Origin: Thermoplasmatota archaeon
Lineage (GTDB): Archaea > Thermoplasmatota > Thermoplasmata > Lutacidiplasmatales > JAMCUS01
NCBI GenBank assembly: GCA_023379385.1
Contig: JAMCUS010000013.1
Span: 36,635-100,634 of the forward strand
DNA: 64,000 bases
Direction: 5' to 3'
In this document: piece by piece, positions 1-64,000 of the stretch
How the letters are laid out: each line of letters starts with the position of its first letter
How positions within the stretch are numbered: position 1 is the first letter of the stretch
Notes under the pieces: generated by a model
Told to the model about the DNA's origin: nothing
What the model saw: the letters and a program-made list of their open reading frames with translations, nothing else
Database searches by the model: none
Made by a program: the position numbers and the translations under genes

Positions 1-512
1 TCCCTCATAAATTCCATTGGTCTCGAAAGAACATAAAATATGTCTTTTCCATTTTTTACAAAAATCTCTTTTACATCATCAAGTATTATGAACATCGATT
101 TTTCTTTTTTGGATAAAATATTTAGAATATCTTTGAGATATACAGAACCACTATAACCGGTAGATTTCAAATCTGGTGAGAATGCAATATTTTCTACAAA
201 TCGTTCATCTTTAACAATGTATTTCATAACGTTGCGGTACATTTCGAGTATTGTATCATAAGGTGAAATTCTTGCACAGTTATAATATGAAACGTACAGA
301 TTATCATATTTTTTTGAGAAATGGGTTTCTATTTTTTTAGTTACCATTGTTTTTCCTGTACCTGTAGAGCCACTTATATAAAAGAAGAATTTCTCTTTTC
401 TTTCTATTGCATTTTCAAATTTAGATATGATCTTTTCATACGCCTCTTTTCTTACAGATATGTCATCCGGTATATATTCAAATGTTAATGCCTCAGAATC
501 TTTTATATTCAT
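1..512 (-). CDS. Orc1/Cdc6-like AAA+ ATPase, partial (C-terminus beyond window)
   Basis: The minus strand from 512 stays open to the window edge and encodes the N-terminal part of an AAA+ ATPase. A Walker A motif GSTGTGKT lies near residue 42 and a Walker B-like IILDDV near residue 135, spaced as in Orc1/Cdc6 initiators. That family binds origin DNA and loads the replicative helicase. I start it at the ATG at 512 because an AGAGGT ribosome-binding site sits 6 bases upstream; an ATG at 518 touches that site. The stop of the upstream glmM gene is only about 10 bases away, so the two are probably co-transcribed. It is a different gene from the complete Orc1/Cdc6 at 27605 and could be a divergent paralogue with another role. 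The missing C-terminal winged helix prevents a firmer call. Confidence 0.7.
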   Translation of the reverse strand, partial: MNIKDSEALTFEYIPDDISVRKEAYEKIISKFENAIERKEKFFFYISGSTGTGKTMVTKKIETHFSKKYDNLYVSYYNCARISPYDTILEMYRNVMKYIVKDERFVENIAFSPDLKSTGYSGSVYLKDILNILSKKEKSMFIILDDVKEIFVKNGKDIFYVLSRPMEFMR

Positions 513-522
513 TAACATACCT

Positions 523-1890
523 CTAGGAATGTCCTGTATCCATGATAAAAGCATCTATTTTTTTAACATATTCTTCAGCTATGGCCATAGCACTTTTTTC
601 GTTTGTGGATTCAACATAAACTCTGATAATTGGTTCCGTACCTGATGCCCTCACCAGCACCCATCCAGTATCTATAAATAACTTCAAACCATCCGTTTTA
701 TCAATTTTCAATCCATTTGACTCAATCTCCATTCGTTTCATTACTTCGCTTTTTTTACTGTTATCACAATGTACTTTCATTTTTGAAAATCCAACAGAAG
801 GTACGCGATCAAAAAGCTCCTTTGAACTTATATCACCTTCCGAAAGTATTTTCAACATATAGGCAAGAGTCATGCCACCATCTCTGGCATATAAATGTTC
901 AGGGTATATCATGCCACCATTCTCTTCTCCACCGAATAATGCATTGAGTTCTATCATTAGTGATGAAACAGCAGGTGCACCTATTTTGGAATATCTGGTA
1001 ACGCCACCTGCTGAAGAAATGTATCTTTCTACAATCGATGACGTAGATACAGGCGTTACGAAAATTCCAGAGCCCCTTCTTTTTATTATATCATACGCAA
1101 TAGTTGCAAGTGCAACTTCTCCGGCAATAAAATTGCCCTCGTTATCTATGAATATTGCTCTATCTGCATCTCCATCATGTGCCACACCCAGATCTGCATT
1201 TATTGATTTCACCATCTTTATTAAATTTGATAAATTTTCTTTGACTGGTTCTGGATTTCTTCCAGGAAATGATCCCTGAATATTGCTATTTATCGTAACA
1301 GGTATATGTCCCAGTCGTTCCACAATATGAGGAGATGTTACACTGCCTACACTATTGGCAGAATCTATGACAACCAAAAGCTTTCTTTTTTTATGTTCTG
1401 ATTCAGTATGTTTAACTATTGAAGCTATATACTCCTGTGCCGCCGTGTCGGTATTCCTTACCAGCCCCGTTTCGTTCCATTCAACAGGCACAGATTTTCC
1501 ATCAAAATAGATTGATTCAATGGCTTCTTCATCTGTCTCACTCAATTCCATTCCGGTTGAAGAGATGCATTTTATTCCATTAAATTCTGGTGGATTGTGC
1601 GAGGCTGTTATTATAACACCTCCAGCTAATTTATGATTTTTTATAAATAATTGAATGGCAGGCGTTGGCACCATTCCTAAATCTATTACATTAATACCTG
1701 TAAGACAAAGTGATCCGGTAACTATTCTCTTTACAGCATCTGAACTCGTTCTAGCGTCTGTTCCTATAGCAAGCCAGCTATTCTTTCCATACCATGTACC
1801 TATTGCTTCTGCAATTTTTGAAATGAACTCTACATTCAGTTCTTTATTAACTATGCCTCTAATCCCATTCGTACCAAATAGCTTTTTCAT
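523..1890 (-). CDS. glmM: Phosphoglucosamine mutase / phosphomannomutase
   Basis: A 455-residue alpha-D-phosphohexomutase, the usual length. It interconverts hexosamine-6-phosphate (or hexose-6-phosphate) and the 1-phosphate, feeding UDP-GlcNAc or GDP-mannose for surface glycans. All four family signatures are visible: the N-terminal FGTNGIRG, the phosphoserine loop TASHNPPEFNG (Ser97), the metal-binding DGDADR near residue 240, the sugar-binding GEENGG near 325 and the phosphate-binding RASGTEPIIRVY near the C-terminus. Archaeal members are hard to split between GlmM and ManB by sequence alone; the FGTNGIRG start and lack of insertions favour GlmM. It lies just upstream of the partial Orc1-like gene on the same strand. 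Confidence 0.88.
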   Translation of the reverse strand: MKKLFGTNGIRGIVNKELNVEFISKIAEAIGTWYGKNSWLAIGTDARTSSDAVKRIVTGSLCLTGINVIDLGMVPTPAIQLFIKNHKLAGGVIITASHNPPEFNGIKCISSTGMELSETDEEAIESIYFDGKSVPVEWNETGLVRNTDTAAQEYIASIVKHTESEHKKRKLLVVIDSANSVGSVTSPHIVERLGHIPVTINSNIQGSFPGRNPEPVKENLSNLIKMVKSINADLGVAHDGDADRAIFIDNEGNFIAGEVALATIAYDIIKRRGSGIFVTPVSTSSIVERYISSAGGVTRYSKIGAPAVSSLMIELNALFGGEENGGMIYPEHLYARDGGMTLAYMLKILSEGDISSKELFDRVPSVGFSKMKVHCDNSKKSEVMKRMEIESNGLKIDKTDGLKLFIDTGWVLVRASGTEPIIRVYVESTNEKSAMAIAEEYVKKIDAFIMDTGHS

Positions 1891-1993
1891 GTTCTGTTAA
1901 ACCCGTTTCATCTATAAAAAATATTACTAAATATTACTATATATAATATAATATCTTTATTTAATAGCGATAACACGTACTGTTCTGTTATGG

Positions 1994-2719
1994 TCATCCT
2001 TTATTCGTAATAAAATTTTTTAATGAAATACAATCAGGTTTGCTATGTATAGCCACATTATCGTATCTTTCAAAATCCATGCTCAGTCGGAGGTTATTGA
2101 ATACCTCCCCTTTAAATATGCTCTGATTATATGGCAGTTCCAGTATAATCCTTTTTGCCTCGTTCATAAAATTCTCTGAATCTATAATAAAATCTGCAAT
2201 ATTCTGCTCCTCTATTTTAAATATTTTTTTTGATAAAAAGCCATAATATCTTTTTTTGCCATATATTGCGGATAGCAATGAAGGCGTAGCTATAAAATGT
2301 GGCATGCCATACCACAATCCTGGAAAACCAGCTAGTGCATTGTTTTTAGAGATTATTATATCTCCTAAAAGAGCTAACTCAAACCCTGCATCTACGCTGT
2401 TTCCGTTTATTAAGGAGACAACAATCTTTGGCATAGATAGAACTGTTGTAGCTATCGTATGGCCAAGACTTAATAATCTTTTTATATCATCTGGATTCTC
2501 AAACCGTTTTTCGCAAATATCCAGTCCTGTAGAATATGTCCTTTTTGTTCCTGTTATTACAACTGCATTAATACTGTTATCCGTCATGGCAATACTCAAT
2601 GCACCCAGCATTTCAGATAACATTTCTGCATCCATAACGTTGCTGTTACCGTTGTCCATTGCAATTATACCCAGTTTATTTTCTGCCCAAAATGATACTT
2701 TTTTAAAATTTTTATACAT
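1994..2719 (-). CDS. Enoyl-CoA hydratase/isomerase (crotonase) family protein
   Basis: About 241 residues with the crotonase fold: an ITGTKRTYSTGLDI strand-loop near residue 60 and the oxyanion-hole helix SLINGNSVDAGFELALLGDI near residue 105. The usual catalytic glutamates are not clearly recognisable, so the substrate and reaction cannot be given; it may be a CoA-thioester isomerase or hydratase of fatty-acid or branched-chain metabolism. I start at the ATG at 2719, which has a GGTGGATT site 8 bases upstream. A GTG at 2731 would extend it by four residues. It overlaps the end of the small membrane-protein gene before it, so it is the last gene of the Rieske-cytochrome b transcript although no functional link is evident. 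Confidence 0.72.
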   Translation of the reverse strand: MYKNFKKVSFWAENKLGIIAMDNGNSNVMDAEMLSEMLGALSIAMTDNSINAVVITGTKRTYSTGLDICEKRFENPDDIKRLLSLGHTIATTVLSMPKIVVSLINGNSVDAGFELALLGDIIISKNNALAGFPGLWYGMPHFIATPSLLSAIYGKKRYYGFLSKKIFKIEEQNIADFIIDSENFMNEAKRIILELPYNQSIFKGEVFNNLRLSMDFERYDNVAIHSKPDCISLKNFITNKG

Positions 2720-2918
2720 TATACAATCCACCTGTATAATACGAATAAATCATTATAATCTCTCCTACAAGAATGAACTCTATTCCAAGTCCAAACCCAA
2801 ACAGTTCATATACAGCATTTATGTACGCATATGATATTATCGGTATGACTGCAATCTGAAGTAACAGAATGAAAAGTGACAACCTTTTAATTCCTTCAAA
2901 AATCTCCTTATTATTCAT
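2712..2918 (-). CDS. Small membrane protein of the cytochrome b cluster
   Basis: A 68-residue protein with two predicted hydrophobic helices (about residues 12-33 and 42-60) and no soluble domain. No family recognised. Its ATG overlaps the stop of the preceding gene in an ATGA arrangement, which indicates translational coupling. The chain of overlaps links it to another tiny membrane protein and to cytochrome b, so it may be a small accessory subunit of the quinol-oxidising complex. That role is inferred from position and topology only. Confidence 0.6.
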   Translation of the reverse strand: MNNKEIFEGIKRLSLFILLLQIAVIPIISYAYINAVYELFGFGLGIEFILVGEIIMIYSYYTGGLYNV

Positions 2919-3151
2919 GCAACCACCTTTCTGGATGTTTTTAAGGAATCTACTTTTTTTATAAATTCAATGAGCATGTATGTTGTAAAAATAATCGCAC
3001 CAGATAACACAAATGCGTATACAGCATGCAGATAACTGAAGTTTGAAACAAGGGCGTATGACTGGCTATAAAGCAATACGACCTCAGCCGTATCAGCAAA
3101 TACCAGGACGGTATATATTGAAAATAGAATTAAAAAGGGATGCAGCTTCAT
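2915..3151 (-). CDS. Small membrane protein of the cytochrome b cluster
   Basis: A 78-residue protein with two hydrophobic helices (about residues 3-25 and 40-63) and a short basic C-terminal tail. It overlaps cytochrome b at its 5' end and the next small membrane protein at its 3' end, each by four bases. No heme ligands or cysteine motifs are seen and I recognise no family. As with its neighbour, a structural or assembly role in the cytochrome b/Rieske complex is the simplest reading of the context. Confidence 0.6.
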   Translation of the reverse strand: MKLHPFLILFSIYTVLVFADTAEVVLLYSQSYALVSNFSYLHAVYAFVLSGAIIFTTYMLIEFIKKVDSLKTSRKVVA

Positions 3152-4395
3152 TTATCAACACCCTCCTTTTTGTCATTGCAATCTGATGCATCACTGAAAT
3201 GTTGCTTTTTATTTTTTGTATTGCTGTGTGTAAAAGAGTTTCTCTCAGAACCGGTTGGTGTTACCTTCCTGTATTTATAGTATAAACCATATGTCAGACC
3301 AAAGTTAAATGCAATTATACCCAGCATTATTGGAATCCATACTACAGGCTGAACCTGAACAGCCGGCTGTAAATATCCCCATATTGTAAAAAGTATAAAA
3401 TAGTCTAAATTAACAGTTACGATAGAGACAAAAAAAGGTCTGTCTTTAGGGTCTCTGCTTTCGCTTCTATCAAAAAATGGCACCAGCATATAGAAAATAA
3501 CGATCACAAGTAAAATATATATTATATTGCTGCTGATAGGTACAAAATCAATTACCTTATATGGAGCTACGAGATACCATTCAGGCATAGCCTGCACAAT
3601 TACAGACGATCCCGCTTCCGGAGCAAGTGGTACTGGAAATACAGAAGCGATAACAATTACAAAACCCCATAAAATCAATGTTATACCGGCTGTATAGGAT
3701 AGGAAGGTAGGTACCCATGATAACGTAGATCCCTTTTGTTCTGTCTTCATTGATACCGGCGGTGTAGCCTCATTTTTCTCATAAAGATACATGTGTATAC
3801 CGAATAAAAGCATCAGAATTGCCGGCAATATCAAGATATGTAAGTCAAGCATTCTACCGAATTCCGATGAAATTGTGCCGTTGCCAGTTATCAATGATGC
3901 CAGGAAATTACCTATCAACGGGAATTTTGATGCTAGTCCAACACCTACATCCGTAGCATCTACAGATACCTCTGTATACGGCAGAAAGTATCCTGTAAAA
4001 CCAGATCCAACAACCACAAGAGCCATAAGTATACCTATGATCCATGCGAGCTCTCTTGGCTTTTTATACGCACCTATATAGTAATTTCTGAAAAAATGTA
4101 TAAAAATCAGCAAAATCATAACATAAGCCATATAAAGATGCGCGTTTAACAAAATAATACCGAAAGGAACCTTATTTATTATATACTGGGTACTTGAATA
4201 TGCTGTAGACGCTCCGGGTGTATAGTACAGCATTAAAAGAACCCCTGTTATGGCCTGAAATATAAAGGCTGCCGCAAGCAAACCACCGGTCCAATATGAT
4301 ATATCCATTGTATATTCAGGCATGGCCTTTAATGGTATATCCGATATGTGCGCCCTGCTATCAATCCAGTTCCAAATTATATCAAAAAAGCTCAT
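3148..4395 (-). CDS. Cytochrome b of a bc-type quinol-oxidising complex
   Basis: A 415-residue integral membrane protein, about eight helices, carrying both cytochrome b heme-binding histidine pairs. The first pair (in NAHLYMAY...FIHFF, residues about 85-99) is spaced H-X13-H. The second (LDLHILIL...FGIHMYL) is H-X14-H, the spacing of cytochrome b6 rather than mitochondrial b. The quinol-site signature PEWY is present near residue 276. The C-terminal part is fused as in cytochrome bc1, not split as in b6/subunit IV. It transfers electrons from quinol across the membrane together with the Rieske protein encoded 9 bases upstream. No cytochrome c gene is adjacent; in related acidophiles a blue copper protein or a terminal oxidase takes the electrons. 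Confidence 0.9.
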   Translation of the reverse strand: MSFFDIIWNWIDSRAHISDIPLKAMPEYTMDISYWTGGLLAAAFIFQAITGVLLMLYYTPGASTAYSSTQYIINKVPFGIILLNAHLYMAYVMILLIFIHFFRNYYIGAYKKPRELAWIIGILMALVVVGSGFTGYFLPYTEVSVDATDVGVGLASKFPLIGNFLASLITGNGTISSEFGRMLDLHILILPAILMLLFGIHMYLYEKNEATPPVSMKTEQKGSTLSWVPTFLSYTAGITLILWGFVIVIASVFPVPLAPEAGSSVIVQAMPEWYLVAPYKVIDFVPISSNIIYILLVIVIFYMLVPFFDRSESRDPKDRPFFVSIVTVNLDYFILFTIWGYLQPAVQVQPVVWIPIMLGIIAFNFGLTYGLYYKYRKVTPTGSERNSFTHSNTKNKKQHFSDASDCNDKKEGVDK

Positions 4396-4404
4396 TTTAA
4401 TTCC

Positions 4405-5049
4405 TCATTGATTATTTAAAGTGGTTACGGGAGCTGTATTTCCTTTGGGTGGACTTCCACCGGTAAGATCATCTGTATGGCCATATATTACAGGACCATT
4501 CATTTTGACCGCCTGAAGCGTATCTGTGCTAGAGTCATATGTTAGAACAACCATGGGCTGGGGTTTTGTGGTTGGACTTGTGATTATACTGCATCTATTG
4601 AAGGGATCAAAAGTACTTCCGTGACATGAGCAGTGTATATACGATGTATAACCATCAATGGGTGGCGACCCAGGTGGATAAAACTTTATACTAGGTGGTA
4701 AACACCCGAGATGCTCACATATGGCACTGTAAGCAACTATGCTGTTCTGTGGTCCAACACCACCTGGCACACTTTTACCGAGGTTCAGAAGAAAGTTTGG
4801 TTCGTTAAGAAGTGGATAATCAAACAGTACGATCTGTGGATTGTTAACAGCAATTGTACTGGCTTTTATAGGGTTTCCGGAGCTATCCACAAGTGTTAAC
4901 GCAGGAAATTCACTGACGCCTATTGTGGGAGCTACAATGTAAGATAGTGAAGGAGCAAAAGCACCCAGAGCCACCACAGCAGATCCAATGGATACCATCT
5001 TCAAAAATTTTCTTCTGGATAAATCAATTTCATTCTCTTTCTTACTCAT
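4405..5049 (-). CDS. Rieske iron-sulfur protein
   Basis: A 214-residue Rieske protein. The N-terminus SRRKFLK followed by a hydrophobic helix (about residues 12-38) is a twin-arginine-type signal anchor. The [2Fe-2S] ligands are seen as CEHLGC and CSCHGS, giving the two Cys and two His ligands plus the disulfide cysteines. It accepts electrons from quinol at the outer face of the membrane for the cytochrome b encoded next. It is the first gene of a tight minus-strand set (Rieske, cytochrome b, two small membrane proteins, crotonase-like protein). The upstream region is AT-rich with TATA-like sequence around 5090-5110. Confidence 0.9.
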   Translation of the reverse strand: MSKKENEIDLSRRKFLKMVSIGSAVVALGAFAPSLSYIVAPTIGVSEFPALTLVDSSGNPIKASTIAVNNPQIVLFDYPLLNEPNFLLNLGKSVPGGVGPQNSIVAYSAICEHLGCLPPSIKFYPPGSPPIDGYTSYIHCSCHGSTFDPFNRCSIITSPTTKPQPMVVLTYDSSTDTLQAVKMNGPVIYGHTDDLTGGSPPKGNTAPVTTLNNQ

Positions 5050-5363
5050 TACAGATACACCTGCTACTGCAAGGCATATATACGTTATATCTTTATTAAA
5101 TAGTTTATGAATATAAAATAAATAGTACGTATAGTAATCAACATACTATTTATTTTAATAATAAAAATGTATAAAGTAAATACCAAAAATGATGGTTGAG
5201 TTAATATGGATGAGGTGAAAAAATAATTCATAAATCTTTATATAGCATAAATTGTTTTGGTATTCTATTACATTGATTCACTCTCCCTCCTTTTATTTTT
5301 TTAGGAGGAGGGTGGTGATTGGCGTGACCGAAGGTAGCTGTTTATTGGTGGATGGTTGGGCGT
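5050..5363. other. Intergenic region with promoter and GC-rich hairpin
   Basis: No recognised gene. The left half is AT-rich and should hold the Rieske promoter. On the plus strand a good archaeal TATA box at 5237-5244 is followed by a 7-bp hairpin (CCCTCCT at 5285-5291 with AGGAGGG at 5306-5312) with a T-rich loop. The unusually G-rich stretch that follows contains a possible 21-codon reading frame starting at GTG 5312 behind AGGAGG. Confidence 0.5.
5237..5244 (+). promoter_or_regulatory. TATA box without an assigned gene
   Basis: The sequence TTTATATA matches the archaeal box A consensus. Transcription would begin near 5268 and run into the hairpin at 5285-5312 and a possible 21-residue peptide ending at 5377, antisense to the 3' end of pdxT. 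The product, RNA or peptide, is unknown. Confidence 0.4.
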
Positions 5364-5960
5364 TTACTCCTTTATGATCTGTTTTAAAAACAGTTCGTGT
5401 ATTTCTGTATTATCTGTAAGTTCTGGATGGAATGTAGATGCCATGTTTTTTCCCGATCTAACCAACACTGGAAGGCTATTATAGGTTGATAGAATCTCTA
5501 CATTCTTGCCAGTACCTCTAATTACAGGTGCTCTGATAAATATTGCTCTAAATGGCTTATCAAGCCCATCTATTTTTATATCGGTTTCAAAGGAATCTTT
5601 CTGTCTACCATAACTGTTTCTCTCTATTTCTATATCTATAATTGATAAAGGAACGATATCACTATTTATGATTTTAGTTGATAACAGTATAGCACCTGCA
5701 CATGTACCAAAAAATATTGTACCTTTTTCAGATAACATTTTCATACGTTTCAAAAGATTTTCATTTTTCATCAATTTCAATATTACTGTACTTTCACCAC
5801 CTGGTATGATCACCGCAGATATTGTTTCATGCTTATCAAAATCTGTTAAAGATGATACGGCAACTGCATGTTCATTAATATTTAACTTTTTTAACGTTTT
5901 TTCTGTTATATATATATGCTCACTTACGTCACCCTGAATTGATAAAATTGCAACAGTCAT
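5364..5960 (-). CDS. pdxT: Pyridoxal 5'-phosphate synthase glutaminase subunit
   Basis: A class I-type glutaminase of about 198 residues that supplies ammonia to PdxS for de novo pyridoxal phosphate synthesis. Visible are the N-terminal AILSIQGDVSEH, the oxyanion strand IIPGGEST, the nucleophile elbow FGTCAGA and the catalytic His-Glu in STFHPELT. The start at ATG 5960 puts the family's typical first strand at residue 2; the open frame continues upstream by 26 residues that do not look like the family. An AT-rich TATA-like stretch lies about 20-30 bases before this ATG. PdxS is not in this window. Confidence 0.88.
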   Translation of the reverse strand: MTVAILSIQGDVSEHIYITEKTLKKLNINEHAVAVSSLTDFDKHETISAVIIPGGESTVILKLMKNENLLKRMKMLSEKGTIFFGTCAGAILLSTKIINSDIVPLSIIDIEIERNSYGRQKDSFETDIKIDGLDKPFRAIFIRAPVIRGTGKNVEILSTYNSLPVLVRSGKNMASTFHPELTDNTEIHELFLKQIIKE

Positions 5961-6210
5961 GCCAAATTCACAATGATTTAAATAAATTGTTATATTTAAC
6001 ATTATCCAGTTACATATATAGTGTGCTGTCAGGCACATATAAATTAATATGTTGTTATAAATAAATAATTCAGTAGTTTATCACTACAATTCCATAAAAA
6101 TGTTCACATTGCTGACATATATTTTGGTGTATTCAAAATTGATTAAGATAGGTTTAATAAATATTACATATTTATCTATAAGTAAAGCCTATTTCCTTAA
6201 AAATCACAAT

Positions 6211-6307
6211 GCGGGAGTACTCAAGCATGGCCAAAGGGGCAAGGCTTAGGACCTTGTTGCGCAGGCATTCGCCGGTTCAAAATAATATTGAAAATCCGGC
6301 CTCCCGC
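6211..6307 (+). tRNA. tRNA-Leu (UAG) with an interrupted T-loop
   Basis: The acceptor stem GCGGGAG/CTCCCGC (6211-6217, 6301-6307) encloses a leucine-type tRNA with a long variable arm. The anticodon stem CAAGG/CCTTG holds the loop CTTAGGA, anticodon TAG. The T-stem GCCGG/CCGGC (6271-6275, 6296-6300) is perfect but encloses 20 bases instead of seven. Removing 13 bases restores the expected TTCAAAT loop. Within the insertion TTCAA pairs with TTGAA, leaving a 3-base bulge and a 7-base loop, a relaxed bulge-helix-loop splice site. CCA is not encoded. A TATA-like TTTATCTATAAG lies about 35 bases upstream. ValRS follows 46 bases later on the same strand. Confidence 0.9.
6281..6293 (+). other. Putative 13-nt tRNA intron in the T-loop of tRNA-Leu
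   Basis: One of several equivalent placements of the 13 bases whose removal gives a normal TTCAAAT T-loop; repeated A residues make the exact ends ambiguous by a few bases. The segment closes a 5-bp helix (6276-6280 with 6288-6292) above the T-stem. The same architecture recurs in tRNA-Glu at 24701. Confidence 0.7.
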
Positions 6308-6352
6308 ATAAATAAAAGGTTTAAAAGCTATATGTCACACAGGTGATGTCTT

Positions 6353-9034
6353 ATGAAGATGGATAATAGCAATGCTAACACAGATAATAATTTACACGAA
6401 AAAACAGATAAAGGCCCATACGATAGCAAAGAGGTAGAAACAAAATGGCAAGATTACTGGGCATCTGAATCAATATTTAAATTTATTCCGGATAGTCCAT
6501 TACCCGTGTTTTCCATAGACAACCCTCCAAGATATACGTCAGGTCCATTACATATGGGCCATGCAATAGGCTATTCCTTAATTGATTTTGTGGCTAGGTT
6601 TAAAAAAATGATAGGCTTTAATGTATTCTTTCCGTTATGCTTTGATGCCAATGGAATGCCAATAGAGATCAAAGTAGAAAAGAAATATGGAGTAAACAAA
6701 AAAAATACAGATAGAGCTAAACTTATAGAATTATGTACAGAATATTCCAATTCCAATATTGCAGAAATGGTGAGACAGTTTAGGTCTCTTGGTATAACAA
6801 TGGATAATTCTATCTATTACCAAACAGATTCACCAGAATACAGAAAATTGACCCAGATAACCTTTTTAAAATTGTATGAAAATAATATGGTGTATAGAAA
6901 AGAACATCCTGTAATATGGTGTCCACACTGTGAAACCTCACTCGCAGCTGCGGATGTTGAATACGACGAAGAATCCAAAAATTTAATTTTTATCAATTTT
7001 AAGAACGAAAAAAATAGTATACCTATAGCAACTACCAGACCTGAACTTCTTCCTACATGCCAGATGGTATTGATAAATCCGGAAGACAATAGATACAATA
7101 ACTTTGTTGGACAAAAGGTAAACGTACCCATATTTAATCAATCGGTTCCTGTTATGACTGATAGCAAGGTAGACCCATCATTTGGTACTGGAGCTGTTAT
7201 GGTCTGCACTATTGGAGATAAAGATGATCTGTTTTGGACTTATAAGTATAATTTAACATTATTGAAAGGTATTGATGAAAGCGGGAGGTTGACAGATCTA
7301 GCAGGTGTATTTTCAGGACTGACAATAATAGATGGAAGAAAAGCAATAACAAACGAATTACAAAAAACAGGCAGTGTTATAAAAATAGAAAGCATAAAAC
7401 AGAATGTTGGAAAATGCTGGAGATGCCATACACCGGTAGAGTTTGTAAACAAACTGAACTGGTTTCTAAAAACCTTGGATTATAAAGAAGAGATTAAAAA
7501 AATTAGTGATTCAATTATCTGGCACCCAGAATATATGAAAAAAAGGCTGGATTCCTGGATTGACTCTCTTCTATGGGACTGGTGCATATCGAGGCAGAGA
7601 TATTTTGCTACAGCAATTCCTGTATGGATATGTGAAAAATGTGGATACATCCTTCCCGCAAAAGTAGAGGATTGCTATATAGATACATTGATAAAAGAGC
7701 CGTACATTGAAAAATGTCCTGAATGTAATGGTAAACTGAAAGGTTCTGACGAAGTTTTTGATACGTGGATGGATTCAAGTATAACTCCCCTATACAATAG
7801 CTCCTGGAATAGGGATGGTCAGTTGTTCAAAAAACTGTATCCAATGTCTTTAAGACCTCAAGCACATGAAATAATTCGTACATGGATTTTTTATACGATA
7901 TTGAGATGCAAGCAGATGACAGATATAAAGCCATGGAACGAAGTGATGATACATGGCTTTATAATGGCACCAGATGGACGACCCATGCATGCTTCAGCTG
8001 GAAATGCTATAGACCCACTGCCAATTATTGAAAAGTACGGCGCAGATGCTTGGCGATATTACACAGCTAAATGTAAGTTGGGAGAAGACACTGCATTTCA
8101 GATAAAAGAGGTAATTCATGGAAGAAAATTTATGATAAAAATGTATAATGTATCCAAATACATAAAAATGAATGTACAAGGCATTGAAGATATTGGCAGA
8201 ATAGATCGGACAAAAGAGCTCGCCGATATTGATAAATGGATTTTAACAAAATTTAAAATTGTATTTGATACAGTGGTATCCTACTATAACAATTATGAGT
8301 TTGATAAGGCAATATCTGTTATAGAAGAATTTGCATGGCATGATTTTGCCGATTTTTATATAGAAATGAGTAAGGAACGGGCAAAAGCACATGACGCTTC
8401 GGTAGCCTATACCCTGTCCACGGTTGGTATCGGAATAATAATGTTATTAACACCCATTACCCCTCATCTAGCAGAGGAGATCTATCAGGATATTTACAGA
8501 AAAGAATATCTCGTTAAAAGTGTGAATATGCTTCCAATGTCTTTTGAATATTTGTACGATGAACAATCATATAAAATTGGTGAACTATTAAAAAACATAA
8601 TATCCAAAATATGGACATATTCTGCCACGGCACATGTTAATTCATTCAGAGTCATATTTATCGTGGGTGTTTTGAATGATTCACTTATAGAAGCATTAAA
8701 ACATATGAAAAAATTGTTAAAAACCGATGATATAAGATTTTTGAACAACACAGATATTACAACTAAACCTGTAGATGTCAGGTTATTGAAAGAAAAGGTA
8801 GGATCAATATTCCGTAATGAAATGGCTAAAGTCATAGAGATTGTAAATAAACAGGGAATATCTGTTCTATACAGGGAGCTCATGAACAACGGTTATATCG
8901 ATATTGAATTAAATGGAAGAGTTGAAAGACTGTCCAAAGATTATTTTAAAATAGAAACTACAGAAATCGTTGAGGAAATGAATGTTAAACAGATTGAAAC
9001 ATCGGGAATGGATATACACATGTATGTATCATGA
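6353..9034 (+). CDS. valS: Valyl-tRNA synthetase
   Basis: An 893-residue class Ia synthetase that charges tRNA-Val. The first half matches archaeal ValRS: NPPRYTSGPLHMGHA with the HIGH-type motif HMGH at residues 67-70, then FDANGMPIEIKVEKKYG. The editing domain carries TTRPELLPTCQ and DPSFGTGAVMVCT. Zinc-ribbon cysteine pairs occur at WCPHC, CWRC and CEKC/CPEC. WCISRQ and DTWMDSS are also typical. The KMSKS loop is strongly altered: the position reads PMHAS (residues 544-548) in GRPMHASAGN, so both lysines are absent. LeuRS and IleRS were considered, but the HMGH and editing-site contexts are valine-type. It is downstream of tRNA-Leu with a 46-base gap. Confidence 0.87.
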   Translation: MKMDNSNANTDNNLHEKTDKGPYDSKEVETKWQDYWASESIFKFIPDSPLPVFSIDNPPRYTSGPLHMGHAIGYSLIDFVARFKKMIGFNVFFPLCFDANGMPIEIKVEKKYGVNKKNTDRAKLIELCTEYSNSNIAEMVRQFRSLGITMDNSIYYQTDSPEYRKLTQITFLKLYENNMVYRKEHPVIWCPHCETSLAAADVEYDEESKNLIFINFKNEKNSIPIATTRPELLPTCQMVLINPEDNRYNNFVGQKVNVPIFNQSVPVMTDSKVDPSFGTGAVMVCTIGDKDDLFWTYKYNLTLLKGIDESGRLTDLAGVFSGLTIIDGRKAITNELQKTGSVIKIESIKQNVGKCWRCHTPVEFVNKLNWFLKTLDYKEEIKKISDSIIWHPEYMKKRLDSWIDSLLWDWCISRQRYFATAIPVWICEKCGYILPAKVEDCYIDTLIKEPYIEKCPECNGKLKGSDEVFDTWMDSSITPLYNSSWNRDGQLFKKLYPMSLRPQAHEIIRTWIFYTILRCKQMTDIKPWNEVMIHGFIMAPDGRPMHASAGNAIDPLPIIEKYGADAWRYYTAKCKLGEDTAFQIKEVIHGRKFMIKMYNVSKYIKMNVQGIEDIGRIDRTKELADIDKWILTKFKIVFDTVVSYYNNYEFDKAISVIEEFAWHDFADFYIEMSKERAKAHDASVAYTLSTVGIGIIMLLTPITPHLAEEIYQDIYRKEYLVKSVNMLPMSFEYLYDEQSYKIGELLKNIISKIWTYSATAHVNSFRVIFIVGVLNDSLIEALKHMKKLLKTDDIRFLNNTDITTKPVDVRLLKEKVGSIFRNEMAKVIEIVNKQGISVLYRELMNNGYIDIELNGRVERLSKDYFKIETTEIVEEMNVKQIETSGMDIHMYVS

Positions 9035-9135
9035 CATCCTCTCCTCCACTAAAGCATAGATATTTTACAGCTTTCTCCAACCTCTGACAATCAACAATCT
9101 ATTCATCGAATGTATAAAATAATATAAAGCTATAT

Positions 9136-9199
9136 CTGGCTATTCTCTATGACGGACATAAGGAGGTTGGTTTGTCTGAGAACAAAATGAAATAGCCAG
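9136..9199 (+). other. Extended hairpin with an SD-like loop
   Basis: CTGGCTATT (9136-9144) pairs perfectly with AATAGCCAG (9191-9199). Inside, TTCTC pairs with GAGAA and CGGACA (9153-9158) with TGTCTG (9173-9178, one G-U). The apical loop displays AAGGAGGTTGG. It may be a small RNA or a mobile-element end; there is no open frame across it. Confidence 0.4.
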
Positions 9200-9431
9200 T
9201 ATAATCATAATTTGTATAAAATATATGCTACGTACGTGAATGATGTATCTGGCAACCAGTTACAATTTAACGGGTTGTGGTGACTACGGGCAATTCTAAC
9301 GGTATTATATACTAACTATTACATATTATTTTTAATGTGCGTTGGTATATCTATTTATATTCTATAGTATTTACTTTATTTATGATATACGCTGAAAACA
9401 ATGTAATTACTGCTATATAGTGTAAATAATC

Positions 9432-9439
9432 TTTAAATA
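9432..9439 (+). promoter_or_regulatory. TATA box of the redox cluster
   Basis: TTTAAATA lies so that transcription should start near 9462, giving a leader of about 25 bases with a GAGG site at about 9474 before the ATG at 9487. Confidence 0.5.
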
Positions 9440-9443
9440 TTTA

Positions 9444-9459
9444 ATCACAATATTGTGAT
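9444..9459. promoter_or_regulatory. Perfect 16-bp palindrome, likely operator
   Basis: ATCACAATATTGTGAT reads the same on both strands. It sits between the TATA box (9432-9439) and the expected transcription start, where a bound dimeric regulator would block the basal machinery. Repression of the six-gene redox cluster is the natural reading, inferred from position. Confidence 0.55.
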
Positions 9460-9486
9460 GTGAACTTGGAAAAGAGGTAAAATAAG

Positions 9487-11079
9487 ATGGCGACTGGGAA
9501 TGTAGCAACAAAAATACCTGTGAAAGGTGTTCCATCTTCAGAGCATGAGATAATTACACCGGAAATTTCAAATTTTATTGCATCTCCTGGTGAAAAATAT
9601 TTAAGATACAGATCTGAGGTTCCACGATTTGACCTTGGTCAGATACCTTTTTTTGATTGGTTATTTCATCAGAGATGGTGGCAATTTGTAACAGCGTTTC
9701 CCAATGTGGTTATCTTTAATCTCGTCCTGGTTGCCGGCTTCATAGGAGTAACAGACCCAAACGTAAATTTTGCTACTGTAATTACATGGTATCTGTGGTT
9801 CACGGTTGTTTTTTTCCTGATGGTAGGGGTGGGTAGAGGATGGTGTCTTATATGTCCATTTTCTGCTCAATCTGAATGGATACAGCGATTAAGTATATGG
9901 GGCAAGAATAAGCATAATTTAACACTCAATAAAAAATGGCCAGCAATGTATTCAACAGTGTTGATATCCATTATATTTTTTGTAGTTCTTACTTTTTTTG
10001 AAGAGTATTTCAATATAGCTGGGCCCGGTTTACCATTTATGACTGCTACTCTCGTTCTGGGAATTATCACGTGGGATATCTTTTATGCGCTTGTATTTGA
10101 GAGAAGAAGTTTCTGCAGGTATGGATGTCCTCTAACAGGAATAATAGGTGTGGTTTCTTCCATGTCTCCTTTTGATGGGTACAGAACTAAAAATCCCGAT
10201 ATATGTAAAAGATGCAGAACGAAGGAATGTATGAGAGGTAGTGATGTTAGCTATGGGTGCCCATGGTATGAATATCCTGGTTCAATGAGTACCAATTTTA
10301 ATTGTGGAATCTGCACGGAATGTGTTAAGGGGTGCCCCCATAATAATATAGGACTTGCTGCGAGAGTTCCTGTTGCTGATACATGGGCTCCAAAAGTTAA
10401 GAAATTTGATATTGCACTCTCTGTTACCTTATTGCTAGGTTTAACATGGTTTCAGATGTTTAATGCACTTCCATTTTACACCACCATGAACAATTATCTT
10501 AACAATGTAACAGGATGGTATACTTTTTCAAGAAATTCAATGATGTTGCATGGATTGGGTAGCTATTATCCAAATCCACTTGATTTTGTTGCATTTGTGC
10601 TTTTGGGTCCGGCTATTATGCTACTCTTATCATATATGGGATACGTGATATCTAATAAAAAGTATGGCATAAAGAAGCTATTTACGCTCTATTCATACGC
10701 CCTTATACCTTTATTTGCAGGTACTATACTGGCAAGGCAGTTTCCAAAGTTCCTTACCAATTCTGATATTGTACCTAAATATGCATCGTCACCAATGGGA
10801 TTCAAGGGATGGAATCTTTTAGGTACCCTAACATTGCCTGCCATGTATAGCTCAACCACACCTGTTTATGTATGGCAGGTGCAGGTTATAACTGTTATTA
10901 TTTTTGGAATATTATCAATATATGCAGCATATAAATTGTTAAAGGTGGATTTTGATGGTTCTAAAGAATCAAAAAGAGTGTTTGCTATAATGGTAACATC
11001 ATTTATTCTGTTAATAATAATGAATGCGGTACTGTACTATTACATGGCTTTCTTCAATGGTATGTCTGCACCGTTTTGA
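9487..11079 (+). CDS. NapH/NosR/CcoG-like membrane polyferredoxin
   Basis: A 530-residue membrane protein with about eight helices and a central iron-sulfur segment. Two CX3CP motifs (WCLICP near residue 120, CRYGCP near 214) are those of the NapH, NosR and CcoG families. A cytoplasmic segment follows with CX2CX4C...CP (near residues 240-258) and a classic CX2CX2CX3CP (CGICTECVKGCP), ligands for [4Fe-4S] clusters. Such proteins pass electrons between quinol or ferredoxin and a partner across the membrane. It leads a run of six same-strand genes including two ferredoxins. No nitrate, nitrous oxide or cytochrome oxidase gene is nearby, so its partner is unknown. A GAGG site precedes the ATG. 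Confidence 0.75.
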   Translation: MATGNVATKIPVKGVPSSEHEIITPEISNFIASPGEKYLRYRSEVPRFDLGQIPFFDWLFHQRWWQFVTAFPNVVIFNLVLVAGFIGVTDPNVNFATVITWYLWFTVVFFLMVGVGRGWCLICPFSAQSEWIQRLSIWGKNKHNLTLNKKWPAMYSTVLISIIFFVVLTFFEEYFNIAGPGLPFMTATLVLGIITWDIFYALVFERRSFCRYGCPLTGIIGVVSSMSPFDGYRTKNPDICKRCRTKECMRGSDVSYGCPWYEYPGSMSTNFNCGICTECVKGCPHNNIGLAARVPVADTWAPKVKKFDIALSVTLLLGLTWFQMFNALPFYTTMNNYLNNVTGWYTFSRNSMMLHGLGSYYPNPLDFVAFVLLGPAIMLLLSYMGYVISNKKYGIKKLFTLYSYALIPLFAGTILARQFPKFLTNSDIVPKYASSPMGFKGWNLLGTLTLPAMYSSTTPVYVWQVQVITVIIFGILSIYAAYKLLKVDFDGSKESKRVFAIMVTSFILLIIMNAVLYYYMAFFNGMSAPF

Positions 11080-11091
11080 GGTGTTATTGGA

Positions 11092-11331
11092 ATGGTTGCG
11101 AAAATAAATTATGAAAGATGTGTAGGTTGCGAGGAATGTGTGGTTGCATGTGCAAGAGATCACTGCATTCATCTTGAAGAGTCTACCAATATCATTGTTG
11201 TTAACGAATCCACGTGCAACAATTGTGGTGCGTGTGTCAAGAGATGTCCATTCAGATGTATAGACCTTGTAGGAGATATAGGACCTTTAGCAAGAAAACC
11301 ATCTATGGTTGCTACAGCAGTAAAAAGCTGA
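11092..11331 (+). CDS. Two-cluster [4Fe-4S] ferredoxin
   Basis: A 79-residue bacterial-type ferredoxin with two complete motifs: CVGCEECVVAC near the N-terminus and CNNCGACVKRCP near residue 45. It should carry two [4Fe-4S] clusters and act as a cytoplasmic electron carrier or as a subunit docked on the membrane protein encoded just before it. The first motif lacks the proline that usually follows the fourth cysteine. It begins 12 bases after the polyferredoxin gene. Confidence 0.85.
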   Translation: MVAKINYERCVGCEECVVACARDHCIHLEESTNIIVVNESTCNNCGACVKRCPFRCIDLVGDIGPLARKPSMVATAVKS

Positions 11332-11348
11332 ATAATAAAGGTGTCAAA

Positions 11349-11636
11349 ATGAAAGAAATATCATTTAATACGGGTGCATTGATAGTTGGAGTGTTTGTAT
11401 GGATTGTCCTGGCCATAGGTATACTTTTACACAGTTTATTTATCATCATACTATCGTCACTTACCCTGGGGCTTGTATCAGCTGTATGGATTGTAATGAT
11501 TTCAGCAGCCATATCTGAACATCTTAAAAAAAGAAAGTATAAAGATGTTAAGGGTGCAGACATAACATATAACTATGTTTCCTTTATAGATCCGTCTATT
11601 ATGAAAAATAACGATAAAATAAAAAAGGGGGAATAA
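11349..11636 (+). CDS. Small membrane protein of the redox cluster
   Basis: A 95-residue protein with two hydrophobic helices (about residues 7-28 and 31-52) and a charged cytoplasmic tail. I start it at ATG 11349, preceded by GGTGTC; the open frame runs back to 11214, but that part would overlap the ferredoxin gene in another frame. No cysteine or histidine motif suggests a cofactor. It ends one base before the next gene. No family recognised. Confidence 0.65.
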   Translation: MKEISFNTGALIVGVFVWIVLAIGILLHSLFIIILSSLTLGLVSAVWIVMISAAISEHLKKRKYKDVKGADITYNYVSFIDPSIMKNNDKIKKGE

Positions 11637-11637
11637 T

Positions 11638-12555
11638 ATGAAAGCTAACCAGATTTTTAATGCAGCAATCTCTCTCTATATAATTGCTTTATTATCAAAT
11701 ATATATGATGTATATCTTGCAGCCATTAACAGAAGCATGTTTACAACAGTACAGACTATAACACTTACGGGAATTACCCTGACAATCTATCCTGCTTTTG
11801 ATGATTTTTTATATGACTTAGCTGGTCTTGTACTCATATTCATACTGATTTTTGCGTTAGGTATGGCATGGAAACTTGATCCGATAAAGGGCAAAGGAAG
11901 AAAATATAGATGGGCAGCGATGATACTTGCATTTATAGCAATTATTCCGAATTTGACCGATGTTTTTCCAAGTATTTTATCTATATTCCCAAATCCATCT
12001 CTATTTTACTGGAAAGCAGATAGTGGCGCTGATTTAGTTGCCGTCATTACAATCCTGTTAGGATGGGTGCTAGCAGAGGTATGGTTTGCATCTGTTGGCG
12101 CAGGTGTTCCTAAAGGATACGGATATGCAGACATAATTGCTAGAAATCCAAGACTCAGACTGATCAACAGAATTATAAATGTTGTCGTGCCACTGGGAGT
12201 ATTTTCTACTTTCTGGCTCATAACATATATATTGACATGGAATCTCATTCACACACCAGGTTATGTATTATCCAGCACATCTTTTGCAGGAACCAGAGCA
12301 ATAACACTGTTTTATATAATCTGGTATCCATTCGTAATAGTATATAGCTCCATTGCCATCAGAGATGTGTACATGAGTATAAAAGGTAGCTGGGAAGATG
12401 TTAGAAAACTCAACGCACCCATCCTGGGTGAACCCAGTATAACAAAGGGAAGACCTCCCGTACCACCAAATGTAGACATATATAAAACATATAAAATAAA
12501 TGAAAAACTTTACGATAAACTGCTACCACCGTCAGAACCAGGCACCAACAAATAA
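11638..12555 (+). CDS. Multi-spanning membrane protein of the redox cluster
   Basis: A 305-residue protein with about seven predicted helices and a polar, proline-rich C-terminal tail (PPVPPNVD). Almost no histidines or cysteines are present, so it is unlikely to bind heme or iron-sulfur clusters. Its place directly after the small membrane protein, in a run that includes two ferredoxins, suggests a quinone-interacting or ion-conducting subunit. That is inference; I recognise no family. Confidence 0.6.
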   Translation: MKANQIFNAAISLYIIALLSNIYDVYLAAINRSMFTTVQTITLTGITLTIYPAFDDFLYDLAGLVLIFILIFALGMAWKLDPIKGKGRKYRWAAMILAFIAIIPNLTDVFPSILSIFPNPSLFYWKADSGADLVAVITILLGWVLAEVWFASVGAGVPKGYGYADIIARNPRLRLINRIINVVVPLGVFSTFWLITYILTWNLIHTPGYVLSSTSFAGTRAITLFYIIWYPFVIVYSSIAIRDVYMSIKGSWEDVRKLNAPILGEPSITKGRPPVPPNVDIYKTYKINEKLYDKLLPPSEPGTNK

Positions 12556-12811
12556 AATATATGTGTATCTATATAATTTGTTTATAGGACAGTAAAGGTA
12601 TTAGGAAACCGCTAAAAACAGTCGCTTTAGTTGATGAAACTGATCACATATCGTGAACAATCATTCATAAAGGTGTCATCACCAATCCAATCATATTGTA
12701 TATACCAGCATGAATCATATATATGTAATTTACATATATTATATACTCTTATTTTTGTAATTAGAAAAGGAATATATATTTTATTAGAAGTAAAAGCTTC
12801 AGGTGTATGAT

Positions 12812-13666
12812 ATGTTTGACAAAAAAGTATCAAAGATGAAAGGGGCATTACCAATATTTATGTTGCTGGTTATGGCACTCTCCTTAGGGTTCCTGGGATT
12901 GGTTACCACTTTCGTATCTGTAGGGCATGTGGTTGCAAGTTCTTCCCAGAATATAAGTAACGGGGTGAGTTCTGGATTATCTGCAGGTGGCTCTGTATTT
13001 ACAGAGGCTACCATTGCATTAGTTGTAGGTATTCTTTTCATAGGGGCTTTTAGCTTACAAATCGCCAGAAACTATTTTCTCAGGATTCTAGATAAGTTTA
13101 CGTTAAGGCTTGGTGCGGATATCTGGTGGCTGGCGTATGTGCTTATAAGAGATGGATTGATGTTTGCTATTGTTCTTATGGGTTTTGAACTGTTTTATGT
13201 GGGTACGTATACCGATTATCCCATTGCCGTTCCATTTATGCCGTTGGCCATAGTATTTATTGCAGCAGCCCTGGCAACGAAGCTTATTTACGACACAGAT
13301 GAGAGTGAAAATGCGAATAGATTTGTATCTATCCTAATAGCGGCAGGTACTTTCCTTTATGTTATTGGTGTTGTGTTTGTAACGGAAAATATAATAGGAT
13401 ATGCGAATGCAAATTATACAACCACATCAACAGGTACGATAACAACCCCAGCAGGTGGATCCAACATATGGACCTACATGTATAATACCTTCAGTTCAAC
13501 GGTAAATACAACGTTAGCACTTGATAGTTTCTATGTATGTTTTGCACTGCTTTCATTGATTGCTTTGATAGTCTTTGTCTACGTAACATTCCCTGTAAAA
13601 ATAGGCAGAAATGCTAAGGCTACCGACGGGCCATCAACAAGAAAAAATGTGGTGGAGGAAGAATAG
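12812..13666 (+). CDS. Multi-spanning membrane protein of the redox cluster
   Basis: A 284-residue protein with about six or seven helices and a short acidic tail ending VVEEE. I start at ATG 12812 because a GGTG site lies 6 bases upstream; a GTG at 12803 would overlap that site. It is separated from the previous gene by about 250 bases of AT-rich DNA, so it may have its own promoter. It is nevertheless sandwiched between the other redox-cluster membrane genes and a ferredoxin. No cofactor ligands and no known family are visible. Confidence 0.55.
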   Translation: MFDKKVSKMKGALPIFMLLVMALSLGFLGLVTTFVSVGHVVASSSQNISNGVSSGLSAGGSVFTEATIALVVGILFIGAFSLQIARNYFLRILDKFTLRLGADIWWLAYVLIRDGLMFAIVLMGFELFYVGTYTDYPIAVPFMPLAIVFIAAALATKLIYDTDESENANRFVSILIAAGTFLYVIGVVFVTENIIGYANANYTTTSTGTITTPAGGSNIWTYMYNTFSSTVNTTLALDSFYVCFALLSLIALIVFVYVTFPVKIGRNAKATDGPSTRKNVVEEE

Positions 13667-13707
13667 AGATCCAATCAAACCCTTTATTATTATCTGTGGG
13701 TGATAAT

Positions 13708-14232
13708 ATGATAAAACATTACTTAGAGATATCCGGTCAATGTCATTCGTGTGGTGTATGCATGGATGTATGTCCTGTAAAGGCAATTGACATGACACCA
13801 CCCCCGAGAGCGAGTATTGAAGGTGGAATTGATAAAAAGATATGGATGACTGAGTTTCCAATATTGACTGGCAGGTGTATAGGTTGCAAGATATGCGTTG
13901 CAGAATGCCCTTTTGACGCCATAACACTTGTAAAGGATTCGGAGATAAAACAGGAAAAGATATTGAAAAAAGATGTAAGTGATATATTTGATAGAGCCAA
14001 AAAAATGAGAAAAAGTTCAACCACCTCTCTGTCAGAAGAAAAGGACTGGAGATCCTTCCATCCACTTTCAGAGCTTACAAGAGATATTCTTAAAAGACCT
14101 GTACGCAGTTCATTTCCCCAAAAAATCGTATTTAAGCCGTGGATATCTCCCATTGCAGTCAGTGCAAATAAAAAGAAATATACCTACAAAGAGCAGTGGA
14201 AGGTATGGAGAATCATGAAATCAGATAAGTAA
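13708..14232 (+). CDS. [4Fe-4S] ferredoxin-like protein with C-terminal extension
   Basis: A 174-residue protein with two [4Fe-4S] motifs, CHSCGVCMDVCP and CIGCKICVAECP, about 40 residues apart, then a basic C-terminal extension of about 90 residues without cysteines. The start at ATG 13708 follows a GGGTGAT site; a GTG at 13696 is the upstream alternative. The insert between the clusters and the tail suggest a dedicated subunit rather than a free carrier. It is the last gene of the redox cluster, followed by a short inverted repeat (CTCCT/AGGAG, about 14237-14258) that could aid termination. Confidence 0.75.
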   Translation: MIKHYLEISGQCHSCGVCMDVCPVKAIDMTPPPRASIEGGIDKKIWMTEFPILTGRCIGCKICVAECPFDAITLVKDSEIKQEKILKKDVSDIFDRAKKMRKSSTTSLSEEKDWRSFHPLSELTRDILKRPVRSSFPQKIVFKPWISPIAVSANKKKYTYKEQWKVWRIMKSDK

Positions 14233-14450
14233 CATGCTCCTACCATCCACTGAAGGAGACAGAACATCCATACAACATCATTATTTTATATTCAATTTTT
14301 TATACTTTTGCGAATGTTCACAGAAATGTTTAATAATAAATATAAATATATATTATAAGAAATTAAGAACTTAAGAAATACATCATATACCTGTACTGTG
14401 TCTGTGAGGTGTGTTCAATATTTTAATTATCTGTGGAATGTGTTATTAAT

Positions 14451-15419
14451 ATGTTGTTGATATCTGTTATTATTACTGTTTTAAATGATAAAAGAATTGA
14501 ACGTGTTGTAGACAAGCTGGAAGAGATAATTGATTGCGATAAGGTTGAGGTTATAATAACTGATGGTGGTTCCATTGATGGCACATGGGAATTGGCATTG
14601 AAGTTATCCAGCAGATATAAAAATGTCAGAGTTATAAAAGCACCTGGAACTGTTGCATACAGCAGAAATAGAGCGATTGATATTGTTCAGGGCAGGTTTA
14701 TAGCATTTATAGACGCAGATGAATACCCTGATGATAAATGGTTAGATACTCTTTATTCTGCTATCAACAGAAATGAAAAAACTGGATTTGCAGGTGGTCC
14801 AACTCCTCCATACGAATATGAAAAATATACAATAACTGCAAAATATTATAGTTCATACATAGACTGGTTTTATGATTCAACAGCTTCAAGAAAACCCGAA
14901 GTGATACCCATGGGTAATTCTATATGGAGACGGGAGGTATTCGAAACCGTGGGTAGACTGGATGAAACCATATCAAGTGGCGAAGACCATGATTTTGCAA
15001 ATAGAGCAATTGCACATGGGTGGGAAGGCATATATGTAAAAGAGGCGATATTATATCATGACTACACTAACCTTACAATCAGAAAATTATGGAGAAAGCA
15101 GGCAAAATATGCGATGGAGGGTATGTTTATTTACAAAAGATACAGCTCTACATATGAGACAACAAAATTAAACGTGGTTCCTTACCTTTTATTGCCCGTT
15201 TCTCTATTTCTATCCTTAATAACGTTTTTTGTTTTACACCAAATAGCTGTTGTTTTATTTCTTTTAGGAATTGCAGATCTATTATTTCTTTTTATCTACC
15301 TGGAGATTAAAGGTATAATTCTATCCAAATACTATACTGGACTAAAATACGGGTGGATTGAGATCATCCGTAAATATGCCGTGTTATGGGGTGTCCTTAA
15401 GTGGTATCTCAAAATTTAA
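14451..15419 (+). CDS. Family 2 glycosyltransferase
   Basis: About 322 residues. The GT-A domain shows the opening strand ISVIITVLN, the nucleotide-binding ITDGGSIDGT and the DXD-type FIDADE near residue 85. A conserved SGEDHDF acidic motif lies near 180 and two hydrophobic helices follow (about 240-285). It transfers a sugar from a nucleotide- or lipid-linked donor, probably to surface glycans or lipids. I start at ATG 14451; a GTG at 14433 would add six residues. It is a paralogue in type of the glycosyltransferase at 37442. Confidence 0.8.
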   Translation: MLLISVIITVLNDKRIERVVDKLEEIIDCDKVEVIITDGGSIDGTWELALKLSSRYKNVRVIKAPGTVAYSRNRAIDIVQGRFIAFIDADEYPDDKWLDTLYSAINRNEKTGFAGGPTPPYEYEKYTITAKYYSSYIDWFYDSTASRKPEVIPMGNSIWRREVFETVGRLDETISSGEDHDFANRAIAHGWEGIYVKEAILYHDYTNLTIRKLWRKQAKYAMEGMFIYKRYSSTYETTKLNVVPYLLLPVSLFLSLITFFVLHQIAVVLFLLGIADLLFLFIYLEIKGIILSKYYTGLKYGWIEIIRKYAVLWGVLKWYLKI

Positions 15420-15482
15420 AAATAAGAATAAAAATGAATTATACATAGGTTATATATGTAAAAAAGGTATCTGGTAATACAG

Positions 15483-17972
15483 GTGAAAAATGTGAATTCT
15501 ACTGATTATACTGTTGCAGGAAATGTATCTAACAAATCCATTGAAAAGGAGTTGAAACATTCATACATAGACTATGCAATGAGCGTAATTGTAGGAAGAG
15601 CACTACCACTTGTTCTTGATGGCTTAAAACCTGTTCACAGAAGGATTCTGTATTCAATGTATGAAAGTAACACGACACATGATAAACCATATAAAAAATC
15701 TGCAAGAACTGTCGGTGACGTACTGGGTAAATTTCATCCCCATGGTGATACAGCTGTATATGATGCCCTGGTCAGAATGGCACAACCTTTTTCCATGAGG
15801 TATCCGCTCATAGATGGTCAGGGTAATTTTGGATCCGTGGATGGAGATAATGCTGCGGCAATGCGTTATACTGAAGCAAGATTGACTGAATTTGCTGAAG
15901 AATTGCTGGAAGATATAGATAAAGGCACCGTAGGATGGATTGATAATTTTGATAACAGTCTGAAGGAACCGCTGTATCTTCCCTCCAAGGTACCGAATTT
16001 GCTGTTAAATGGTTCCTCCGGTATCGCCGTAGGTATGGCAACACAGATGGCACCCCATAATATTGTTGAAGTTATCAACGTTATATTGAAATATTTGGAT
16101 AATGAAAATCTTGGTATTGATGATATTTTACAAATTATGCCAGGCCCTGATTTTCCTACTGGAGGCATTATATACGGTAGAGCTGGCATAATAAGCTATT
16201 ACAGGACTGGCAAAGGCACATTAACAGTCAGATCAAAAATAGAGGTTACAAAGCGTAAGGATAGAACTATCCTTGTTATAAAGGAGATTCCATATTCTCT
16301 TAATAAATCCAATCTCATTGAGAGTATCGTTACCGCTATAAGAGAGGATAAGGTACTGGGTATACAGGATGTACGAGATGAATCTGACAGAGATGGTATA
16401 CACATTGTTATTGAGTTAAAGAGGAGCAGTAATCCTGATATTGTTATTAATCAATTATATAAGCATACAAGAATAGAATACAGTTTTGGTGTGAACAATG
16501 TTGTTCTTGTAGATGGTAAACCAGTAATGCTTACTATCCTTGATCTGGTAAAACTATACGTAAAGCACAGGACTGATGTCGTCGTAAAAAGATCTGAATA
16601 TACACTGAAAAAGGATAAAGAGAGGTTGAATATCCTTGATGGACTTACCATTGCAATAAATAATATTGACGAAGTTATATCAATCATAAAAAAATCAAGA
16701 GATACAGCCGAGGCAAGATTGAAATTAAAAGAAAAATATCTTATGAATGAAGAGCAGGTCAAGGCCATTATGGAGATGAGGTTGCAGCGGTTAACTGCTC
16801 TTGAAGTTGAATCCATAAAAAAAGAGGTATCTGATATTAAAAATGATATTGTTAAATTAGAAACAATTTTAGGCAGTGTTGGTGAGCAGCATAAAATTAT
16901 AAAAGAGGAACTTAACTATCTTTCCAGGAAATACGGAGATAAGCGGAGGACTGAGATAGCTGAAAGGGGTGAAGAGCTTCTTGAGGAGGACCTTATTCCC
17001 AATATAAAAAATTTTGTTATTTTGACTGAGAACAACTACATCAAAAGAATACCTCTCTCCCTTTATAAAGAACAGAACAGAGGTGGCCATGGCTCAAGAA
17101 CCATGGATATGAAAAAGGAGGACGCAATTCACAGAACCATAAATGCGTATAGCCATGACAACCTGCTGCTGTTTTCCAGTACAGGGAAGGTATACCACTT
17201 TAAATGTTATAATATTCCCGAAGGTTCCAAGCAATCCAGAGGCAAGCCAATCGTTCAGTTAATTCCATCCATAGCTGAAAATGAGAAAATTGAAGCCGTA
17301 ATCCCTGTTTCTGAGATGCATGATGATAAAATAGCACTTTTATTTTCAACAGCCAAAGGCGTTGTTAAAACCACTGTTCTCAATCAATTTAAAAATATAC
17401 GGGCATCCGGTATAAGAGCTATAAAGTTAGACCCTGATGATAGAATAATATCGATAAAATCTTTTAATACTGATAAAGAAGCAAATGTGTTTATAGCTAC
17501 AAGGTTGGGGTTAGCCATTCGATTCAATGTCAATAATTTAAGGCTTATGGGTAGAGCCACAAGAGGCGTAAGAGGTATACGATTGAATGCCGGTGATGAA
17601 GTGGTCCTTGCGGAGATTACAGAGGATTCAGACTATCTACTTGCTGTAACAACCAATGGATATGGTAAAAGAACAGCTGTATCCACCTATAGAAAGGTTC
17701 ATAGAGGTGGAAAGGGAGTTAAAACAATCAAATTAACAGATAAAAATGGCAAAATAGCAGGCATACAGATCGTTAATGACGTTCATGATGTTATTCTCTC
17801 TACCAAAAATGGAAAATCGTTGAGGAGTGCGGGGAAATCAATAAGAATAATGAGCAGAAATACAATTGGGGTACGGTTGATGAAAATAGATCCTGATGAC
17901 TATATTGTGAGCATCTCCATAGATCAACCAGATACAGAAAATAAAGATGATTTATTAAATAAATCATCTTAA
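15483..17972 (+). CDS. gyrA: DNA gyrase subunit A
   Basis: An 829-residue type IIA topoisomerase breakage-reunion subunit. The catalytic tyrosine is Tyr129 in AAMRYTEAR, preceded by [10 protein letters not shown] and GKFHPHGD. A coiled coil with SIKKEV helices follows near 440-490, then a six-bladed C-terminal domain from about residue 500. The GyrA box that allows negative supercoiling reads QNRGGHG instead of the usual Q-R-R-G-G-K-G. Gyrase introduces negative supercoils and came to this archaeal group from bacteria. It starts with GTG, and a TATA box at about 15449-15458 predicts a leaderless mRNA. The B subunit is not in the window. Confidence 0.93.
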
Positions 17973-18089
17973 TTTATTATTTATATTTGATATATATATA
18001 TATATTTGTAGTTTTGTGGTAGCAATTTTGTGGTATATTAACCATAACGAATATATACAACAACATGAACTATATAATTATTGATAATT

Positions 18090-19367
18090 ATGAAGAGGCA
18101 TCATAAACGTTATAAGCGAAAGAGTGCCGTTTCTGATATTCTTGGCAATATTCTCATATTGGCTATAACTGTTACTCTGTTCAGCACGCTATTTTACTGG
18201 GTCAGCACTATACCATCTCCACCACCCTCTATAAAAGCAGATTTTTATACACAGCTGGGATTGAAGCAGTTGAATAATGGTAATGTAGAGCTTACCTATA
18301 TTCACATAATAGATATTGGAGGCAATGCACTGTACAACAGCGGTACGATCATATATATAAGCTATGAGAACACGCCACAGTATAATAATCACTACACCAT
18401 TACAGATGGTGGAATAACCAGCGGAACCTGGACGCCTGGAGAGACGTGGGTACTCACTCTACCTACCCCTATCACCAATCCCGGTTCGGTAACGACATCC
18501 ATTATAGATACTTCAAAAAACGTTCTTGTATGGAGTAACCAGGATCCAGCAACCGATGTAAATTTACCACCACAGATCCTTAGCATAGGCACAAGTCCAG
18601 GTGGTGCTATAGCAATCAATTCGCAGTTTTATGTATGGGCAAAAGTGATAAACCCCAATACCAACAGTGGTACCCTGACAGTCTCGGTTACCTTGCCTGT
18701 TCTGAGCAGTACGCCCTATACCATGACTTATTCAACCACCCTCCAGGAATATATAAGTTCCGCAATAAATGCACCCTCTACACCGGAAACCATATCCGGA
18801 TTTGTGAATGCAACAACCACCATAGGGTTGAGCACAACCGCAGTCATATCGATTAATTTTATACAGCCCTTCTACGGACAGCCAGATCTGGTTTTTGGGG
18901 GACAGAGTGAAGGTTGGTATTGGATTTATTACATTGGTCTTCCTTACAGTATTGATTATAGCTTCAGCCAACCTATTGGAGTTACAATCTCTATAGGTAG
19001 TATACTATCTAGTAGTACTACTGTGATTACTACCCTGACAGTTAATGGAGAGGTTGTTAATACAGGCAGTGCTCCTGCACAGGATGTTGCTGTATGGATA
19101 AATGGAACAGCTACGAATGATCATTATCATCCTCCAACTACTGGAACTGTCAATTACAACGATTCATCTGCCAACGTAGCACCCACGGGACGAACTACTT
19201 TTACGTTCTCGGTAGACGTTTATACAGTGGAGACCTCTAAAAATGCTTATTCTGGAACTGTAGCTATATCTATTTATATAACATATTGGGGCTACAATAC
19301 AGCTGGAAACTTTGTTGAATATCCTCCGTTAACAGGTTCTGTCACATTGACAGCTACTCCTGTGTAG
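18090..19367 (+). CDS. Archaeal type IV pilin-like surface protein
   Basis: About 425 residues. The N-terminus is a short basic leader (RHHKRYKRK) followed by AVSDILGNILILAITVTLF, the class III signal and hydrophobic stalk of archaeal pilin-like proteins. The rest is a Thr/Ser/Val-rich extracellular region with two likely beta-sandwich domains, the second resembling CARDB-type adhesion domains. I start at ATG 18090; the frame opens with TTG at 18081. It is 50 bases upstream of the large propeller protein on the same strand, so both may form a surface structure. Confidence 0.7.
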   Translation: MKRHHKRYKRKSAVSDILGNILILAITVTLFSTLFYWVSTIPSPPPSIKADFYTQLGLKQLNNGNVELTYIHIIDIGGNALYNSGTIIYISYENTPQYNNHYTITDGGITSGTWTPGETWVLTLPTPITNPGSVTTSIIDTSKNVLVWSNQDPATDVNLPPQILSIGTSPGGAIAINSQFYVWAKVINPNTNSGTLTVSVTLPVLSSTPYTMTYSTTLQEYISSAINAPSTPETISGFVNATTTIGLSTTAVISINFIQPFYGQPDLVFGGQSEGWYWIYYIGLPYSIDYSFSQPIGVTISIGSILSSSTTVITTLTVNGEVVNTGSAPAQDVAVWINGTATNDHYHPPTTGTVNYNDSSANVAPTGRTTFTFSVDVYTVETSKNAYSGTVAISIYITYWGYNTAGNFVEYPPLTGSVTLTATPV

Positions 19368-19417
19368 TGACGTGAGTGAGAATACATTGGAAAATATTTA
19401 TGTAGAAATATATTGAT

Positions 19418-22255
19418 ATGGTATTGGCAATGATAAGGTGGTATGCATTGGGTTTAAAAAATAAGCTATATCTTGTTATAACAATAATTACCTTGCTGAC
19501 TCTCTCTTTATCGGGGTTAAGTGTAAAGGGAGCTTCTTTGCAGGGTGCAAATGTTAAAACATTGTGGAGTGTTCCCGCAGGCAGTAACTCTCTGAACATA
19601 ACAGCCGCGGGAAATGTGCTGAATAACGGCTACATGTCTTTTGTGGTGGTAAATAACTCTCAATATGGAAGTGAGATCTCTCTTGTAAACGGGCATAACG
19701 GAGATGTTATGTGGAATGTGAGCAGTGCAATTATCACGGAATATATGGTGGTAAACATATCTGCTACCTTGAGAGGATTGTTAACGTTAACAGATACTGG
19801 ATATCTGACACTTTATAATCTTGTCAACGGAACGACGATATATCACAGATATTCAGTAAATACTGCTAAATATCAAAATGGAGATAATTTTATTATAGAG
19901 AAGAGTGAAAACGGATTATTGGTATATGTTCTGTCGGAGGAATCAATCAACTCAAGCGAATCCACAGGTGTAAATGAATATCTGATAAAGGCCAGTGCGT
20001 TAAATATATATAATGGAACATTTTTATGGAATATCTCGTACCCGTTCGCGGATGAATATCCCGTCTCGTTGTATAATATAATATATCCATTGCCATCAAT
20101 CCCTGGATTACCATCAGGTGGTGTATTGATCTTCCCTACCTACATGAAAAATGGAAGCATATCATCGTATATTAATCTGTACAACAGCAATGGAAACCTT
20201 GTCTGGAATGTGAGCAGTTATATTTCAGGTTCATTACAATCTGTATCAATTGGAAATTACTATTACAGCAATTCTTATAGCATTGCATATACCACCACAA
20301 ATGGAAGTGGTAGCCTTGCAGTGATTGGCATAACCAACGGGACACTTCAGTACAGTAAAAAAATTCCCTATATAACACCTATTCTCAATCAGCTTGTCAG
20401 TGTATACAACTTTGAGATAAATGAGCATACTCTACCGCTGAGTTATACAGGTATTACGTTACAAAGTTCAGAAGGATCCTCCTATTTGCTAGCAGAATAC
20501 ATTGGAATTGTTCCATCCTCAACAGGAAAATCTTTACCAAATTCGTTGGTAGCTCTGGATATAGCAAACAATACCGTTGCATGGAGGACTTTTTTACCGG
20601 GTACTGTATCCATCTACACCTTTAATTATGCAATAATACCTTCAACACTTACAGATGGGGTAACGGAGATCATAGCTGTAACGCCAGTCTTGAACTACGT
20701 ATATGGTATATCTGCTGGTACAAGTGGCAATGCTACATGGAGATTAAATTATAATTTTAAAGAATCCCTTAACTATTTCTATGCACTTTCATACGATCCG
20801 AGTTTGTACACAATAAACGGCAAACTTTCATTTATAACTGCAAGCTATATGGGCTTTAACCACTATAACCTATCTTTCTATAATGGTATTAACGGAACAT
20901 TAATGTTTAACAGAACGTTATCTGTTTCATTAATTTTTAGCTATATGGAGATCATGCCTCTATCCTATCTGTCAACCTCGGAATCCTATGCGTTCATGGG
21001 TATAGCAGAATCTCACGGTACATATAAAGATTTTATAGATGGCTTTGATGGTAATGGATCAACTATATTCTCATTAAATACAACCGGTAATTTAGAATTG
21101 ATAAACGGAACAAGTTACTATAGCTATTTTTACCCAGGCTTACATAATGGACAGTTGACTGATAATGGTAAAATAGACAATTTTATAATGTACAATTCAG
21201 AGAAAATTTACGCAATGGAGCTTAATGTAAGTAATGTCACTCCTTTGAAAATTTTAAATTTTACATCTGTTAATGAATCAGGCATTGCACCATTAAGCGA
21301 TGCATTTTATGTAAATGTGACCGGTGGCATTGCGCCTTATAACTACACATGGAGTGTTAATGGTGTGGTTTACAGTGTAACCACAGCACCCTATTACAAT
21401 CACAGTTTTACGGTGTCAGGCATATACAACGTATCTGTGATGGTAAAGGATACAGTTGGCAATGTTGCCAATAGCAACAATATAATGGTAATCGTAAAAT
21501 CATCCAATAGCAGTAGCAACAGCACATCAAGGTACTACCTTATAGAAGGTATGGTTAAGAATTCAGGTGGACTTCCTGTAAGTGGGGTAAGCATAGAGGC
21601 AAGTACTGGTAATGTAACCACTTCACTATCCGATGGAGAATTCTTAATATATCTGCCGAATGGTACATGGGTGTTAACCTTCATTAAGACTGGATATGAC
21701 ACAGTAACAACCAATATAACAGTCAAAGGTGGATATTCTGGTGGCATATACGTAGCAAAGATGAATAGCAGTAATGTAACATCTGTGACTACAGGGAGCA
21801 GTGTAAACAAACTCATGGATATGTACTATGTTATAATACCTGTGATAGTAATCGTAATGGTTATTCTGATCTATCTATTTGTAATCAGTAGAAAAGAGGA
21901 GAATAAAATAAATTTCGCAGATGGATCTGCTGGAAAAGTTGTTAGCAATAGAGATAAAACTGTAAAAAAGACTGAAGTAAAAAAAGTAAAAGATAACAGA
22001 CCAGTAAAAAGAAGCGTAAATGAACTCAATAAAAATAGTGACAGGCATGTAAAGGTGAATAATACAAAGGTTGTAAAAGGAGAAGTAAAAACCGAAAGTA
22101 GCAGAGGTGAAGAAAAGAGGGTGGTGAAGAATAAGGTGACTAAAAAAACAAAGGAATGCCCCACATGTGGTGAAGTACTACCATATGAATCTGAAAAATG
22201 TACTTCATGTGGGGAGCAGTTTACGGTTGTTGTACGAAAAGGAATTAATCCGTAG
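19418..22255 (+). CDS. Large surface protein: beta-propeller, PKD, CarboxypepD-like domain, membrane anchor and zinc ribbon
   Basis: A 945-residue exported protein. After a signal helix (about 17-36) comes a long region of repeated strands with W-N-(V/I)-S and NGTxxY motifs, like PQQ-type beta-propellers. A PKD-like domain follows (about 620-690, GGIAPYNYTWSVNG), then a carboxypeptidase-regulatory-like fold (about 705-785). A transmembrane helix (about 800-825) leads to a basic cytoplasmic tail ending in a zinc ribbon, CPTCG...CTSCG. Many N-x-S/T sites suggest glycosylation. A zinc ribbon inside the cell tied to an external propeller is unusual and suggests signalling or anchoring. The paralogue at 24899 lacks the ribbon. 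Confidence 0.75.
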   Translation: MVLAMIRWYALGLKNKLYLVITIITLLTLSLSGLSVKGASLQGANVKTLWSVPAGSNSLNITAAGNVLNNGYMSFVVVNNSQYGSEISLVNGHNGDVMWNVSSAIITEYMVVNISATLRGLLTLTDTGYLTLYNLVNGTTIYHRYSVNTAKYQNGDNFIIEKSENGLLVYVLSEESINSSESTGVNEYLIKASALNIYNGTFLWNISYPFADEYPVSLYNIIYPLPSIPGLPSGGVLIFPTYMKNGSISSYINLYNSNGNLVWNVSSYISGSLQSVSIGNYYYSNSYSIAYTTTNGSGSLAVIGITNGTLQYSKKIPYITPILNQLVSVYNFEINEHTLPLSYTGITLQSSEGSSYLLAEYIGIVPSSTGKSLPNSLVALDIANNTVAWRTFLPGTVSIYTFNYAIIPSTLTDGVTEIIAVTPVLNYVYGISAGTSGNATWRLNYNFKESLNYFYALSYDPSLYTINGKLSFITASYMGFNHYNLSFYNGINGTLMFNRTLSVSLIFSYMEIMPLSYLSTSESYAFMGIAESHGTYKDFIDGFDGNGSTIFSLNTTGNLELINGTSYYSYFYPGLHNGQLTDNGKIDNFIMYNSEKIYAMELNVSNVTPLKILNFTSVNESGIAPLSDAFYVNVTGGIAPYNYTWSVNGVVYSVTTAPYYNHSFTVSGIYNVSVMVKDTVGNVANSNNIMVIVKSSNSSSNSTSRYYLIEGMVKNSGGLPVSGVSIEASTGNVTTSLSDGEFLIYLPNGTWVLTFIKTGYDTVTTNITVKGGYSGGIYVAKMNSSNVTSVTTGSSVNKLMDMYYVIIPVIVIVMVILIYLFVISRKEENKINFADGSAGKVVSNRDKTVKKTEVKKVKDNRPVKRSVNELNKNSDRHVKVNNTKVVKGEVKTESSRGEEKRVVKNKVTKKTKECPTCGEVLPYESEKCTSCGEQFTVVVRKGINP

Positions 22256-22257
22256 AG

Positions 22258-22560
22258 AATGGAGTGAACTCCCCCTCAGTTAAAGTTATGGTGCCTCCTA
22301 TATATCATTCCCACTTGCACATCTTTACGATGTGTAGAGGTCAGAGCCATCACAACCTTTTTATTCGCTATGATAAGAGACATCCATACGTTCCGTATGT
22401 ACATCTATCTTATATTCAATACAGTGTTAAGGTTTCTATCCATTACCAATTCACAGTTACCACATCTATGAATTCTCGTGGATAAGTCTTTCCTTAGCAC
22501 CACGCCACAGGTTGAGCATAATTTTTACAGTAACGAATAGGTTTGTTAATAACTTTCTAT
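22258..22560 (-). pseudogene. Degraded IS200/IS605-type tnpB 3' end
   Basis: Read on the minus strand, about 22450-22530 encodes a TnpB zinc finger and last RuvC motif (CSTCG...CGNCELVMDRNLNTVLNI), and about 22258-22300 encodes a TLTEGE-type C-terminus in another frame. Stops and frame changes lie between and upstream. The N-terminal two thirds are absent. It is a different TnpB type from the one at 44309, which lacks a zinc finger. Confidence 0.75.
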
Positions 22561-22657
22561 ATTATGTCCTGTAAATTTTAATCAATATACATGTCTAAAA
22601 GAGTTTAAATATATGGACAATATATAAAGATTGTTAACAACTAGAGGTGTTATATAA

Positions 22658-23323
22658 TTGGTTGAAAATACTGAGGTAGATCGTATACTTCAGGTAGTAA
22701 GCAATCCCATAAGACGCAGGATTCTCATGAGGCTTGTGGAAAGCAGTGCATATCCATTACAGTTAGCAAAGGATCTCAGAGTTAGTCAGCAATCAATATC
22801 AAAACATCTTAAAATTCTTGAAAAAAACGAAGTTGTGAAGTCTCATATTGAAAAATCTAAAAGTGGAGGGCCAAAAAGAAAATATTACACGTTATCAAAA
22901 ACAATATCCATGTATATAGATATAACCCCAAAATCATTTTTTATGAAAAATCTTTCTGATAAAATTACAACCTCTGATGAGTTATATAAAACATTTATAA
23001 ATGAATTAAAGGAGATAGAAAAGATAAATACAAATGAGGAAAAGGTAAAAAAATTAAGTATGTTATCAGAGGTAATAAATAAAGAACTTAATGATCTAAG
23101 CTATAAACACAGAGATTTAACATCTATAAAAAATGAAATAAACAAATATACTGAAGAAATTATTAATGAGGTCTATGAAGCAGATAGCCTGGAACATCGC
23201 ATTATGTGGTATATGGTTGATGATTGTAGTGTTACCGTTGATGAATTGTCTGAAATGCTTGATTTAAGGGAAAAAGATATAAAAGATATTTGGAATATCC
23301 TTATGAATAAATTTTTTAGATAA
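22658..23323 (+). CDS. ArsR-type winged-helix regulator with C-terminal helical domain
   Basis: A 221-residue protein. Residues about 5-85 form an ArsR-like winged helix (NPIRRRILMRLVE, then LRVSQQSISKHLKILEKNEVV and the wing GGPKRKYYTLS). The rest is helical and charged, with a second possible helix-turn-helix near 180-215. No metal-binding cysteines are seen, so it is unlikely to be a metal sensor. It starts with TTG at 22658, 9 bases after a GAGGTG site. It lies 13 bases upstream of rpoK and is probably co-transcribed with it. Confidence 0.75.
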   Translation: MVENTEVDRILQVVSNPIRRRILMRLVESSAYPLQLAKDLRVSQQSISKHLKILEKNEVVKSHIEKSKSGGPKRKYYTLSKTISMYIDITPKSFFMKNLSDKITTSDELYKTFINELKEIEKINTNEEKVKKLSMLSEVINKELNDLSYKHRDLTSIKNEINKYTEEIINEVYEADSLEHRIMWYMVDDCSVTVDELSEMLDLREKDIKDIWNILMNKFFR

Positions 23324-23336
23324 GAGGTTGTTTTAA

Positions 23337-23522
23337 ATGAAAATATATACACGATTTGAAGAAGCTAGAATTATTGGTGCCAGAGCTCTGCAACTGGCCT
23401 TTGGTGCACCACCGTTGACCAAGATTGAGAATGAAATAGTAGATCCACTGGTTATTGCTGAAATTGAATTTGAAAGAGATGTATTGCCCATAACTGTAAA
23501 GAGAGTGATGCATGGAGTTTGA
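23337..23522 (+). CDS. rpoK: DNA-directed RNA polymerase subunit K
   Basis: A 61-residue protein matching archaeal RpoK, the homologue of eukaryotic Rpb6 and bacterial omega. [23 protein letters not shown] and the C-terminal [21 protein letters not shown] are characteristic. It stabilises the largest subunit during polymerase assembly. The last 11 bases overlap the next gene. Confidence 0.93.
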
Positions 23523-23994
23523 AGTCGTACCTATTAACAAAGAGGAAAATATCAATATTATACTGGGGCAATCCCATTTTATAAAAACAGTTGAAGATAT
23601 ATATACTGCTCTCAAGGTCCATTTACCTGGAAGTAATTTTTCAGTTTCTTTTTGTGAGGCATCTGGTGATAGAAAAATAAGATATGAAGGTAACGATAAT
23701 GAGCTGATAAAGTTCACAAATGAAATTGCCAGATCCATTGGTGCGGGTCATAGCTTTGTTATCGCAATAAAGAATGGTTATCCAATATCTGTGTTGACTG
23801 AATTAAAAATGTTACCTGAGGTATGTAGAATTTATGCAGCAGGTGGTAATCCCATGAAGGTTATTGTTGCAGAAGAAGGGGATCAAAGAGCAGTACTGGG
23901 TGTATTTGATGGATTTACACCCCTTGGAATTGAGACAGGAGATGAAATTGCTAAAAGAAGGGAGTTTCTTGTAAAGATAGGATACAAGCTATAG
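23512..23994 (+). CDS. Adenosine-specific kinase (DUF355 family)
   Basis: A 160-residue protein matching the small DUF355 family, which I recall being characterised as adenosine-specific kinase in Pyrobaculum. Matching segments are [51 protein letters not shown] and [15 protein letters not shown]. It would phosphorylate adenosine to AMP. The start overlaps rpoK by 11 bases, so the two are translationally coupled. Confidence 0.8.
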
Positions 23995-24057
23995 ATCTGT
24001 CAATCATAATCAATGAAAATGGATCTATTATTTTAAATTAAAGAATTATTCAATACA

Positions 24058-24597
24058 ATGATCTATTCAACTGAAATATTGATACCCGCTGTCATTACTA
24101 CGATTCTTGTAATATCGTGGGTTTACTTTGCTATTTATATAAAAAAAATAAAGGAGGTAGCTATTGAAAGAGCCTACCAGAAATTTGAACAATGGAAAGA
24201 GGAAGCGATGGAAAAAGACCTTGACCTGTATAAAAAAAAGATTGACGAAACCCTGAATGAAAAATATAATTCTATGCTTGAATCATGGAAATTTAAGGTT
24301 GAAAGGGATATTAGAGACGACGCCATAAAGCGTTCCAAAAGCAGCATGATGGGACACATAAGCGAGCAGTTTGCACCCTACATGGCTTTTGAAAAATATA
24401 ATCTTTCGCCGGCTGATGCCAGATTTCTTGGAAGTCCCATTGATTTCGTGGTGTTTAATGGAAGTTCTTTAGGAACCATTGATTCAATATTTTTTGTAGA
24501 AGTTAAAAGTGGTGATTCCATGCTTACAGGCAAAGAAAAAACACTGAAAGAGGCTGTGGATAAAGGAAAAGTGAAATGGATAAAAATCAATATTTAG
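24058..24597 (+). CDS. Holliday-junction-resolvase-related nuclease with membrane anchor
   Basis: A 179-residue protein. A single N-terminal helix (about 7-27) anchors it to the membrane, a charged coiled coil follows (about 30-90), and the C-terminal half is a PD-(D/E)XK-type domain. Its GSPIDFVVFNG and FFVEVKSG motifs supply the acidic residue and the E-x-K. It resembles the family annotated as endonuclease related to archaeal Holliday junction resolvase (COG4741). The DNA substrate is unknown. Confidence 0.7.
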   Translation: MIYSTEILIPAVITTILVISWVYFAIYIKKIKEVAIERAYQKFEQWKEEAMEKDLDLYKKKIDETLNEKYNSMLESWKFKVERDIRDDAIKRSKSSMMGHISEQFAPYMAFEKYNLSPADARFLGSPIDFVVFNGSSLGTIDSIFFVEVKSGDSMLTGKEKTLKEAVDKGKVKWIKINI

Positions 24598-24738
24598 GAT
24601 CTGTTAAATAATAATGTCTTTGCCAATTTTTATAAAAATAGCAAACTGCATCTATTTATTAGCAAATTAGAAATATACAAATCATATAATCTTCATATAT
24701 GCTCCCGTAGTGTAGTGGTCAAACATCGAGGCCTCTCG

Positions 24739-24752
24739 AGGTTTCTGGAGAC
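24739..24752 (+). other. Putative 14-nt tRNA intron at position 37/38 of tRNA-Glu
   Basis: Removal joins the loop CTCTCG to A and restores a 5-bp anticodon stem with one G-U pair. TCTC (24734-24737) can pair with GAGA (24748-24751) to form the central helix of a relaxed splice motif. Confidence 0.75.
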
Positions 24753-24772
24753 AGTCTCGGCCCCGGGTTCAA

Positions 24773-24785
24773 AGCTATGTTGAAA
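24773..24785 (+). other. Putative 13-nt tRNA intron in the T-loop of tRNA-Glu
   Basis: One of several equivalent placements of a 13-base insertion in the T-loop at 24768-24787. The core AGCTATG loop differs from the tRNA-Leu insertion, but the helix, length and bulge are the same. Confidence 0.7.
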
Positions 24786-24898
24786 ATCCCGGCGGGAGCA
24801 GTAGTTTATGTATTTAATTTAGAGCTGATGAAATTAGATATTTGAAAAAATGTGTAATGGGAAATGTTTATTATATAGAATGCAAATAAACATTACAT

Positions 24899-27559
24899 AT
24901 GTTTAATAGACATCACTACAAATTAATAGTAGTCATGGCCCTCTTTTTTATTCTTGCGAACCCTGTTTATAATATGAATACAATAAATACAGGTGGTAAA
25001 GAGAAATCTCTTGGCATCCCGCAACATGTAAATCAACGATACAATTTTACATACTCTAACGGAAATGTCTTGTGGTCCAGACCACTGAATGGTTCAATAA
25101 CCACATTCAATTTCTTGAATCCAAGATCATTTTCACTCAAAGGGCCCTCAATAATAGGAAACAATTTAACAGGCAGTGGAGCCATGGAGGATCTTTTTGT
25201 GTATGCTACAAATCATAATGCAACACTGTATACTGTAGATTCTATAAACGGTAGCGTAATATGGTCTCATAATTTTATAAATTTTGCTCAATATTATATG
25301 GTAGGAACTGACGGCAGGATTCCACTCATCATGGTAATGGAAAGCAATGCTATATTTCCTTATTACAACGGTCCATTATTTGGAACCGGATATGTCAATC
25401 TAACAATGGTGAATGGTATAACAGGATTTGCCATGTGGTATAGAAATGTGACCCTTGTCAAAAATGAGGCACTATTCTTTACAACAAATGAAACAATTTT
25501 TTCATTGACGAATCCTTTAGGCATAACCTTTGAAACCTTTTATTACAATTCAATAAGTATATCTACAAATGTTGATATATACAGTGTTAATATTTTTTGT
25601 ATAAACTCTTTGAATGGCAGTACATTATGGGATCATCCATTTACCACAATAGGACTAAACAGCAGTGTAGATGGAGAAGTCTATCCCTCTATATACCCTC
25701 TTTATTTATCTCTATCTGTAAATCCCACTCTGCGTTACGGTGGTGTTTTCTATACCTATGTATACATGAACAGTGCTGGCGCTATATATACAGACTCCAT
25801 ACTTCTGAACGGAAGTGATGGTAGTCTGTTGTGGAATGTTACATCACCGTCAGAAGGGTTCATTTTAACAGATGGTACGAATTTAGATGTAAGTGAGGCT
25901 ATTGGTAATTTTACCGGTGGCATATATTATGATCTGGCCTATACCACTGCTGGTATTGTTAAGAATGGAACTGGTTATGCAATTGTAACAGCCATAACTG
26001 CAGTGAATCTGACAGATGGTGCTGTTATACTTGACAGAATTTATAAGAGTAATGTATATCCAGGCGTATCTCAATTTGCACAGAGTACTCCATCCATGGA
26101 ATCCTCATTCAATATAGATAATGCAACCGGTGGTATAGGTCCACTTGTACGGTTCAATAATAATAGTATTCCTGGGTTAGTAATAATGCTTTATGATTTT
26201 GGTGGAGGTGAAAATATATCTCTTATTGATGTCTGGAATAACCGTACTGTATGGACAACACCTGTAAGCTCACCGGGTTTTTCATTTGCAGGGTTATCAC
26301 AGAGAGGTCCAGGCAATCTAAAAATACCTGTAGTTCTTGTAATACCTGAATTCGGTGGAAAGGTATATCTTCTTAACGGAAATACTGGTGCCATTATATG
26401 GAGCACTCCTGAAACGGCAATGACTTTTCCAGCCGTATGGTATGCATCTATATTTATGTCTACCTACAGCATTCTGCCGTATCTTTCGCAGTCTAATTTA
26501 CCATATGGTTTTGCAATCAATTTAACAATCATGAACACCATTAATGGCACTGTTATAAAAAACTATACTTTGTCAATAAATGAAATAGGGGGTACAATAA
26601 GCTATTTCGTTTCACCTATCTATATAAACAATCAGTTATATCTGGAGGCGGGAGCCTTTATAAATAGATCCAATAACTGGACCGATTATCTGTATATTAT
26701 ATCTCCGTTGACCCTGACAATTGTAGATAATTTAACCGCATCAATGCATGGCATAAATCCTTCACTTATGGTACCTCTATCATGGACTTCGTATATAGCA
26801 ATGTTTCACATATCTTATAAAAGTGGCAATACCACCTTTCCGTTAGAAACCGAAAAAAGATTTTATGAAATGGATTTAACGCAACCATCAAATATGAAAA
26901 TCAATCTTACAGAAACAACTACTAAAAGCAGAGTTCCATTCCATGATACCTTTAAAGTCAATGTTACCGGTGGAATTCCATCTTATAATTATACCTGGTA
27001 CGAAAACATGACTATACTGCCTTACTATAGTAATGTAACAACAATATCTTTCAATACAGAAGGTGTTTACAATATATCCGTTAAGGTAAGGGATCTGAAC
27101 GGTAAAATTGCATTTGCTAATGTTACAGTTAATGCAATTAGTAATAATATTACCTTAATAACAGAGTTATACAGTATAAGTGGAGTTGTTACTGATGTGA
27201 ATAACACACCTGTATATGGCGTGAATGTATCCATTAATAAAACAGAATATGCATATACCAATGATACCGGAAGTTTCAATTTAATTGTTGAAAACGGCTC
27301 TTACAGTTTATCCTTCTCAAAAACAGGGTATCAGAACGAAACCTATACAGTTTCGGTAGAAGGAAAAAATGTAACCTTACGCATTGAAATGAAAAGTTCT
27401 GCGTCATCGACCAATAAAACAGGTAACGTTACTAAAACCACAACCAGTGGACTTGCTGAATTAGATATTGGTATTATTGTATCATTGATTGTTGCTGTTT
27501 CACTCGTACTGATTTATTTATTCTATCCAAAAAGAAAAATAAAAAATAAAAATGTATAA
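24899..27559 (+). CDS. Large surface beta-propeller protein with PKD and CarboxypepD-like domains
   Basis: An 886-residue paralogue of the protein at 19418. It has a signal helix (about 8-26), repeated propeller strands (DSINGSVIWSH, NGSDGSLLWN, NGNTGAIIWS), a PKD-like domain (about 685-750, GGIPSYNYTW) and a regulatory-like domain (about 760-835). A C-terminal membrane helix (about 855-878) is followed by a short basic tail PKRKIKNKNV. It lacks the cytoplasmic zinc ribbon of its paralogue. Many N-x-S/T sequons suggest glycosylation. It begins about 100 bases after tRNA-Glu and ends 45 bases before orc1/cdc6. Confidence 0.75.
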   Translation: MFNRHHYKLIVVMALFFILANPVYNMNTINTGGKEKSLGIPQHVNQRYNFTYSNGNVLWSRPLNGSITTFNFLNPRSFSLKGPSIIGNNLTGSGAMEDLFVYATNHNATLYTVDSINGSVIWSHNFINFAQYYMVGTDGRIPLIMVMESNAIFPYYNGPLFGTGYVNLTMVNGITGFAMWYRNVTLVKNEALFFTTNETIFSLTNPLGITFETFYYNSISISTNVDIYSVNIFCINSLNGSTLWDHPFTTIGLNSSVDGEVYPSIYPLYLSLSVNPTLRYGGVFYTYVYMNSAGAIYTDSILLNGSDGSLLWNVTSPSEGFILTDGTNLDVSEAIGNFTGGIYYDLAYTTAGIVKNGTGYAIVTAITAVNLTDGAVILDRIYKSNVYPGVSQFAQSTPSMESSFNIDNATGGIGPLVRFNNNSIPGLVIMLYDFGGGENISLIDVWNNRTVWTTPVSSPGFSFAGLSQRGPGNLKIPVVLVIPEFGGKVYLLNGNTGAIIWSTPETAMTFPAVWYASIFMSTYSILPYLSQSNLPYGFAINLTIMNTINGTVIKNYTLSINEIGGTISYFVSPIYINNQLYLEAGAFINRSNNWTDYLYIISPLTLTIVDNLTASMHGINPSLMVPLSWTSYIAMFHISYKSGNTTFPLETEKRFYEMDLTQPSNMKINLTETTTKSRVPFHDTFKVNVTGGIPSYNYTWYENMTILPYYSNVTTISFNTEGVYNISVKVRDLNGKIAFANVTVNAISNNITLITELYSISGVVTDVNNTPVYGVNVSINKTEYAYTNDTGSFNLIVENGSYSLSFSKTGYQNETYTVSVEGKNVTLRIEMKSSASSTNKTGNVTKTTTSGLAELDIGIIVSLIVAVSLVLIYLFYPKRKIKNKNV

Positions 27560-27604
27560 ATCGGGGGAAAGTTTAAAAAGTAGAAAAGGTAATATTGAAT
27601 TATC

Positions 27605-28894
27605 ATGGGATGGGATGCAATGGATATACCTGATGGAGTGGATTTGACAAACAATTCTGTACCGGATTCCGACGGATACACACCTATTGCAAAGAATATG
27701 CAGGTATTTCTTGATTCATATATACCTGATAAATTACCGTACAGAGAGAAAGAGCTTGGTGCGATACTGCAGATTTTACAGCCAATTCTATACGGCAATC
27801 CTGTATCAAATATTTTTGTAATAGGTAAAACAGGAACAGGTAAGACCATCGTAGTAAAAAAAATAGGGCATAAGATTGAATCTATGAGTAAAGAAGGAAT
27901 GCAAAATGTGGTCTTTCAATATATAAATTGTTCTGAAGTAGATAATATTTATGGATTTTTTTGTGTTGTAGGAAATAAACTTGCTGAAGGTACGGAATTT
28001 CATATTCCATATACAGGATGGCCACTGGACAAGGTGATAGATACATTCAGGTCCATACTGAATAAAAGAAAAATTAAGGTTATACTGGTAATGGATGAAA
28101 TTGATAAGCTTATACATAAGGTGGGGGACAGTTATCTATATACACTGATCAATCTTTCAAATGAAAACGAAAATTTTAGAATAAATATAGTAGGTATAAC
28201 AAATGATGTCAATTTGCCATCCCAGATAACTGATGAACGGGTTAAAAGCAGACTGAATGATGAAAAAATAACCTTTGCCCCATACAACGCAGAACAGCTA
28301 GCCACAATACTTGATGAACGGGCCAAACTTGCATTTGATGAATCTGTACTTGATAACGGTGTAATATCTCTATGTGCAGCTATTGGTGCGCACGAACATG
28401 GAGATGCAAGAAGAGCAATAAATTTATTACGTATGGCAGCTCAGCTCGCTGAAAGAAAAAGATCAAAGAAGATAACTACAGAAGACGTATATGATGCCAA
28501 AAGAACCATTGACATTGACTATACTGAACAAATCTTATCCGATCTTCCCCTGCATCAAAAGATCATACTGTACGCAATTGTTAAATCTATGGAAAATAGT
28601 ACAAAAAGAATTCAGACTGCACCAGAAATAATAACAATGTATACAGGAATATGCATGAAAATGGAAGTTTCCCCCTTGTCTCCCAGAAGAATAAATGATC
28701 TTATAAATGATTTATCAACACTGGGTATTCTTAAATCAACAGTCCAGTATCATGGAAGAAAAGGACGTATAAAGATTGTTGAACTATGGGTTCCAATACC
28801 CAATATAACTAAAATGATAAAATCAGATTCCACATTAAATGTTTTTATGGAGGAACATCCTGAACTACATTTTAAACAGAAGACGTTATTTTGA
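27605..28894 (+). CDS. Orc1/Cdc6 replication initiator
   Basis: A 429-residue AAA+ initiator. Walker A is IGKTGTGKT near residue 76, Walker B ILVMDEID near 163, sensor 1 is GITNDVNLPSQI, and the box VII/sensor 2 region GDARRAINLLR lies near 262. The C-terminal third is a winged helix for origin binding. A TATA-like TTTAAAAAG about 30 bases upstream predicts a leaderless mRNA. I looked for origin recognition boxes upstream and saw no convincing repeat. Its last 9 bases overlap the convergent signal peptidase gene. Confidence 0.92.
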   Translation: MGWDAMDIPDGVDLTNNSVPDSDGYTPIAKNMQVFLDSYIPDKLPYREKELGAILQILQPILYGNPVSNIFVIGKTGTGKTIVVKKIGHKIESMSKEGMQNVVFQYINCSEVDNIYGFFCVVGNKLAEGTEFHIPYTGWPLDKVIDTFRSILNKRKIKVILVMDEIDKLIHKVGDSYLYTLINLSNENENFRINIVGITNDVNLPSQITDERVKSRLNDEKITFAPYNAEQLATILDERAKLAFDESVLDNGVISLCAAIGAHEHGDARRAINLLRMAAQLAERKRSKKITTEDVYDAKRTIDIDYTEQILSDLPLHQKIILYAIVKSMENSTKRIQTAPEIITMYTGICMKMEVSPLSPRRINDLINDLSTLGILKSTVQYHGRKGRIKIVELWVPIPNITKMIKSDSTLNVFMEEHPELHFKQKTLF

Positions 28895-29758
28895 TTTTAT
28901 CTTCTTTTTTAATTTTTTATTTAAAACAGGCAATCCATAATCTATAAATGTTGTTATAATAAATATGCCTGCGATTATTCCGCCCAGATAATACCACGTA
29001 TTGTATGGTACATATTGATAATTTCCATCTACCAGAAGTTTTAATGAACCGAGCCATGGAATGTATCCTGTAGCTATACCAACTATCCATGAAATTTCCA
29101 CCTGCTGTACGAGCCTCCCGTAATAGTCTATTAAACCCTCCTGATCATATATTCCATTTCCATTCACATAGTTATTATCGCCCATGGTAATATATCCGTT
29201 ATGATGTCTCAGTCCGCTAAGAGAAATATTCACGGTAACATTTTTCCATCCAATGTTATACAGGGTTAACCATCTGGTTATATTATTATAATTATCTCCA
29301 CTGCTTGACCTCCACGACGATCCGTACGGTATATTCATAAGTGATGGTATATCAAAACCACCCTCGCTTCTGTTCCATATGAGGTATACGATAGCTCTGT
29401 GAATTATCGGGGTTGTAAAATTTTCATCATTTTTATGGTATATGATTACATTTCCAAACTCGCCATAACTCTTAAAGCCAGTATGTTCACCGTCAACATA
29501 CGTTTGGATTGACGAAGGTACTGTTACCTTTTTGACAAATACCATATCACCTGCATTTATAACACCATAAACGTAAGCATGAGACGAATGCTGCATACTT
29601 GAAGATTCAACAACAACAAGAGGTGGCCATACACCGCAATACGCATAAACCGCACCAAAAATGATAATAATGGATATTAATACTATAAGAATCTCCTTTA
29701 ACCAAACATATTTGTGAAAAATATATTTTACAGATTTCTTAAGGTCTTTTACCAACAT
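28886..29758 (-). CDS. Signal peptidase I, archaeal/Sec11 type
   Basis: A 290-residue membrane protease that removes signal peptides from exported proteins. After an N-terminal helix (about 22-40) the catalytic serine is in ESSSMQH (Ser54). The archaeal-type catalytic histidine is in PIIHRA (His120), and an MGDNNYVNGNG region near 195 with Asp residues matches the C-terminal box. A second helix lies near 258-278. Use of Ser-His instead of Ser-Lys is typical of the S26B branch. It has a long insertion between the His and Asp boxes. It is convergent with orc1/cdc6. Confidence 0.87.
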   Translation of the reverse strand: MLVKDLKKSVKYIFHKYVWLKEILIVLISIIIIFGAVYAYCGVWPPLVVVESSSMQHSSHAYVYGVINAGDMVFVKKVTVPSSIQTYVDGEHTGFKSYGEFGNVIIYHKNDENFTTPIIHRAIVYLIWNRSEGGFDIPSLMNIPYGSSWRSSSGDNYNNITRWLTLYNIGWKNVTVNISLSGLRHHNGYITMGDNNYVNGNGIYDQEGLIDYYGRLVQQVEISWIVGIATGYIPWLGSLKLLVDGNYQYVPYNTWYYLGGIIAGIFIITTFIDYGLPVLNKKLKKKIKSK

Positions 29759-29784
29759 TTTTTTACCCTGAAAAAATATGGAGC

Positions 29785-30351
29785 TTATCTTAAAGTCGCC
29801 ATAGCGAATAATGCAAAAGCTATAATTACACCGGTAGCGATAACTATTCCTTCCTTAACATTTTCTGATAATTTATTATTAAAAAATAACAAAAATAAAA
29901 AAGAAATAACAACAATCAACCCTCCCAGAACAGCCAAAAACGTTGATACCGAACTGCCTATAAACAACGCAGCTGCACCTATCATAACAACAATTCCTAT
30001 AATAAATATAAAAAAAGATAATATATCCACATCTACCTTCCTTGAAATTATAAATATATTGTCTGTTCCGGGTTCTGTAGCTTTACCTTTCTGGGGTGCG
30101 GATACATCATTCATTCCATAAGGAAAAACAGATGGAGGGTTGTTATCGACAGGCATATTTGCTTTGAATGACTGACTATATGCCACATCCGGATTAACTA
30201 CAGGTGGAGAATACTGTTTAGATGCAACTGGTGGTGATGTAGGAGGTGATATTATTGGTGGTGGTGTATCCGGTAACGGTCCATTGCATCGCATACAGAA
30301 TCTATATTCATCTGGAGATCTGGTTCCACAAACTGTACAAATTTTAACCAT
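29785..30351 (-). CDS. Zinc-ribbon membrane protein
   Basis: A 188-residue protein with an N-terminal zinc ribbon (CTVCG...CMRCNG), a proline-rich linker (about 25-65) and two to three hydrophobic helices in the C-terminal half (about 112-188). The ribbon should face the cytoplasm. Function is unknown. It lies 26 bases upstream of the signal peptidase gene on the same strand and may share its transcript. Zinc-ribbon proteins recur in this window (19418, 30894). Confidence 0.65.
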   Translation of the reverse strand: MVKICTVCGTRSPDEYRFCMRCNGPLPDTPPPIISPPTSPPVASKQYSPPVVNPDVAYSQSFKANMPVDNNPPSVFPYGMNDVSAPQKGKATEPGTDNIFIISRKVDVDILSFFIFIIGIVVMIGAAALFIGSSVSTFLAVLGGLIVVISFLFLLFFNNKLSENVKEGIVIATGVIIAFALFAMATLR

Positions 30352-30893
30352 TAAAATACACCCTTTACCAATATATCAATAATCACTCCATTAGATATAA
30401 ATATATTGAATACTCTATACCGAAAACTGTAATTATATATGATTTAATAAATAATCTATTCTGTGTTGCGTTCTACCGTGTATGAAAATATACTGATGTG
30501 TTGAATAAATCTGGCTCAACAATTTTTTAATTTTATCAAAACCTTATTCTGTTTGGTCTGGATTGATCTTATATAAATATCTAATAACTAATATGATAGT
30601 TTATTAATTAAATCTGGCATTTGTTCAACAGAGCACAAATATACAAAACATCTAAATATTTCGTTATAGCAATGCATATATATATTAATTGCATAGTATA
30701 ATATGGGAATTAAATCCAATAAAAATACATTTAAATTTGGATAAAAATTAAAATTGTATCTATGGGCAATGCGAAGTAACCAGTATCTGCCAACAGAGGT
30801 GCCAATACATTAGATACTGCAAAAGAATGAACAATGCAGATACACTGGGTGATGCAGTAAAATTTTTAAATTTGGGTAAGGAGATGTGGTTGT
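30352..30893. other. Long intergenic region with structured leader
   Basis: The first 370 bases are very AT-rich and show no reading frame or repeat that I can support. The last 130 bases are more mixed in composition and form the structured leader described at 30780-30859. Confidence 0.5.
30780..30859 (+). ncRNA. Candidate structured leader RNA
   Basis: CCAGTATCTGC (30780-30790) can pair with GCAGATACACTGG (30836-30848) apart from a 2-base bulge. CAGTATCT in the same segment pairs perfectly with AGATACTG (30812-30819) instead. TACTGCA (30815-30821) can also pair with TGCAGTA (30853-30859), giving a pseudoknot with the first helix. A TATA-like TTTAAATTT at about 30731 would start an RNA near 30758, so this would be the leader of the gene at 30894. 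No known riboswitch class recognised. Confidence 0.4.
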
Positions 30894-31472
30894 ATGGGTT
30901 CAACGGATAAAAAAGAAGAAAAAAAAGAAGAAATTTCAGTTAAAAAAGATGTAGAATTAACAGAAAAGGATAAAGACGAAGTAAAAAAGGTTCTTGACAT
31001 GTATAAGCTAAATGATGATGAACTAACAATGGAAGCACAATTCAAGCTTAAAATGCCCAAAAATAAAATGGAATCTAAATTTATGATAGATGTTACTACT
31101 GAATATCTGAAAAACCTGCATGATACTAAGAATGAAAAATTTATCTCTGCAAATAAAGAGTTACTTATGGCAGAACAACTTTATAATGAAAATAAATTTA
31201 CTGAATCTCTTGCACATGCAATGAGGGCTAAAAGAATATGTGGATTCACAGACGAAACAATGAATGTTACTGGCGAAGGTCGCATAAATGAGAACAGTAC
31301 AAAAGTGGAACCGATTATAAAATGTTCGTCATGTGGAAATGCTGTTGCTATAAATGATAAATTCTGTAAAGAATGCGGAAAAAATTTGATGCCTTTAAAA
31401 TGTCCAGGTTGTGGCAAATCTATAGAATCTAGTGATAAATTCTGCAGTAACTGTGGATATAAATTAAAGTAA
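30894..31472 (+). CDS. Double zinc-ribbon protein with helical domain
   Basis: A 192-residue soluble protein. The first 45 residues are Lys/Glu-rich and probably disordered, and a helical region follows (about 45-125). The C-terminus holds two zinc ribbons: CSSCG...CKECG and CPGCG...CSNCG. The helical segment NKFTESLAHAMRAKRI closely resembles the C-terminal RSFNESIAHVIKAQKI of the ATPase at 51283, suggesting a shared interaction module. It is 17 bases upstream of srp54, so co-transcription is likely. Function unknown. Confidence 0.75.
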   Translation: MGSTDKKEEKKEEISVKKDVELTEKDKDEVKKVLDMYKLNDDELTMEAQFKLKMPKNKMESKFMIDVTTEYLKNLHDTKNEKFISANKELLMAEQLYNENKFTESLAHAMRAKRICGFTDETMNVTGEGRINENSTKVEPIIKCSSCGNAVAINDKFCKECGKNLMPLKCPGCGKSIESSDKFCSNCGYKLK

Positions 31473-31489
31473 ATCTTTTAGGGACGTAT

Positions 31490-32812
31490 ATGTTAGAAAA
31501 ATTAAGCGAATCCCTTAGAGAGGTTCTGAGAAAAGTTACCAATTTATCACATGTAGATAAAGAGGTTGTCAATCAAATTGTAAAGGATATTCAGAGAGCC
31601 TTACTCTTAGGGGATGTAAATGTATCGCTTACGCTTAAACTGAGTAAAGAAGTGGAGAGACGGGCGCTGGCAGAAACTCCACCTGCCGGTATGCCGTATA
31701 AAGAATATTTAATAAAAATAATATACGAAGAAATAACCAATGTGTTAGGTGACCTGCATACAATACCCGTCAAAAAGCAGAAGATAATGTCTGTAGGTTT
31801 ATTTGGTCAGGGTAAAACCACCACATGTGGTAAGATTGCATACTATTTTCAAAAAAAAAGATTTACGGTGGGGTTACTTGCACTTGATATTCATAGACCT
31901 GCAGCATATGACCAGCTGAAACAGATTGCAGAACAGTTACACACAGAATTTTATGGAGAAAAGGATGGTAAAGATGCTGTAAAAATCCTTATCCACGGAC
32001 TTGAAAAATTAAAAAATGTGGATATTATTGTCGTCGATACAGCTGGCAGGGATGCACTTGATGATAACCTCATAAAAGAACTTAAAAACATTGAAAATAT
32101 TTTAAAACCAGACGAAACCATTCTTGTTATTGATGCGGTCATAGGGCAGCAGGCTGGTAAACAGGCAAAAGCGTTTAGAGAGGCTGTTACCATAACAGGT
32201 GTTATAGTAACAAAGATGGATGGTACAGCAAAAGGTGGTGGCGCATTAAGTGCTGTAAACGAGGTGAATGCACCCATCTATTTTATAGGTACTGGTGAAC
32301 ACATTGAGGATTTAGAACTTTTTAATCCACCTCGCTTTGTATCAAAGTTGCTTGGAATGGGTGATATTGAAACGTTACTAGAAAAATTTGAATCCATAGC
32401 ATCAGAAAAAGATTTGGCAAAAAAAATGGAAAAAATTTCATCTGGAAAGTTTACATTGAAAGATATGTATGAACAGATGGAATCAATCAACAAATTAGGA
32501 CCATTAAATAAACTATTAGGCATGATTCCAGGTATATCTGGCAAGGTAAACGATTCAAAAATTGAGGAAACCCAGAAAAAATTAAAAAAATTCAGATATA
32601 TTATGGATTCAATGACCAAGGAAGAAATGGAGACGCCTGGAATAATCAAGGCAGAAAGGGTTAATAGAATTGCAAAAGGTAGCGGTACAACAGCCAGGGA
32701 TGTAAAGGAACTGTTGAATTATTATGAAATGTCAAAAAAAACTGCGAAGGGGCTTATGGGCAACAGAAAGCTCAGAATGCAGATGGAGAAACAGTTTAAG
32801 GGAGGTACCTAG
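31490..32812 (+). CDS. srp54: Signal recognition particle protein SRP54
   Basis: A 440-residue SRP GTPase that binds signal peptides and SRP RNA and targets ribosomes to the membrane. The N domain (1-85) is followed by the G domain with G1 GLFGQGKTTT (about 105), ALDIHRPAA, G3 DTAGRD, G4 TKMDG and GTGEH. The methionine-rich M domain runs from about 295 to the end and includes GMIPG and the RNA-binding RIAKGSGTT. All motifs are intact. A MITE-like element begins 8 bases after the stop codon. Confidence 0.95.
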   Translation: MLEKLSESLREVLRKVTNLSHVDKEVVNQIVKDIQRALLLGDVNVSLTLKLSKEVERRALAETPPAGMPYKEYLIKIIYEEITNVLGDLHTIPVKKQKIMSVGLFGQGKTTTCGKIAYYFQKKRFTVGLLALDIHRPAAYDQLKQIAEQLHTEFYGEKDGKDAVKILIHGLEKLKNVDIIVVDTAGRDALDDNLIKELKNIENILKPDETILVIDAVIGQQAGKQAKAFREAVTITGVIVTKMDGTAKGGGALSAVNEVNAPIYFIGTGEHIEDLELFNPPRFVSKLLGMGDIETLLEKFESIASEKDLAKKMEKISSGKFTLKDMYEQMESINKLGPLNKLLGMIPGISGKVNDSKIEETQKKLKKFRYIMDSMTKEEMETPGIIKAERVNRIAKGSGTTARDVKELLNYYEMSKKTAKGLMGNRKLRMQMEKQFKGGT

Positions 32813-32819
32813 TAATCAT

Positions 32820-33003
32820 CAATAGTTTTGCATTCATTTCATAATACAAGAATATTTACTGACATCCAGATTCAAGGGATAGCACAGAATTACAGAATAT
32901 TAAATAATCTTTAATATTTCATAACATTTAAAATCAACATCTGGTTATCAATAAATAAATAGAAATGGCATTTTTATTTTTACATGTGTATGCAAAACTA
33001 TTG
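32820..33003. mobile_element. MITE-like element, copy 1
   Basis: A 184-bp non-coding element with 13-bp terminal inverted repeats CAATAGTTTTGCA/TGCAAAACTATTG. It aligns without gaps to 39420-39603 with about 23 mismatches by hand count. Both copies contain the internal inverted repeat AATATTAAA/TTTAATATT. Flanks TAATCAT and TAATAAC are only partly alike, so a target duplication is uncertain here. It sits just after srp54. Confidence 0.8.
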
Positions 33004-33269
33004 TAATAACCTGTAAAACTACCACGTCACTTGCACTTCTGTATTGCTTTTGTTGGCTATCGGCATGCTTCATAAAATACGTCATCAAAAGTGAGTATAA
33101 CCCATTTCATTTATGCAGGATATACGTCACTACAACATTTAAGTATATATATTGTATACAATAAAATGTGTATTTACAGGACTTTACAGGATTGAAAGTG
33201 CTGGTTTACACAAGACAATAAAAACATCAGGTACTCTAAAAGGGGAATATATATGAGGGGTTGGCTTAT
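33004..33269. other. Intergenic region after MITE copy 1
   Basis: No gene seen. A TATA-like run (about 33139-33151) lies upstream of the DUF835 gene, and a GAGGGG ribosome-binding site is at 33255-33260. Confidence 0.4.
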
Positions 33270-33830
33270 ATGGTAGAAGGTACAGGGTCTGTTATAGCTT
33301 CAATTAATGAATTAATTACTAAAAATAATAATGGATCGTATGTAATATATGTTAAAAGGAATTATCAGTTATGGAGTTATATAAACAAAATTCTTGATGT
33401 GGTAGAAAATTACGGTTATCATACATTATTTATTACACGAATGAACCAGTCTAGGGTAGCAAGAAATGTTTTGCACTCAATCAATATCATGTACTGGCTG
33501 GCTATGGAAAACGGTGAAAATATAATCAAGCCCACCGAATATTCCATTATACAATTGACCATGGAGGATTTTATAGGCATTCACAAAGAAAAATCTATAA
33601 TCATTTGTGAAGGGTTGGAATATCTTATATTTTACAATGGATTTGAAAAAATATATAAAATGGTGTCCAGAATAAGTGATGTTGTTTACAATAATAACAG
33701 TATATTTTTTTTGTTAGTCGATTATAATGCATTTAATAATAAGGAACTCTCTCTACTTGAAACCTCCTTTCAACCTCTGACAACGGAGTTCGCTGATAAA
33801 GAAGCTACAGATACAACGGACTCAACATAA
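33270..33830 (+). CDS. DUF835-family protein
   Basis: A 186-residue protein. The central part, IIICEGLEYLIFYNGFEKIYKMVSR followed by NNNSIFFLLVDYNAFNNKELSLLE, matches the C-terminal pattern of DUF835. That domain is common in Thermoplasmata and Thermococci, often linked to PAS or signalling modules, but here it stands alone. I start at ATG 33270, 9 bases after GAGGGG; a TTG at 33261 overlaps that site. It is convergent with alaS with two bases between stops. Confidence 0.65.
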   Translation: MVEGTGSVIASINELITKNNNGSYVIYVKRNYQLWSYINKILDVVENYGYHTLFITRMNQSRVARNVLHSINIMYWLAMENGENIIKPTEYSIIQLTMEDFIGIHKEKSIIICEGLEYLIFYNGFEKIYKMVSRISDVVYNNNSIFFLLVDYNAFNNKELSLLETSFQPLTTEFADKEATDTTDST

Positions 33831-33832
33831 AA

Positions 33833-36421
33833 TTAAATCTGTTGACGTAAAAATGATAAAACCTCTTTCACAACTTTTTCAAAAATAATAGAGAATTGAG
33901 AATCTGGTACATCTTTAAATGTATATTCCGTCAGAGAATTACTTCCACCTCCATTACCATATGGAATTGCCTGTTTAATCACTGGTAAAATTTTCCTGCA
34001 GTCAACATCTATATCGTCAGAACGTCCGCAATAGATATAATTGAGGTCTCCCTTTTTTAATCCAATAAAAGCAAATACATTTTTGGTGGTCAAAATTTTT
34101 AGAAATTGTTTAATATTTACATCAAACGTTATAATTGTATGTACATATTTCACATTCCCGATATTGTCTGAAAGCTCTATAAGGCTTTTTATATACCCGT
34201 TGATCCTATCCATTTCGGTATTATCAATAATTGATTTATATTTTTTATTATCGGATATGAGGTTTACTATTTTTTTTATAATGGTATCGTCATTCGCGTC
34301 TGTTATTTCATTAACACGATCTATCAACATTTCTCTGTCTTGAATTTTTTTCAATGCCAAGTCTCCGCACAGGTATTCCAATCTGACAACACCATCCTGA
34401 AGCCTTTTTACATCTGTAATCTTAAGTAATCCTACCTGTGAAGTGTTGGTACAATGAGTACCACCACAGGCTTCAACATCAAAATTTTCAATATCAATAA
34501 TTCTTAACATTTTTCCAGGAACTGCACCGCCTTGATATATTGTAAAACCGTATCTTTTTTCTGCTTCAGACCTTTCCATGAAATAACTGTCAATTTTTAC
34601 GGAAGCCAGAATCTCTGTATTTATAAGATTTTCAATCGCTTTTCTCTCATCAACTGTCACATGTTTATAGTGTGTAAGATCAATTCTGGCTGAGTCAATT
34701 CCCTTAAAAGCCCCTGCCTGCCATACATGTTTTCCAAGAATTTTTCTAGCAGCACCGTTTATAAGATGGGCGCCTGTATGATGTCTCATCAACCTCAATC
34801 TGCGTTCTCTATCAATTGAACATTTAACTGTTTTTCCAGCATAAAAATCATTTATAAATTGGTTATCTATGTGATGTAATATTATTTTACTAACTCGCTC
34901 CACATCTTTAACATATATTCCATCAATTGTACCCGTATCGGTTACCTGTCCTCCTCCAGTGGGGTAAAAATAAGTTTCGTTTAAAATTAAACTATCTTTG
35001 TATATGGCAACAACCTTTGCATTAAAGTCAAGTGTGAATGGATCGTTGTAATATTTTATAATGGTGTCCTCTACACCCAGATCCAGTGTTTTAACCCCTA
35101 TAGCTTCACGTTTTGAACCTCCTTTTTTGGAAATCTTTGCGTAAAAATCATCCGGAATATTTACAGGCAGTTTTGTGAAATCTTTAACAATTTCTGGGTT
35201 AAGGCCATGGCTTTCATACAATTTAATTAACAGATCTTCGTCAAATATCTTTTTCTCATCTATCAGATCTCTTTCAAATTTTTGTACAATGCTTTTTCCT
35301 TTTTTGAGTGTTTCAAAATACTTATTGTATTCAAATCTCACCATGTCAAGAAGTTCTTCTCTGAAATCAATTAATTTTACATTTTTTCTGGATTCTATTG
35401 TGATAATATGATCAACTATATCTATCAATGAATCTATTCTGCCAAGTTTATTCATTATATTTATCATTCTGCGTAATAAAACCCTTGCAAAGTATCCTTC
35501 TTTAACATTGGAAGGTACAACGCCATCGAATAACATGTATATTATTGATTTGCTATGATCCAGTAAAATATAATATAACGGCATTTCCTCGTTACTTAAT
35601 TTTCCTATGATGGGATCTATAACCTTTACATAATCTTTAAAAACAGCTTCATAAGCGGTTTTAGACCCTGTGGATAACCAGCATAATCTTTCCAATCCAT
35701 AACCAGTATCCACAACCTTAAGTGGCATATCTGTAAGGGTATTATCATTTTTAATATATTGCATAAATACCAGTGTAGCCACTTCTACACCCATCACACC
35801 AACAGAAAGGGATGGACCAGCATTTCCACCACCTTCCCATACCTCCTCCTTATATGTGACATTTTCGGAAGGAATCTTTAAAGTATCTACTAAAAATCTA
35901 TTACACAACTCTACTGTTTTATCTTTATAATAAATGTATTTATCCTTTTTATTAAAGGCATGGTGAGCCATCATCTCAAAGAATGTAAAATGCCTTCCTG
36001 AATATCCAACGTTGTCTATATCATTAAATCTAAGACAAGGTTGAGATATTACAAGTGGATTAGCAGGTGGATCTATTACTCCATTAGTTACCCATGGCTG
36101 AAAATCATAAATAGAAGCCTGTGTGAAAAACACATCGTCTCGCCATCTTGCTACAACTGGATACCTGTTAATTTCTGTATGCCCGTTTGATTTGAAAAAA
36201 TTTATGAAGCTATCTCTCATCTTATCCAATGAATATTCCATATCAGTAGGTGGATGATTTATAAATTCATAACTCCTGCAGGGCTCCTCTGCACATGTGT
36301 TCACATCTTCAGATGCCCAGAAATAACTTCCACAATGTGTACATTTATTTCTTTTGAACTTATTGTCTATAAAAAAATTTAGTCTATATTCGTTTTCATT
36401 CATTGTAGCAGTATATTCCAT
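33833..36421 (-). CDS. alaS: Alanyl-tRNA synthetase, archaeal type
   Basis: An 862-residue class II synthetase. The archaeal N-terminal extension with CTHCG...C...C is present. Motif 1 and 2 regions follow (ARWRDDVFFTQASIYDFQPW, LRFNDIDNVGYSGRHFTFFEM). The editing domain starts near 555 with HHTGAHLINGAAR, and CGGTHCTN supplies the second zinc-ligand pair; the C-terminal dimerisation part is present. It attaches alanine to tRNA-Ala and clears mischarged Ser/Gly. An alternative start is the ATG six codons in. Confidence 0.94.
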   Translation of the reverse strand: MEYTATMNENEYRLNFFIDNKFKRNKCTHCGSYFWASEDVNTCAEEPCRSYEFINHPPTDMEYSLDKMRDSFINFFKSNGHTEINRYPVVARWRDDVFFTQASIYDFQPWVTNGVIDPPANPLVISQPCLRFNDIDNVGYSGRHFTFFEMMAHHAFNKKDKYIYYKDKTVELCNRFLVDTLKIPSENVTYKEEVWEGGGNAGPSLSVGVMGVEVATLVFMQYIKNDNTLTDMPLKVVDTGYGLERLCWLSTGSKTAYEAVFKDYVKVIDPIIGKLSNEEMPLYYILLDHSKSIIYMLFDGVVPSNVKEGYFARVLLRRMINIMNKLGRIDSLIDIVDHIITIESRKNVKLIDFREELLDMVRFEYNKYFETLKKGKSIVQKFERDLIDEKKIFDEDLLIKLYESHGLNPEIVKDFTKLPVNIPDDFYAKISKKGGSKREAIGVKTLDLGVEDTIIKYYNDPFTLDFNAKVVAIYKDSLILNETYFYPTGGGQVTDTGTIDGIYVKDVERVSKIILHHIDNQFINDFYAGKTVKCSIDRERRLRLMRHHTGAHLINGAARKILGKHVWQAGAFKGIDSARIDLTHYKHVTVDERKAIENLINTEILASVKIDSYFMERSEAEKRYGFTIYQGGAVPGKMLRIIDIENFDVEACGGTHCTNTSQVGLLKITDVKRLQDGVVRLEYLCGDLALKKIQDREMLIDRVNEITDANDDTIIKKIVNLISDNKKYKSIIDNTEMDRINGYIKSLIELSDNIGNVKYVHTIITFDVNIKQFLKILTTKNVFAFIGLKKGDLNYIYCGRSDDIDVDCRKILPVIKQAIPYGNGGGSNSLTEYTFKDVPDSQFSIIFEKVVKEVLSFLRQQI

Positions 36422-36595
36422 TACATTATTTTAACATTTTTCATACCTACAAAAACAAAAAAGATATGAATAGTATTATTAACATCCTTTCTTTAATCTT
36501 TTTAACATCTCAATATATACATTTTTTCACGATAAAAATATATATAACACAAAACATCTCAAATTAGTTAGCAATATTAGCGAGGATAGAAAAAT

Positions 36596-37327
36596 ATGGT
36601 ATCAAAAGCAACCAAAACATCTGGTAGTGGAAAAGGCACAAGAAAGGTAAAGGATAAATGGAGAGCAAAAAACGCATACAAAATAATTGCGCCTCTTATA
36701 TTTAATTCTGCCCATATCGGAAATACTTTATCTGACGACCCCAGTAAGGTAATTGGTAGAGTTATAACGGTATCTGCACAAGATTTGAATGGTGATATAT
36801 CTAAGGCACATATAAAACTTAAATTTAAAATAACAGGTCAGAGTGGAAATGATTTTCATACGGTATTTTATGGACTGGATTTAACAAGTGATTATCTCAG
36901 ACGATTAACAAGAAGAAAAAGGTCTAAAATTGATCTATCTGTAAAAGCTACCACATCCGATAATGGTGTTTTCAAGATTAAACTTTTATCAATATCTGAA
37001 AGAAGATTACAATCCACTGTTAAAGCGGCTTTGAGAAATAAGTTATCTACAACAGTAAAAGAAATAATATCCAAAAAAAATTTTGAAGAAACAATAACAT
37101 ATGTAATGGGTAGCAATGTTATAAAGGATTTAGTTAGTGTGTGTAAAAACATCTACATTCTTAAGAAGCTAGATATTAGACGTGTAGAGGTAGTTTCTTT
37201 ACCAGCAGCAACTGCTAAAAATGAAACCAATGACGCTAAAGGGTTGGATACGAGCCATGCTGAGGAAAACATAGTAAAAGAAGATGATGTAGAGGTTGAA
37301 CCAAAAAATAATACTGAAGAAATTTAA
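36596..37327 (+). CDS. rps3ae: Small ribosomal subunit protein S3Ae (eS1)
   Basis: A 243-residue protein matching archaeal S3Ae: DKWRAKNAYKIIAPLIFN at the N-terminus, IGNTLSDDPSKVIGRV, and DYLRRLTRRKRSKID in the middle. It belongs to the small-subunit head/platform near the mRNA exit. The last 40 residues are acidic and low-complexity, longer than I expect for the family. It precedes tRNA-Met by 13 bases on the same strand. A GAGG site lies about 11 bases before ATG. Confidence 0.93.
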   Translation: MVSKATKTSGSGKGTRKVKDKWRAKNAYKIIAPLIFNSAHIGNTLSDDPSKVIGRVITVSAQDLNGDISKAHIKLKFKITGQSGNDFHTVFYGLDLTSDYLRRLTRRKRSKIDLSVKATTSDNGVFKIKLLSISERRLQSTVKAALRNKLSTTVKEIISKKNFEETITYVMGSNVIKDLVSVCKNIYILKKLDIRRVEVVSLPAATAKNETNDAKGLDTSHAEENIVKEDDVEVEPKNNTEEI

Positions 37328-37340
37328 ACTAATAATTAAA

Positions 37341-37440
37341 GTCGGGGTGGCTCAGACTGGTAGAGTATCGGACTCATAGGGTTTATTTATGATACTACCG
37401 GAGATATCCGGGGGCCGCGAGTTCAAATCTCGCCCCCGAC
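37341..37440 (+). tRNA. Elongator tRNA-Met (CAU) with 27-nt intron
   Basis: Acceptor stem GTCGGGG/CCCCGAC. The anticodon stem TCGGA (37368-37372) pairs with TCCGG (37407-37411) once 27 bases at 37379-37405 are removed, the canonical 37/38 position; the anticodon CAT is at 37375-37377. The T-arm GCGAG-TTCAAAT-CTCGC is normal. The body resembles archaeal elongator tRNA-Met; tRNA-Ile with a modified CAU is a less likely alternative. Confidence 0.87.
37379..37405 (+). other. tRNA-Met intron at 37/38
   Basis: The 27 bases interrupt the anticodon loop between positions 37 and 38. Their removal leaves CTCATAA as the loop. Confidence 0.8.
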
Positions 37441-37441
37441 A

Positions 37442-38275
37442 CTACATTTTTAGCTGGATCTTAATTTTACATACCATATAACCGCAAAGGGCAAAAAAAA
37501 TTCTTATTACACCTACCATTGACGAGATCTCTTTTATCATGTTTGCGGGTCTATAACCCCTCCACAAATTTCCATGCTTTACAGTAAGTTGCTTTCTACC
37601 ATATCCATTCCAGAATGCCTGTTTTATAAACAAAAAAATATTTTCACGCGCGTAATGTGTAACAATAACAGTATCTACATATTCTATTTTTCCTCCGATT
37701 TTAATGGCATTCATGTTAAGATCAATATCTTCTGCCGTTATAAATGAGACGTCAAAACAGTCTATTTTTCTAAAAAGGTCAGCAGGGTATGCAAGATTTG
37801 TTGATGGATATGTAACGTCATATCCATTTACATACAATTCCACCCTCTCTAATCCACGATATCTTTTTTTACCAGCGGAAATGGTTTTTCCAGCTATAAC
37901 TGTTGTTTTATCATAATGTTTTCTGATTTCTTTTACCCAGTTTCTGTCAGCAATACAATCACCATCTATAAATGCATAAATTTTTCCATGTCCCCTGCTA
38001 CATCCGTAATTTCTTCCCGTGGCTCTATTTCCAGGGTGTGTATATAAATTTATACAATCATATTTTTTTATATATTTTTCAATAATTTGTCTAGTATTGT
38101 CTGTGCTATTCGCGTCTACAATTATTATATTTACAGGTGGCTCCTGAATAACCAAACTATCGAGCAACTTTTCTATGTGTTTACTCTCATTCTTTACAGT
38201 TATTATAATATCTACCAGTAACTTTTCATCATCTTTGTTAAAAGTGTTCTGTTTAATATCTGTAGTTTCATTCAT
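37442..38275 (-). CDS. Family 2 glycosyltransferase
   Basis: A 277-residue GT-A glycosyltransferase: LVDIIITVKNESKHIEKLL at the start, VDANSTDNT for nucleotide binding and the DXD motif FIDGDC near residue 105. An SFITAEDIDLN acidic motif lies near 190, and one C-terminal hydrophobic helix near 255-270. It probably decorates surface lipids or proteins at the membrane. The stop codon is one base from the end of the convergent tRNA-Met. It follows tsr3 by 29 bases on the same strand. Confidence 0.8.
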   Translation of the reverse strand: MNETTDIKQNTFNKDDEKLLVDIIITVKNESKHIEKLLDSLVIQEPPVNIIIVDANSTDNTRQIIEKYIKKYDCINLYTHPGNRATGRNYGCSRGHGKIYAFIDGDCIADRNWVKEIRKHYDKTTVIAGKTISAGKKRYRGLERVELYVNGYDVTYPSTNLAYPADLFRKIDCFDVSFITAEDIDLNMNAIKIGGKIEYVDTVIVTHYARENIFLFIKQAFWNGYGRKQLTVKHGNLWRGYRPANMIKEISSMVGVIRIFFALCGYMVCKIKIQLKM

Positions 38276-38304
38276 TAAATATCACCAGAATGCATCTCAT
38301 TAAT

Positions 38305-38799
38305 TTATAATAGTTTATATTTTTCCAATAATTCTTTATTAATATCTATAAATGTGCTACCCCATTTAAATTTTGATAATATATATCCAGAATAATCTGT
38401 GTAATTTGATATATACAAAATTGCGGATAAAGCTTCTACAGTAGATAATCTTCCAGGTTTACCATAGCTTACAGGATTTGCAGCAATTAATGGCGGCAAT
38501 TTTAATCCGTATTCAAAAATGTATTTTTCTTTGAAAAATAAAATATTGTTTTCTATAAGTTTCCAGGATGTATCTATAGCTACTACGCCATATTTTTCAA
38601 GTCTATCTTTGTATTTACTCGTATATGTATTATTTGAAAATGGCCACAGTACTATTGCATTGTTGAGTATCGCTCTGTTTGTTAAAAAAATTTCTTTTGC
38701 TAGTTTAAAATGTTTTAATTTTTTAGCAGTACATTTTTTAGGATCATCATTTTTAAGGTCTATGAAAAAGAGTTTTGGAACTTTTGCATCTATAAACAT
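38305..38799 (-). CDS. tsr3: Tsr3-type rRNA aminocarboxypropyltransferase (DUF367)
   Basis: A 164-residue protein of the DUF367/Tsr3 family, which transfers an aminocarboxypropyl group from S-adenosylmethionine to a modified uridine of small-subunit rRNA. Visible signatures are DPKKCTAKKL near residue 20, AIDTSWKLIE near 75 and LPPLIAANPVSYGKPGRLSTVEALSA near 100-125. The length is normal for archaea. Confidence 0.87.
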   Translation of the reverse strand: MFIDAKVPKLFFIDLKNDDPKKCTAKKLKHFKLAKEIFLTNRAILNNAIVLWPFSNNTYTSKYKDRLEKYGVVAIDTSWKLIENNILFFKEKYIFEYGLKLPPLIAANPVSYGKPGRLSTVEALSAILYISNYTDYSGYILSKFKWGSTFIDINKELLEKYKLL

Positions 38800-38948
38800 A
38801 AATTATCATCTATTACTTAATATATGTATTTTTTTAATACATAGGATGTATATCAACCCTTAACTCCTGTTTTCACGAAATAGGTTGGTATTGAGTTTTT
38901 CGTCTAACATTCGTGTCCCCCTTAGTACTTACGTTACTATCACTTTCG

Positions 38949-39151
38949 TATCTGTTTAGCTTTGTGCCAATATTATTTATTAAAATATATTGTTGCATCA
39001 TTTATTTTCCAATTATTGTCGGCTTTTGTAACTGTTTTTGCATAACTGGTTAATGGATTGTCCTTACTTTTAAACGCTTTTATCAGTTTATTATCAGGGT
39101 GTTCATCTTTAAGGTATTGCTTACAGTCTGACTTTAGGTCAAACAAATATC
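38949..39151 (-). pseudogene. C-terminal fragment of an unknown protein, repeated at 63026
   Basis: The minus strand encodes about 58 residues in one frame, ending ADNNWKINDATIYFNK and a stop, with no start codon. The DNA is about 200 bp and clearly similar to 63026-63229, where the frame is broken. Such a repeated 3' end is typical of a decayed transposase or other multicopy gene; the family is not recognised. Confidence 0.6.
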
Positions 39152-39419
39152 AAAAACAATTAAATTTTTACCTAATTTATAAGACGTATAAATTATAAAA
39201 GCACTGAAAGAGCAGTATTAAAAATGGATAAAGGAGTAAAGGGATGGGATGATCTATTTTCCCCTTTATCCAATATGATATTAACTACACATAGCTATAT
39301 ATATTTTGCTATTATAAATAATGTAAACTTCATAATTTTATCTCAAAGCACGTTTTATGGTCAATATCTGCTCAAAAATATATTTATACATGTGGAAGCA
39401 GTTGAATCATAATATATTA

Positions 39420-39603
39420 CAATAGTTTTGCATTCATTTCATTATATAAAAATATTTATTAACTTCTGGATTCAATAAATAACATAGAATTACAGAATAT
39501 TAAATAATCTTTAATATTTTATAATGTTTAAAATTGACATCTGGTTATTAATAGATAAATAGAAATAGCATTTTTATTTTTACATATATATGCAAAACTA
39601 TTG
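39420..39603. mobile_element. MITE-like element, copy 2
   Basis: A 184-bp element with 13-bp inverted repeats CAATAGTTTTGCA/TGCAAAACTATTG, flanked by a perfect 7-bp direct repeat TATATTA (39413-39419 and 39604-39610), a likely target-site duplication. Most differences from copy 1 are transitions, many toward A or T in this copy. Confidence 0.85.
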
Positions 39604-39837
39604 TATATTACAACTCACAACATAATGACATCTACATCACTATAGTTAATTGCCCTATCTTTTATATCTTTTAATTGATAACAAGGCAGATTTTACGAAG
39701 GTTTTACAATATCATAAAGTATATTTTATGCGTTTTATAATATGTATAATCATCGTTAATGTTGACTATATCATACCTGTTAAGTTATATATAAATACAA
39801 AGATATCTTTATATAACATAATGAGGTGTTAGTTTAC

Positions 39838-41067
39838 ATGGCTGATTCTAAAGGAGTGTCTGGTAGCTCCAAATCCAATATATATGACAAAATTTTAATA
39901 TATATTATTAAAAAAGGAAAGGGTAACAAAGATATATCTAGAAATGACTTTATAAGAGATTTGAGAAAGGAGTTTAGCCAATTTTCATACAGTGATATTG
40001 AAAAAACCATACCAGAATTAACAAAAAATGGACATATTAGTATACAATGGGTTGGCGTTGGCGATTTCAATGTAAATATAACACAAAAGGGTATTGAATA
40101 TATTGAATCAAACAAAGAAAAGATGGAACAGATCGGAGCTTCTCTTTCTTTGAAAGATGTAAAAAATGAAATCAAAGGATCAAAAAAAGCACCTAATGTG
40201 TTAGAGATTGTTGAACAACCAACTAATACAGGTATGGATAACAATGTCAAAGAAATAAGCTATTCAGAATTAGATGAAAATAAAACAAAAAATAGCTTGC
40301 CTGATATAAAAGATGTAAAAAATGAAGGTTATATTCCTTCACCTATATCTGATAATATAAAAAATAATATGCTGGAAAGAGAAAAAAGGTTAATGGAATT
40401 GGAAAATGAATACAAAAAGAATAAAACGAATTTAGAAAATATGGAAGAAGAACTGAATAAGAGAAATAAAATATTGGATGAAAAAGAATCTAAAATAAAT
40501 GAAATGAAGATAAAATTTAATGAATTAATTGAGAATCTAAAGAATGATATAAATGAAAAGGATCGTATGATATCTACATTAAAAAATGAAAATGAAAATA
40601 TTAAAAAAATGTACAGTAATGTAGAAACAGTTAAAGAAAATGAAGAAATCAAAAATAAACAGAAAGAACTTTTAGACAAGGAAGCCGAGTTAAATAATAT
40701 TAAACTTGAAATATCTGGAGAAAAAGATATAATGATTCAGCATGAGCTAGATCTTTCTACAACGGAATATGAATTAGAGGAAAAAAAGAAACTGTTAGAA
40801 AAGGAATATGAACAATTGGCTATTGAAAGAAACAAAAGAAATGTTATTATCAAGGCAATTGAAGGCAGAGAAAAACAATTAGATGAGATGGAAAACAAAA
40901 TTAAAGAAAAGGAAAAGTCTATTAATATTGCAAAAGAAACTATCAAAAGAATTCTGTCTATGTGGTTAGAAAAAATAGAAAAGATGGATGTTACATTGCA
41001 TTCATATATGAATTCTGCTCAGGAACTTAAAATAACAATAGAAGATATTTATAAATACATGAAATAA
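39838..41067 (+). CDS. Winged-helix and long coiled-coil protein
   Basis: A 409-residue protein. Residues about 10-100 look like a winged-helix domain (SRNDFIRDLRKEF, YSDIEKTIPELTKNGHISIQW). After a linker, residues about 165-380 form a continuous Lys/Glu-rich coiled coil, and the C-terminus is a short helical region. I start at ATG 39838, with GAGGTG 9 bases upstream. TATA boxes at 39786-39797 and 39809-39816 predict either a 20-base leader or none. The architecture recalls DNA-tethering or chromosome-organising proteins, but no family is recognised. Confidence 0.7.
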   Translation: MADSKGVSGSSKSNIYDKILIYIIKKGKGNKDISRNDFIRDLRKEFSQFSYSDIEKTIPELTKNGHISIQWVGVGDFNVNITQKGIEYIESNKEKMEQIGASLSLKDVKNEIKGSKKAPNVLEIVEQPTNTGMDNNVKEISYSELDENKTKNSLPDIKDVKNEGYIPSPISDNIKNNMLEREKRLMELENEYKKNKTNLENMEEELNKRNKILDEKESKINEMKIKFNELIENLKNDINEKDRMISTLKNENENIKKMYSNVETVKENEEIKNKQKELLDKEAELNNIKLEISGEKDIMIQHELDLSTTEYELEEKKKLLEKEYEQLAIERNKRNVIIKAIEGREKQLDEMENKIKEKEKSINIAKETIKRILSMWLEKIEKMDVTLHSYMNSAQELKITIEDIYKYMK

Positions 41068-41068
41068 C

Positions 41069-41088
41069 CCCAAATTACATGTTTTGGG
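41069..41088 (+). terminator. Hairpin after the coiled-coil gene
   Basis: CCCAAA (41069-41074) pairs with TTTGGG (41083-41088) across an 8-base loop directly after the stop codon. It may mark the transcript end. Confidence 0.4.
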
Positions 41089-42168
41089 ACAAAATTATGT
41101 ATGCGTAGCTCTACTTCATCGACGTACCTTGATATGTATTGATTGATTCACCTACAATCTTTTTTACAGAGTTCCGCGCTGTCTGTATGAATGCTATATG
41201 AGATCTAACCTATATCTATGAAAACGGATTATGATATGATGATCCTAGATGTGGGGAGGGGGAGTTGAGAAGTATTGTGAGCAGCGTTAAGATACCTATC
41301 TACTTCCAATCAACAGTTATTACACATGTGTATCCTATCAGACAGAGTCTTCTTTACCACCGACAGGTTGACTGAATATTAAAATCTCTGTTTTGCAGCC
41401 CTTCATTGAGGCTCTTAGTCAGTCATAAGAGCCGCATAGGAGGTGGATTAAATGTATAAACGAAAATGAACCCATCAATGAATAGTACATTCAATCAAGA
41501 AAAGGAAGGGATCTTGGAAGTTTGCACATGTGTCCACAATGCGCAAACTCACGAGAATGATATACAAAATGCTAACAGAGAGAGAGGAGTGGAAATACCA
41601 AAGTCCTGTACTGACAGAGAAGAAGCTGCCAAAGCTTGAGGAGGAATGAACCAATCCGGATAAACAGGTCAACGAAACCTGCTGCATGGCTATGCCTTCC
41701 ATGAGTCAAATATTTGAACTCTTGGTGCTGAGTGCCAGTATCTGTCTTCGCTGTATTGTCAGATTGCATCTATGAATGCTTATGCGTGTTTGCGAAAAGG
41801 CAGAAAAAACAGGTTTCGCCCTGGTCCATAGGGTAGGATCATAAGGATGGAGATGTTAGCTATGTAGTAGTGAAGGGCTGACCTTAGATTTTACATGCGT
41901 GTAAGATAACAAAATATTTTGTCAAGACAATCAAAAATTCACATCCAAAAAATGTTTTTTAGGACTAAAATGGATCATTTTTGGTATTCTCTTACAGCCT
42001 GTGATCCACAATATGAGCGTAATTGACTTGTTCCATTCTGGGATCTATGGATCTTACATATTTACCAGCATTTGCAGAGTTGTAAATCAGATTCTATTAA
42101 CCTTGAGGTAAAGTGGTTGATAAAAACGTTTACAATCATATAGAAATTATGCTCTGTGGATGGCATTA
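41089..42168. other. Gene-poor region with IS110-type relic
   Basis: About 1.1 kb with no intact gene. Base composition is less AT-rich than the surroundings. The only recognised coding remnant is the IS110-like 3' fragment at 41521-41649; the rest probably derives from the same decayed insertion. Confidence 0.5.
41521..41649 (+). pseudogene. IS110-family transposase C-terminal remnant
   Basis: One frame encodes VSTMRKLTRMIYKMLTER, EEWKYQ and LTEKKLPKLEEE before a stop at 41647-41649. This is the typical C-terminus of IS110-type transposases (R-K-L-x-R-x-I-Y-x-M-L then E-E-W). The DEDD catalytic domain is not recoverable upstream, so it is a relic. Confidence 0.65.
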
Positions 42169-43155
42169 TCAATGGTGTTGATAACTCCAATAACCTGATG
42201 TTAGATTAAATTTTGATATGTTTTTATCAACTTGCCACACAGGTCTACATGAACAATCTATGTCGTCGAATATTGAGATATCCTGATGTAACGAAAATTT
42301 ATCAATTGCATTTAACACAGTTTTATCACAATTAAAACAGTTATGTGCACCCCTTAATGATCCACCACCGGTAGGACTAGAAATGATTGGTATATTAACA
42401 AATGAATGTGTTGTTTTTATAACTTCAACCACACTCCACAACCATGGTGACCTATATCTTAAATGATGAAAGAGTTCTTCTACGATCGTATTTTTCTGAA
42501 TATTAACAGGATTTATTGATATTTCATCTGAATATTTAAAAGAGTCCAATACTGATTTGATTGTATCGGCAATTGCGTCGTACTCGGATAAAAATGGTGG
42601 TTTAAGGATAAGATATGTTTTGACATATCCTCCTAATTTGTGGATAAGGTCTGCTTTTATGCAAAATTGTTTGAAGGAGAACGATTTATTTATAAAAACC
42701 CTTCTTATGTAATCAGAGCTACTTTCCAATCCAATCGCTATATATATTTTCTGTTCTGGTTCCAGAAGTGGTAATATATTTTTTTCAGTTATAAATTCCG
42801 GTCTACTTTCAATAATTATCTTTTTTGCATTATGAAAATTAGATATTATCCATGATCTTATATCTGCTGGAATCTCATGTTCATCCAAAAAACTACCAGA
42901 AGTATATATTTTTACTATCTTTTCACCTTTATAGTGTTTTATTACATTTCTGATTTGCTTTATTAGATCCTCTTTATTTATTGGTGTCTTTGAAACATCG
43001 TTTACATATCCACACATAGTACATTTTTTATTCTCTCTGAATATGCAACCTACGGTATTTAATATAATTACAAAAGCATCTACCACAGTATTATTGTATA
43101 TTTCCTTTTCATACCAGTATGATATGACGTGTTCAGCATCGTTCATAATCCCCAT
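42169..43155 (-). CDS. Archaeosine biosynthesis radical SAM protein RaSEA
   Basis: About 328 residues. The motif GCIFRENKKCTMCGYVND near residue 36 supplies the [4Fe-4S] cysteines with the C-x7-C-x2-C spacing of the TIGR01210 family. IYTSGSFLDEHEIP, IESRPEFITE and IGLESSSDYIR are also characteristic. With ArcS, RaSEA completes archaeosine at position 15 of archaeal tRNA. Starts at TTG 43158, ATG 43155 or ATG 43146 are possible. All overlap the end of ribK, so translation is coupled. Confidence 0.85.
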   Translation of the reverse strand: MGIMNDAEHVISYWYEKEIYNNTVVDAFVIILNTVGCIFRENKKCTMCGYVNDVSKTPINKEDLIKQIRNVIKHYKGEKIVKIYTSGSFLDEHEIPADIRSWIISNFHNAKKIIIESRPEFITEKNILPLLEPEQKIYIAIGLESSSDYIRRVFINKSFSFKQFCIKADLIHKLGGYVKTYLILKPPFLSEYDAIADTIKSVLDSFKYSDEISINPVNIQKNTIVEELFHHLRYRSPWLWSVVEVIKTTHSFVNIPIISSPTGGGSLRGAHNCFNCDKTVLNAIDKFSLHQDISIFDDIDCSCRPVWQVDKNISKFNLTSGYWSYQHH

Positions 43156-43825
43156 CAACCAATTTTATGTATACTTTGACTATATCATCATCTTTAAGAT
43201 TTAATCGACTTCTTAAATTAAATTCAGATATTATTTCAATAACATCTGGATGATGTCCTCTCTCGGGAATTATGACAAAGCAAACGGTTCCTGACAACGC
43301 AGCTTTATATAAGGTAACATCGCCATATGTCCTTCCGTCAGCAGAGAATCCATTTATAATTGTTCCATATTTGCATTTAAGAAGATCCAATTTATTAAAT
43401 TCTGAACTATCTAAACGTATATTGAGTGTTCCAAGAAATGGTGTTATACCTATAAGTTCTTTGAACTGTTTCATATATCCTCCTCTACCTATATAATATG
43501 AACCTTCTCCAAATCCTGACGTTACCGTACCTGTTATAAGAAGCTGCTTTGGATTCTCAAAAATGAATTTGTATTCATTATATTCCCTTTCAAGTATTTG
43601 CCATCCATATGAAGTTATAATAATTTTCTCTTTGTTAGCTATTCTATATCTTTTTATGTATGCTTTATTCTCTAGAATTGTCAACCATCTACTTGCAGAT
43701 TGTTGACTAAAATGTAACGCATTACCAATCTCTGCGGTAGTCATTATTGTATCACCACGATTGACATATTCATGTGCTATTAATTTTAATATCTGTACTA
43801 TATTTAATGATTCCATATCTACCAT
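43133..43825 (-). CDS. ribK: CTP-dependent riboflavin kinase with N-terminal winged helix
   Basis: A 230-residue fusion. Residues about 10-85 form a helix-turn-helix domain (TTAEIGNALHFSQQSASRWLTILE). Residues about 95-230 are the DUF120 kinase with GTVTSGFGEGSYYI, YMKQFKELIGITPFLGTLNIRL and the C-terminal LRSRLNLKDDDIV. It makes FMN using CTP. The winged helix suggests that it also regulates its own or flavin genes, as in other archaeal RibK/RibR proteins. Start at ATG 43825 overlaps the PIN gene's stop; ATG 43816 is an alternative. Confidence 0.88.
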   Translation of the reverse strand: MVDMESLNIVQILKLIAHEYVNRGDTIMTTAEIGNALHFSQQSASRWLTILENKAYIKRYRIANKEKIIITSYGWQILEREYNEYKFIFENPKQLLITGTVTSGFGEGSYYIGRGGYMKQFKELIGITPFLGTLNIRLDSSEFNKLDLLKCKYGTIINGFSADGRTYGDVTLYKAALSGTVCFVIIPERGHHPDVIEIISEFNLRSRLNLKDDDIVKVYIKLVDGDYERC

Positions 43826-44199
43826 TCCAACAGATCATTTCCATGTAACTCCAAATGATTTTTTTTTCTCATAAATACTACCGATATTTTCATTTTAAGA
43901 GCTGTTCTCATTAAATTACGATCATTTGTAAATATAACACCATTAACAAAATTTGCTGCCTCTATTACACCTCTATCCCCTTTATTAATGGTATTGACTA
44001 TTTTATATTTATGTGATAATGCTATAGCTGATTTTCTTTCATTATCTGTTATATCAATTTTTTGAATCTCGTCTATAACTGATGAAGGTATGTATATAGT
44101 AGCTGAACCATATATTCTCTGAAGTTCTTTATCTACATTTATACCAAATCTAAATGGGATTAACAGTGCATTTGTATCTATCACAACATTAACAGTCAT
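43819..44199 (-). CDS. PIN-domain ribonuclease (archaeal Fcf1/Utp24-like)
   Basis: A 126-residue PIN domain: NVVIDTNALLIPFRFGI gives the first acidic residue, SSVIDEIQKI the second, and GVIFTNDRNL the third. The arrangement is that of archaeal Fcf1/VapC9-like nucleases. Start at ATG 44199 follows a GGTGGAT site. It is the first gene of the PIN-ribK-RaSEA overlapping set; there is no antitoxin gene beside it, which argues against a VapBC toxin. Confidence 0.8.
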   Translation of the reverse strand: MTVNVVIDTNALLIPFRFGINVDKELQRIYGSATIYIPSSVIDEIQKIDITDNERKSAIALSHKYKIVNTINKGDRGVIEAANFVNGVIFTNDRNLMRTALKMKISVVFMRKKNHLELHGNDLLEW

Positions 44200-44308
44200 A
44201 ATTATCCACCATTGCATATATCAACATTTTTATTTTCAACAATTGAAGTTTACTATAAATATCAAACTATTAACGAATCATTGCAGGTTATGATATCTGT
44301 TAAACATG

Positions 44309-45559
44309 TTAACAACCACCTTTAGAAGTTATCATCTGCTTGATGCTTAAACTTCGTGGGTATAACCCTGTACCCTCTATCCCGTTCGCAAAAGCTTCAG
44401 GTATTGCCTTTTTTATTATATTGTATGCACCGTTAAGATCTGCATGAATTATCTTGCCTAATCCTGATTGAAACGCACCTCTTTTTACTCTTTTACCCAT
44501 GTAATTATCATGATGTTCTATGCTTTCGTTATCAAGGAAAGAGCATTTACTGGTATGGCTTTCATTCACTATTTTGACTTCTATTCCATGCTCTTCTGCC
44601 TTGTATTGTATTTGCTGTATCAGTTTATTGAAAGGAATCTGTACGAACTTCTGATTGTTTATCTTTCCAAGATTAGTATTTTGTTTCCAACCATCATTGT
44701 GTCCTATGACTGTTGTATCTACTTTTGATTTTATAGCGTAATTGATTATGGGTCTGGATGTTTTATGCATAAAGTTCTTTATCTTATGGTTCCTATTAAT
44801 GAAGAGTTTCCGTATGTGTTTCGTTGACTTTTTTTCATTACCTTGCAGATCGTTTATGCCTCTGAGTCTGGATAGTTCTTTATTAAAGAATTGATTGGTT
44901 GATTTGAGCAATCCTGCCCTTACAGCAATCCCCTGTTCAAAGAGGTTGTTACCAATAGTTACAAGATTTCTCACGCCAATATCTATTCCCATGACCCTCT
45001 GCGGCTTTAGTGCAAATTGTTTTATTCCTGCTGTTTCTTTCGTGTACACAATCTCTATTACATAGCCGACTATTTGAGGTATTATCCTCACTTCTCTTAG
45101 ATTTACATTTTCCAGTCCTGTTTTAACCTCCGATCCCATTATCTTCGGAAATTTTAATATGCCTTTATCAATTTTACATTGCTGATTTGTAAAAATCAGC
45201 ATGAACTCACCGTTTTTATTTTTATAATGCGGTGATCTCGGCATTTTTATAAATTTATCAGGATGTTTTTTCCATGTTTTCAAGGCTTTAAAGAACGGGT
45301 TCCATGATTGTATTGATATTTTAATAGTCCACTGTGCTGTCTGTGCAGGTAGTTTCTGATAATTATTATACTCCTCATTATCAGAAGGAATTGAGAGTTG
45401 TTTAGCAAGAACAGTATATTCGCTTAGTTTTTCATGCCTTAAGAACTGATTCAATAGAATGTAATTAACCTGATTGTAGAGATTTTTAGAAAGATGACAC
45501 ATATGTGAAATAGTTTCATCCTTTTTAATGTATATCTGTTCAGTCATTGTCACTTTCAT
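44309..45559 (-). mobile_element. tnpB: TnpB (IS200/IS605 OrfB), orphan, zinc-finger-less type
   Basis: An intact 416-residue TnpB, an RNA-guided RuvC nuclease of IS200/IS605 elements. Catalytic Asp193 is in MGIDIGVRN and Asp374 in HADLNGAYN. The usual RuvC-II glutamate position reads GHND (286-289), and a candidate replacement Glu333 lies in NESHTSKCSFLD about 46 residues later. The four-cysteine zinc finger is absent. No TnpA gene accompanies it. A small inverted repeat GTTAA/TTAAC overlaps the stop codon, where guide-RNA and element-end structures are expected. Confidence 0.85.
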
Positions 45560-45912
45560 AACCTACCTCTATTATTAACATATATATCATTAATGATTTA
45601 TATAGTTACCAGTTTTACTTAGGCACTGTAATTTAATCAGATGATTATTTATATCTAATTTTGATAAATAAGTTCTTATGTAAACACTTACGTTATTTAT
45701 TCACAATGCCTTACTATATCAATTTTTCTATTTTGTTGAATCATTCACTTCTTTTACAGCCTGTCGAATAGCATAGTTAAATGAAATTTTTAAAGTGAAA
45801 ATTGGGTAATAAAAGTTTTTGAAATACAATTAGCAAAATTAAATAGAAATATTTATATAGTGTAATTGTACATCTATTCCCAAAGATTAGTGAATTATAA
45901 AGGAGGAATAAA
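45560..45912. other. Intergenic region upstream of the repeat surface protein
   Basis: AT-rich, with no gene seen. It includes the left flank of the TnpB gene and the promoter and leader of the gene at 45913. Confidence 0.5.
45852..45859 (+). promoter_or_regulatory. TATA box and strong ribosome-binding site of the surface protein
   Basis: TTTATATA should start transcription near 45885. The leader carries AGGAGGA at 45901-45907, 5 bases before the ATG, the strongest such site in the window, consistent with high expression. Confidence 0.6.
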
Positions 45913-47292
45913 ATGTTGCATAAGAAAGATATGTTTGGATACGCAATAGTTGGATTGATTGTAGCGTTGTTTGTTGTTGGATTGTTAGGTGGTAGCAATG
46001 TATTGAACATTCTACCATCATCAAATTATGGATACCCGGCAGCAACTCCATCTGTTTTATTAACGGCTACGCCTACCAATGGTACAGCACCCCTGAATGT
46101 TTCATTTAGTGTAGCTGTTAGCGGGCTGTATAGCAGTGTTACGAGTGTGGAGTGGTTTTTCGGTAATAATGTAACAGGTAGTACAACCGGTGTAAATACT
46201 ACATATATATACAAAGTAGCTGGTACATATACAGCACATGCTGTTGTAACGACTACCAGTAGTCTATATGGTAATTCTACTTATCCGTCTAATAACGTCA
46301 CCATTAGTGTATTTACAGGATATGCAGTAACTTTTACAGAAAGCGGATTGGCAAGTGGAACAGGCTGGAATGTAACGCTGAACAATGTTACACATAGCTC
46401 AACAACGGGAACAATAACGTTTACAGAGGTAAACGGAACATACAGTTATACAGTAGCCAATGTAACAGGATATACAGTAACGCCATCCGTCGGTAACGTA
46501 ACGGTAAATGGTAAGGCAGTAGTTGTAAATGTGACATTCACACCTGTAGTAACACCATCTAAATATACAGTAACGTTTATGGAAAGTGGATTGGCAAGTG
46601 GAACAAGCTGGAGTGTAACGCTGAGCGGTAAGACACAGAGTTCAACAACAGGAACAATAACGTTTACAGAGGTAAACGGAACGTACAGCTATACAGTAGC
46701 CAATGTATCTGGATACACGGTATCACCATTATCCGGTAGTGTAACGGTAAATGGCAAAGCGGTTGCTGCGAATGTGACATTCACACCTGTAGTAACACCA
46801 TCTAAATATACAGTAACATTTACGGAAAGTGGATTGGCAAGTGGAACAAGCTGGAGTGTAACGCTGAGCGGTAAGACACAGAGTTCAACAACAGGAACAA
46901 TAACGTTTACAGAGGTAAACGGAACGTACAGCTATACAGTAGCCAATGTATCTGGATACACGGTATCACCATTATCTGGTAGTGTACCGGTAAATGGCAC
47001 GAATGCGTCTGTATCAGTAACCTTCAAATCCACAACAACAACCACTGCAACTTCATCTAGCACGATCATTCTTGCATTAACAGCAATAGTCATAATTGCA
47101 GCAATAATAATTGTAGTAGTAGCTATTACAAGAAAAAAGAAGACTTCAGAAGAAGGCGAAGAAGAAGAAACAGAGGAAACTGAAACAGAAGAAACACCAT
47201 CGGAAGAGGAAAAACCAGGCAATGGTGGTGAAGAAGAACAACCCTCAGAAACAAGTGAAACTGATACAACAACTACTGAACAAAAAGAATAG
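45913..47292 (+). CDS. Surface protein with PKD domain and three 81-residue repeats
   Basis: A 459-residue exported protein. A signal/anchor helix (about 10-30) is followed by a PKD domain (about 52-135). Three near-identical 81-residue units follow, each starting YxVTFxESGLASGT and ending in VTFTPV or a variant. A C-terminal transmembrane helix (about 382-405) leads to a very acidic Glu/Thr tail of about 50 residues inside the cell. VTFTESGL repeats are widespread in Thermoplasmata surface proteins. Strong expression signals precede it. Confidence 0.8.
   Translation: MLHKKDMFGYAIVGLIVALFVVGLLGGSNVLNILPSSNYGYPAATPSVLLTATPTNGTAPLNVSFSVAVSGLYSSVTSVEWFFGNNVTGSTTGVNTTYIYKVAGTYTAHAVVTTTSSLYGNSTYPSNNVTISVFTGYAVTFTESGLASGTGWNVTLNNVTHSSTTGTITFTEVNGTYSYTVANVTGYTVTPSVGNVTVNGKAVVVNVTFTPVVTPSKYTVTFMESGLASGTSWSVTLSGKTQSSTTGTITFTEVNGTYSYTVANVSGYTVSPLSGSVTVNGKAVAANVTFTPVVTPSKYTVTFTESGLASGTSWSVTLSGKTQSSTTGTITFTEVNGTYSYTVANVSGYTVSPLSGSVPVNGTNASVSVTFKSTTTTTATSSSTIILALTAIVIIAAIIIVVVAITRKKKTSEEGEEEETEETETEETPSEEEKPGNGGEEEQPSETSETDTTTTEQKE
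46321..47034 (+). repeat. Three tandem 243-bp coding repeats
   Basis: Units begin at 46321, 46564 and 46807, exactly 243 bp apart. Units 2 and 3 are nearly identical at DNA level over long stretches, while unit 1 is more diverged. The period is a multiple of three, so gain or loss of a unit keeps the frame. Confidence 0.9.
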
Positions 47293-47553
47293 ACAAAAGC
47301 TAGATATACGAACCAATTACTAAACCTTTTTTTTAACTTTTCTATTATTTATTTTATTTTTGATGCAGAATCCAGAGAATGGTGAATGAAAAACGAATTT
47401 TGTTTATTTTATTCGCTACGCTATCAATAATTCGCAAATAAAAGATGTTTTATTGGGTCTGGGTATATATGCTGTAATATGTATTAAGAATAAAAAAAAT
47501 AAAGATAATATTAAAAACTATAAAGCATATACATAAGTGAATTTGGTGTTGTA

Positions 47554-49104
47554 ATGGAAAATCTTCATCCATATGAAAAATTGGTTCTTGAAAATATAAA
47601 AAAAATCGTTATTAATAGTTCTGATCTGAAAATCTATTTTATGTTAGATGACGTCTTTAAAAACAGTACAGAATCTACTGGTAATCGGTTAGATAAACAG
47701 ATTATTAGAAGTTCTCTGGAACGATTAGTTACAAAAAATATACTGACTTATATCGATAAACTTACTTATTTTTACCAGTTGACAGAGCTTGGTGAATATA
47801 TATATAATAATGGAATGCCTGATAAGCAGATCATTGATATGGTTAAAGAACATGAAATGGGAATTGACAATATAATAATCAGTGGATTAACTCAACAGGA
47901 TATATCTGCCGCTATTGGACGACTAAAAAAAAATAAAATTATAAAGATAGTAAAAAAAGATGGAACATCAATTCTATCAGTTGTTGATAAAGAAGCATAT
48001 ATAGACAACATTGAAAAAATGGTAAAGGAAATAAAGGATGGTTTATTCATCAACAAAGATGTAAATAACAGCTGTTTAAATGATTTGATTTTGTATGGAT
48101 TCATAAAAAAAGTATCTAAAACAGAAAGAAGTTATTGTTTAACAGATGTTGGATGTGACATGATAGAAAAACTTCAATTCAAGGATAACTCAAAAATATC
48201 TGATGCTCCGGAGATTACTATTGTAAGAGAAAGGGTAACTCCTGATAATATTGTAACGTGGACTGGCAATACAAAAGTAAGACCGTATGATGTATCACTA
48301 AAAGGCGAAAAAATTTTACCAGGAATGCACCATCCATATATGCAATGGATTAATAAAGTACGCAATGCACTGGTATCTATTGGTTTTAAAGAATATCATA
48401 CCCCTATTATTGATAGTGAATTCTGGAACTGTGATGTATTATTTATGCCTCAACAACACCCGGCGAGAGATATACATGATATTTTCTATATTGATACAGA
48501 TAAAAAAGATGTTATTAATGAAGAATTGATTGAACGTGTCAAAAGTATACATCACAACGGAGTTGGCATTGATAGCATTGGGTGGGGTGATCTCTTCTCT
48601 AAAGATAAAAGCAAACAGCTTATTCTTAGATCCCAGACAACCGCTACGTCAGCACATTTTTTATCATTAAAACCAGAACCACCATTCAAAATATTTTCAA
48701 TAGATAAAAATTTTCGTCCAGATGCAATAGACAACAGACACAATATTGAATTTTATCAATGTGAAGGTATTATTGGTAGTTATGAACTGGGATTCAGGGA
48801 TCTTCTTGGCTTTATGAAAAAACTTGCAAAAATTATGGGTATTGATGATGTATGGTTTAAACCAAGCTACTTTCCATTTACAGAACCAAGTGTTGAAGGC
48901 TACATACATCATAAAAAATTAGGCTGGATTGAAGCATTACCTGGTGGTATTATAAGACCAGAAATACGTAAAGCGTTTGATATTGATTATCAGATACTAG
49001 CATGGGGTATTGGTATTGATAGACTGGCAATGACATCTATGAACATTGATGATATAAGGAACCTCCATTCCACCAATATTTATGATATATATAAGGTATG
49101 GTGA
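47554..49104 (+). CDS. pheS: Phenylalanyl-tRNA synthetase alpha subunit
   Basis: A 516-residue archaeal PheS. The N-terminal 200 residues contain winged-helix tRNA-binding repeats. The class II catalytic core follows with HPYMQWINKVRNALVSIGF, motif 2 RSQTTATSAHFL and FRPDAIDNRHNIEFYQCEG, and motif 3 LAWGIGIDRLAM near the end. With PheT it forms the (alpha-beta)2 enzyme. It overlaps pheT's open frame; pheT's preferred ATG is 6 bases after the pheS stop. Confidence 0.94.
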   Translation: MENLHPYEKLVLENIKKIVINSSDLKIYFMLDDVFKNSTESTGNRLDKQIIRSSLERLVTKNILTYIDKLTYFYQLTELGEYIYNNGMPDKQIIDMVKEHEMGIDNIIISGLTQQDISAAIGRLKKNKIIKIVKKDGTSILSVVDKEAYIDNIEKMVKEIKDGLFINKDVNNSCLNDLILYGFIKKVSKTERSYCLTDVGCDMIEKLQFKDNSKISDAPEITIVRERVTPDNIVTWTGNTKVRPYDVSLKGEKILPGMHHPYMQWINKVRNALVSIGFKEYHTPIIDSEFWNCDVLFMPQQHPARDIHDIFYIDTDKKDVINEELIERVKSIHHNGVGIDSIGWGDLFSKDKSKQLILRSQTTATSAHFLSLKPEPPFKIFSIDKNFRPDAIDNRHNIEFYQCEGIIGSYELGFRDLLGFMKKLAKIMGIDDVWFKPSYFPFTEPSVEGYIHHKKLGWIEALPGGIIRPEIRKAFDIDYQILAWGIGIDRLAMTSMNIDDIRNLHSTNIYDIYKVW

Positions 49105-49109
49105 TTATA

Positions 49110-50786
49110 ATGCCTAACGTCAAATTTAACATGGATCTACTGTCAATATATACAAAAATGGATATTGAATATGAGACAATAAGTGATATAATAATGAAGT
49201 CCAAGTTTGGAATTGAAGGTAAAGATAACAGGGAAATTGAGGTAGAAATAACACAGGATAGGTTGGATCTATCATCAATGGAAGGATTTTCAGTTTTTAT
49301 ACAACAGATGATGGGCAAAATGAATAATATTGAATTTTCAATAAAAAATGGAGATAAACATATTGCTGTAGAAAACGATAAGGTAGGCGGTAGACCCTTT
49401 ATAGCGTTATCAATTGTAAAAAATGTAGAACTTAAAAATGAGGAGATAAAATATTTAATGAATTATCAGGAGATTCTAACTACGTCACTTGGAAATAATA
49501 GAAAGATAGCTAGTATTGGGCTTTATCCGGTAAATGATGCCTCTTTTCCACTTATTTATACCTCTTTACCACTTGATGATATAAAATTTCAACCACTTGG
49601 TGAAGATACTGTAATGAGTGCATGCGATATTATCAAAAAACATCCAATGGGTATTAGATATGGAAATCTTATCAAGGAAGATCACGGACCTGTTATCCTT
49701 GATAATAATAAAAATATATTAAGTATGCCACCCATTGTAAATTCTATTGATTTTGGGAAAATTGATGAAATGACCAATACAATGCTTGTAGAAGTTACTG
49801 GAACCGATAAAAAACGTGTAAATGATACACTCATCCTTATGCTTCTTCCATTTATTATTCATGGCTTCAAAATTGAATCTGTGATCATTAAAGGAAATGA
49901 ACCTCCTTATTCTACACCAGTTATTAAAAAAAGAATAATTGCAATAGAGAAGAATGATATTGACCGTATATGGGGTTTAAAATTTGAAACAAACGATATA
50001 ATACAGTTACTTGAGAGATCTGGTTATTGCATAATCGAGCATAATAATCGTTTTATCAAAGTTGAGGTACCCGTATATAGAATAGATGTGTTGAGTGCAA
50101 TAGATATAATTGAAGATATAGGAATTATGTATGGATACAACAAAATTGAACCATCATTTCCAGTTCATTTATATACAGAAGGTGGATTGGATTTTCATGA
50201 CGTGTTTTATTCTAAATTTGAAGATTATCTGGTTGGATTCGGTTTTCTTCAAACGCATACGATGATATTGAATTCCGTAGACAGAATGGATTCTCTTGGT
50301 ATTAATTGCATAAAATTAAAAAATCCTACATCTAACTTATATAACGGAATAAGACCTAACCTGTTTTTTTCACTTTTAAATTTTTCGTCGTTTAGTACAG
50401 GATTAAAATATCCTCAAAGGATTTTTGAAAGAGGACTTGTTGTTAGGGTCGATGACTATATACAACAAAGTACTGGTGTTAATAGAAATGAATCTATAGG
50501 GTTTATGATTTTAAAAAATGATACAACATTTACAGATGGAAAAATTATACATGATTTCATACTTGAACAGGAAAAAATTGATGCAGAATTTATCCCATCC
50601 ACAAAATCATATTTATTAGATGGTCGTTCAGCAGATATCATCTATAAAAAAACAGAAATAGGATTTATTGGTGAGGTGTCTCCCCAATCTTTAAAATTAT
50701 TCAATATAAAAATGCCAGCAGTTGCAGGTGAGCTATATCTTGATAAAATAGCCATGGAGAAAATTAAAAAAGATGGCCTATTTTAA
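49110..50786 (+). CDS. pheT: Phenylalanyl-tRNA synthetase beta subunit
   Basis: A 558-residue archaeal PheT. It includes the B3/B4-type region, HPMGIRYGNLIKEDHGPVILDN and SMPPIVNS (near residue 190-215), a B5-like region with DILSAIDIIED-type sequence, and a catalytic-like C-terminal domain (KNPTSNLYNGIRPNLFFSLL). I start at ATG 49110 after a GGTGAT site; the open frame begins at ATG 49098, inside pheS. The last 9 bases overlap the convergent RNase HI gene. Confidence 0.93.
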   Translation: MPNVKFNMDLLSIYTKMDIEYETISDIIMKSKFGIEGKDNREIEVEITQDRLDLSSMEGFSVFIQQMMGKMNNIEFSIKNGDKHIAVENDKVGGRPFIALSIVKNVELKNEEIKYLMNYQEILTTSLGNNRKIASIGLYPVNDASFPLIYTSLPLDDIKFQPLGEDTVMSACDIIKKHPMGIRYGNLIKEDHGPVILDNNKNILSMPPIVNSIDFGKIDEMTNTMLVEVTGTDKKRVNDTLILMLLPFIIHGFKIESVIIKGNEPPYSTPVIKKRIIAIEKNDIDRIWGLKFETNDIIQLLERSGYCIIEHNNRFIKVEVPVYRIDVLSAIDIIEDIGIMYGYNKIEPSFPVHLYTEGGLDFHDVFYSKFEDYLVGFGFLQTHTMILNSVDRMDSLGINCIKLKNPTSNLYNGIRPNLFFSLLNFSSFSTGLKYPQRIFERGLVVRVDDYIQQSTGVNRNESIGFMILKNDTTFTDGKIIHDFILEQEKIDAEFIPSTKSYLLDGRSADIIYKKTEIGFIGEVSPQSLKLFNIKMPAVAGELYLDKIAMEKIKKDGLF

Positions 50787-51251
50787 GTGTATGGCGTCGG
50801 TGCTTAACCTATCAGCTTCTTTATTCAGTTCACGTGGTATCCATGACCCCTCTACTTTTACTCCCTTTTTTATTAAATGCTCTATCAGGGTTTTTGCTTC
50901 ATTCCATAATTTGTAAATATGGTCGTTTTTGACATTCCACGTTCCAAATAATTGATTAATAACCAGTTTTGAATCACCATAAATAATAACCTTTTTAACA
51001 TTTAGTTTTAATACAAATTTTAAACTTTCTATAAGTGAGCTGTATTCCGCTATATTATTGGTACCCACTCCAATCATTTCAGAAATTTTTTTAATACCTT
51101 CATTATATCTTATTAAGGCTCCTATACCCATTTTTCCAGGATTACCTGAACATGCACCATCAAAATTTATGATTGCCATATCCTTTAAATTTTCTTTACT
51201 CTTATTATCAGACATTGATAAATCTAATTCCCAGTTCTGTTCATCATGCAT
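50778..51251 (-). CDS. rnhA: Ribonuclease HI
   Basis: A 157-residue type 1 RNase H, which cuts RNA in RNA-DNA hybrids. The four acidic residues are seen in NFDGACSGNPG, NNIAEYSSLI, IYGDSKLVINQ and RELNKEADRLS. The N-terminal 24 residues are polar and may not all be translated: an internal ATG at 51179 starts right at the fold, but ATG 51251 has a better-spaced GGGAT site. It lacks the basic protrusion of the E. coli enzyme, like other archaeal members. Confidence 0.88.
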   Translation of the reverse strand: MHDEQNWELDLSMSDNKSKENLKDMAIINFDGACSGNPGKMGIGALIRYNEGIKKISEMIGVGTNNIAEYSSLIESLKFVLKLNVKKVIIYGDSKLVINQLFGTWNVKNDHIYKLWNEAKTLIEHLIKKGVKVEGSWIPRELNKEADRLSTDAIHLK

Positions 51252-51282
51252 GAGTTATCCCTTTAGAGTTCTCAAAGCTAAA

Positions 51283-52353
51283 TTAATTTTCATTCTCTTC
51301 AACAGCATTGAAAGAGAACATACAGTGATTGAGAATTTTTTGAGCTTTGATAACATGTGCAATACTTTCGTTAAATGATCTCTTTTTAAGCAGGGTTAAA
51401 GATATTTCAATTTCTTTATGAATTGGCGTTATGTCAATTCCAAGATCTTTTGCTTTTTTCATTCCTTCTATAATTTCTGTAATTATCCTAGTTACATCTT
51501 TTTCCTCAATTTCTATATTTTCTTCATGTTGTTCAGAGATATTAACAGGTGGTGGCGGAATGTCCATAGTATTTTCAATAAAAGTTTCTACAGATGAATC
51601 TACTAAAATACCATTGTCCGATATTATATACGGTCTCATTTTAGAATCAAATCTATTTCCTCTATATTTTTCAATGGCAATTCCCATTTTTTGTTTGTTT
51701 TTATTGATCCATTTGTAAAGTTTTATCTCTCCTCTAGCTAGTAACATTTCTGGCACTGTAAAAAAATTATTAGGAAGTTCCACAAGAAGCAATGTAGTTA
51801 TTTTTGTTTCAGATATTAATTGCATAAAAGATTGTATACCGACATTTTCATTGTACCCTGCCATATAAAACATAGACAGAGCTGTTATGGAGTCTATAAC
51901 CAACCTGTCGTATAAGTTTTTCGATAATTCTAGTTTCAGAGCTGATTGAAAAGCAGAAAAACTAATATTTAGTTTGTTAAATTCAGGACTCTTTCTTATC
52001 TCATTTGGAATATATCCCAATTTTTCAGGGGATCTTGAAATAGCTATATCTTTTGCAGGTGTTTTTTCATATTGCATGATATCCGAAATTGCATCATATA
52101 TATCTATGTTATCTATTTCCGACGTTAATCTATAAAAATTGTATCTTAATTCATTTGGCGGTTCGTCAAGTGTTACGAAAAGCGTTTTTTCTGCTTTTTT
52201 AATGCCATCTAATAAAAATTGCATAGCTAGAGTGGTCTTTCCACTCCCTGGAACTCCACTGATAACGTAGGTTCTTCCAAAAATAAAACCACCGCCTAAC
52301 ATATAGTCCAGTCCTGATATTCCTGTAGGAACCAACTCGAAATTTTTAAACAT
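51283..52353 (-). CDS. RecA/KaiC-like ATPase
   Basis: A 356-residue single-domain RecA-superfamily ATPase of the RAD55/KaiC type. It starts PTGISGLDYMLGGGF, then Walker A SGVPGSGKTT near residue 35, LFVTLDEPPNE, and Walker B RLVIDSITAL near 152. After about residue 265 an acidic linker leads to a helical hairpin containing RSFNESIAHVIKAQKIL, very like the segment in the zinc-ribbon protein at 30894. Such proteins often act in signalling rather than recombination. Start ATG 52353 follows a GGTG site; TTG 52356 would add one residue. Confidence 0.75.
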   Translation of the reverse strand: MFKNFELVPTGISGLDYMLGGGFIFGRTYVISGVPGSGKTTLAMQFLLDGIKKAEKTLFVTLDEPPNELRYNFYRLTSEIDNIDIYDAISDIMQYEKTPAKDIAISRSPEKLGYIPNEIRKSPEFNKLNISFSAFQSALKLELSKNLYDRLVIDSITALSMFYMAGYNENVGIQSFMQLISETKITTLLLVELPNNFFTVPEMLLARGEIKLYKWINKNKQKMGIAIEKYRGNRFDSKMRPYIISDNGILVDSSVETFIENTMDIPPPPVNISEQHEENIEIEEKDVTRIITEIIEGMKKAKDLGIDITPIHKEIEISLTLLKKRSFNESIAHVIKAQKILNHCMFSFNAVEENEN

Positions 52354-52518
52354 CAATACACCATGTTATATCTATCTCTATATTGAATTATTATTTGAAT
52401 ATATTTGTATCCCTTCTCTTTTTATTTGAATATAATAATCATAATAAATTAAATTGCCCTGCAGGTTCTTTGTATAGCAATCTATTTGTAAAACAATAGT
52501 TATATTCTAATTGAAAAG

Positions 52519-54957
52519 ATGAAGCATTATCAAATAAATAATGATATAACTGATAGAAAAGAGATTCTGGAGAGTATATCAGCAAGAATATCCGATATTA
52601 AACATAACGGTGCCATTATTTTAATAAGTGGATTAATGGGTGTCGGAAAAACTACAATCATAAATGAAATTAATAGAATGGCCAAAATTTATGAATATAG
52701 AACTGTGAAAATAAATATACATACAAGTACGTCGTCCAGTCCACTTCATCCATTTATGTGGATACTTGAAAAAATTGATATGGATAATAAATCTATCCTT
52801 ATAAATAACAATGATAAAATACCACTTGGATTATTACCAATGACTGATATAGATATCACTGATTCAACCAATGATCCGCTTCCCATCATGTTGAGCCATT
52901 ATTCTGTAGATATAAATATGCGTAATTATAATGATAGTGAAAATACGATTGATGACGAGAATATTTATAGGATGGTTTTAGAAAAACTAAATGCCATTGC
53001 AAGCAAAGAACCTTTAATAATATTACTAGATGATTTTCATAATGCAGATATCGCATCATTTAAAATGTTATTAAAAGCATCAAAAACAATAAAAGAGAAA
53101 TCCATTGTAATATTTGCCAGTATTAGAGAAGATTTAATAACATCAGAAATTGAACCATACTATAAAAATATAGATGCAGTAGATGGTGCATGTAAAGTTT
53201 ATAAACTAGAGCCATTCACATATTCAGAAACATCCAGATACATTGAGAAATCTCTCAAAACAACCAACATATCTCCTTATTTTATAACATGGATGTTTCA
53301 GAAAAGTGGCGGTAATCCCTTAATACTATCTGAATACCTGAAGGAGGCTATAAAAAGAGGGTATGTTCAGAAAAGGGATGATGGAAAATATGTAGTACAA
53401 CCAAATATAAACATGTTATCTAATTTAGAAAACCTAAAAAACATTATGAATAGTCTACTCAGTACTCTTACAGTTGACGAACTCAACTTCCTGAATATCA
53501 TTGCAATAGTTGGAACTGTATTTTCCAAAAATATAGTAAAAAAGGTAATGGATATTGAAGAGAATAAATTCTCTAGCTTGATTGAACATTTACTAAAAAA
53601 GAGGCTCATAAAGAATGTAACCCCTGTTATATACTCTTTTACATACCCTGTAATGGTTGAGTACATTCTTGATAGCATGTCCAAAGCCAGAAAACGGTTA
53701 TACAACAGAAAAGTCGCAAAAGCAATAGAAAAATATGGTATTCTATCAAAACCTGATATATTGTATTCACTGGCATATCATTATTATGATTCAATGGATC
53801 TAGAAAATAGTTATAAATATTGCGTTATGGCTGCTGATACTGCTAAAAAAACAAATAAAATAGAACTTTCAATAGCTTTTTATAGAAAAGTCATTAATAT
53901 AATGAATGAGATTGGAGTTTCAGTGGAGAGTGAAATTGAAATATATAACGCATTAGGGGAGCTGTCGTATGCTATAGGTAAATGGGAAGATTCTCTGGCG
54001 TATTACACATATTTATATAATTTAGGAAGGGAACATAATAATAGCAACACTGTTGCAGTATCATCACTTAAAATGGGTTTAATCCATATTGGATTCAATA
54101 ACTTCGATATGGCTGAAGAGCATCTTCAAGATGCGATCTCAATTTTCAATAAAAATCACGACATACTGAGATTAAAGGAAGTGCAGAGAATTTTTGGATA
54201 CCTGTATTGGAGAAAAGGTGATCTTAAAAAGGCGGAAGATACTTTGCTGAAAGCATCCATGTTAAGTTATATAGAACCATCCATTGATGGTCCACTTTAT
54301 ATAGATCTGGGTAACATTGAAGTAGATAAAAATAATTTTGAAAATGCATTTAACTATTATAATAAAGCAATCAATATTTTAAATAAAAGTACCGATTTTT
54401 CCAGTATGTCCAGGGTTTATAATAATATGGGAGATACATACATCAAGCTAAATAATATTGAACAAGCTATACATTTTTTTGAAGTAGCAACTGATTATGC
54501 GAGACGAAGTGGAAATAGAGATATTTATGCATGGTCATTATTAAATCAATCCAATTCTAATATAAAATTAAATAAATTTAAAAAAGCGAAGGAATTAGGT
54601 GACGAGGCGATGAATATTATGGATGAAATAGAGGATACACGTGGTATTGTTGCAGCTTCATTGAATTTAGCTAATTTAAATGAAAGTATCGGTGAAAATG
54701 AATATGCAGATCTCTATTATCAAAAAGCAATAAAAAACAGTGAAAATATTGGTAATGCATATTTATATGCAGAATCTTTGGAAAGATATGGACTTTTTCT
54801 TATAAAGTTAGAAGGCGAAAAAAAAGAAAAAGGAATATCCAATCTTAAAAAAGCCAAAAATATTTTTGAGATGAATAACTTAGAAAATAAGGCAAATAAA
54901 ATAGATTCAATACTTAAGAATGAATTACCTATTAAAAACGTAAATATTGATGGATGA
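52519..54957 (+). CDS. STAND-like AAA ATPase with TPR array
   Basis: An 812-residue protein. The N-terminal NTPase has Walker A LMGVGKTT near residue 44 and Walker B LIILLDDFHNAD near 172, then a winged-helix-like segment (about 310-400). From about 420 to 790 there are TPR repeats such as ALGELSYAIGKWEDSLAYY and YNNMGDTYIKLNNIEQAIHFF. This ATPase-plus-TPR layout is that of signal-transduction ATPases that switch on ligand binding. No effector domain is seen at the N-terminus, so output is unknown. It is divergent from the RecA-like ATPase gene. Confidence 0.8.
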   Translation: MKHYQINNDITDRKEILESISARISDIKHNGAIILISGLMGVGKTTIINEINRMAKIYEYRTVKINIHTSTSSSPLHPFMWILEKIDMDNKSILINNNDKIPLGLLPMTDIDITDSTNDPLPIMLSHYSVDINMRNYNDSENTIDDENIYRMVLEKLNAIASKEPLIILLDDFHNADIASFKMLLKASKTIKEKSIVIFASIREDLITSEIEPYYKNIDAVDGACKVYKLEPFTYSETSRYIEKSLKTTNISPYFITWMFQKSGGNPLILSEYLKEAIKRGYVQKRDDGKYVVQPNINMLSNLENLKNIMNSLLSTLTVDELNFLNIIAIVGTVFSKNIVKKVMDIEENKFSSLIEHLLKKRLIKNVTPVIYSFTYPVMVEYILDSMSKARKRLYNRKVAKAIEKYGILSKPDILYSLAYHYYDSMDLENSYKYCVMAADTAKKTNKIELSIAFYRKVINIMNEIGVSVESEIEIYNALGELSYAIGKWEDSLAYYTYLYNLGREHNNSNTVAVSSLKMGLIHIGFNNFDMAEEHLQDAISIFNKNHDILRLKEVQRIFGYLYWRKGDLKKAEDTLLKASMLSYIEPSIDGPLYIDLGNIEVDKNNFENAFNYYNKAINILNKSTDFSSMSRVYNNMGDTYIKLNNIEQAIHFFEVATDYARRSGNRDIYAWSLLNQSNSNIKLNKFKKAKELGDEAMNIMDEIEDTRGIVAASLNLANLNESIGENEYADLYYQKAIKNSENIGNAYLYAESLERYGLFLIKLEGEKKEKGISNLKKAKNIFEMNNLENKANKIDSILKNELPIKNVNIDG

Positions 54958-54981
54958 TTTGTTTGTGCTCATATGTTAAAT

Positions 54982-56151
54982 TTATCTAGCAACTATTTTT
55001 TTAGCCATGTTTATAATATCTACTTCGTTTAAGGAGCGAGACTCGAGATATTCGTAATATTTACTCATAAAATCTGCACTAGTATATTTTGTTCTAACCT
55101 TTTGGTAATCTTTCATTTCATTTAGAAGCTTATTAAAATCATCCTCATTTATTTCAATATTATTCTGCTTTAAGATGTCCTGTATTAGATTTTTTCCACT
55201 GTGCTTTCCAAATCTAAAAGATCTATCTCTTTTTATCAATTCTATGGGTATTGCTTCGTAGGTAGAGGGGTCTTTTTTAATAATCTGTGTATGAATTCCA
55301 CTTTCATGGGAAAATACGTTGTTGCCAATAATTGGTTTGAGAGGTGATATTGGTATACCTGATATTTTTTCCACCTTTTTTGCGATTTCATATAGCAAAT
55401 CTAATTTTATACCGGTTTTTATTCCATACAAAACCTCCAGTGACATAACTACCTCTTCAGTAGCTACATTTCCAGCTCTTTCACCTAACCCACAAATTGT
55501 TGAAGATATTGCATGCGCCCCTGCAAAATATGCTGATAGGGTATTTCCAAGTGCTAGTCCAAAGTCGTTGTGGAAATGAACTGCAACAGGTACATTTAAC
55601 AACTTAATTAGCAATGCAATATTATCTCTTGCTGACTCTGGAGTAAGTACACCTACGGTATCCGGGTATGCAATAAGCGGTACGCCATGGTCTATCGCCA
55701 TTTTATATAAACGGTATAAAAAATCAAAATTGGTTCTAGTTGCATCTTCGGGAGCAAAAAACGGAACTATTCCATGATCTTTGCTGTAGTCTATAGCATC
55801 TCCAACCATCTCCATAACCTTTTCTTCGTTCAATCCTCTGGCAGCCATATGTTTTTCTGATGAACCAATAAATAGAATTATTCCTGAAAGATCACATTCT
55901 CTAGCAGCATCTATATCTGCTTTATTACATCTACATAATGCACTTACACTGCAATTTAAATTTTCTTTGGTAATTGCTTTAATGGCGTCACGTTCTTCAG
56001 GCCCTATAATGGGCATTCCTACGCTTATTGACTGAATCCTTGCATCATCTAACATTTTTGCTATTTCTATCTTTTCATCCTTTGAAAAAACAGTACCTGG
56101 ATTTTGCTCACCTTCTCTTAAAGTCGTGTCCATTATAAATACATCCAACAA
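54982..56151 (-). CDS. Homocitrate synthase / isopropylmalate synthase family enzyme
   Basis: A 389-residue HMGL-like TIM-barrel enzyme. It opens DTTLREGEQNPG, the REGEQ variant usual in homocitrate synthases. HFHNDFGLALGN and GLGERAGN provide metal and substrate residues, and GNNVFSHESGIHTQ a C-terminal signature. The regulatory LeuA domain of isopropylmalate synthase is missing, which also favours homocitrate synthase, the first step of the aminoadipate route to lysine. The start is TTG 56151; ATG 56133 would cut into the first strand. No other lysine genes are adjacent. Confidence 0.8.
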   Translation of the reverse strand: MLDVFIMDTTLREGEQNPGTVFSKDEKIEIAKMLDDARIQSISVGMPIIGPEERDAIKAITKENLNCSVSALCRCNKADIDAARECDLSGIILFIGSSEKHMAARGLNEEKVMEMVGDAIDYSKDHGIVPFFAPEDATRTNFDFLYRLYKMAIDHGVPLIAYPDTVGVLTPESARDNIALLIKLLNVPVAVHFHNDFGLALGNTLSAYFAGAHAISSTICGLGERAGNVATEEVVMSLEVLYGIKTGIKLDLLYEIAKKVEKISGIPISPLKPIIGNNVFSHESGIHTQIIKKDPSTYEAIPIELIKRDRSFRFGKHSGKNLIQDILKQNNIEINEDDFNKLLNEMKDYQKVRTKYTSADFMSKYYEYLESRSLNEVDIINMAKKIVAR

Positions 56152-56255
56152 ATGTTCACCTTTTTTCTTATATCACATTTAGGTATATCTAGTATTAAAT
56201 TATTTTTATATTATATAATGATTTACTGAAAGTATAGAGAATGAGGGAAGCTATA

Positions 56256-56290
56256 AAACCTCAATGCTTTAGCTGAGGAGAGGCTGCTGC
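56256..56290 (+). other. IS200/IS605-end-like relic
   Basis: CCTCA (56259-56263) pairs with TGAGG (56274-56278) around ATGCTTTAGC, followed by AGAGG. The complement of 9036-9061 shares ATGCTTTAG and GAGGAGAGG. Similar hairpins occur at the right ends of IS200/IS605 elements, but no gene remains here. Confidence 0.35.
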
Positions 56291-56421
56291 ATTTAACAGG
56301 TATTTACCAACGGTTTTGGCATAAAAAAGATATATTCAATAATTATAAAAAACAAATTATAAAAACAATATACAAATATTTCCATTTTTATATACTATAT
56401 TACGTATTGGTGATGTGAAAA

Positions 56422-56928
56422 TTGAACGAATTGAAAAATGAAAAATTCCTACTTGATTGTATGTTAGGAAAGCTTGCACGATGGTTAAGATTTGCAGGAT
56501 TTGATACATTATACTTTAAAAATATTGATGACGATGAATTGATAAACATAGCCATAAAAGAAAATAGAATATTAATAACCAGAGACAAGAATCTTTACAG
56601 AAAAATAATTGATAAATCCATATTTGTCAATGAAACAGATATAGATAGACAGTTATATCATATACTAAAATTATATACGGCAAATAAAAATTGCTATTTA
56701 ACGCGATGTGCTATATGCAACACGGTATTATCAACAATACTGGAGGATCCAGTAAAAAAATGTTCATCAATAAAACATCCAAAAACAATAAAAACATTTT
56801 ATTATTGTACATATTGTAATAAAATATATTGGAATGGATCACACAGTTCAAAAATTATAAACAAATTGAATAACATCCAGAATGATTTGTTAAAGAAGGA
56901 GGAGTTTGTGGAAACCGGTAAAAATTAA
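56422..56928 (+). CDS. Mut7-C RNase domain protein (DUF82)
   Basis: A 168-residue protein. The PIN-like half shows FLLDCMLGKLARWLRFAGFDT, the Mut7-C hallmark, and ILITRDKNLYRKI near residue 52. The C-terminal half is a zinc ribbon with CAIC...C and CTYC near 95-135. The family is a predicted RNase acting in RNA processing or decay. It starts with TTG 56422, 7 bases after GGTGAT; an in-frame TGA just upstream rules out an earlier start. Confidence 0.85.
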   Translation: MNELKNEKFLLDCMLGKLARWLRFAGFDTLYFKNIDDDELINIAIKENRILITRDKNLYRKIIDKSIFVNETDIDRQLYHILKLYTANKNCYLTRCAICNTVLSTILEDPVKKCSSIKHPKTIKTFYYCTYCNKIYWNGSHSSKIINKLNNIQNDLLKKEEFVETGKN

Positions 56929-56974
56929 ATGTTTTGACTGCATTTCACTTCGGTAATGAAGTTAACAAAAATCA

Positions 56975-56982
56975 TTATATAT
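56975..56982 (+). promoter_or_regulatory. TATA box of the kdp operon
   Basis: TTATATAT is centred about 27 bases before the kdpF ATG at 57005, so the mRNA should be leaderless. No clear operator palindrome is seen beside it. Confidence 0.55.
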
Positions 56983-57004
56983 AGAAATGTGATATGTGTG
57001 GTTT

Positions 57005-57142
57005 ATGAGTTATAACATTATAAGCATAGCTCATTTAATATCATACCTCCTTTCTAATTTTGGGTTATTATCCTTCACATTAATATCTATTTTTATACTT
57101 ATATATTTATCATATGTTATATTGCATCCTGAACTGTTTTAG
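57005..57142 (+). CDS. kdpF: K+-transporting ATPase small subunit KdpF
   Basis: A 45-residue peptide with one hydrophobic helix (about 19-41) and the C-terminal signature YVILHPELF, matching the LxxPExF ending of KdpF. KdpF sits at the KdpA/KdpB interface and stabilises the complex. It ends 10 bases before kdpA. Short-ORF filters would easily miss it. Confidence 0.82.
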   Translation: MSYNIISIAHLISYLLSNFGLLSFTLISIFILIYLSYVILHPELF

Positions 57143-57152
57143 GTGAGACGAA

Positions 57153-58844
57153 ATGATTTATTCGCAGTATATTTCAATTTTACTAACTTTTCTGGTTTTG
57201 GCAATTCTTATACCTATCATCGGCAGATATATTGCTGATGTATATCAGGAAAAAACAACAATACTGGATGTTCTATTCTATCCTGTAGAGGCATGGATTT
57301 ATAAATTGATTGGAACGGATTCTAAAAAAAGTATGGATTGGAAAGAATATACAGTTGCACTCGTATTAACCAATATTACGTTCGGTATATTTGCCTTTTT
57401 AATTCTTACTCAGCAAGGCGGATTACCCCTAAACTATTTCAATAGTCCTGATATGAGCTTTAGATTGGCATTCCATACATCAGCATCTTATTTAACAAAT
57501 ACAGACTTTCAGCATTTTAATCCTGTTACGCAGATTTCAATGTTTTCAGAGATGTTTGCCATAATGCTGCTGATGTTTGTTTCATCTGCAACAGGGCTGG
57601 TTGTAGCGGTTTCTTTGATAAGAGGTATAAAAAACAGCAATGGCAAAATTGGTAATTTCTATATTGATTTTGTGAGAAGCATAACCAGAATTTTATTACC
57701 ATTTTCCATTCTGACAACCTTTTTATTGGTTTTTATGGGTGTACCGGATACGTTAACACCATATATTATTCTACATCCAGTTACCGGTGGTAGTTCCATA
57801 ATGCCGCTGGGATTGAATGCAGCGCACACGTCCATTGAGTTATTAGGAACAAATGGAGGTTCATACATCAATGGTGGAAATTCTAATCCACTATCTGATC
57901 CATCAAATGCAACCATATTTCTGGAGACATTAATGATGTTATTATTTCCATTTTCCTTAATTTTTGCATACGGAGAAATGATAAAGAAAAAAAGCGAATC
58001 CTTTGTGCTTTTTATAGTTACTTTTGGATTACTATTATTCGCAGTTTTATCTGTTGTCAATATAGAGATGCAGGGTAACGTTATGCTGAGCACAATTCCA
58101 CATTTAAGCATGAGTTCCGGTAACTTTGTTGGAAAAGATACCAGATTTGGTGTGGTATATGGTTCATTCGCACAGACAGTATCTGTGTATACCAATACAG
58201 GTGCTCAATTCGTTAACATAGACACTATGTTGCCGGGTTCCCAAATATTTCTCCTGTTTGGAATGTTTATTCAGGCTGTACCGGGTGGGATAGGTACTGG
58301 CTTTACCTACCTTTTATTATACCTGCTGTTATCTGTTTTTCTGGGGGGACTCATGGTGGGAAGAACACCGGAATATATAGGGAAGAAGATAGGGGTAAAG
58401 GAAATTAAATACACGTCTCTGGCACTTATAGTTCACCCCATACTCATAATAACTCCCTTCGTGATCGCTTTGCTTTTTAATCCATTTGGTAGTGTAACCT
58501 ATTCTCCACATAATTTAACTGAGCTTCTATATGAATTTACATCTGAGGCAGCAAATAATGGTAGCTCTATGACCCTGAATGATAACAATGCTTTTTATAA
58601 CATAGCTGGTGGCATCATTATGCTGTTAAGCAGATTCATACCTATTGTTGCAACGCTGGCTATAGCTGGTAGTTTATCCAATAAAAAATCATTGCCTGAA
58701 AGAGGTGGCAGCATGAGGACCGATTCAATAACATTTGCACTTTATCTTATAGGAGTAATAATCATTCTGGGTGCACTGATGTTCTTACCCGTTATTGTGA
58801 TAGGGCCTCTACGGGATTATCTGAGGTTGAGTCATTATGGATAA
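57153..58844 (+). CDS. kdpA: K+-transporting ATPase channel subunit KdpA
   Basis: A 563-residue, ten-helix channel-like subunit. The four selectivity-filter segments are visible: TSASYLTNTDFQHF (near 110), GTNGGSYINGGNSN (near 228), VYTNTGAQFVN (near 347) and EAANNGSSM (near 467). It binds K+ with high affinity and passes it to KdpB through the inter-subunit tunnel. The last 8 bases overlap kdpB. Confidence 0.94.
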   Translation: MIYSQYISILLTFLVLAILIPIIGRYIADVYQEKTTILDVLFYPVEAWIYKLIGTDSKKSMDWKEYTVALVLTNITFGIFAFLILTQQGGLPLNYFNSPDMSFRLAFHTSASYLTNTDFQHFNPVTQISMFSEMFAIMLLMFVSSATGLVVAVSLIRGIKNSNGKIGNFYIDFVRSITRILLPFSILTTFLLVFMGVPDTLTPYIILHPVTGGSSIMPLGLNAAHTSIELLGTNGGSYINGGNSNPLSDPSNATIFLETLMMLLFPFSLIFAYGEMIKKKSESFVLFIVTFGLLLFAVLSVVNIEMQGNVMLSTIPHLSMSSGNFVGKDTRFGVVYGSFAQTVSVYTNTGAQFVNIDTMLPGSQIFLLFGMFIQAVPGGIGTGFTYLLLYLLLSVFLGGLMVGRTPEYIGKKIGVKEIKYTSLALIVHPILIITPFVIALLFNPFGSVTYSPHNLTELLYEFTSEAANNGSSMTLNDNNAFYNIAGGIIMLLSRFIPIVATLAIAGSLSNKKSLPERGGSMRTDSITFALYLIGVIIILGALMFLPVIVIGPLRDYLRLSHYG

Positions 58845-60957
58845 TAGAAAAAAAGGGTTATCACACTTACATGGTAATTTAAAGACAATAATAAAACTGG
58901 CATTCGTAGAGTCAGTGGTTAAATTTGATCCCAGAAAGTTATGGAAAAATCCAGTTATGTTTGTTATTTTTATATATACATTATATGTTTTTTTTGTTAC
59001 TTTGGATCCTTATTTATTCCGAGATGTGGTGAACATAAGCAATTTCAGCAGAATTTATTACATAGAGATAACCATAATTTTATTTGCCACTATATGGTTT
59101 GCAAATCTTGCTGAAGCTATAGCAGAAGCACAGGGTAGGGCACAGGCCGATTCCTTAAGAAGTATGAAAAGTGAAATTGTAGCTACATTGTACGATCCAA
59201 AGACCTCCACAGAAAAAAAAATTTTTTCGAAGGATCTGAAATACAACGATGTTATAATCGTTAGAGAAAATGAACCTATACCAAAAGACGGAGAGATAAT
59301 TGACGGTTCTGCACTTATTGATGAATCAATGATAACCGGTGAATCACAGGCAGTCATGAAGGAGTCTGGTGGGGATAAAACCTCTGTCACAGGTGCTACA
59401 ATTGTTAGGTCTGGAACCATAAAAGTAAGAGTAACAGAGAAACCAGGTGAATCTTTTCTGGATAGAATGATTGCTCTTGTAGAGAGTTCAAAAAGACAAA
59501 AAACCCCCAACGAAATTGCTCTCAATGTTGTTCTTGCAATTTTGACCTTTATAATGGTATTTGTAATTTTAACGCTGGTATACATTGAAATAGCACTGTC
59601 AATAGAGATTGATATAGCTACTATGGTAGCATTGCTTGTATGCCTGGCACCGACTACTATTGGAGGGTTGCTATCGGCCATAGGCATTGCCGGAATAACA
59701 AGGGTTGCAAAGGTCAATGTAATTGCTAAATCTGGGAAAGCCGTTGAAGCAGCAGGAGATGTAGATGTATTAATACTGGACAAAACAGGCACGATAACTG
59801 TTGGTAATAGAATCGCTACAGAATTTGTTCCAACTAAAAATTATAAAATGGAGGATCTATTATACAATGTTGTTATAGCATCAATTTATGATACCACTCC
59901 AGAAGGCAAATCTATAATTAAAATTGCATACAAAAGAGGTATAAAGGTAGATACCAAAAACATGGGTGAATTGCAGAAAATTCCGTTTTCACCACAAACT
60001 AGATACAGTGGCATTATCATGCCTGATGGTACTAGAATAATTAAGGGAAGTGTAGATGCTATAGAAAAGGAAACTGGGTATATACCTGCAGACCTTCACA
60101 TGAAGAGCAAAGAGGTTGCAGATCAGGGTGCTACACCGTTGCTAATTTCCAGAAATAAAGAGGTTATCGGGCTAATCGTTATGAAGGATGTTATAAAACC
60201 AGGTATACGCGAGAGGCTTAGAGAATTGAAGGTCATGGGTATTAAAACAGTTATGTGTACAGGAGATAACAGGCTCACAGCTAGATTTATCGCCAAGGAT
60301 TCCGGTGTAGATGAATATATTGCAGAGGCAAAACCGGAAGATAAGCTAACAGTAACAAAAAAATATCAGGCCAAAGGTATGCTAACGGCTATGACCGGTG
60401 ACGGTACCAATGATAGTCCTGCATTAAGTCAGGCAGATGTTGGACTTGCAATGAACAGTGGTACACCTGCCGCCAAAGAAGCTGCTAACATGGTTGATCT
60501 GGACTCTGATCCAACAAAACTTATTGAAGTGGTTGCCATAGGTAAACAGCTCCTAATAACGAGAGGTGCATTAACCACTTTCTCTATAACTAATGATGTA
60601 GCGAAGTATTTCGCCATTTTGCCAGCTATGTTTTTTATGATCGCAAATCTCACCTCTTTGAATGTTATGCATCTAGCGTCACCTCAATCAGCAATATTAT
60701 CTGCAGTAATTTTTAATGCGATCACAATACCCATTCTTATTCCATTTGCAATAAAAGGAATAAGTTATACTCCTGCATCGGCAACACAGTTATTAAGGCA
60801 AAACGTCATATTCTTCGGGTTTGGAGGTGTATTAACTGCATTTATAGGCATAAAGATCATAGATATTATAATAACAACTGGTAGCGTAGGACACGTCATT
60901 GCAATATCTTATTATATTTTAAAGGTAATGCTGGCATTAATTGGGGTGAAAATATGA
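58837..60957 (+). CDS. kdpB: K+-transporting P-type ATPase subunit KdpB
   Basis: A 706-residue P-type ATPase. GRAQADSLR is KdpB-specific. The actuator loop is TGES (167-170), the phosphorylated Asp315 is in DKTGT, and the hinge TGDGTNDSPAL and CTGDNRLTA are intact. The TGES serine corresponds to the residue whose phosphorylation switches KdpB off in E. coli (Ser162 there). kdpC overlaps its stop by four bases. Confidence 0.95.
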   Translation: MDNRKKGLSHLHGNLKTIIKLAFVESVVKFDPRKLWKNPVMFVIFIYTLYVFFVTLDPYLFRDVVNISNFSRIYYIEITIILFATIWFANLAEAIAEAQGRAQADSLRSMKSEIVATLYDPKTSTEKKIFSKDLKYNDVIIVRENEPIPKDGEIIDGSALIDESMITGESQAVMKESGGDKTSVTGATIVRSGTIKVRVTEKPGESFLDRMIALVESSKRQKTPNEIALNVVLAILTFIMVFVILTLVYIEIALSIEIDIATMVALLVCLAPTTIGGLLSAIGIAGITRVAKVNVIAKSGKAVEAAGDVDVLILDKTGTITVGNRIATEFVPTKNYKMEDLLYNVVIASIYDTTPEGKSIIKIAYKRGIKVDTKNMGELQKIPFSPQTRYSGIIMPDGTRIIKGSVDAIEKETGYIPADLHMKSKEVADQGATPLLISRNKEVIGLIVMKDVIKPGIRERLRELKVMGIKTVMCTGDNRLTARFIAKDSGVDEYIAEAKPEDKLTVTKKYQAKGMLTAMTGDGTNDSPALSQADVGLAMNSGTPAAKEAANMVDLDSDPTKLIEVVAIGKQLLITRGALTTFSITNDVAKYFAILPAMFFMIANLTSLNVMHLASPQSAILSAVIFNAITIPILIPFAIKGISYTPASATQLLRQNVIFFGFGGVLTAFIGIKIIDIIITTGSVGHVIAISYYILKVMLALIGVKI

Positions 60958-61550
60958 AATATATAAAACATGTTAGAGGCTCTATTACATTGCTGTTTTC
61001 AATGTTAATTATTGTATCTGTTATATACCCATTTGCTACAGCATACATATCCACGTATGTCTATCACTCACCTTATTCAAATGTACCTGTTATATATCAT
61101 AACGGGACAGCTATTGGATCACCTGATATGGTTGAAAACTTCACGCAACCATGGTTTTTTCATCCCAGGCCATCCATGACGGATTACTTCAGCCTAAGTT
61201 CCAACAGTTCTTCAAATTACGGGCCTGTCTCTCCTGTTCTTTACAACTTTACGCTTCAGCTGGTAAAAAAGTACTATGGTGGATATATTAGCTTTAATAA
61301 TACCACAACCACCATACCCATAAACATGGTTTCATATTCATCGTCTGGTGTTGATCCTGACATAACAATATTATCTGCATTAATTCAGATACCCAGAATT
61401 TCCCATTATTCAGGAATTCCGCAGAAAGACCTACTTTCAATGGTTACCAACAATACAGTAGCTCCCTTCCTAACGGTCGTGGGTATACCCTATGTAAATA
61501 TAGTAACATTAAATACATATATATATGATATAATGCAAAATGCACAGTGA
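60954..61550 (+). CDS. kdpC: K+-transporting ATPase subunit KdpC
   Basis: A 198-residue protein with one N-terminal membrane helix (about 11-33) and an extracytoplasmic domain. WFFHPRPSM, SSNYGPVSP and the C-terminal VSYSSSGVDPDI with IPQISH-like sequence are KdpC signatures. It increases the affinity of the complex for K+. Confidence 0.92.
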   Translation: MKYIKHVRGSITLLFSMLIIVSVIYPFATAYISTYVYHSPYSNVPVIYHNGTAIGSPDMVENFTQPWFFHPRPSMTDYFSLSSNSSSNYGPVSPVLYNFTLQLVKKYYGGYISFNNTTTTIPINMVSYSSSGVDPDITILSALIQIPRISHYSGIPQKDLLSMVTNNTVAPFLTVVGIPYVNIVTLNTYIYDIMQNAQ

Positions 61551-61558
61551 GGTTTACC

Positions 61559-62359
61559 ATGTATAAAAAAATTATTATACCGATTGAAAAGGAAAACGAT
61601 TCTGAATTGATGGTGTATTATGCAAGCAAATTTTTGAAAAAAGGGGGTACAATGGTGCCCATCCATATAATAGATACCAAAAAAGCACCTGAGGTAATGA
61701 GAAGGTGGAGAAACAGTGTGAACATCATATTGCCAACATATGAAACAGGCGCAGAACTTGGTATAACCGTAGAACCCCACGTAAGAAGTGCAAAAACAAT
61801 ACCTGATGGGATACTTGAACTTGTAGATGAGGTATCCGCAGACTCCATTTTCATGCTACTCAAAAATGTTAAATATACAAATAAGCTTTTTTTTACAACT
61901 GTTATTGATAGTGTTCTTAGATATTCAAAAGTTGATGTTTTGGTTACTAATAGATTGGCCTTAATATCAAAGAAATCCAACGAAAAATTACTTATTCCGT
62001 TCATAGGTAATAAACCACCTGAAAGATTGTTAAAATTTGCTAAAAATTTTACAGATAAAAACGGTGGCAGTATTATCCTCATAAATATAAATGTGAAAAA
62101 TTCAAAAAATGGTGGTGTAGGAAAAAATATTGTAAAGGGAATGAAATATTTTGTAAAGCAGATTATCCTGGCACCCTATAATATTGTGAATAGCAAAACC
62201 GTTGTAGATGCCATTATGAAGGAGGTTAAAAAAGAGAATTATGGTACCATCCTGATTTCGGAGGATATATTCGGTGGAAAATATATCATATCCCACGTTA
62301 AGGTTCTTGATTATCTTGCTAAGAAAGCACCATGTCCTGTCCTGTTTTTAAAGAGGTAA
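61559..62359 (+). CDS. Universal-stress-like protein linked to kdp
   Basis: A 266-residue protein with two Usp-like alpha/beta halves: KKIIIPIEKENDSELMVYYAS at the start and KLLIPFIGNKPPERLLKFA near 145. A G-x2-G-x9-G(S/T) nucleotide loop is not clear, so ATP binding is uncertain. Start at ATG 61559 follows a GAGGT site. It follows kdpC by 8 bases, in the position where other archaea have KdpQ-type genes and bacteria the sensor KdpD, which carries a Usp domain. A role in controlling or sensing for Kdp is inferred. Confidence 0.72.
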   Translation: MYKKIIIPIEKENDSELMVYYASKFLKKGGTMVPIHIIDTKKAPEVMRRWRNSVNIILPTYETGAELGITVEPHVRSAKTIPDGILELVDEVSADSIFMLLKNVKYTNKLFFTTVIDSVLRYSKVDVLVTNRLALISKKSNEKLLIPFIGNKPPERLLKFAKNFTDKNGGSIILININVKNSKNGGVGKNIVKGMKYFVKQIILAPYNIVNSKTVVDAIMKEVKKENYGTILISEDIFGGKYIISHVKVLDYLAKKAPCPVLFLKR

Positions 62360-62374
62360 CATCTGTTGTTAATT

Positions 62375-63025
62375 ATGAAAAAAAGCGATGTTAGTGTTAT
62401 ATGGAGTTCATCTACGGATTCAAATGCCTTTCATGATAACCAGGATTCAATAAAGGTTATAAAAAGTAAAAATATATGCGCTATTGCAGATGGAGTTACC
62501 GGTGGTATCAAAGGAAAGGAAGCGAGTGAAATTGCCGTAAATGTAATAGAACGGTATGACCAATCAGAAGAGATAGAAAAACAATTAGTATCGTTTTTTA
62601 AAAAATCTGATAACAGGGTGAAGTCATTATCAACAGATATGAATTATTCTGCGACAACACTGGTAATAGGTATTATCAGAGATAATATGGTTCATTTTGG
62701 GTCTGTAGGTGATAGTTCTGTTATTATCAAAAGTAAAAATAATATAACATGTCTTACAGATTCTGATAGAATTGGTATGGCAGGATTGTTACATACTATC
62801 GGAACTGGGTTTAGCACAATACATTATAAAGCTATTTCCGTTACTAGGCATGACGTAATTATTTTTTCTACGGATGGTCTTACAGACAACCTATCGCTTG
62901 AAGAAATAAATCATATCATTGAAAAGGGAACGCCAGAGTATTATGCATCTGAACTTGTGAATGTTGCTATTAAAAAAGAATATAAAAAAGATGACATATC
63001 TGTAATAACAGCGTTTATTCAATAG
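62375..63025 (+). CDS. PP2C-family protein phosphatase
   Basis: A 216-residue compact PP2C/SpoIIE-type Ser/Thr phosphatase. Metal-binding acidic residues appear in DNQDS, CAIADGVTGG, VGDSSVII, STDGLTDN and KKDDISVI, the usual order of PP2C motifs. There is no membrane or sensor domain. Start ATG 62375; TTG 62366 is an alternative. It lies 15 bases after the Usp-like gene, making it the last gene of a probable kdpFABC-usp-pp2c transcript. Confidence 0.83.
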   Translation: MKKSDVSVIWSSSTDSNAFHDNQDSIKVIKSKNICAIADGVTGGIKGKEASEIAVNVIERYDQSEEIEKQLVSFFKKSDNRVKSLSTDMNYSATTLVIGIIRDNMVHFGSVGDSSVIIKSKNNITCLTDSDRIGMAGLLHTIGTGFSTIHYKAISVTRHDVIIFSTDGLTDNLSLEEINHIIEKGTPEYYASELVNVAIKKEYKKDDISVITAFIQ

Positions 63026-63229
63026 TACCTGTTTGGCTCTGTGCCAGCATCCTTTATTTAAAATATATTATTGCATCCTTTATTTTCCAATTATTGTCGG
63101 CTTTTGGAAATATTATTGCATAACTGGTTCAATGGGTTGTCCTTACTCTTAAACGGTTCTATCAGTTTATTATCAATGAGTCCCTCCTTAGGGTATTGCT
63201 TACAGTCTGACTCCAAGACAAATAGATAC
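63026..63229 (-). pseudogene. Second copy of the unknown C-terminal fragment
   Basis: Similar to 38949-39151 over about 200 bp. Read on the minus strand it keeps YLFxLxSDCKQYxK and NKLIxxFKSKDNPL but is then frameshifted by small insertions. It immediately follows the PP2C gene and may supply its transcript end. Confidence 0.6.
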
Positions 63230-63392
63230 GTTCAATAAATTCCATAAGAATAAAATTTATTAAGTTAACATCAATATTTATTTTAATAATTATATATTAA
63301 ACAATGGCATTTTACATTTGTAAAAGTGGTAATGACCACTTTATCTTATATATATGATGCTACAACTAATACTCGTTGTAAGAGGGTTTGAG
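63230..63392. promoter_or_regulatory. Promoter region of the S53 protease gene
   Basis: AT-rich, with a TATA-like TCTTATATATATG near 63343-63355. GAGGG at about 63382 precedes the ATG by some 6 bases. Confidence 0.4.
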
Positions 63393-64000
63393 ATGAGTAA
63401 AAATGATTCTAGAAGTAGATTGGTGAAGTTTGTAGCGATTGGGTTCGCAGTTGTGCTTGCATTGACTGCTTTTGTAACCTTCAGCAGTTACATGTATACA
63501 AGGAATAACACAACAGTTATGAATATAGCTGATAATATAGCAGGGGTATACAGTGGCAGGGCAACCAGGATCGGGCCTCTGAACAGCAATCAGCACCTCA
63601 ATGTATTGATAACACTTGGATACCAGAATGACCAGCAGTTACAGAGCTTTTTATCAGCATTGCAGAATCCGCAATCACCGTTATATCATAAATATCTTAC
63701 AGCACAGCAGTTTACCAACGACTATTCTCCATCAGCATCAGCGTACAGTACAATAGTTAATTACTTCAGTTCACAGGGATTTCAGATAACAACGTACAAC
63801 GACCGGGTTACAATAGCTTTAGATGGAACGGTATCGCAATACGACAGCACATTCCATACCTCCATATACAATATGAGAAGCACAACAGGAAGAAGTGAGT
63901 TTTATGCACCTATATCACAGGTATATCTACCATCCTCATTTGCAGGAGAGGTAGTGGGCATAGCAGGATTGAGCAATCAATACAGAGCACATTTCAATCT
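63393..64000 (+). CDS. S53-type (kumamolisin/sedolisin) protease precursor, partial
   Basis: The frame from ATG 63393 is open to the window end, about 202 residues. A signal/anchor helix (about 13-34) is followed by the pro-kumamolisin activation domain, recognised by HLNVLITLGYQNDQQLQSFL, SPLYHKYLTAQQFTNDYSPS and the later strand ALDGTVSQYDSTFHT. S53 enzymes are acid-active serine-carboxyl proteases that digest external peptides. The catalytic domain (Ser, Glu, Asp) lies beyond the window. Base composition is visibly less AT-rich than neighbouring genes. Confidence 0.8.
   Translation, partial: MSKNDSRSRLVKFVAIGFAVVLALTAFVTFSSYMYTRNNTTVMNIADNIAGVYSGRATRIGPLNSNQHLNVLITLGYQNDQQLQSFLSALQNPQSPLYHKYLTAQQFTNDYSPSASAYSTIVNYFSSQGFQITTYNDRVTIALDGTVSQYDSTFHTSIYNMRSTTGRSEFYAPISQVYLPSSFAGEVVGIAGLSNQYRAHFN

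Follow-up and report, generated by a model that had tools for sequence, protein, structure and literature searches.

Predicted T-loop introns in tRNA-Leu(UAG) and other tRNAs of a Thermoplasmata genome with a single alpha'2-type splicing endonuclease

Archaeal tRNA introns and splicing endonucleases

The tRNA introns of Thermoproteales lie in the D-arm, the anticodon and the T-arm, with up to three in one gene, and reach a published mean of 0.84 per gene, with 0.21 for archaea overall (PMC8450103). The Thermoplasmatota genome analyzed here shares with them the T-loop position, the presence of multi-intron tRNAs and a similar density (0.88 per gene), but differs in its host phylum, in its splicing endonuclease (EndA), which by its layout is alpha'2 rather than their (alpha-beta)2 with a crenarchaeal loop (CSL), and in its T-loop introns, which are mostly bulge-helix-loop (BHL) forms of 13–14 nt. 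The genome is as intron-rich as those of Thermoproteales, and the scale and shape of its introns are what is unusual.

In reviews, non-canonical and multiple introns are tied to (alpha-beta)2 or ARMAN epsilon2 enzymes (PMC4090602, PMC4033280), and archaea with alpha4 or alpha2 endonucleases are described as having few introns, located only at 37/38 and only in strict bulge-helix-bulge (BHB) form (PMC4090602). The papers disagree on BHL cutting by alpha'2-type enzymes. Given a full-length pre-tRNA, the homodimeric Archaeoglobus fulgidus enzyme can excise BHL introns (PMC6379350), and cutting of BHL-like motifs is also ascribed to homodimeric forms (PMC8707768), whereas alpha'2 EndAs are stated to be limited to canonical BHB elsewhere (PMC4033280, PMC12397907), and the review rule (PMC4090602) also stands against such cutting. 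In the literature searched, we found no report of a T-loop BHL assayed on an alpha'2 EndA.

The insertion in tRNA-Leu(UAG)

Unless otherwise marked, coordinates are positions in the window, the whole 64,000-nt stretch of the Thermoplasmata genome that was analyzed.

6211–6308, + strand: tRNA-Leu(UAG) gene, anticodon TAG at 6247–6249, single copy in the assembly
6271–6300, + strand: T-arm, stem GCCGG (6271–6275) and CCGGC (6296–6300) with a 20-nt loop
6276–6279, + strand: exon strand of the central helix, TTCA, pairing with TGAA at 6289–6292
6282–6294, + strand: 13-nt predicted intron ATAATATTGAAAA, predicted cuts at 59/60, after A6281 and before T6295
6289–6292, + strand: intron strand of the central helix, TGAA, whose first base covaries with exon R57 in related introns
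6293–6295, + strand: 3' bulge AAT, containing the predicted 3' splice site AA/T

We found all stems of the tRNA-Leu(UAG) gene to be perfect, including the 7-bp acceptor stem (GCGGGAG 6211–6217 with CTCCCGC 6301–6307, followed by the discriminator A6308), the 5-bp anticodon stem (arm CAAGG-CTTAGGA-CCTTG, 6240–6256) and the 5-bp T-stem; the variable arm is long. The initial annotation had set the gene at 6211–6307, a range that omits the discriminator base. Its reading of the T-arm holds directly: the T-loop (6276–6295, TTCAAAATAATATTGAAAAT) has 20 nt versus the usual seven, and taking out 13 nt (6282–6294) leaves the standard TTCAAAT. A repeats around the predicted intron leave its boundaries uncertain by up to 3 nt, with the spliced product TTCAAAT unchanged in each case. 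Neither ARAGORN nor Rfam, the latter even at E<=10, recognizes the unspliced gene, and ARAGORN calls a tRNA-Leu(tag) only once the 13 nt are removed in silico. Its sequence marks the insertion as an archaeal tRNA intron of the non-canonical kind, located at 59/60. Since standard tRNA finders miss such genes, Thermoplasmatota tRNA sets may be under-reported.

A gene that finders miss could also be a decayed or unused copy carrying a chance insertion. We consider this extremely unlikely, given the perfect stems and the recurrence of this type of insertion, which 13 further tRNAs of the genome carry (for several of their anticodons no other gene was found) and which also occurs in another class, in the tRNA-Leu(UAG) of four genomes. 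Nor is the gene a pseudogene beside an intact tRNA-Leu(UAG), as our set of tRNAs from the 93.8%-complete assembly contains no second Leu-UAG gene; Leu-CAA, -GAG, -CAG and -UAA are each encoded by a separate gene.

Folding supported the exon–intron helix with a 3-nt bulge that had been proposed from the sequence: the whole gene (−39.4 kcal/mol, z −3.3) and the isolated T-arm (z −2.9) both reach their energy minimum with a TTCAA/TTGAA helix that closes a 7-nt loop and leaves 3 nt bulged. The fifth pair, A-U, is possible in Leu but not conserved in the other introns, so the shared element is a 4-bp core (TTCA/TGAA), with the predicted splice sites beside it and covariation at pair 57. The full hBHBh' motif is absent, with the 3' bulge AAT in place, no more than 2 bp of intron helix and an open loop on the 5' side, which makes the form a BHL and not a BHB. 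Standard cut positions in the bulges yield exactly the 59/60 junction, and removal leaves a 7-nt T-loop and a recognizable tRNA, as expected of an EndA-type intron at this position.

We therefore favor, with a probability of roughly 0.87, a 13-nt BHL intron at 59/60 that would be cut by a single alpha'2 EndA and joined by RtcB into a normal UUCAAAU loop. In the precursor, exon U54-U55-C56-A57 would pair with intron UGAA beside the 3' splice site, so that this site would sit in a 3-nt bulge adjoining the T-stem and the terminal loop would contain the 5' site; the single homodimeric enzyme would cut both sites, and RtcB, whose gene is present in the genome, would then join the exons. The gene sequence by itself would also allow a mature tRNA that retains all 20 nt as an enlarged T-loop. 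This is scarcely conceivable, because the insert ranges from 13 to 39 nt across tRNAs and genomes with exon complementarity kept, the remaining bases always restore a standard T-loop, and uninterrupted tRNAs of the genome have the normal TTCAAAT.

Several neighboring genes were also observed. The synthetase gene adjoining the tRNA (6353–9034) encodes a valyl-tRNA synthetase (NF009687) with an unusual form, MHASAGN, at the expected position of the KMSKS signature; as this is valS and not leuS, we claim no functional link with tRNA-Leu. Respiratory genes at 3148–5049 and 9487–14232 include cytochrome b and a Rieske protein; these are followed by a run of membrane proteins that match no Pfam family, flanked by a 4Fe-4S membrane protein and a ferredoxin-like protein.

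T-loop introns in other tRNAs and in related genomes

The motif GTTCAAN{5,16}TGAAAATC had 11 matches in the genome, 10 of them in the T-arms of different tRNA genes, and none in a reversed control, so the insertion is not due to chance. Besides Leu(UAG), the motif occurs in tRNA-Gly(CCC), Glu(CUC), Leu(UAA), Gly(UCC), Ser(GCU), Asp, Asn, Arg(UCU) and Arg(UCG), and the T-stems and intron loops differ among the ten genes. A covariance model built from T-loop-intron tRNA genes, along with low Rfam matches, added Lys(UUU), Arg(CCG), Gln(CUG) and Ser(UGA), the last two with a purine–purine mismatch at the fourth central-helix pair (position 57). The pattern matches L263, L269, L270 and L047 and a low-scoring Rfam match at C24:75344 (L252) were rejected, as they are not tRNAs.

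Across 41 tRNA genes we counted at least 14 T-loop, 14 anticodon-loop and 8 D-loop introns, 36 in total or 0.88 per gene, which is a lower bound drawn from searches that may miss tRNAs and that did not find His, Tyr, Gln-UUG, Pro-CGG, Thr-GGU or Val-UAC tRNAs in the 93.8%-complete assembly. Anticodon- and D-loop introns were assigned from ARAGORN intron calls and by eye. Two further intron-bearing genes lie in the window:

24701–24800, + strand: tRNA-Glu(CUC), with a 14-nt anticodon-loop intron and a 13-nt T-loop intron at 24774–24786
37341–37441, + strand: tRNA-Met(CAU), listed for comparison, whose 27-nt anticodon-loop intron is ordinary

Both tRNA-Leu(UAA) (C19:39892–40025, − strand) and tRNA-Arg(CCG) (C22:61976–62094) apparently carry three introns, in the D-loop, anticodon loop and T-loop. 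D-loop insertions of about 11–26 nt were seen in tRNA-Thr(CGU), Thr(UGU), Arg(CCU), Arg(GCG), Arg(UCU) and Lys(UUU); in a brute-force check, four of the eight had a 4-bp central helix and also 4 bp or more of intron helix, giving a full BHB fit (Lys-UUU, Thr-UGU, Arg-CCU and Arg-GCG), and the remaining four were weaker. Among the 12 T-loop introns measured in the genome, 11 are only 13–14 nt long and form no more than 2 bp of intron helix, and the Lys-UUU intron (26 nt) is the only one that keeps a long helix.

Because U54, U55 and C56 do not vary in tRNA, three of the four central-helix pairs cannot covary, which leaves base 57 as the only test of the helix. In 66 distinct loops, most of them collected with a pattern that allowed all four base combinations at this pair, exon R57 and its intron partner formed A-U in 20, G-C in 45, G-U in 1 and A-C in none (Fisher p = 5e-16, uncorrected for relatedness and indicative only, as related genomes are not independent). 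Likewise, 98.8% of cells were paired across 13 tRNAs from two classes, compared to 73% when shuffled and at most 51% when slid.

We searched 392 genomes of the phylum with a strict short pattern, which had 10 matches in this genome and otherwise stood out only in one family of another class in the same phylum (f30). Those f30 matches that we examined proved to be tRNA genes. Four genomes contribute a Leu(UAG) gene whose intron forms a full BHB, and the f30 Leu-UAG gene folded as an exact 3-4-3 BHB. A first pattern with short spacing had suggested introns private to this genome, an idea rejected once longer introns were allowed in the pattern and the weak Rfam matches of the nearest family were seen to be T-loop-intron tRNAs. 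With longer introns allowed, 92 of 131 genomes of the class matched. The motif spans 14 or more families of this class and reaches a second class of the phylum; a textbook BHB is its usual form. Matches far outnumbered those of a reversed control in families such as f3 (47 vs 1) and f7 (19 vs 0), and the control was low in most families.

Among the matches listed, 38 distinct class loci from 12 further families were picked by eye as tRNA-like and so are not a random sample; all 38 have a perfect 5-bp T-stem. ARAGORN called no tRNA at 28 of these until they were spliced, called five either way and called five neither way, and all 15 f30 loci went from no call to a tRNA on splicing. Predicted T-loop introns are thus common in Thermoplasmata, mostly as strict BHBs moved to 59/60, and not foreign to the group as initially supposed. 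We found no remark on this in the searchable literature, though tRNA databases may list some of these introns. Among the genomes searched, contigs of this genome matched only Thermoplasmata MAGs, at 31–62% identity over the best segment. Isolates from acidic soil similar to those named Lutacidiplasmatales (PMC9287336) belong to the class, and this genome can be assigned to that order only tentatively.

The introns of the class and of f30 share with those of this genome the 59/60 site, the central helix TTCR/YGAA and the 3' bulge, but are longer, with means of 30 nt in class relatives and 17 nt in f30 versus 14 nt here. They also often have an intron helix, which 11 of 12 lack here: a helix of at least 3 bp was present in 59% of the T-loop introns of class relatives versus 13.5% of shuffled interiors. 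The BHL introns are probably a shrunken form of the BHB T-loop introns found across Thermoplasmata.

A single alpha'2-type EndA and helix-less introns

A PF01974 search of the genome returned one EndA gene, on another contig (L031:1477–2565), and a 14-bit stray match to 20 positions. The 363-aa product has two stretches that match both PF02778 and PF01974 (the latter at residues 88–171 and 272–355), in the alpha'2 order of two units fused in one chain, the second of which is catalytic. Residues Y301, H309, K340, R333 and R360 are invariant in 33 of 33 aligned homologs, and the second bulge-stacking position is Arg, not Trp, completing the Arg pair of alpha'2 enzymes. In a profile alignment to 3p1y (A. 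fulgidus EndA with a grafted CSL) and 4fz2, the protein has wild-type A. fulgidus length at the CSL graft site and the ASL site, with no CSL or ASL specificity loop. Its AlphaFold model (pLDDT 91.9) matched 5x89 (TM 0.84) and A. fulgidus structures (0.73–0.77) far above ARMAN-2 (0.58–0.60) in Foldseek.

These features place EndA in the alpha'2 type, neither heteromeric nor ARMAN-like: (alpha-beta)2 enzymes have separate subunit genes and a CSL, versus a single gene without an insertion of CSL length here, and epsilon2 enzymes have three units (alphaN-alpha-betaC) and an ASL with Lys161, versus two units without the loop. The enzyme shares its catalytic fold and Tyr-His-Lys triad with ARMAN-2 epsilon2 (4fz2, 9w2k) and Aeropyrum pernix (alpha-beta)2 EndA (3p1z), and presumably their job of cutting BHL introns, but lacks their unit order, specificity loop and stacking-site Trp. 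With A. fulgidus alpha'2 EndA (1rlv, 2gjw) it shares the two-unit chain, the length at the CSL/ASL site and the bulge-stacking Arg pair, and it differs in length (363 versus 305 aa) and in a longer loop, RGGNPKRNPSRYW, in the non-catalytic unit.

The initial annotation had looked to a relaxed heteromeric or ARMAN-type endonuclease, a suggestion that the gene found here does not support. Removal by a relaxed (alpha-beta)2 or ARMAN epsilon2 enzyme, possibly acquired from another archaeon, would fit the reviews that tie non-canonical and multiple introns to such types (PMC4090602, PMC4033280), but the lone EndA gene of the 93.8%-complete assembly, its unit order, its wild-type length at the loop sites and the Foldseek ranking make this very unlikely. 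With the step from T-loop intron to ARMAN-like enzyme unsupported, the point to explain is how an alpha'2 EndA handles helix-less introns. The genome's combination of BHL introns and a single alpha'2 EndA implies that this enzyme must tolerate BHL introns without an intron helix, and the load and shape of the introns, with 11 of the 12 measured in T-loops lacking that helix, conflict with the published rule of single, canonical introns for alpha'2 enzymes.

It is possible, though we hold it as a tentative idea rather than a probable one, that an alpha'2 EndA without CSL or ASL gained broad specificity by another route, which would have allowed an intron burst of Thermoproteales size and the shrinking of T-loop introns to helix-less 13-nt forms. 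With T- and D-loop introns, triple-intron tRNAs and an alpha'2 EndA without known specificity loops, the genome and its class contradict the review rule (PMC4090602), so that co-evolution of enzyme type and intron load becomes directly testable; the material would be one recombinant enzyme and the naturally occurring BHB and BHL substrates that share a tRNA position.

We also observed that the basic loop RGGNPKRNPSRYW (residues 117–130 of the non-catalytic unit) is conserved in Thermoplasmata EndAs; the A. fulgidus enzyme lacks it, and in ARMAN-2 EndA its aligned counterpart lies in the beta-C unit (RGGDIEIPGKNSPRF). This RGGxPxxxPS loop is a possible candidate for the source of relaxed EndA specificity. 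Separately, the EndAs most divergent from this one (E about 1e-11 to 1e-24) were those of families f12 and f15, where the T-loop-intron pattern was at or near control (no matches in f12, 17 vs 10 in f15), which suggests enzyme–intron co-evolution.
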